A DNA stretch of 26,865 nt from a virus: IMG/VR virus record IMGVR_UViG_3300045257_000018, positions 1-26,865 of that record. One strand, given 5' to 3'. Positions 1-26,865 of this stretch are shown piece after piece. The notes beneath the pieces were generated by a model. The model searched no databases. It worked only from the letters and a program-made list of their open reading frames with translations, and was not told the origin of the DNA. How positions within the stretch are numbered: position 1 is the first letter of the stretch; each line of letters begins with the position of its first letter. A program made the translations under genes and the position numbers.

Positions 1-68
1 CTCATTTGGAGGTTTTTTTCGATCATGGAATTTCAGCTGAAACGCGGTTTTTGAGCAAAAACAACAAT

Positions 69-449
69 ATGGCCAGACCAACCTTCAAACCAACTGCACC
101 CATGCGAAAGCGCGTTGCCGAATCTGCGGGCGCCGGCATGTCGCATGAGGAAATAGCGATTGGCCTTCAGATCGCTCGAGGAACGCTGGAAAAGCACTTC
201 GAGCGTGAGCTTTCAGTGGGCGCCTACGCGAAGCGCATGGACACGATCCAGGCGATGTTCAAGACGGCGAAGGCCGGAAACGTAGCTGCCCAGAAAGCCT
301 ACCTGGCGCTGACCCCGCGCGCCTCCGCGCCACCGCTGCCAAAGGCTCCGAGGAAGGGCAAGAAGGAGCAGGCCAACGACGATGCACAGGTCGCCCAGAA
401 AGGCACCGACTGGGACAACCTGCTGCCGGGTTCGCGTAGCGTGCAATGA
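69..449 (+). CDS. terS: Terminase small subunit (putative)
   Basis: Probable DNA-recognition subunit of the packaging motor, 126 aa from the ATG at 69. Residues about 10-50 look like a small helix-turn-helix (MSHEEIAIGLQIARGTLEKH), followed by a helical oligomerisation stretch (RMDTIQAMFKTAKAGNVAAQ). The C-terminal tail is basic and Ala/Pro-rich and probably disordered (PKAPRKGKKEQ). The call rests on this layout and on its place directly before the large terminase, which it overlaps by ATGA at 446-449. The start is uncertain: there is no good Shine-Dalgarno before 69. The reading frame stays open upstream to a TTG at 6. A GGAGG at 8-12 precedes a 9-codon ORF at 25-54 (other frame) that could be a leader. 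Sequence similarity alone would not settle the function. Confidence 0.75.
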   Translation: MARPTFKPTAPMRKRVAESAGAGMSHEEIAIGLQIARGTLEKHFERELSVGAYAKRMDTIQAMFKTAKAGNVAAQKAYLALTPRASAPPLPKAPRKGKKEQANDDAQVAQKGTDWDNLLPGSRSVQ

Positions 450-2125
450 CGTGGGATCTGAGCTGCCCAGACTGGGCCGCGCGGCTCAGGTCTGGGCGCT
501 CGCTGGTTCGGGAAGACCTCCCGATCGATCGCGAGCAGGGTGATCGAGCGGTCGCCGTGTTCAACAAGCTGCGCCTGGCCGATGTGCCGGGCACGCCGAC
601 GATGGCCGAGGCCGGCGGCGATTGGTTCCGGGATATCGTCCGTGCCCTGTTCGGGTCGATGGATCCGGTCACGCGGGCCCGGGCGATCCGGGAACTGTTC
701 CTCCTTGTCCCGAAGAAGAATTCTAAGACCACGAACGGCGCGCTGCTGATGCTGACGGCGCTTCTGCTCAACGAGCGGCCGAACGGGTCGATGATCATGA
801 CGGCGCCAGTCCAGGACGTTGCGCAACTGGCTTTCGAAGCGGCCGCTGGCGCGATTGCCCTGGACAATGTTCTTCACCGTAAGCTGCACGTCAGGGAGCA
901 CTTGAAGACGATCGTGCATCGCGAGACGAAGACCGCGCTCGAGATCATGACGTTCGAACCGGAGGTCTTGACCGGACAGAAGCCGATCGCTGCCCTGATC
1001 GACGAGCTCCACGTTGTCGCGAAGAAGGCGAAAGCGGCCAGCGCGATCCGACAGCTCCGCGGCGGCATGCTGCCGTTCCCTGAAGCGTTCATGGCGTTCA
1101 TCACGACGCAGGCCGAGGAGCCGCCCGCCGGGGTCTTCAAGGCCGAGCTGACGAAGGCGCGGGATATTCGGGACGGCAAGCAGCAGGGCGCGATGCTACC
1201 GGTGCTCTACGAATTCCCACGGGAGATGCAGGAGGACGGGCATTCCTGGCGAGATCCTCGGAACTGGTGGATGGTTACGCCGAACGCCGGCCGGTCGATT
1301 ACGATCGGGCGCCTCGAGGAGGACATGCGCACGGCCGAGCAGACGAGCGAAGAGGAACTTCGCGCTTGGGCGTCACAACACCTCGACATTGAGATCGGGC
1401 TCGCGCTCCAATCAAACGCCTGGGCCGGCGCGCTGTTCTGGGAAGAGAACGCCGAGCCAAAACTGACGCTCGAATCGATCCTGAATCGTTGCGAGGTGGT
1501 CTCGGTAGGGATCGATGGCGGTGGCTTAGATGACATGCTTGGGTTGTCCGCCATTGGCAGGGAGAAAGGCACCGGGTTGTGGCTACATTGGGCGCACGCC
1601 TGGATTCACCCGATCGTGCTCGAGCGCCGTAAGAAGGAGGCGCCGCGGTTCCACGACTTCGCCAAAGACGGCGACCTGACGATCGTCGAGAAGATCGGCG
1701 ATGACCTGACGCAGGTAGCCGAGCGGATCCAACAAATTGAAGACGCCGGGCTGCTCGAGCGAGTCGGAGTTGACGTCGCCGGCATCGGTGGGGTCGTCGA
1801 CGCGCTGGTCTCACCGAAGCCGAAAGGCATAGGCCTGGCTCAGGAGCGCATCGTCGGCATCCCACAGGGCTGGAAGATGGTCGGCGCGATCAAGACGACC
1901 GAGCGCAAGCTCGCCGAGAACATGCTCAAGCACGCCGGCTCGAATCTCATGGCTTGGTGTGTCGGTAACGCGAAGGTCGAGCCGCGCGGTAACGCGATCG
2001 TTATCACGAAGCAACTCGCTGGCTCGGCGAAGATCGACCCACTGATGGCGACCTACAACGCCGTCACGCTGATGGCTCTGAACCCTGAGCCGCGCCAGAA
2101 AAAGTACGACGTTCTCTGGATTTGA
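446..2125 (+). CDS. terL: Terminase large subunit (ATPase/nuclease)
   Basis: Motor that pumps DNA into the prohead and cuts it; 559 aa, the usual size for HK97-like (Terminase_1) large subunits. A variant Walker A, VPKKNSKTT, lies at residues about 88-96. A Walker B-like ALIDELH lies around residues 183-189, with Asp186 and Glu187 as the likely metal and catalytic pair. The C-terminal half has the Asp-rich strands of an RNase H-like nuclease: VGIDGGGLDDMLG (Asp357) and VGVDVAGIGG (Asp443). The ATG at 446 overlaps the terS stop, which implies translational coupling. Pac and cos strategies cannot be distinguished from this sequence. Confidence 0.95.
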   Translation: MTWDLSCPDWAARLRSGRSLVREDLPIDREQGDRAVAVFNKLRLADVPGTPTMAEAGGDWFRDIVRALFGSMDPVTRARAIRELFLLVPKKNSKTTNGALLMLTALLLNERPNGSMIMTAPVQDVAQLAFEAAAGAIALDNVLHRKLHVREHLKTIVHRETKTALEIMTFEPEVLTGQKPIAALIDELHVVAKKAKAASAIRQLRGGMLPFPEAFMAFITTQAEEPPAGVFKAELTKARDIRDGKQQGAMLPVLYEFPREMQEDGHSWRDPRNWWMVTPNAGRSITIGRLEEDMRTAEQTSEEELRAWASQHLDIEIGLALQSNAWAGALFWEENAEPKLTLESILNRCEVVSVGIDGGGLDDMLGLSAIGREKGTGLWLHWAHAWIHPIVLERRKKEAPRFHDFAKDGDLTIVEKIGDDLTQVAERIQQIEDAGLLERVGVDVAGIGGVVDALVSPKPKGIGLAQERIVGIPQGWKMVGAIKTTERKLAENMLKHAGSNLMAWCVGNAKVEPRGNAIVITKQLAGSAKIDPLMATYNAVTLMALNPEPRQKKYDVLWI

Positions 2126-2154
2126 AGCAGCTTAAAAATTTGAAACGGCACAAC

Positions 2155-2175
2155 AGCCCGGCCAAGCGCCGGGCT
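2155..2175 (+). terminator. GC-rich hairpin between terL and capsid gene
   Basis: A perfect 8-bp stem, AGCCCGGC (2155-2162) and GCCGGGCT (2168-2175), closes a CAAGC loop. It is followed by TCGCATTTATGG, so the U-tract is poor. It lies between the terL stop (2125) and the capsid-protease ATG (2197), just upstream of that gene's GGAG ribosome site at 2186-2189. It may be a weak terminator, an mRNA processing or stability element, or a structure that separates translation of the two genes. Confidence 0.5.
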
Positions 2176-2196
2176 TCGCATTTATGGAGTCCGCGA

Positions 2197-4527
2197 ATGT
2201 CAACCAAGTTGAATCATGCCGGCGCTGCGCACGCGCACGAGCTCGTCACGGCCGGAAAGGTCAACGGCGGCACGTGGGATTTCACGGCTGAAGACGGTAA
2301 CAAGCTACTCGGGGCGAATGGCGACGACTGGGCGAACTATTCGAAGTCATTTCTCGCAACACATCCGGATCAAACGCCGAACACAAAAAGCTACTACGGG
2401 TATCCCGTTGTCAAGAACGGCGAGGTCTATCGCAACGCTGTTGTTAGCGCCAAAGGCCGCGCCGCGCAGCAAAGCGCTACCGATGTCGAGAACGCCTGTT
2501 CTTCGCTGCTCGACATGATCGATGCCAAAAAAGCGGCGACAGTTCAATCCAAGCGCGTCGAGCAGGTTCAGCGCGCGTATTCGCGCCTGGACGTCAAGGC
2601 CGTCACCGAAGACGACAACTTCTACTACATCAACGGTATCGCGACCACGCCGGCGCCGGACCGATATGACGACGTCGTTGATCCGATGGGTGCTGAATTC
2701 GCTCTGCCGATGCCGTTCATCTGGCAGCACGATGCGACTAAACCTATCGGCAGCGTCAATACGGCCAAGGCTTCGAAGTCAGGCATTCCGGTTGGGATGA
2801 CGATTCCGAAGGTCAAGGAAGCCGGCGTCCTTCAGGACCGCATCAACGAAGCGGTCCAGTCGATCAAATACAAACTCGTGACCGGCCTGTCGATCGGATT
2901 TCGTGCGCTGAACAACGCGTTCGAGTTCATGGAGAACGGCGGAATTCTCTTCAAGCAGTGGGAGTGGCTCGAGCTATCGCTCGTCACGATCCCGGCGAAC
3001 GCCGACTGCTCGATTCAAACAATCAAGTCCCTCGACACGAAGCAGCGCGCCTCCCCAGGCACACAAGCTGCTCGCGCCGTGCGCCTCACTCCTCCTGCTG
3101 CCGCGGGAACACCTCCTCTCAATTCCAAAGGAACACCCGTGAAGACCATTCAGGAACAGATTACCGACTTCGAAGCGCAGCGCGCAGCTAAGGCGGCCCA
3201 GATGTCGGCATTGATGACCAAGGCTGCCGAAGCAGGCACCGGTCTCGAAGACGCCGATTCCGACACCTACGACACGCTGAAGGAAGAAGTCGTCGCTCTC
3301 GACAAACATCTGGAGCGCCTCCGCGATCATGAGAAAACGATCACGGCCAAGGCAACGCCTGTGCGCTCCGTCAACAATGACGCCGGCGCTGGCTCAGGCC
3401 GCGGCCCGACGATCATAGTCGCTTCTCGCGATGCCGAAGAGAAGTTCAAGGGCCAGAACTACACGCGCATGGTCATCGCCAAGGCGGTGGCGCATCTGGA
3501 GCGCGACAACAACTGGTCCCCGGCGGCCATTGCGCAGCATCGTTGGGGCAAAACGAATCCCACGCTCGTTGCCATCATGAAGGCGAACGAAGCACCTGGC
3601 GGCGGATCCGGCTCAGGCGAGTGGGGCGCGGAACTGGTGCAGGCTGACACTCGCTACACCGGCGACTTCATCGAGTTCCTATATTCGATGACCGTCTTCG
3701 ACAAACTCCCGCTGCGTCAGGTGCCGGCAAACGTCGTCATCAAAGGCCAGGACGGCCAGGGCACGGGCTATTGGGTCGGTGAGTCCAAGCCGATTCCAGC
3801 GACCGTCGGCGATTTCTCGACGGTCAGCCTCACCCCGCTGCAGGTCGGTGCACTCGCGGTGGTTTCGAACAACCTCCTGCGTGATTCGACGCCAGCGGCG
3901 GAAATGCTCGTGCGCGATATGCTGGTGCAGGCAAGTGCTCAGCGCGTCGATACCACGTTCATCTCCACCCTCGCAGCGAGCGCCGGTGTTTCCCCGGCCG
4001 GCATGCTCAATGGCGTGTCGGCGGTCAACAGTGCCGGCAATACGGGCGCCGCGCTTCGTACCGACCTCGGGGCGTTATACGCCATCTTCATCGCTGCGAA
4101 GAACGCCAGCAATTTGCAGCTGGTGATGAACAAGGGTCTGGCCAAGAGCATTTCGCTGCTGGTCAACGCGCTTGGCCAGTCCGAGTTCCCGAACATAACC
4201 CAGGACGGCGGCACGCTGCTCGGCGATCCGGTTGTGACCGGCGACAACGTGGGCGCGACACATTTCATCCTGCTGAAGCCGAGCGACATCTATCGCATCG
4301 GCGACTACGGGATTCAGGTGTCGATCTCGCGCGATGCCACGATCGAACAGAACACAGTTCCGACTGGCGCATCGGACACACCCGTCGCTCAGACGGTGGA
4401 TCAGGTCAACATGTTCCAGAGCGAATCGACGGCCATCAAGGTTGTTCGGCCGATCAACTTCGCCAAGCGTCGGACGGGCGCCGTGCAGTACGTCCACGAC
4501 GCGACCTACAACATGTCGTCCACGTAA
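2197..4527 (+). CDS. Fused prohead protease and major capsid protein
   Basis: Head maturation protease and HK97-fold capsid protein in one frame, 776 aa from ATG 2197 (GGAG at 2186-2189, 7-nt spacing). An upstream in-frame TTG at 2122 has no ribosome site. Residues 1-135 are a preprotease domain with a Trp/Tyr-rich region (WDFTAEDGNKLLG). Residues 140-280 match the U35-type protease: His178 in FIWQHD, Ser232 in TGLSIGF and Glu259 in WLELSLVTIPAN form the expected His/Ser/Glu triad. Residues 315-385 are a charged coiled coil like the capsid delta/scaffold domain (EEVVALDKHLERLRDHEK). Residues 395-776 are the capsid domain. The protease would cut the scaffold region during maturation. A linker rich in Pro/Ala at about 290-314 separates the halves. 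An internal start at 3139 may give separate capsid protein. Confidence 0.92.
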   Translation: MSTKLNHAGAAHAHELVTAGKVNGGTWDFTAEDGNKLLGANGDDWANYSKSFLATHPDQTPNTKSYYGYPVVKNGEVYRNAVVSAKGRAAQQSATDVENACSSLLDMIDAKKAATVQSKRVEQVQRAYSRLDVKAVTEDDNFYYINGIATTPAPDRYDDVVDPMGAEFALPMPFIWQHDATKPIGSVNTAKASKSGIPVGMTIPKVKEAGVLQDRINEAVQSIKYKLVTGLSIGFRALNNAFEFMENGGILFKQWEWLELSLVTIPANADCSIQTIKSLDTKQRASPGTQAARAVRLTPPAAAGTPPLNSKGTPVKTIQEQITDFEAQRAAKAAQMSALMTKAAEAGTGLEDADSDTYDTLKEEVVALDKHLERLRDHEKTITAKATPVRSVNNDAGAGSGRGPTIIVASRDAEEKFKGQNYTRMVIAKAVAHLERDNNWSPAAIAQHRWGKTNPTLVAIMKANEAPGGGSGSGEWGAELVQADTRYTGDFIEFLYSMTVFDKLPLRQVPANVVIKGQDGQGTGYWVGESKPIPATVGDFSTVSLTPLQVGALAVVSNNLLRDSTPAAEMLVRDMLVQASAQRVDTTFISTLAASAGVSPAGMLNGVSAVNSAGNTGAALRTDLGALYAIFIAAKNASNLQLVMNKGLAKSISLLVNALGQSEFPNITQDGGTLLGDPVVTGDNVGATHFILLKPSDIYRIGDYGIQVSISRDATIEQNTVPTGASDTPVAQTVDQVNMFQSESTAIKVVRPINFAKRRTGAVQYVHDATYNMSST
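3127..3141 (+). promoter_or_regulatory. Internal ribosome site and GTG start for stand-alone capsid protein
   Basis: Within the fused gene, AAAGGA (3127-3132) stands 6 nt before an in-frame GTG (3139-3141). The product would begin MKTIQEQITDFEAQ, which is how many free-standing HK97-type capsid proteins begin, and would be 462 aa. This fits an overlapping-gene arrangement like lambda C/Nu3: many capsid subunits from the internal start and fewer protease-capsid fusions from 2197. The site is seen; its use is inferred. Confidence 0.6.
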
Positions 4528-4547
4528 TTTCCGCAGGGTGACATTTC

Positions 4548-4577
4548 GAGGGCGCCTTCTGGCGCCCTCTACTTTTT
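4548..4577 (+). terminator. Intrinsic terminator after capsid gene
   Basis: A 9-bp perfect stem, GAGGGCGCC (4548-4556) and GGCGCCCTC (4561-4569), closes a TTCT loop and is followed by TACTTTTT (4570-4577). It lies 20 nt after the capsid stop and before the next gene's ribosome site. As downstream genes are essential, it probably acts as a partial terminator or 3' mRNA stabiliser that keeps capsid transcript in excess. Confidence 0.8.
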
Positions 4578-4588
4578 GAGGTTATTCG

Positions 4589-4822
4589 ATGGATCAGTCA
4601 CCAGTGGTTCGCATGGTCGCCCTGTCCGGGTTCGATTATGACGGCCAAAGGCTCGCCAATGGCAATGAGTTCCTGTGTTACGCCAATCATGCAAAGCTCC
4701 TGAAGATCGTAGGCAAGGCGCGTGATGCCGATGAGGAAAAGCAGCCGGCTAAAGAAGAGGTCAAGGTCGATGCGCCGAAGAAAAAGCGCGCCTATCGTCG
4801 CCGAGACATGCGCGCAGAATGA
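4589..4822 (+). CDS. Small basic hypothetical protein
   Basis: A 77-aa protein that I do not recognise. The N-terminal 45 residues look folded (VRMVALSGFDYDGQRLANG and CYANHAKLLKIVGKA). The rest is highly charged, with acidic-basic Lys/Glu repeats ending KKKRAYRRRDM. TGAGG at 4577-4581 precedes the ATG at 4589 by 7 nt. Its stop overlaps the portal ATG (ATGA, 4819-4822). The position between capsid and portal is often occupied by small accessory head proteins. A basic tail could bind DNA or portal, but this is inference. Confidence 0.75.
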   Translation: MDQSPVVRMVALSGFDYDGQRLANGNEFLCYANHAKLLKIVGKARDADEEKQPAKEEVKVDAPKKKRAYRRRDMRAE

Positions 4823-6255
4823 ATCTGATTCCGCGTCGGTTCGCCAACTGGCTGCAAAAGAAGCTGACGTTTCCTAGCGTGCCGTTGTTCGCGGCCGGCG
4901 GTCAGTGGATGTCGTGGCTGGTCGGCGGTTCCGATGGCGACGTGCACACGGGAGACTGGCAGGCCAACATCAAGCACACGAAAGAGCACCTTCTTTCGTT
5001 CACGGCCGTCTATTCGTGCATGACGCTGATCGCGTCAGATATTTCGAAACTACGAATCAAGCTGGTCAAGGAACTGAAGTCGGGCATCTGCGAGGAAACG
5101 ACGAGCGCCGCTTTTTCTCCGGTGCTCACCAAGCCTAACCACTACCAGAACCGCATCCAGTTCCTGACGTGCTGGGTCATTTCCAAGCTCGCCTGGGGCA
5201 ACGCTTACATCCTGAAGAATCGCGATAGCCGCGGCGTGGTGACCGAGCTTTATGCGCTCGACCCGCGCTACGTCTTTCCGCTCATCGCCGAAGACGGTGG
5301 GGTGTATTACCAACTTGGTCTAGACTACCTGAGCAAGCAGACGCAGCCCGGCCTGATCGTGCCGGCAAGCGAGATCATCCACGATATTATGATCCCGCTG
5401 TTCCATCCACTCATCGGCGTGTCGCCGCTGTTCGCCAGCGCGCTGCCCGCGTGCACAGGGCTGGAGATTGAGAAGAATCAGGCCAAGTTCTTCGCCAACG
5501 GTGCAAAGATTTCTGGAATCATCACGGCGCCTGGCGCTATTGGCAAGGAAGCGGCTCAAGAGGTCAAGGACAAGTTTGCGTCAGGCTATAGCGGAGATGA
5601 CGCCGGCAAGATCGCCGTCATCGGCGATGGCCTGAAGTTCCAGCCGCTGACCATGACGTCGATCGATGCGCAGCTGATCGCGCTGCTGGAGATTTCGCAG
5701 CTGCAGGTCTGCTCGACGTTTCACGTTCCGGCCTACAAGATCGGCGTCGGCCAGATGCCGCTGAACAACAACGTCGAGGCGCTCGACCAGCAGTATTACA
5801 GTCAGTGCCTTCAATACCTGATCGAGAGCATCGAGCTCTGCCTGGTCGAAGGATTGCGTCTGCCGTCCAATCTGTACGCAGAGCTCGATCTCGATGGGCT
5901 GCTGCGCATGGACACCGCTGCGCAGTACGACACCTACGGCAAGGGCGTGAAGGGCGTGATCCTCTCGCCGAACGACGCGCGCCAGAAACTGAATCTTCCG
6001 CCGGTGGATGGCGGCGAATTCCCGATCGCGCAGCAACAGAACTTCAGCCTGCCGGCACTGAAGAAGCGTGATTCGCTTCCGAACCCGTTTGTCATTGACC
6101 GACCGGTTACTAATCCTACGCCTGACTCAGGCCCCGGCGGGACGGGCTCGGCGGTGCAGGAAGATCCAACCGCTGCCGGGAAAGCGATGGCGACCCTTCG
6201 CCAGAAAATCAATCGACGCATAGCGAGGGAGAGTGAGCTATATGCAGCAGCTTGA
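4819..6255 (+). CDS. Portal protein, HK97 family
   Basis: Dodecameric ring at the capsid vertex through which DNA enters and leaves; 478 aa, slightly longer than typical HK97-type portals of about 400-430. Recognisable family features in order: a YSCMTLIASDISKLRIKL helix at about 56-73, a NHYQNRIQFLTCW segment near 110, WGNAYILKNRDSRG and LYALDPRYVFPL near 130-155, a HDIMIPLFHPLIGVSPL region near 190, and LQVCSTFHVPAYKIGV followed by NNNVEALDQQYYSQCL near 295-330. The tail, rich in Pro/Gly (NPTPDSGPGGTGS), and the final basic helix are probably flexible. It is coupled to the preceding gene by ATGA and its 3' end overlaps the next gene by 14 nt. Confidence 0.95.
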   Translation: MNLIPRRFANWLQKKLTFPSVPLFAAGGQWMSWLVGGSDGDVHTGDWQANIKHTKEHLLSFTAVYSCMTLIASDISKLRIKLVKELKSGICEETTSAAFSPVLTKPNHYQNRIQFLTCWVISKLAWGNAYILKNRDSRGVVTELYALDPRYVFPLIAEDGGVYYQLGLDYLSKQTQPGLIVPASEIIHDIMIPLFHPLIGVSPLFASALPACTGLEIEKNQAKFFANGAKISGIITAPGAIGKEAAQEVKDKFASGYSGDDAGKIAVIGDGLKFQPLTMTSIDAQLIALLEISQLQVCSTFHVPAYKIGVGQMPLNNNVEALDQQYYSQCLQYLIESIELCLVEGLRLPSNLYAELDLDGLLRMDTAAQYDTYGKGVKGVILSPNDARQKLNLPPVDGGEFPIAQQQNFSLPALKKRDSLPNPFVIDRPVTNPTPDSGPGGTGSAVQEDPTAAGKAMATLRQKINRRIARESELYAAA

Positions 6256-7408
6256 TCTCAACGAGCTTGCCGATCTCATCGCCGAAACTGTCATCGATGC
6301 CGTCAGGCCGCTGCACAAGGCATTGGCAGATCAACAGGCATTGATCACCGAACTTCGAAGTCGCCTGGATTCGCTACCTGATGCGCGCTCGCTCGTCGTA
6401 GCCGAACTGCAGAAGTTTCCCGTTCCTCGGGACGGGAAAGACGCCGATGCCGATGCGATCATGGCGGCCGCGCGCGCCGCGGTCGCAGAAATTCCCAAAG
6501 CAGCCGACGGGAAGGACGCTGACCTAACCGTGGTGGCCACGCTTGTCCGCGAAGAAATCGCGAAAGCCCTTGCCGTGTTGCCAGCGCCGAAAGATGGAAA
6601 GGACGCCGATCCGGCGGCTATTTTGGCAGCGGCGCGCGCGGCCGTCGCCGAACTGCCGAGGCCGGCAGACGGCAAGGACGCGGATCCTGAGGCGATCGCC
6701 GCCGCCGCGAAAGCTGCTGTAGATGCACTGCCGCCGCCGCAGGACGGCCGCAGCGTCACGCTCGAGAAAGTCGCGCCGCTCGTGCAGGAAGCCGTAGTGA
6801 AGGCCGTGGCGGCCATTCCGGCGCCCAAGGACGGCGCCAGCATCGCCCTCTGCGACGTCATGCCCCACTTGCGCGCCGACGTGCAGAAGTGGTTTGAAGC
6901 GCTCCCGCGGCCGAAAGACGGCGACAGCATCACGCTCGGCGATGTACTGCCAGCGCTCGAATCCATGCAGGCAAAATGGGAACTGGACTTCGAACGCCGC
7001 GCTATGGACTTCGTGCAGCGCATGGTCGATCGTTTCCCGAAGCCAAAGGATGGCGAAGACGGCCGCGATGGATTCGGATTCGATGATCTGTCGTTCGAGC
7101 AACTGAACGAGCGCGCCGGCGTGATCCGCTTCAGGCGCGGCGACGTTGTGAAAGAGTTCCCAGTAGCTATGGCCGGATTCGTCGACAAGGGACTCTGGCA
7201 GGAACAGCAATACGAGAAGGGCGATGGCGTTACGTGGGACGGAAACTACTGGCTCGCGCGCCGAGCAACGAGCGCAAAGCCTGGCACAGAGGGCGAGGAC
7301 GCCGGCAACAATGATTGGCGCGTCGCCGTGCGCAAGGGTCGAAAGGGCAAGGACGGCATCAACGGCCGTGATCTGACCAATCCGAAACCGCCGAAGCTTT
7401 CCTCATGA
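6242..7408 (+). CDS. DGKDA-repeat virion protein with C-terminal carbohydrate-binding-like domain
   Basis: 388 aa, function unknown. Residues 1-58 are helical. Residues 60-280 hold eight tandem units that start P-x-P-x-DGKDA or a decayed version, each followed by an Ala-rich helix. The C-terminal part (from about 300) contains GLWQEQQYEKGDGVTWDGNYWLA and DWRVAVRKGRKGKDG. That Y-x-x-GD-x-V-x-W-x-G-x-x-W-x-A pattern resembles the small chitin-binding-like (CBM5/12-type) modules common in phage structural proteins. The chosen ATG at 6242 follows GAGGGAGAG (6225-6233); the GTG at 6233 lies too close to that site. The gene sits between portal and connector, so a head fibre, decoration or adhesion protein is likely, but this is not shown. 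Confidence 0.8.
   Translation: MQQLDLNELADLIAETVIDAVRPLHKALADQQALITELRSRLDSLPDARSLVVAELQKFPVPRDGKDADADAIMAAARAAVAEIPKAADGKDADLTVVATLVREEIAKALAVLPAPKDGKDADPAAILAAARAAVAELPRPADGKDADPEAIAAAAKAAVDALPPPQDGRSVTLEKVAPLVQEAVVKAVAAIPAPKDGASIALCDVMPHLRADVQKWFEALPRPKDGDSITLGDVLPALESMQAKWELDFERRAMDFVQRMVDRFPKPKDGEDGRDGFGFDDLSFEQLNERAGVIRFRRGDVVKEFPVAMAGFVDKGLWQEQQYEKGDGVTWDGNYWLARRATSAKPGTEGEDAGNNDWRVAVRKGRKGKDGINGRDLTNPKPPKLSS
6419..7066 (+). repeat. Eight tandem 25/29-residue DGKDA repeats
   Basis: In-frame units begin with the Pro codons at 6419, 6494, 6581, 6656, 6731, 6818, 6905 and 7037. Spacings are 75, 87, 75, 75, 87, 87 and 132 nt, i.e. 25, 29, 25, 25, 29, 29 and 44 residues. Units 1-4 carry the exact DGKDAD core; units 5-8 have DGRSV, DGASI, DGDSI and DGEDG. 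Each unit alternates a turn-forming Pro/Gly/Asp segment and an Ala-rich helix, so the protein is probably an elongated rod. The 4-residue difference is one helical turn. Confidence 0.8.
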
Positions 7409-7746
7409 TGCTGGTCTCGCTGGAGAAGACGAAGCTGCGGCTTCGCTTCGACGATTCTGCTGCCGATCCGGATATCGAGCTTGCGATCCAGGGCGCCTCG
7501 CGTTTGGTCCTGCAATACATCGGTGACAAGGCCGAGGGATTCTTCGATACCACTGGTGAAATTGCGCTGGATACAGCTGGCGTCGCCACCGACATCCCGG
7601 AGGATATTCAGAACGCGACCATCTACCTCGCCGGCTGGATGATCCGCAATCCGGATTCCGATCCAGACAAGAGTTTCGAGCTGGGCTATCTACCATATCC
7701 GGTGATCGGCATGCTCTACGGCTACCGAACGCCGACGGTGGCGTGA
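7405..7746 (+). CDS. Head-tail connector protein (gp6-like)
   Basis: 113 aa, matching the HK97 gp6-like / phage gp6-type connectors that bind below the portal ring as adaptor. Family signs: the N-terminal MVSLEKTKLRLRFDDSAADPDIELAIQGASRLVLQYIG, where a short helix with D-x-x-x-D follows a loop, and a C-terminal GYLPYPVIGMLYGYRTP. Its ATG at 7405 overlaps the previous stop; a second ATG at 7408 is an equal candidate. It sits between the portal-side genes and the head closure gene. Confidence 0.88.
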   Translation: MMLVSLEKTKLRLRFDDSAADPDIELAIQGASRLVLQYIGDKAEGFFDTTGEIALDTAGVATDIPEDIQNATIYLAGWMIRNPDSDPDKSFELGYLPYPVIGMLYGYRTPTVA

Positions 7747-8111
7747 TGGGCCTGAAGGCTGGTGAGCTGCGTCATCGGATCACGATCAAGGACCAGGTCA
7801 CGTCGATCGACACATCCGGCGAACAGGTGACGGATTGGCAGGTCGTCGACAGCGGCGCCGAGGACCATAAGTTCTGGTGCGCGATCAAGCCGCTCAGCGC
7901 ACGCGAGCTGGTCGTTTCTCAGCAGGTCGCGTCAGAGGTGACAGCCAGAATAGTGATGCGCTACGACGCGCGCATTAAGGCAAAGATGCGCGCCGAGCAC
8001 GACGACGGAACGACCGTCACGATCTACAACCTTTCGCCGCCAATTCGCGATCCGGATACCGGATTGGAATGGATCACGATTCCGGCAACTGCTCTGCTCA
8101 ATCAGGGCTAA
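7746..8111 (+). CDS. Head closure protein (head-tail joining family)
   Basis: 121 aa small beta-barrel stopper of the SPP1 gp16 / HK97 head-tail adaptor type that closes the head after packaging. Typical motifs are the opening GELRHRITIKDQV, KFWCAIKPLSARELVVSQQV, and the end with a YDARIKAKMRAEHDDGTTVTIYN strand pair. I use ATG 7746, which overlaps the upstream stop as TGATG, rather than the GTG at 7743. It is followed by 19 nt carrying AAGGTGG before the glycan cassette starts. Confidence 0.88.
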   Translation: MGLKAGELRHRITIKDQVTSIDTSGEQVTDWQVVDSGAEDHKFWCAIKPLSARELVVSQQVASEVTARIVMRYDARIKAKMRAEHDDGTTVTIYNLSPPIRDPDTGLEWITIPATALLNQG

Positions 8112-8130
8112 CTCACGGCAAGGTGGGAAA

Positions 8131-9090
8131 ATGAAAGTTCTCGTTACGGGCGCCGCTGGATTCATCGGCGCTCACGTCTGCCGCGCGCTCGTTGCTCGCG
8201 GCGATGATGTCTACGGCGTAGATAATTTCAACGCGTACTACGATCCGCAATTGAAGCTGGATCGCGTCATCGCGCTATGCCCGCAGGTCCGGATGTCGCG
8301 CATCGACATCTGCGATCGCGACAGGCTTGCGGAAGTATTTGATTCGTTCAAGCCTGATCGCGTGGTGCACCTCGCGGCCCAGGCTGGCGTGCGCTATTCG
8401 ATCGAGAACCCGGTCGCGTACATCGAAAGTAACTTGCTTGGATTCGGCAACGTGATCGAAGCCTGCCGCCAGGCGAAGCTCGAGCACTTCGTTTACGCCT
8501 CGTCGAGTTCGGTCTACGGCGGCAACGAAAAGCTGCCGTTCTCAGAATCGGACAACGTGGATCGGCCGCTGAGCCTGTATGCGGCGACGAAGAAAGCGAA
8601 CGAGCTGATCGCGCATAGTTACTCGCATCTGTACGGACTGCCGACGACCGGCTTGCGGTTCTTCACGGTCTACGGGCCTTGGGGGCGTCCGGATATGGCG
8701 CTGTTCAAGTTCACTAAAGCGATCCTGACCGGCGAACGGATTGACGTGTTCAATCACGGCAACCATCGCCGCGACTTCACATACATCGACGATATCGTAG
8801 AGGGGGTGATCCGAGTTCTCGATGGGCCGCAGGGATGCAAGATCTACAACATCGGCAACGGATCGCCGATAAATCTGACGGATTTCATTGACGCTGTATT
8901 CCGCGCGCTCGGACGTACTGCGGCAATAAACATCCTGCCGATGCAGCCAGGCGATGTTGAAGCGACGCACGCGGACGTTTCTCGGCTGCGGGACGAGATC
9001 GGCTACGCGCCATCTACCTCGGTGCAGGATGGCATCGCGCGCTTCGTGGACTGGTACCTGGACCGGTATGCAATGCGAGCTGCGGCGTGA
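8131..9090 (+). CDS. UDP-glucuronate 4-epimerase-like SDR
   Basis: Extended short-chain dehydrogenase/reductase of 319 aa that probably interconverts UDP-glucuronate and UDP-galacturonate in the cytoplasm. The N-terminus has the NAD-binding GAAGFIG at residues 7-13. The catalytic set is Ser124-127 (SSSSVYGG) and Tyr150-x-x-x-Lys154 (YAATKK). The string VDNFNAYYDPQLKLDRV near residues 30-46 is the mark of the UDP-glucuronate 4-epimerase group rather than GalE. LRFFTVYGPWGRPDMALFKF and DFTYIDDIVEG match too. AAGGTGG lies about 8 nt before the ATG. It starts the glycan cassette and would supply its activated sugar. Substrate is inferred from subfamily motifs. Confidence 0.88.
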   Translation: MKVLVTGAAGFIGAHVCRALVARGDDVYGVDNFNAYYDPQLKLDRVIALCPQVRMSRIDICDRDRLAEVFDSFKPDRVVHLAAQAGVRYSIENPVAYIESNLLGFGNVIEACRQAKLEHFVYASSSSVYGGNEKLPFSESDNVDRPLSLYAATKKANELIAHSYSHLYGLPTTGLRFFTVYGPWGRPDMALFKFTKAILTGERIDVFNHGNHRRDFTYIDDIVEGVIRVLDGPQGCKIYNIGNGSPINLTDFIDAVFRALGRTAAINILPMQPGDVEATHADVSRLRDEIGYAPSTSVQDGIARFVDWYLDRYAMRAAA

Positions 9091-9668
9091 GGGTTTTTCT
9101 CGACGTCGGCGCGCATCGTGGCGAATCTCTGGCGGCGGCCTTGGACCATGAGTTCCGCTTTGACCGCATCTTTTGTTTCGAGCCGGTGAAGTATCTGTGG
9201 GGATTCTTGGAAGCCTTCGTAGATCCGAGAATAAAGATTCAGCACTTCGGGCTTTGGAACAAGAGCTGCAGCATCCCAATATTCCAGCCTGGCACAAAAG
9301 GCGCTGGTATATGGAAAAAGGACAACGGCCGAACGGATGACACGGAGGTTTGCAAGTTGCGGCGCGCCTCGGATTGGATCCGCGGCAACATCGCAAAAGA
9401 CGACATCGTTTTCCTGAAGCTGAATTGCGAAGGCGCCGAATGCGACATCCTTGACGATCTGCTGGACTCCGGCGAGTTCGAGAAGATCAGCTTCGTCATG
9501 GTCGATTTCGATGTCCGCAAGATCGAATCCAAGAGGCATCGCGAGGCCGAAGTCAGAGCAAGGCTCGTGAGATTCGGCTTTCCCCGTGTCGCATTCTCGG
9601 GAGACGTGATGCGCGGTGAGACGCATCAGGAAAGAATCAAGAACTGGCTGCGGCTGGTGGAAGCATGA
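9087..9668 (+). CDS. FkbM-like SAM-dependent methyltransferase
   Basis: 193 aa. The SAM-binding motif I is VFLDVGAHRGES at residues 3-14, followed by the FEPV acidic loop near 32 and a strand FLKLNCEGAECDIL at 109-122 that matches the K-x-D-x-EG-E signature of FkbM-type O-methyltransferases (with Asn in place of Asp). It would methylate a sugar hydroxyl or another small group in the cassette pathway. The GTG start at 9087 overlaps the epimerase stop (GTGA). The Asp-to-Asn change in the K-x-D motif may alter catalysis, so substrate and activity are uncertain. Confidence 0.75.
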   Translation: MRVFLDVGAHRGESLAAALDHEFRFDRIFCFEPVKYLWGFLEAFVDPRIKIQHFGLWNKSCSIPIFQPGTKGAGIWKKDNGRTDDTEVCKLRRASDWIRGNIAKDDIVFLKLNCEGAECDILDDLLDSGEFEKISFVMVDFDVRKIESKRHREAEVRARLVRFGFPRVAFSGDVMRGETHQERIKNWLRLVEA

Positions 9669-10420
9669 GGCTTCGCGACGCAGGTCCCCTAACGATCATC
9701 GTGCCGTTCTATCGTAATATCAGCATGCTGGCCGAGCAGGTCCGGACGTGGAACGAATATCCGGACGGTTTCGAATTCGTCGTCGTGGACGATGGTAGCC
9801 CGGAGCTGGCGGCTCCGATCATTCTGGAAAATGGATCGGAGCGCCTTGCGCCACGCCTGAGCCTCTACCGGATCGATGTCGATATCCCATGGAACCGCGG
9901 CGGCGCGCGCAACCTTGGCGCGCAGGAAGCGAAGACGAAATGGATAATGCACGTCGACGTCGATCACGTCATGCCGGCGCATTGCGCGGCGGCTTTGCTC
10001 GATGCGGAAGTATCGGAGTCGCGCTGGTATCGCTTCCACCGATTCCGCAATGGGGCGGCGGACGAGACGCGGCGCAAGGACGAGATCCCGCACGACCAGG
10101 TGTTCGGCAAGATCAAGCCGCATTGCGATTCGTACCTGTGCACGCGCGAGATGTTCTGGAAGGCCGGCGGATACAACGAGGATTTCTCAGGCTGCCTCGG
10201 CGGTGGAACGCCACTCCTGATTGAGATGGGCAAGCAAGGTCCGGTTGACCTTCTGCCAGAGCCGATCGCCTTGCATGTCTACACTCGCAGCGTGGTTGCC
10301 GACGCATCAGACCATACGCTGAGCAGGGATACGAGCGAGTTCACGCGGCGCAAGAGAACGATGCGCGGCAATTTTCGCGGGCACAATCCGATCAGGTTCC
10401 CATGGTCGAAAGTCCTCTGA
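9665..10420 (+). CDS. GT-A fold glycosyltransferase (family 2/7-like)
   Basis: 251 aa. Opens with LTIIVPFYRN (9-18), then VVVDDGS (39-45) as the nucleotide-binding region. NRGGARNLGAQ at about 77-87 and the metal-binding DVD at 98-100 (HVDVDHVM) are standard GT-A features. GGYNEDFSGCLGGGTPLLIEMG near 170 resembles the galactosyltransferase C-terminal motif (G-x-NEDF-x-G) in which the acidic pair is GGG-T here. No membrane segment is seen, so it is cytosolic. It is coupled to the methyltransferase by ATGA. Donor could be the UDP-uronate made by the first gene; acceptor is unknown. Confidence 0.85.
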   Translation: MRLRDAGPLTIIVPFYRNISMLAEQVRTWNEYPDGFEFVVVDDGSPELAAPIILENGSERLAPRLSLYRIDVDIPWNRGGARNLGAQEAKTKWIMHVDVDHVMPAHCAAALLDAEVSESRWYRFHRFRNGAADETRRKDEIPHDQVFGKIKPHCDSYLCTREMFWKAGGYNEDFSGCLGGGTPLLIEMGKQGPVDLLPEPIALHVYTRSVVADASDHTLSRDTSEFTRRKRTMRGNFRGHNPIRFPWSKVL

Positions 10421-11064
10421 ACTATCCGGCTGTGGCCGGCGAGTTCGAAACGATCGACAAAGTTCTGGAAGGTTTCTCGCTGTCTCGCTACGGCGACGGC
10501 GAGCTAAAGGTCATCTACGGCGCTGGATACTCTCGGGAGCCGAAGAACGGCGCTCTCACTGCGGAATTGCGCGAAGCATTTCTGAACCCGCATCCTCAAT
10601 GTCTTGTCGGTATTCCGACGATGGACCCGCGCGGGCCGAAGTTCGAAAACTGGACGCGGCACGCTGACAGGTTCAGCGCGATCACGGTCGCCGGCTACCC
10701 CTACGTGTCGGCGTTCGTGACGCGCCCGGACAGCGCCCCATGGATCAGTTGCAGGGAATACGCCGAGAAGGTCCAGGCGATCTGGGCCGGCAAGCGCGTT
10801 GCAGTCGTCTGTGAGCAAACCGGCTCGATGATCAAAACCGTCAGCCTTGCAGCAAAGCAGGTGATTCACATCGCCTGCCGGCGCCATCGGGCCTATGCGC
10901 GGATTGAAAAGAGCGAGGACAAGATTCTGCGTTCGGAACCTGACGTTGCGATCATCTGCGCCGGGCCGACCGCGAGTTGCCTAGCCAATCGTCTCTCGGC
11001 TCGAGGAATTCAGGCCGTCGACCTCGGCAGCGCGGGGCAATTCCTGCTCAAGCTGCTGGCATGA
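10402..11064 (+). CDS. GT-D fold (DUF1792-like) glycosyltransferase
   Basis: 220 aa. SLSRYGDGEL at residues about 26-35 matches the R-[FY]-GDGE signature of DUF1792 (GT-D), a third glycosyltransferase fold first described for a streptococcal glycan-modifying enzyme. Later features fit: WAGKRVAVVCEQTG (Rossmann strand), PDVAIICAGPTASCLANRLSARG, and the closing AVDLGSAGQFL. The gene overlaps the preceding glycosyltransferase by 19 nt in another frame and has ATG 10402 as the first start in frame. Its product probably adds a further sugar in the cassette. The assignment rests on the one motif plus overall layout. Confidence 0.65.
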   Translation: MVESPLNYPAVAGEFETIDKVLEGFSLSRYGDGELKVIYGAGYSREPKNGALTAELREAFLNPHPQCLVGIPTMDPRGPKFENWTRHADRFSAITVAGYPYVSAFVTRPDSAPWISCREYAEKVQAIWAGKRVAVVCEQTGSMIKTVSLAAKQVIHIACRRHRAYARIEKSEDKILRSEPDVAIICAGPTASCLANRLSARGIQAVDLGSAGQFLLKLLA

Positions 11065-11780
11065 AGACGATCTGTACATGGCTATGGAACGACGGCTCAG
11101 CCCGTTCCAAGTCATTTGCGCCTGAACACGTCAATGCTTTGCGCAGGATGTTCACGAGGCATTTGTCGGAACCGCATCGCTTCGTCTGCGTTGCTGACTC
11201 GACAAAGGGTTTCGACGCCGAGGTAGAGGTCTTGCCTACGCCTGAAGCCGCGCGCCGCCTGGGCGAACTGAGAAGCCCGGAGGGCGCGCGCTTCCCGAGC
11301 TGCTATCGGCGCCTGTGGATGTTCTCCGACGAGGCTCGCGTGCTCGGGGAGCGCGTTCTGCTCGTGGATATCGACCTCGTAGTCGTGGCCGATCTATCGC
11401 CGATCTTTGAGCCGCAGCAGGATTTCGTCGGGTGGCGACCGTTTCGAGATTGGGGCAACCAATGCCGCTTCGGTGGCGGCATCTACATGCTGACACCCGG
11501 CACGCGAACGCAAGTATGGGATGACTTTCAGGGACACGCGTCAATAGCCAAGGCCAGGGCGGCAGGGTTTCGCGGCAGCGATCAGGCATGGATCAGTTAC
11601 AAGCTCAGCGGACGGGAAACTTATTGGGGCCGCGAGTCGGGGATTTATTCGATTCGCGACTTCCGCCTCGACCAAACGCAACTGCCAACGGATGCTCGAC
11701 TCGTGCAAATGAATGGCCCGTCCAAGCCCTGGCATTCTGATGCTCAGCGAATTCCATGGATTAGCCAGCATTGGGGCTGA
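11061..11780 (+). CDS. GT8-like glycosyltransferase (putative)
   Basis: 239 aa from ATG 11061, which overlaps the previous stop (ATGA). The frame extends to 10977 but that extension only covers the preceding gene. A DxD motif sits in RVLLVDIDLVVVADLSPIF (Asp103, Asp105). RFPSCYRRLWMF upstream and GGGIYMLTPGTRTQVWDDF downstream fit the GT8-type / capsular polysaccharide transferase layout. GSDQAWISYKL near residue 175 corresponds to the later D-Q motif. Cytoplasmic, no signal or membrane segment. Acceptor and sugar are unknown. Confidence 0.78.
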   Translation: MKTICTWLWNDGSARSKSFAPEHVNALRRMFTRHLSEPHRFVCVADSTKGFDAEVEVLPTPEAARRLGELRSPEGARFPSCYRRLWMFSDEARVLGERVLLVDIDLVVVADLSPIFEPQQDFVGWRPFRDWGNQCRFGGGIYMLTPGTRTQVWDDFQGHASIAKARAAGFRGSDQAWISYKLSGRETYWGRESGIYSIRDFRLDQTQLPTDARLVQMNGPSKPWHSDAQRIPWISQHWG

Positions 11781-11783
11781 TGA

Positions 11784-12305
11784 ATGAAGTGCGCATTGCT
11801 GGCTCCCGGCCCGAGTATGTCTCAGGCCGTAGCGGACAGCGTGCGCGAATATCCACTAGTCATAGCGGTCGGCAACGTCGGTATGGACTTCGCGCCGTGG
11901 TCTCATGCGCTGGTCGCTCAAGATCGAGCATGGTGGACCGCGCATCCAGAGGCTCGTCAGTTTGCCGGCCGCAAGTTCAGCACGAACAAGATAGAAGGCG
12001 TCGAGCGCATCAAGACGGACTTGCTGGTTTCTTCGCAGTCCAATTCTGGGGTGCTGGCATTGATTGTGGCCGTCACGGTTTTCGGAGCAACGGAGCCGGA
12101 TCTGTTTGGATTCGACATGCGCGGCACGCACTACTTCGGAAAGCATGCAGAGCCAATGCGTAATACGACGCCGGAGCGCTTCAGGACATTCCGAAACCAA
12201 TTCGAACTGGTTGGAAAATATATGCGCAAGATTGGCGTTCGAGTAGTCAACAAGACGCCGGGATCTGCGTTGCGATGCTTCCCGATTTCTGTGGGTGCGC
12301 TGTGA
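11784..12305 (+). CDS. Rossmann-like protein of the glycan cassette, unknown function
   Basis: 173 aa, not assignable to a named enzyme. It begins CALLAPGPSMSQAVA, a nucleotide-binding-like glycine loop of the type seen in DUF115/Maf-type and sialyltransferase-like phage proteins, then YPLVIAVGNVGMDFAPWSHALVAQDRAWWTAH. GATEPDLFGFDMRG gives a later strand and acidic loop. ATG 11784 is 3 nt after the preceding stop; an ATG at 11780 opens a different frame that I reject. The 3' end overlaps the gp10-like tail gene by GTGA, which physically couples the cassette with tail genes. Confidence 0.65.
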   Translation: MKCALLAPGPSMSQAVADSVREYPLVIAVGNVGMDFAPWSHALVAQDRAWWTAHPEARQFAGRKFSTNKIEGVERIKTDLLVSSQSNSGVLALIVAVTVFGATEPDLFGFDMRGTHYFGKHAEPMRNTTPERFRTFRNQFELVGKYMRKIGVRVVNKTPGSALRCFPISVGAL

Positions 12306-12784
12306 GCGATACGGTCTACGTCTCCGGCCTCAAGGAGCTGCAGGCGCGCATTCAGGCGATCAGTGATGCCGTGGGGGAGAAGACGGCCGCGAAGCCCGTC
12401 AGCGCCGCGCTGCGTAAGTCTGCCGTGACGTTGCAGAAGTCAGTCCAGGCACATCTACAGGCACGCGGCCACATCCGAACTGGAACGCTTCTGAACAATA
12501 TCATCGTGGCTAAGGTCAAGGCGCGGCAGCCCGGCATGGCGACCTATATCGTGACCGTGCGCGCGAAGGCGAAACGGTACAAGGACACGGCGCGCAATCG
12601 ATCTGCCGGCAAGGTCGGCGGCAAATACAAGGACTACGGACCACTGTTCTATGCGCGCTTCTCCGAGTTCGGCACATCGCACGAAGCGGCCACGCCTTGG
12701 ATGCGGCCGGCGTTCGAGGAGACAAAGGGTAACTTGCCGGAAGAGTTCCGTGACGCGCTGGCCGCGAAGCTGGATGCGCTGTGA
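12302..12784 (+). CDS. HK97 gp10-like tail completion protein
   Basis: 160 aa from GTG 12302, which overlaps the preceding stop; an in-frame TTG at 12275 is disfavoured. Family features: ELQARIQAISDAVGEKTA in the N-terminal helix, GTLLNNIIVAK, and the characteristic FYARFSEFGTSHEAATPWMRPAFEE near residues 117-141. Proteins of this family join the tail tube to the connector. The long basic stretch between (VRAKAKRYKDTARNRSAGK) is a variable loop. Coupled by GTGA to the next gene. Confidence 0.92.
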   Translation: MSDTVYVSGLKELQARIQAISDAVGEKTAAKPVSAALRKSAVTLQKSVQAHLQARGHIRTGTLLNNIIVAKVKARQPGMATYIVTVRAKAKRYKDTARNRSAGKVGGKYKDYGPLFYARFSEFGTSHEAATPWMRPAFEETKGNLPEEFRDALAAKLDAL

Positions 12785-13134
12785 TCCCTGACGTTCAAAG
12801 CTTGTTGGTCACGGCGCTGGCTGCGATTACGCCGCGCGTCTATCGCACCGAAGCTGAAGAGGGCGCAGCAGCTCCATACGCGGTATGGACAATCGTTTCC
12901 GGCGTGCCTGAGAACAATGTCAGTGGCGCGCCAGAGACGGACAATGCCCGAATTCAGATCGATTGCTATTCGGGCCGTGACAATCAGCCGCAGGCTCGGC
13001 AGATGTGTGAGCTCGCCCAGGCGGCCGTTGAGGCGACGTCTGCGAACGTCGTCTTCGGGCCAGTCGAGTCGCGCGAGCCTGGCACGAAACTATGGCGCTG
13101 GCAGTTCGATTCATCGTTCTGGACCAATCGCTGA
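12781..13134 (+). CDS. DUF3168-like tail terminator/completion protein
   Basis: 117 aa from GTG 12781 (GTGA overlap). Short alpha/beta protein with VYRTEAEEGAAAPYAVWTIVSG and DNARIQIDCYSGRDNQPQARQMCELAQAAV, the pattern of DUF3168 / HK97 gp11-type proteins that cap the tail tube before it joins the head. Position between gp10-like and tail tube genes agrees. It ends just before the long hairpin-rich gap. Confidence 0.85.
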   Translation: MIPDVQSLLVTALAAITPRVYRTEAEEGAAAPYAVWTIVSGVPENNVSGAPETDNARIQIDCYSGRDNQPQARQMCELAQAAVEATSANVVFGPVESREPGTKLWRWQFDSSFWTNR

Positions 13135-13432
13135 ATTCCGCGCCGGCTTACGGTGGCGCGGACATTGGCGCGAGTGCCTAGGCAACTCTCGCGCGCGGTA
13201 ACGGCCGCAATTCGGTAGCGGTCCACACCGGGGCACTTGCCCGTGCCGGGATTCGTCCCGGCATCTATTCGACTGCCGCGAGGCAGCCAACAAAGCTACG
13301 AGTCGGGGGCCATTAGTCCCGACACTCATTCCGCATTTCGGCTCAGCGCTGAGTCGGAAAACCGATCGTCGTGAGACGACCGGACCAGCAACGCCGTGAG
13401 GCGTAGCACCTCCCATCGATGAGGATTCAACA
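13135..13432 (+). ncRNA. Hairpin-rich structured leader of the tail tube gene
   Basis: 298 nt with no credible gene. About ten consecutive inverted repeats: 13138-13161 (7 bp, CCGCGCC/GGCGCGG); 13168-13194 (7 bp, GCGCGAG/CTCGCGC); 13231-13242 (GGGC/GCCC); 13244-13263 (8 bp, TTCG loop); 13273-13286 (5 bp, GCGA loop); 13302-13323 (6 bp, GTCGGG/CCCGAC); 13329-13359 (TTCCG/CGGAA enclosing CTCAGCGCTGAG); 13362-13383 and 13388-13407 (each 5 bp with GTGA loop, one mismatch, then 2-3 bp); 13409-13424 (CCTC/GAGG). The last 3' arm includes the GAGGA ribosome site of the GTG at 13433. Several loops are UUCG or GNRA types. It could be a structured 5' leader, a small RNA or a processing platform. No tRNA features. 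Confidence 0.6.
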
Positions 13433-13906
13433 GTGTCACTTTCAACCAAGAAAACCGAAGCATGGTTCGTGCTATCTGAGACTGGCGGCTACGCGCTGGT
13501 CAAAGTCGGCTGCCCGAAGGGCATCGGCCCGATCGGCGGCTCCAAGTCGCAGATCGATGAAACCTGCCTGGACGATATCGAGAAGCAATTCGGCCCCGGC
13601 ATGGCTAGTCCTGGCGCGATCACTGTTCCGCTGGATTTCGACGATAGCAAGGTCTCGCATCAGCAGATCGTCGCGATGGACCTGGACGATCTGAAAACGA
13701 CGTGGGTCGTCGGGTTTTCCAACGGCATCGCGCCGCCGGTCATCGATTCTGGTACCGGCGTCATCACCTGGCCGAGCACGCGCACCTACGTCGAGTTCCA
13801 GGGCTACGTCGCCGATGCGCCGCTCGACTTCCAGATCGACAAGAACGTCGGCATGGCCGTTTCGATCCAGCGCAGCGGCCCGAAGACCTACCACTACAAG
13901 CACTAA
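13433..13906 (+). CDS. Major tail tube protein
   Basis: 157 aa from GTG 13433, with GAGGA at 13421-13425. Small beta-rich protein of the lambda gpV-like / phage tail tube family: the N-terminal SLSTKKTEAWFVLSE, DFDDSKVSHQQIVAMDLDDL and the closing NVGMAVSIQRSGPKTYHYK suit this group. It forms hexameric rings stacked around the tape measure. It sits after the tail completion genes and before the chaperone as usual. Its long structured leader is special. Confidence 0.85.
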   Translation: MSLSTKKTEAWFVLSETGGYALVKVGCPKGIGPIGGSKSQIDETCLDDIEKQFGPGMASPGAITVPLDFDDSKVSHQQIVAMDLDDLKTTWVVGFSNGIAPPVIDSGTGVITWPSTRTYVEFQGYVADAPLDFQIDKNVGMAVSIQRSGPKTYHYKH

Positions 13907-14011
13907 CGGCGTCCAACCGAAACCCGGCCGGCGTGCGCGTTTCCAAACGCGCGCCCTTGCCGTCGTGCGTGCGCACGTCGGTCGGACTTTACTTAACCGC
14001 AAGGAGTAGAT
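13907..14011 (+). promoter_or_regulatory. Two hairpins between tail tube and chaperone genes
   Basis: A stem GCGCGTT (13935-13941) with TCCA loop and AACGCGC (13946-13952), extended by GGC/GCC at 13930-13932 and 13953-13955. A second hairpin at 13961-13981 is CCG, one T-T mismatch, CGTGC, GTGC loop, GCACG, mismatch, CGG, echoing the mismatch layout of the tetraloop hairpins upstream of the tail tube. No U-tract follows, so these look like mRNA structures (stability, or separating tube from chaperone synthesis) more than terminators. AAGGAG at 14001-14006 serves the next gene. Confidence 0.5.
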
Positions 14012-14362
14012 ATGAACGACAAAACATCAGGCCTCAGCGCCTTCGAGGCTCCTGGCACCGAAGAGATCGAGATCACCATCCGTGACAAATCGCAGAAGTT
14101 CATCGTCTGCGAGGTATCCGGCGAGCAGGTCAATGAACTCTTCGCGCCTCTGCAATCGACCGATCCGGTCAAGAAGGCGAAGGCCGCGAAGGAGTTGACT
14201 GCGCGCGTCATCGCGCTTTGCATCTGGCGCGCTGACGGCAGTTCGATCACCTTCGATGAGGCCGGAAAGTTCCGCATTGCGCTCCAGAAAAAGCTGGAGA
14301 AAGCCGCACTCGACTTCAACGGCCTGACGCCCGAAAAGGCGGATGAGGCAAAAAAAGAGTAG
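14012..14362 (+). CDS. Tail assembly chaperone, short form (gpG-like)
   Basis: 116 aa from ATG 14012 with AAGGAG at 14001-14006. Acidic-basic helical protein (ELFAPLQSTDPVKKAKAAKEL) ending DEAKKE. Function: binds the tape measure and helps polymerise the tail tube; not in the mature virion. Location between tube and tape measure genes and the slippery end of the gene support the call. Most ribosomes would stop at TAG 14360-14362. Confidence 0.85.
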   Translation: MNDKTSGLSAFEAPGTEEIEITIRDKSQKFIVCEVSGEQVNELFAPLQSTDPVKKAKAAKELTARVIALCIWRADGSSITFDEAGKFRIALQKKLEKAALDFNGLTPEKADEAKKE

Positions 14363-14652
14363 AGGGTGAGGAGCGCATCTGGTGGGCGCTTTTCGTTAGG
14401 ACTGGCATTCCGCCGCGAATAGCAAAGCGGCGGCTGTCGGCTCGAGAAACGCGCGAATTCTTTGCCTACTGCGCTCGTTACCCGATCGATGACGAGTCGA
14501 ACTTCCAAGTTCCGATGGCTGGCATCCAAGCCACGCTGATCAACATCAACCGCGCTCCGAATACCCGGCCGATCAGTCGCGAAGAGTGCATGCCGTTTCG
14601 GCCCGCTCAGGAGCGAAGCATCGACGACGACCTGCTCTCAGACGAATGGTGA
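14012..14652 (+). CDS. Frameshifted tail assembly chaperone, long form (gpGT-like)
   Basis: Joined product: 14012-14356, then -1 frame from 14356 to 14652, 213 aa in all. After the shift the frame reads RVEGEERIWWALFVRTGIP, then RRLSARETREFFAYCARYP and ends DDDLLSDEW at TGA 14650-14652. That extension of 98 aa has no useful start codon of its own but is open for the whole gap up to the tape measure gene. The pattern resembles the lambda T-type domain that contacts the tape measure. The join depends on the slip at 14350-14356; efficiency is unknown. Confidence 0.85.
14350..14356 (+). promoter_or_regulatory. -1 ribosomal slippery heptamer A AAA AAA
   Basis: Seven A's are positioned so the zero-frame codons are AAA AAA (14351-14356), the ideal X_XXY_YYZ form. 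Slipping back one base gives AGA at 14356 and leads into the long -1 frame. A weak stem AGCGC (14372-14376) with GCGCT (14386-14390) begins 16 nt downstream and may assist; upstream GAGG at 14345-14348 is close to the slip. Confidence 0.85.
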
Positions 14653-14655
14653 CCC

Positions 14656-17600
14656 TTGTCCAATAATCTCGGCTCGATGGTTCTTGAGCTTAGCGCTAAC
14701 TACGCCAAGTTCCAGTCCGACATGGGCAAGGTCATCCAGTCGGCGACGGATGCTGCCGACAAGATCACACAATCGTTTGCCCAGGTCGGCGAACTGATCG
14801 GCGTCGCAATCAGCGTCGATGCGTTCAAGAACATCGTCACCGGTGCGACGGAAGCTGCCGAGAAGATAGACCACCTGTCTCAATCTCTCGGCGTATCGAC
14901 TGCCACAATACAGACGCTTTCGTTCGCAGCAGCGAAAGTCGGTGGCGACATGGAGACCGCAACGGCCTCCTTTGCCAAGCTGGAGCGTGCTGCCGAGCAG
15001 GCCGCAGCCGGAACCGCCCAACAAGTCGAAGCCTTCCGCTCGATCGGAATCTCCGCTTCGCAAGTCACCGAGCTCCTCAAATCCCCTGATGAACTGATTC
15101 AAACCGTAGCGCAGCATCTTGCGCAATTCGGTGATGGCGCCGGCAAGACAGCGGTTGTGATGCAGCTGTTCGGCCGCAACGCTCAGCAGATGATTCCGCT
15201 GCTCAATGAATTGGGCGCCGGGTTCGAAGAACTGGCGAAGGAGGCGCAATCGCTCGGCGTGCTACTGAGCGGAGCGCAACTCAAGGCGCTGCAGGATGTG
15301 CAGTCGCAATTCAACTTGTTGGGACAGCAGGCTAAGGGGCTCGGCAACGATCTGGCGCTATCGCTCGCGCCTGCGATTCAGATCCTGGTCAAGGACTTCG
15401 CCGATTTTCTCAACAGCCAAGGATTGAAGACCGCGCTGACGGATATCGGTGCGGCTGCGAAATTGCTTGCCGAGAACATCAACCTGATCACGATCGCGAT
15501 CGAGGCTCTGATTGCGAAGTCCGTGGCGATCTGGTTTCTCGGCGTAGCTGAAGCCATAGCGAAGGCAACCGTGGCGGCGCGGATCGGCACCGCAGTATGG
15601 GCCGAGATGACAGGCGCCGTGGCAGTCACAGAGCTTGCTATGGTCGGCCTGACGGCTGCCGGCGAAGGTCTACTGGCGCTGGTCGGCGGCATCCCTGGCT
15701 TGATCGGGCTGGCCTCTTTCGGCATCTACGAACTGGCGACGGCGCAAGATGCCGCGACCAAGGCGACGAATAGCCTCAAGGAGGCGCAAGACCTCCTGAA
15801 CCACACGAACGCCGATAGCGTCGTGGCGGATTTGGCCGTTGCTGCTGCTGCCGAGAAGAAGGCTGCGGCCGAGATCGCAGACACGCAAGCGCTGATTGCA
15901 AACCTTGAGGCGCAGCAGCAAGCGAACGCCTCTGTGCATCTCGGCGCCACGGCGGCCGATGGCGCGGCGCTTGCCTACCTGCAGACCGCCGGGAAGCTGG
16001 ACGCCCTGCGCGATCATCTGGCGCAGGCGCAGGCCGCGCTCGCCGCACTGAACAAGACCACGCAGGACGGTGCCGTAGATTCACGGACCTTTGCCGACAC
16101 CGTTTCGACGGTCGCCAAGAGTTTCGTTTCCGGCGACGTGGCCGGCAACATGCAGAAGTTCGTCACTGCATCGAATGCCATCCATGCAGCCGCGTCGCAG
16201 GCGCGAGCGGACGGCCAGAACGCTTCAGTCGTCAATGCGCTGGAAGACGCATCGATTCAAAAGCTCGCCGATTCGATGGATCGCGCGAGCAAAGCACAAG
16301 TCGTCTACAACGCTCACGTCTCTGCCGGCCACGATGTTATCGGCGAATTCGCGAAGCAAGAGGTCGCGCTGTCGCAGCAGCTCACCGCGCTCAGCGGCGG
16401 CTTGACCGGCGAATATGCGAACGCCTGGAAGACCTACAGCGAATCGTTCGACAAGGTCGAATTCTTCCTCAACACGGCGAAGACCCTCTACGACACGAAC
16501 AAGATTTCGCTTACCGAATACAACGCCGATGTCGCGATCGGTCGAGACCTGCAGGCTGAGCTTGCACAACGCTTCAACGACACCAACGACAAGATCAGTG
16601 CGCAAGCCGATTTGCTCGGCAAGTTCGTTCGCAATATCGACGAAGAAACCGCGCTGCTCGGATTGAACGACAAGGAATTGGCGGTCGCCGAAGCTGTCAA
16701 GAAAGTCACCGACGAATACAACCGTAACGTCGAGGCAGGCAAACCAGTTCTGCAGTCATTGCAGGATTTGCAGAATGGCGCTGCATCGGCTGCCGGAAAA
16801 TTCTTTGATTTGCAGCAGGCCGCTAGTCTCAACACGGAAGCCGCAAAACAGTGGCAATCCATCTGGGCAACGGCGGGCAACGGCGTCGCCGACACTTTCG
16901 CCAAAGTCCTGGTGGAAGGCGGCTCGCTGTTCAACAGCCTCAAGGATCTGGCGAAGCAAACCGTCGAAGCGATCATTGCGTACTTCGCGAAATTGGCGGT
17001 CATCAATCCGATCCTGAATTCGATCTTTGGCGGATCGATCGGGTTCTCTCTGCTTCCGAGTCTGGCGAATGCCGCTGGCGGCTCTGCTGGTGCATCCATC
17101 CTTGGCGCAAATGGAAGCGCAGGCGGAAACTTCTTCGATGCATCGTCGTGGATCGGCGCCGGCAAGAATCTGTTCTCTGGCTTCAGTTCTTTGTGGAGCG
17201 GCCAGGCCGGCGTCAGTGGCGCCAGCAGCAACCTGTTCGGGACCACCGTCAACAATAGTGGCGCCTACACCTACACACCATCGCTGCTCGGCAACGCCAT
17301 CACGATCGGCGGTGGCATCTTGGCTGGCTACAACGAGATCAAGGCAGGCGGTGGCATTCTGGGCGGGGCTGCCTACGGCATTGGCACGATTACGGCTGGC
17401 GGTGCAATTGCTGGAATTGCGAGTGGCGCCGGCGCTGCTGCGGGAGCTGCTGGCGCATTGGGAACAGTCGGCCTGGGCGCGATCCCGGTCATCGGTTGGG
17501 CCGCGCTCATTGCGATGGTGGTCGACAAGATCAGCGGCGGCAAACTGTTCGGCACAAGCGCCAATCAATTCGTGGGCGGCAACCAGACGCAGACGATCAC

Positions 17601-19527
17601 CGATAGCGGCGCGCTTGTCGATACGACGGGAACGTTCAAAGGACAGCACGCGCTATTCGGGGGCGCCTACTACAAGACCAAGGATATCGCCACCGATCCT
17701 GCCGTCCAGGCAGCGGCCGATGCTTTCTTCACTCAGCTGAAGGCGAGCACCGACGCATTCGCAGCGCAATTTGCGGTTAAGGCCGTGAACGTCGTCGGCG
17801 GTGCATTCACCACTACGTTCGACAAGAACGGCAAAGCCACGGGAACGTCTGACACGGTTCTCGGCGTCACGCGTACGGGCGAGACGCAGCAGCAGTTCGC
17901 CGAACGTCTCCAGGCTGACAGCTATCTTGCGGTGCTCGACAAGATGGGCTTGGGCGCTTCGGACTTCGTGAAGGGTCTGCAAGACGACGCTGACAAGCTA
18001 TTTGCGGCCGTTCAGGATTTCGCGTCGGCAACGCAAGCTGCGAACATCGACCTCGGCAACGGCTTCCACTTCCTTGCGCTGCAATCGAACGCGACGCTTG
18101 CCGACGTCATGAAGTTCGTCGAGAGCGCGGCACAGGCCGGCGAAACTTTGACGCAAACCTATACGCGTCTTGCTCAGGCTCAGGCCCAATACAACCAGTT
18201 CGTCCAGCAGTTCAAGCCAGGCACTCAATATGTCGATGACTTCGAGGCAGCGTTCTCGCAGGTCTATCACCAGATGCTGGCGAACATCGACGCGGCGAAC
18301 AAGCTTGCGATCGCCGCGGGCGCATCGGGAGCCGCGCAAGAAGACCTGACGAATATCCAGAACGCCGCCGCGCAGCAGATTGCCGCGCTCGTGGTGCAGC
18401 TCGAGGCGTCGGCTCAGTCGCTCGCTTTCTCGCTCGGGCTGACCACGCAGGGCACGCTAGACCAGACCAATCAGGCGATTCAGGACATCATCTCGTCGGC
18501 GAAGAATACGACGGACGCGACGACCACGGTTGCTACCGGTCTGACGACGACGGCCGGCGCCATGGCCGGCTTCGGCAGCGCGATCACCGCGGTCTCCAAG
18601 GCTGCCACCGACGCGATCAATCTGCTGCTCGGCAACTTGTCGCCGCTCAACGATCAACAGAAGCTCCAGATCGCGTTGCAAGGCCTCGCCCAAGGCACCG
18701 TCACCAAGGAACAGGTGCTGCAGATCGGCCAGGCGCTCTACGCCTCGTCCGAAGCGTATGTGAACCTGTTCAACCAGGTTTCGCAATATCCGGACAAATC
18801 GGCCGGCGCATCTAGTGGTGGCCGGCGCGGCGGTGGTGGTGGAAAGAGTTCAAGTTCTAGCGCCGCCGCCGGCGCGCCTCCTCCTGATTGGACGGATAGC
18901 GCATCGCAGTGGGCTGCCGCCGGACTCACGCTCGGTCAGTGGAATTCGCTGTCTGACGACAACAAGGCGAAGCTCGAGGACCTGCTCAACAAGCAGACCA
19001 CTCTCACGGCAGCGAAGACCGCGCAGGACTTCAATACCCTCGGGCAGCAGATCGCCGAGATCGCCACGGCCAAGGGCGAGGATTTCCAGACCGTCATCGA
19101 CGAGATGGGAATCAACAACAAGGACCTCGAAAAAGGTCTCGGCCTCAAGAGCGATGCCGAGCTGCAGGCTTATCTGAAGAAGGTTCAGGATCAGCAGGAC
19201 AGCGCCAAGGAAAACACGCAGTCGATCGTCGATGCGATCAACTCGCTGCCGGATAAACTCGCAATCGCGCTCAATGGCCGCGGTGCGGCGCCTGGTATTA
19301 CGCCAACGCGCGCTGGGCCAGTGCCGGCGCCAGCGGCGCCCCCATCCGCCGGCGATGGATCTACAGCCCCTCCGCCTGGCCGCGGCGTAGCGCCTCCACC
19401 AGGCAGCGGGCGCTACCTTACGACCGACGACATCGTGAACGGAGTGGTCGCCGGCGTCTCGCGCACGGTCGCGCCGCTCGTAGCGCAAGCTCGCAACAGC
19501 AGTCGCCCTGTCGTCCAGGTTCGATGA
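14656..19527 (+). CDS. Tape measure protein
   Basis: 1623 aa from TTG 14656, 3 nt after the frameshift product ends. The [19 protein letters not shown] opening is typical for tape measure proteins and supports this start over the ATG at 14686. Long alpha-helical stretches cover residues 1-240 and 380-760. Hydrophobic segments at about 265-370 and 870-960 (Gly/Ala-rich, [19 protein letters not shown]) may insert in the host membrane on injection. The region around 1390-1410 is Gly/Ser-rich, and a Pro-rich linker (about 1550-1590) precedes a final helix. No lysozyme or peptidase motif is recognised. At about 1.5 angstrom per residue it predicts a tail near 240 nm. It sits in the usual place before distal tail genes. 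Confidence 0.93.
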
Positions 19528-20306
19528 ACAAAGTAACGTGCACACTCGACCCTCATCGCCTGGGGGGCGGGCTAGAGCTGTCGCAAGGGAACCTGGTCGT
19601 CACGACGACCGCTGTCGAAGATTTCCACCGTGCCGTATTCGGGACCATCGCGCTCGGCGTCGGCAACGCGAGTTTCGAGGGATTCGTTTACTCGACCTCG
19701 CGCCCGGCCGCAGGGCTGGCCAATCTTTTCAGCATCGGCCTGGTCGAAGTCGGCAGCGGCCTGAACAAGTACGTCGGCGAAGAATCGACCTCCTTCGGAT
19801 TGCGTACGAGCGACGGAAATGGCAGCGCTGGCATCTACAAAAACGACACTTTGCAGACCGCAACCGCGGTCGTAACCGGGTCGATCGCGGCAACAACGCT
19901 CACTGTAACGGCAGTCACCGGCGGCGCGCTGAACATCGGCCAAATCATCACCGGCACAGGCATAACGGCAGGCACGAAGATTACGGCCTTCGTTTCCGGC
20001 TCTGGCGGGACCGGCACGTACACGGTTAGCCCATCGCAAACCGCTGCTTCGACGACGATCACGGTTGCGCTCCAGGCGATCGACGAGCGCCGATGCATCT
20101 CGGTTTTCTATTACGGCGACATTTCCGCGCCGAAGGCTTCGTGGTCGGTCGATGGGAACTACATCGACCAGGTAGATTTGACGGCCGGTAAGTTCTATCT
20201 GCCTGCCGTCTCAATCGGCTCCGCGGCTTCACCGAATGACGTCGCAGCCTACGTGAACTTCGGGCAGCGCGGGCTCAACTATCCGAATCTGACAATCCTG
20301 CTATGA
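19524..20306 (+). CDS. Distal tail protein with SPRY-like fold and inserted beta module
   Basis: 260 aa. The flanking parts ([28 protein letters not shown], then [32 protein letters not shown] and [12 protein letters not shown]) read like a SPRY/concanavalin-type domain as seen in some phage tail proteins. Residues about 118-182 interrupt it with the widespread phage module [51 protein letters not shown]. Adhesive or structural role at the tail tip is inferred. ATG 19524 overlaps the tape measure stop (ATGA); ATGA links it to the next gene. Confidence 0.65.
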
Positions 20307-22474
20307 CGGTCCTGACGAACTTCACCCTCGGCGGCTGGTACGAAATCATCAGCGAGGGGCAGGTCACGCTTTACCTGTCGGCCGTCGACGAGGGCATGAT
20401 CACCGGGCCATCGGACACGCCTGCGAACAAGGCTTTCAGGCCGCGCGTCTTGAATCCGGACACATTCTCAATCAAGCGCTCGCCGCAGGTTTGGGTCTGG
20501 GGCAGCTCTGGCGTGCAGGGCGCGGCGTTCGGCCAGCTGCAGCTCGACAACTACGACGGCGCGTTCAACGCGCTCCTGGCGAATGACTTCCGCGGATCGG
20601 TCGTCACGATCAAGCTGGTGGCTGCCGCAGCCCTGCTGACCGGCACCGAGATGAACGACGCGCCCACGGTCTGCACCGGCATCATCGATTCGGTGGTCGG
20701 CGATCAATTCACGGTTACGATTTCGATCAAGGATACGATCGCGCGGCTCGATAAATCGCTGCCGGTTCGCTACAACCCGCCGTTCGTGGACTCTGGTGCT
20801 GCGAATAGCATGATCCCGCTGACCTTCGGGGCCGTGCGGAATAGGGCACCGCTGCTGATCGACACGCCGAACCGCATCTATCAGATCCACGACCGCCCCA
20901 TCCCGAACCTCACTCTGGCATCGGATAAGGCCGCGCCGCTCGATCCCCACGCGAACCCGCCGCAATACGTGCCGGCGCTCAGCGGCTCTGGGATTCAGCC
21001 GGCGACGATGCCGATCGGCAAGTTCGTGGTGGACTGCTCGAGCTACGGTACGCAGTCGGTCATCCCCGGAGCAGATGACGTCCTGGCCGGCTCAGGCGCA
21101 TTCCTCGGGACGTGGATCGGAAGCCCAGCGGTTCCTCCTGGCTGGACGTGGACGAACAATACCGGCTCCAGCATCGATGAAAGGCTCAACTACTTCGGCA
21201 GCGGGACGAATGCGGCCTCGCTCATAACGGCGAGCATCTGGCAGCCAGGGTTCGCTTATGGCGACTCGCTTTCGTTTCCGAGCATTCTCCTGGGCGGATA
21301 TTCCTATCGCCTGAACTTCAGCGTTTACGGTTTGAGCGCAGCCAAGTCGATCGATGGCTCGCTGACGGGTGGCCTTGTTGTAGCGACGGCACTGAGCGTC
21401 AATCCAGCCGATTACCTGTCCGGCTACAAGACGCCGATCACCTCTCCGAACGGTCCTTTCGTCAAGCAGAACTTCAGTTACGAGTTCACGGTTCCGGCTG
21501 GCTCGACGCGCACCCTGTATTTCATCATGACGACCAGCAGTGGCAACACGGCGGGTCAGCCCAATGGTGTGGCCGGCGGCGCGATCTACAACATCACGCT
21601 CGAGCAACTCGGCCAGTATCAAGAGTTGCCTCTCTCAGGCATCCCAGGCGATCACTACTTCACGGAAATACTCGTGGAGCGCGCGGGCGAGGATTCGAGC
21701 ATCTTCAACTCGACTGAAGCCGCGGCTCTCACGGACGACGGCAACGGTGGCGTGATCCCGATGGGCGTCTCATTCGACCAGCCGCCGAACATTCTCGACG
21801 CCTTGCGCATGATGACGGACACGCGCGGCGCGACGATCTTCACCGATCACCTCGGTGTGCTGCGAACGCGATTCTTGCTCGACCCGACCGATCCGGGCGG
21901 CACTGTCATTTGCGACTTCGACACAACAAACTGTCAGCTGACCTCGATCACGACGGATGAAGCGAAGGGCCTGACTACGCTATTCGGCGCGCGCGCGAAC
22001 CAGTCTGTTTTCTCAGACTCCGATTTCGTGACGGATCAGTCCATCGTTCCGCAGAGCATCAAGACGCGCTTCACGCGGAAGTCGCAGTTCCAGCGCACAG
22101 CGAGCGCATCACCTGCCGGGCAGTACAGTTCAGCGGTCGATGCGCCGATATTCGATACGATCCACGATGACGCTGAGTTCTGTCAGGACGATGCCGATGG
22201 GATCGTCGGCATCTATGCCGCGAAGATCTACTCGGACGGCAGCTCGACCAACGGCAAGCGCCGCTTCATCACGCTCGACACGTGGTTCGATGACTATGAG
22301 GCCATCGGTCGCACAGTTACTTGCTCGGTCAACGATCTGATTTTCGGCGAGCAGATTCGATTCACTGCGACTAACGGCGACGGCTCCGAGAACTTCGTCG
22401 ACCAGCTCGGGCGCATCGTGGACTGGGACCCAAAGCCATTCGGCAAGGGCGTGACGTTGATCGTGCACGTCTGA
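20303..22474 (+). CDS. Large tail tip/hub protein (putative)
   Basis: 723 aa, coupled by ATGA to the previous gene. Beta-rich throughout, without membrane segments. The N-terminal 170 aa ([57 protein letters not shown]) looks like a baseplate hub-type segment. [20 protein letters not shown] near 175 is repeated in many phage tail proteins. The middle region (about 255-450) looks like a carbohydrate-binding beta sandwich ([22 protein letters not shown]). The last third resembles a second hub domain with [26 protein letters not shown] and a final [37 protein letters not shown]. Position and size suggest the tail tip ring. Exact homologue not recognised. Confidence 0.65.
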
Positions 22475-22483
22475 GGATTCTAA

Positions 22484-23362
22484 ATGCTCATCGGCTATTT
22501 CCAAGGCTCGCTTTCCTTTGCGATAACGACCAATGTCGGCTCGGCTGCATTCCTTACGGACTCTAGCGCGCTTGCCAATGGCCGGTCTGGCGAGGGTGCT
22601 TCGTTCTCCTTCTCCAGCGGCTCTGCCGCGACCACGCAATACACGTCCATCGACGTGACGATGACCAGCAGCCTCGACGCAACCCCGCCTTGGGGCGTCG
22701 TCGGTCTGGCGAACGTGCAGGGGCTGCCGGAAGGCACGAAATGCCAATTCAATGGCGTCGACCAGCTGTTGACCCGCGACGCATGGGGAGAGCTGTCCGC
22801 CTGGTGGCTGCCATCTGCCGTCACCGGTGCCACCGAAAGCATTCGCATCTACAACAACGTGAACGGCTCTCACTCGATCACGCCAGGGGCAACCTGCTAT
22901 GCCGGGGAGGTCTTCGCCGGCCGCGTCCTGAGCCTGCCAACGCTCGTCTACGACTCGCCGCCGACGTCGGACTTGCAAGACCCGACGGCCTTCTCACGGA
23001 GCCCAGGCGGCCAGCTGCGGCAGCTCATGCGCTATCCGTTCGACCTGGTCGCGGCCAAGCTCGGCCGGTTCTCAACCAAGGACTACAGCGGCGGGACCCT
23101 CTCCAGCATCGTCAGCGGCGCAAATCCTGCCGGCGTGATAGATCTGCGGACCTTCCGTCGCCTGTTATCCACGACGCCTATATGCGCCGTCTGCGATGTT
23201 CCCAGCGCGGGGCAGGGCGATGGATCCGGAACGCCGCGGTATTCGCAGGCGTGGATCACGCGAAACTTCATGCTGGCCAGGCCAATCGCGATCGGCCAGA
23301 TCGCGCATGACCAGGCGCCGAAGTGGTCGTGGTCTGGTCTGCAATTTCAGCGTGCGTCATGA
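22484..23362 (+). CDS. Tail protein of unknown function
   Basis: 292 aa, not recognised. AGGA near 22473-22476 precedes ATG 22484. N-terminal half is Ser/Gly/Thr-rich and beta-like (SLSFAITTNVGSAAFL, GASFSFSSGSAATTQ). The second half has a WGVVGLANVQGLPEG / WGELSAWWLPSAVTG region and a Pro/Arg segment SPGGQLRQLMRYPFD. A CAVC pair near residue 230 could be structural. Likely minor tail or fibre-connecting component because it lies between the tip protein and the fibre gene. Confidence 0.65.
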   Translation: MLIGYFQGSLSFAITTNVGSAAFLTDSSALANGRSGEGASFSFSSGSAATTQYTSIDVTMTSSLDATPPWGVVGLANVQGLPEGTKCQFNGVDQLLTRDAWGELSAWWLPSAVTGATESIRIYNNVNGSHSITPGATCYAGEVFAGRVLSLPTLVYDSPPTSDLQDPTAFSRSPGGQLRQLMRYPFDLVAAKLGRFSTKDYSGGTLSSIVSGANPAGVIDLRTFRRLLSTTPICAVCDVPSAGQGDGSGTPRYSQAWITRNFMLARPIAIGQIAHDQAPKWSWSGLQFQRAS

Positions 23363-23372
23363 AGCGTATACT
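23344..23372 (+). promoter_or_regulatory. Possible promoter before signal-peptide fibre gene
   Basis: TATACT at 23367-23372 is a good -10, spaced 17 nt from a poor -35 (ATTTCA, 23344-23349). It lies 30 nt before the ATG at 23403 and overlaps the end of the previous gene. The weak -35 keeps confidence low. Confidence 0.3.
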
Positions 23373-23402
23373 TCCGCGCACCGACACCAGCAAGGATTCG
23401 CC

Positions 23403-25127
23403 ATGTCGCGTCTACTCGTTCTTCTTTTCCTCGTTTCGTCCCTGTGCTGCGCTCAAGGGTTTGCCGATGGCTTCGACCACGGAACCTGCGACATGACCGC
23501 AGTCCGCAGTAACCTCGGGATCACGATCAGCCCACCGCAGGGCGCGTCTGATCTGAAGATGCGCATGGTGGTCGATGGCTTGCCGGTCCGCAAAGGCGAG
23601 GTTCTCACCGGCGCATTGATCGGCCAGGCCGGATCACCGCCTTACGTCTATTCGATCGTCAGCGGCTCACTGCCGACCGGTGTCTCTCTCGATACCGCAA
23701 CAGGCCTACTTAGTGGCACGCCTACCGTTGTCGGGTTTTATCCGTTCCTGGCAGAGGTACAAGATTCGGCCCTCGGCGCGTTCACTTGCCGGTTCGCGAT
23801 CAACGTCATTCCACCGTTTGTTGTCACCGCTGGCTCACCATCGGATGGCGAGAAGGACTCGATTTACTCATACGCCTTCGCGGTATCCGGCGCTACCGGC
23901 TCTGTGACGTGGGCGATCAGCCCATCGCTAGTTATAACGCACGGTCTTTACCTGCATACGGCGACGGGAGTGTTAGATACGACGGACTTAGGTGGCGGCA
24001 CTGGCGCCATCATCGGGTCGTCTGACCTGCTGGTGAACTTCACGATCACTGCCACCGATAGCGGATCGGGTGATTCGCTCACCATTCCCTGCTCGATCTA
24101 TATCTGGCCTGCACTCGATACGCCAAACATAACCCCAGGTTATAACGTCGTGGTCGGTATCTCGACTCTGCTCAGCGATTCCGGGTACTTCGGCGGCAAA
24201 CCGCCATTTAAGTTAGCGCTCACCAGCTCGCTGCCGTCCGGTCTAACCATCGCATTCAATCCGAACGATTACACCGCAACCGTTCTGGCTGCCGAACCGT
24301 TCGATCTGACCACGGTCCAATTCGTCGTCACTGATTCTCTCGGCGGCGCTGTGCCGGCCGCGTTCGACCTGACGGCATCGGCAGTCAATCTCGACGGGAC
24401 GCTCTCGGCAAACAGCGATTCGCTATTCCCGACGCAGAAGGCCGTCAAGACCTACGTCGACGCGATCGCCGCATCGCTCGTCGGCCTGCTCGACTACAAA
24501 GGCGCAACCGATTGCAGCGCTAACCCGAACTACCCTGCAGCCCTGAAGGGCGACACATACGTTGTATCGGTAGCAGGCAAGATCGGTGGCGCGAGCGGCA
24601 CCAGCGTCGACGCGGGGGATTGGTACATCTGCGAGGCGGACAATGCAGGTGGCACCGAGGCGAGCGTGGGGACGTCTTGGGGGCATGTTGAGCATAACTT
24701 GGTCGGTGCGTTGCTCGCGGCGAATAACCTCTCAGACGTAGCGAGCGCGGTCGCAGCGCTCGACAATCTAACCAAACACGGCGCCGACATTGCTTCGGCC
24801 TCGACGACGAACATCGCCAGCGCCACCGGGCGTAACGTGAACGTCACCGGCACGACGACGATCACTGCGCTCGGCACTGCTGCTGATGGCATCGAGCGCG
24901 TGACGCGCTTCACCGGCGACCTGGTCCTGACGCATAACGCCACTTCGCTGATCTGCCTTACTGGCGCAAACATCACGACGGTTGCCGGCGATGAGTGTGG
25001 GTGGCTATCGTTGGGATCGGGAAACTGGCGCATGCAATGGTATGCGCGGGCCGACGGATCAGCATTGGCTGGCGGAAGCGGCGGCACTGATTTCGTGATC
25101 TACACACTCTCAGGTGGGACACTCTGA
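23403..25127 (+). CDS. Tail fibre protein with signal peptide and Ig-like repeats
   Basis: 574 aa from ATG 23403 with AAGGA about 7 nt upstream; a longer frame start at 23196 only overlaps the previous gene. Residues 1-20 look like a signal peptide: MSR, then LLVLLFLVSSLCC, then AQGFA before DGFDHG. Three putative Ig (He_PIG-type) domains follow: about 76-135 (PPYVYSIVSGSLPTGVSLD, TGLLSGTPTVVGFYPF), 137-235, and 243-325. Then the fibre hinge motif TLSANSDSLFPTQKAVKTYVD (about 330-350) and a Gly/Thr-rich beta end. Likely virion fibre that binds the host surface. A signal peptide is unexpected in a virion protein assembled in the cytoplasm. It might alternatively be an exported host-modifying protein. 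Confidence 0.75.
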   Translation: MSRLLVLLFLVSSLCCAQGFADGFDHGTCDMTAVRSNLGITISPPQGASDLKMRMVVDGLPVRKGEVLTGALIGQAGSPPYVYSIVSGSLPTGVSLDTATGLLSGTPTVVGFYPFLAEVQDSALGAFTCRFAINVIPPFVVTAGSPSDGEKDSIYSYAFAVSGATGSVTWAISPSLVITHGLYLHTATGVLDTTDLGGGTGAIIGSSDLLVNFTITATDSGSGDSLTIPCSIYIWPALDTPNITPGYNVVVGISTLLSDSGYFGGKPPFKLALTSSLPSGLTIAFNPNDYTATVLAAEPFDLTTVQFVVTDSLGGAVPAAFDLTASAVNLDGTLSANSDSLFPTQKAVKTYVDAIAASLVGLLDYKGATDCSANPNYPAALKGDTYVVSVAGKIGGASGTSVDAGDWYICEADNAGGTEASVGTSWGHVEHNLVGALLAANNLSDVASAVAALDNLTKHGADIASASTTNIASATGRNVNVTGTTTITALGTAADGIERVTRFTGDLVLTHNATSLICLTGANITTVAGDECGWLSLGSGNWRMQWYARADGSALAGGSGGTDFVIYTLSGGTL

Positions 25128-25570
25128 TGACAGCGAAAGTTAATACGATCCCGGCAACGCAGAACGTCAACAATCCTGACGGTGCGATCCTCAACGCGAC
25201 CGGCACGGCGACGGTGACGGTCTTCACTGCGGGAGGTGCCGACGCGATTCTGAGTGGCCTGGGCGCGTCCAGTACTGACACGGTGGACAGGACTGTGAAC
25301 CTCTACATCAACGTCGGCGGTGCTGGAACGGATCGCCTGTTCGCGACAATCCTCATCCCGCTGAACTCTGGCAACAGCGCGACGATCCCTGCCGTCGATC
25401 TCCTGCATGCTGTCTCCGGCGGCCTGCCGCTGGTGCCGTGGACTGCCTACGATGCCTATGGCTCGAAAGTCTGGAAGCTCAAGGCCGGGACGACGATCAA
25501 GGCCGCGGCGGTCGTCACGGTTACGTCCGGCAAGACGATTGCGTTTTTCGGTGACGGAGCGGACTTCTGA
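25127..25570 (+). CDS. Small virion/tail protein, unknown
   Basis: 147 aa; TGATG overlap at 25125-25129 with the fibre gene. Beta-rich, with no charged helices: TGTATVTVFTAGGADAIL, VDRTVNLYINVGGAGTDRLFATILIPL and KLKAGTTIKAAAVVTVTSGKTIAFFG. The pattern of alternating strands is that of small fibre-associated beta sandwich proteins. I do not recognise the family. Coupling suggests it is made with the fibre, perhaps attached to its tip. Confidence 0.65.
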   Translation: MTAKVNTIPATQNVNNPDGAILNATGTATVTVFTAGGADAILSGLGASSTDTVDRTVNLYINVGGAGTDRLFATILIPLNSGNSATIPAVDLLHAVSGGLPLVPWTAYDAYGSKVWKLKAGTTIKAAAVVTVTSGKTIAFFGDGADF

Positions 25571-25572
25571 CC

Positions 25573-26013
25573 ATGTTGCAGATGAACCAACGCCTGCCGC
25601 GAGCGAACCATCTACAAGAGTTCGTCATCCCGCTTTCCGACTCGACGCAATCAACGAAGTACGATGCGACGACGAAGCTGATACTCGGCTCGAAGACGTT
25701 CGATCCTAGCAAGCTCGGCTGGCGTCTGCGGCCTGAGACGATCGGGACGTTCGTGATCCTGCTCGCGACGACGAACGGATCGAACGCTGCCGGTGCAGAT
25801 TTATACTTTGTGCCGGATGTGGGTTCGCCATCGGTGATCGCGACGACTGCAACGACGACGAGCACGACTGCGTTCAAGCTAACCGCTGACGTGTCCGCAT
25901 ACTTCCGCCCCGGTGCGCCTTCCGGTCGATTCTCGGCGCGCACATGGATCACGACGTTTAACGGCAACGATCAGTCAACCGCATACGGTTCAAGCATCGA
26001 GGTCTGTCCATGA
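25573..26013 (+). CDS. Small virion/tail protein, unknown
   Basis: 146 aa, 2 nt after the previous stop. N-terminal half charged (NHLQEFVIPLSDSTQSTKYD), then a beta segment (GTFVILLATTNGSNAAGADLYFV) and a Thr-rich run (ATTATTTSTTAFKL), ending NGNDQSTAYGSSIEVCP. Family not recognised; a tail-fibre-linked structural role is inferred from neighbours. The stop overlaps the next start as ATGA (26010-26013). Confidence 0.6.
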   Translation: MLQMNQRLPRANHLQEFVIPLSDSTQSTKYDATTKLILGSKTFDPSKLGWRLRPETIGTFVILLATTNGSNAAGADLYFVPDVGSPSVIATTATTTSTTAFKLTADVSAYFRPGAPSGRFSARTWITTFNGNDQSTAYGSSIEVCP

Positions 26014-26415
26014 GCAACGCTGATGCAGTTAGACGATATCGCGAGAGGCATCCAGAGAGGTATAAGGCGCAGCGATCTGCCGCCAATAAACGATGGCGCG
26101 AGAAGAATCGCGACGATCAACGCGAGACGCAATCGCGAATGGTATCGGAAGAATCCAGACAGGATTCATAATACCGTGCTACTGCAAAAATTCGGGATCA
26201 CGAAAGCCGCTTACGATGCTTTGCTGTTAGCGCAGAATGGTGTCTGCGCTATTTGCGATAAGGAATGCAAGAGCGGGCGAAGGCTCGCTGTAGATCATTG
26301 CCATTCGACCGGGAAGGTCCGTGGTCTGCTTTGTATAAAATGCAACAATGCGTTAGGGAAGGTGGACGATAGTCCTCGCATTTTGCGCCGAATGATCGAC
26401 TACTTGGAGAGATAA
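26010..26415 (+). pseudogene. Endonuclease VII-like HNH gene, frameshifted
   Basis: ATG 26010 (ATGA overlap with the previous gene) opens MSNADAVRRYRERHPERYK and AANKRWREKNRD but runs to TAA at 26169-26171 after 53 codons. A second frame, in phase from about 26116, continues INARRNREWYRKNPDRIHN and then the catalytic domain: CAICDKECKSGRRLAVDHCH, STGKVRGLLCIKCNNALGK, ending at TAA 26413-26415. The two halves read as one protein if one base near 26115 (G in CGC GAC G ATC AAC) is removed. The Cys pairs, DHCH and the N of CNNALG are intact. Frame 26023-26415 could give a truncated 130-aa protein but starts with unrelated residues. It is a homing-type HNH inserted among fibre genes. Confidence 0.75.
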
Positions 26416-26416
26416 C

Positions 26417-26865
26417 TTGGCGCTCCCGATACTGACCAAAACGTGGCAATTCAACGTCAACAATGCACAGGGCGCGCTTGGTTCAGGAGCAGCCGACAAT
26501 AAAACGGTGATGTTGAACTATAAGAATGCAATGATTGGGTTCGGCACTCAGCCTTGGACCGTTGTTGGAAGTAGCAACTCGGTAGCTGCGGCTCTCGATG
26601 GTGTCGATAGATGGGTGACGATTGCAAACATTGTAAATGCTGCGGCAGGTTCTCCCCATTCGTGGATTGTATTGAAGCAAACTGGTATTAACTCAAATTT
26701 CCAAGTTCTAATTTCGTTTGACAATGGCGCTGCCGCAGCCGGGCAGGCAAAAATCGCTTTCTCAACAGCGGCAGGCTATACAGGCGGCAGCACAACGGCG
26801 AATCCAACAGCGACGGATGAGGTAATTTTAATCGGCACTGGAGTTAATTGGAACAATAACGTCTC
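26417..26865 (+). CDS. Partial virion/fibre protein, open at window end
   Basis: Frame from TTG 26417 stays open for 149 codons to the window end. GGAG at 26406-26409 lies 7 nt upstream, and the start is 1 nt after the HNH stop. It begins MALPILTKTWQFNVNNAQ, then AMIGFGTQPWTVVGSSNS and DRWVTIANIVNAAAGSPHSWIVL, then a Gly/Thr/Asn-rich segment. I recognise the TWQFNVNNAQ-type opening as one used by phage structural proteins, but not its role. DNA is clearly more AT-rich than upstream. Truncated by the window, so length and C-terminal function are unknown. Confidence 0.6.
   Translation, partial: MALPILTKTWQFNVNNAQGALGSGAADNKTVMLNYKNAMIGFGTQPWTVVGSSNSVAAALDGVDRWVTIANIVNAAAGSPHSWIVLKQTGINSNFQVLISFDNGAAAAGQAKIAFSTAAGYTGGSTTANPTATDEVILIGTGVNWNNNV

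Follow-up and report, generated by a model that had tools for sequence, protein, structure and literature searches.

Position and folding of the gap before the tail tube gene

In the window analysed here (the whole 26,865 nt stretch, positions 1 to 26,865 of IMG/VR virus record IMGVR_UViG_3300045257_000018), a 298 nt gap on the plus strand (13135-13432) lies exactly between a tail terminator gene (12781-13134, plus strand; PHROG 78/123, E 5e-8 and 1.7e-7) and a major tail (tube) protein gene with a GTG start (13433-13906, plus strand; PHROG 158 major tail protein, E 1.9e-18). A sequence-only reading had proposed that adjacent inverted repeats fill this gap as a candidate structured RNA; an inverted-repeat search and the gene ends at 13134 and 13433 confirm that its coordinates were exact and the listed repeats real. 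The single-strand fold of the gap reaches -139.5 kcal/mol (z -5.05) and was equalled by 0 of 200 dinucleotide shuffles, an excess stability in keeping with that proposal. In a cruder mononucleotide test of 298 nt tiles across the record (n = 179), just one tile has a lower z than that at 13113 (-5.1), whose span covers the gap; the gap itself scores -3.6 in this test, and the mean of all tiles is -0.8. Homologous gaps in two phage contigs, L002 (tail tube 78% identical) and L013 (55%), also beat their shuffles (z -3.43 and -2.81, respectively). The 298-base gap is a genuinely structured RNA leader. Two further places fold unusually well: the lowest tiled z (-5.2) belongs to 3875-4172, within capsid coding sequence, and the gap after the tail tube gene (13907-14011, with the tile around 14007) has z -4.7 and a similar counterpart in L002.

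That the RNA matches no named class was upheld by Rfam 15, in which no family reached the gathering threshold in the window, none appeared to E 5 in 13000-13500, and 14 related contigs gave tRNA only. Named phages yielded no DNA match to an 801-base query of the region, and short queries returned nothing or matches at chance level. We found no promoter-like sites for the window leader, no intrinsic (rho-independent) terminator (GC hairpin plus T run) on the plus strand of 13050-13500, and no match to a boxA-like sequence (YGCTCTTTA, ≤2 mismatches) in 13135-13432.

Inverted repeats occupy the gap from end to end. At its 5' side stand hairpin 1 (13137-13162), an 8 bp inverted repeat (TCCGCGCC/GGCGCGGA) whose stem is present at this place in all three leaders (window, L002, L013); hairpin 2 (13168-13194), a 7 bp inverted repeat (GCGCGAG/CTCGCGC) with a self-complementary apex, TGCCTAGGCA, in which three pairs stay paired despite two-sided changes in L002/L013; and a conserved core, TAACGGCCGCAATTCGGTAGC, with the hairpin GGCCGC-AATTCGGTA-GCGGTC (13199-13223), which has 1-2 mismatches in L002 and L013 and, beyond these, no other good match among the loci compared. 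A small hairpin of the MFE fold (GGGC-ACTT-GCCC, 13231-13242), its loop different in L002, is followed by an 8 bp hairpin with a TTCG loop (13244-13263). The loop letters and stem of the latter are as first read, and the stem is retained in L002; the description as UUCG-type fits less well, since an A-U pair closes the loop, so that it is not the canonical cUUCGg, and the loop is not conserved, being CTTG in L002.

The 3' half begins with a third GNGA hairpin of the same motif as the twins (13271-13288), with a GCGA loop and weak covariance model matches (R1, E 0.26; R2, E 0.039), then the hairpin GTCGGG/CCCGAC (13302-13323), which shows a compensatory T-A to C-G change in L002, and a hairpin with a 12 nt palindromic apex, CTCAGCGCTGAG (13336-13359). 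Directly 3' of this lie the twin hairpins: A (13362-13383; CCG-A-TCGTC-GTGA-GACGA-C-CGG; covariance model R1), with compensatory stem changes between relatives, and B (13388-13407; GC-A-ACGCC-GTGA-GGCGT-A-GC), whose stem ends 28 nt 5' of the tail tube GTG. Both follow one plan of outer stem, A mismatch, 5 bp and GTGA, as the sequence-only reading had noticed, and its three GNRA-type loops (the GCGA of 13271-13288 and the two GTGA of A and B) are likewise present. The last hairpin, CCTC(CCATCGAT)GAGG (13409-13424), does overlap the ribosome site GAGGA (13421-13425), as had been claimed; it is weak and, by shuffle test, no better than composition provides.

The apices at 13336-13359 and 13175-13184 (CTCAGCGCTGAG, TGCCTAGGCA) are perfect palindromes, and equivalents of the former hairpin in L002, L013, L200 and L213 are palindromic too, in other letters. 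The apices might conceivably kiss or dimerise; as dimer sites they were set aside, the whole-gap palindrome counts in the window not being significant (63 of 500 shuffles).

The twin-hairpin module in relatives and in unrelated phages

The leaders of the window, L002 and L013 share the 5' hairpin with self-complementary apex, the core TAAYGGCYGCAATTCGGTAGC, the hairpin preceding the twins, and the twin GNGA hairpins themselves, followed by the ribosome site. Four pairs of the 5' domain are preserved with both sides changed, and the twin-hairpin loops of these leaders, which were found by protein homology alone, are all GNGA and in no case GNAA. Pairs in homologous gaps are thus kept through two-sided changes (in L002 and L013, and for hairpin B in 5 of its 7 pairs across ten leaders), the compensatory pattern that had been put forward as support for a structured RNA. 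Neither outcome named beforehand as refuting the claim, a stability no better than shuffled sequence or gaps varying without compensation, was seen. A tRNA-Trp lies in L002 at 2827-2902, in the linker between two hairpins just after the equivalent of 13302-13323, and a tRNA-Thr in another phage, L200, at 9924-9999 (minus strand), 5' of the twin hairpins of a capsid leader; each is some tens of nucleotides before the twin hairpins, and only these two leaders contain such tRNAs. IMG/VR contains very few close relatives of the tail tube, and most of the distant relatives have gaps of just 10-60 bases.

The part that extends beyond close relatives is a module of two ~5 bp hairpins with GNGA loops, usually with an A mismatch, followed by the ribosome site. 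A twin-hairpin covariance model places this module directly 5' of the tail tube genes of L040 (itself part of the model) and L049, and of prophage tail tube genes in Alcanivorax (L111), Marinobacter (L154) and, weakly, Aestuariicella (L117, E 0.31). Prophages of Alcanivorax sp. S6407 and Marinobacter algicola DG893 are among the carriers of the element. Across 10 leaders, hairpin B shows two-sided changes in 5 of 7 pairs, compared with 0-2 in every slid control, and a covariation score of 0.457 versus 0.169 when shuffled and ≤0.149 in slid controls; the 10-leader count is somewhat biased because two of the ten leaders were found by sequence pattern. In 9 of 10 B hairpins the mismatch keeps its 5' A, and the B loop of L111 is GTTA. 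The model was also scanned against 369 genomes of one class, giving 4 new matches, about the chance expectation at that threshold; of these, L195 is a genuine phage locus whose scaffold and capsid genes are preceded by hairpins, and the other three look like chance.

The sequence-only reading had tied the element to the tail tube. It does precede the window's tail tube gene; the tie is too narrow, because the module stands before virion genes of unrelated phages, including capsid, scaffold and terminase genes, and before both capsid and tail tube in six phages: G001 (L002), G008 (L013; reached by a route other than the blind pattern described below), G760 (L200), L205, G761 (L239) and G756 (L237). 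An identical hairpin B precedes the major capsid gene of the L013 contig, a GTGA hairpin precedes the capsid gene in that of L002, and near-identical B hairpins occur in unrelated phages. The capsid leader of L200 has the full architecture of hairpin chain, embedded tRNA-Thr, twin GNGA hairpins and start, and it and the capsid leader of the L013 phage fold better than shuffles (z -2.09 and -3.70, respectively). The module lies before scaffold-like and capsid genes in the L168/L193 phage, which has a different capsid family, the motif before scaffold and capsid in L195 and L193 and before terminase and capsid in L251; in L198 it is before terminase, with a single hairpin before a scaffold-like gene. 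Some members stand before a terminase or endolysin gene, whose products are not abundant.

The twin-hairpin leader is an option used by some phages, and its distribution is sporadic. The window's own capsid gene has no such leader; it continues from the protease in one open frame (2122-4527), in which the capsid part may begin at an internal GTG near 3139. Close capsid relatives without the hairpins include Limnohabitans phage DC33 (71% identity), zth2-2, phiV10, PAE2, P26218, PBR31 and others, and only 11 of 138 tail tube leaders have any GNRA hairpin with a 5 bp stem within 100 nt, compared with 2.2% of random positions.

Other features of the record touch these relatives. A sugar/glycan gene cassette (8131-12305; epimerase-, methyltransferase- and glycosyltransferase-like genes and a sialyltransferase-like PHROG 4603) interrupts the head-tail connector genes, and its last gene is retained in L002 and L013. 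A protein with repeated PKDGKDA-type segments (6233-7408), possibly a head fibre, is related to proteins of three other twin-hairpin phages. Within the tape measure gene and antisense to it (19304-19396, minus strand), ARAGORN reports a tRNA-Tyr, probably falsely, as the Rfam tRNA model does not call it.

A context-blind search for twin GTGA hairpins

IMG/VR was searched with a pattern for two GTGA hairpins that contains no gene information, GCCGTGAGGC-N(8-38)-GCCGTGAGGC. It matched 67 stretches, reduced to 49 non-redundant places, in 26 of which a start codon with a ribosome site follows within 75 nt on the same strand, as opposed to 1 on the opposite strand. The genes downstream are head, tail or packaging genes in 21 of the 26 and come from several unrelated capsid families. 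Nineteen encode a major head protein, major tail protein, scaffold or terminase by PHROG, names that are computed assignments on contigs that are mostly fragments (L005 was placed because it is nearly identical to the tail tube of L002), and a further two (L217, L257) have beginnings that resemble scanned members; the remaining five (L201, L230, L237, L241, L259) are without a PHROG class, and L230, L237 and L259 look structural. The downstream families comprise major head protein PHROGs 283, 212, 1357, 29 and 8536, major tail protein PHROGs 158, 584 and 1407, scaffold and terminase, and other routes added capsid families PHROG 10/617, 334 and 1328. The fifth, outer pair was left free in the search; 67% of hairpins have a Watson-Crick pair there, versus 24% expected. 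The window leader itself has tandem GNGA hairpins (13362-13383 and 13388-13407, plus 13271-13288) and stems with compensatory change, and lies on the same strand within 75 nt of a virion gene start.

The other 23 places are of mixed kinds: some are coding sequence, repeats or terminators, and some are leaders that the rule failed to catch (e.g. L251, before a capsid gene). In 398 cellular genomes of the phylum the twin pattern matched once and a control loop twice; with no excess there, the argument rests on strand, position and gene class and not on the raw number of matches. In the phage contigs compared, 37 of 95 GNGA hairpins lie upstream of a start, as against 1 of 95 for the antisense equivalent and 1 each for GNAA and UUCG, a difference that is partly ascertainment. 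A separate group (L202, L231, L235, L253, L254 and L260, with L212, L228 and L256) has a conserved block with 2-3 GTGA hairpins (CCGAAGGCGGTTGAGCCGTGAGGCGAGGGTCACGGTGCCGTGAGGC) and no virion gene following the block, and is perhaps another RNA. Rows of 3-4 consecutive GNGA hairpins, including CGCTGTGAAGCG units, occur in L198, L220, L250 and L262; a terminase small subunit gene follows those of L198 and L262.

In all, many unrelated phages have the twin GNGA end before a capsid, scaffold, tail tube or terminase gene, and it appears to be a common, hitherto undescribed element for the control of virion proteins. No paper describing twin GNGA leader hairpins or GCCGTGAGGC in phage was found in the open-access literature, and a description in a subscription journal is possible.

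Possible roles of the leader

The explanation we favour, with about even confidence, is that the tail tube cistron has the gap as its structured 5' leader, in which the twin-hairpin 3' module protects a processed end, presents the ribosome site and sets output. The gap would lie within a long late transcript, and certain phages would place the module ahead of the virion proteins that they make in greatest amount (capsid, scaffold, tail tube). If this polycistronic RNA were cut inside or above the leader, compact hairpins with stable GNGA caps might shield the new 5' end, isolate the ribosome site from upstream RNA and keep it free, and mRNA half-life and translation rate would be set for each cistron separately, and with them its dose, without a promoter. 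Boosting or timing of expression, as the sequence-only reading had suggested, may be the result. Host enzymes excise tRNAs from transcripts, and the tRNAs embedded in the L002 and L200 leaders fit such protection because their excision would presumably free a 5' end there. No non-structural protein family common to the unrelated phages was found among their records, many of which are fragments, and this favours a mechanism that is host-general or protein-free. Several observations count against protection: GNAA or UUCG caps should do equally well if stability alone mattered, and GNGA dominates; some members precede terminase or endolysin genes; no site of cleavage was seen; and the tRNAs are limited to two leaders. 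Nor is a leader needed for high output, since close capsid relatives and most tail tube relatives manage without one.

Known systems offer partial parallels. The T7 gene 10 leader has a hairpin just 5' of the major capsid gene's ribosome site and is credited with raising mRNA life and translation; it is served by a promoter of its own and processed by RNase III, whereas here the GNGA hairpins are paired, no promoter was found, and several structural genes of unrelated phages are involved. The intrinsic terminators before the lambdoid major tail gene (annotated in mEp235) occupy the same place in the gene order; unlike them, the twin hairpins have no T run.

The main rival, to which we give roughly half as much credence, is that the twin GNGA hairpins bind a phage or host protein that switches translation or stability of the virion cistrons as one late regulon. 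It would account for the exclusive GNGA loops of the three homology-found leaders, the mismatch A kept by most B hairpins, the pairing of the hairpins, the functionally related gene set that they mark and the GNGA excess upstream of starts, in part an effect of ascertainment. The MS2 coat operator and the Mu Com/mom hairpin are likewise small hairpins that lie near a ribosome site and contain an A that is unpaired or mismatched; here, by contrast, the hairpins are paired and upstream of the site, and we know of no cognate protein. The lack of a common candidate protein across the phages searched (many as fragments) and the GTTA loop of L111 hairpin B speak against recognition. Many tail tube leaders have a weak hairpin over the ribosome site, such as a switch could use, but as a conserved feature it was rejected: it can form in 14 of 16 tail tube leaders, and composition-matched shuffles form it 85% of the time, so that switching by ribosome-site pairing is possible and indistinguishable from C-rich composition. 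Taken further, and offered tentatively, paired GNGA hairpins might constitute an RNA-level code in unrelated tailed phages, recognised in trans by one protein or host RNA machine, by which capsid, scaffold, tail tube and terminase would form a post-transcriptional late structural regulon.

A transcriptional element (an attenuator, a terminator or a nut- or put-like RNA that makes RNA polymerase ignore terminators) is unlikely. Paired small hairpins are suggestive of one, as are the terminator-like hairpins with T runs just 5' of the GNGA hairpins in L111, L154 and L213; against this, the window leader has neither a same-strand terminator-like site nor a boxA-like match, and the short, regular distance to the start codon suits translation, not transcription. 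The lambdoid boxB of nut resembles the twins as a short GC stem with a GNRA-type fold cap in a phage transcript, but boxB is accompanied by boxA and serves early antitermination, while the hairpins here are without boxA, beside a ribosome site and in late structural cistrons.

We also think it improbable that the hairpins are a DNA-level or mobile repeat, that is, short palindromic units spread among phages and kept in intergenic gaps with no RNA role. Their sporadic presence among close relatives and the near-identity of hairpin B in unrelated phages are what such spread would leave, but the strict strand bias (26 versus 1), the regular distance to the start and the gene choice are not, and the stems vary by compensation instead of copying. 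The sequence-only reading had allowed for either a structured leader or a small RNA; the structured cis leader stands, and a separate trans-acting small RNA made from the gap is very improbable. The 5' part is indeed also structured and conserved in L002 and L013; yet its core is confined to these close relatives, no promoter-like or same-strand terminator-like site was found, and the module with the widest conservation lies directly against the ribosome site, which leaves a free small RNA unsupported. Chance GC-rich hairpins or repeated coding sequence, to which the half or so of blind matches away from starts and the absence of excess in cellular genomes might point, are already contradicted by the shuffle tests, strand asymmetry, gene context and covariation, and can hardly be the explanation.

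An old question is how one late transcript yields capsid and tail tube proteins by the hundred and only a few copies of the neighbouring products. A shared RNA element that can be recognised by sequence and stands just before such genes, across unrelated capsid lineages, opens that question to simple reporter tests. It would also give annotation a new RNA family, would mark virion genes in metagenomic phage contigs, and may serve as an expression part.
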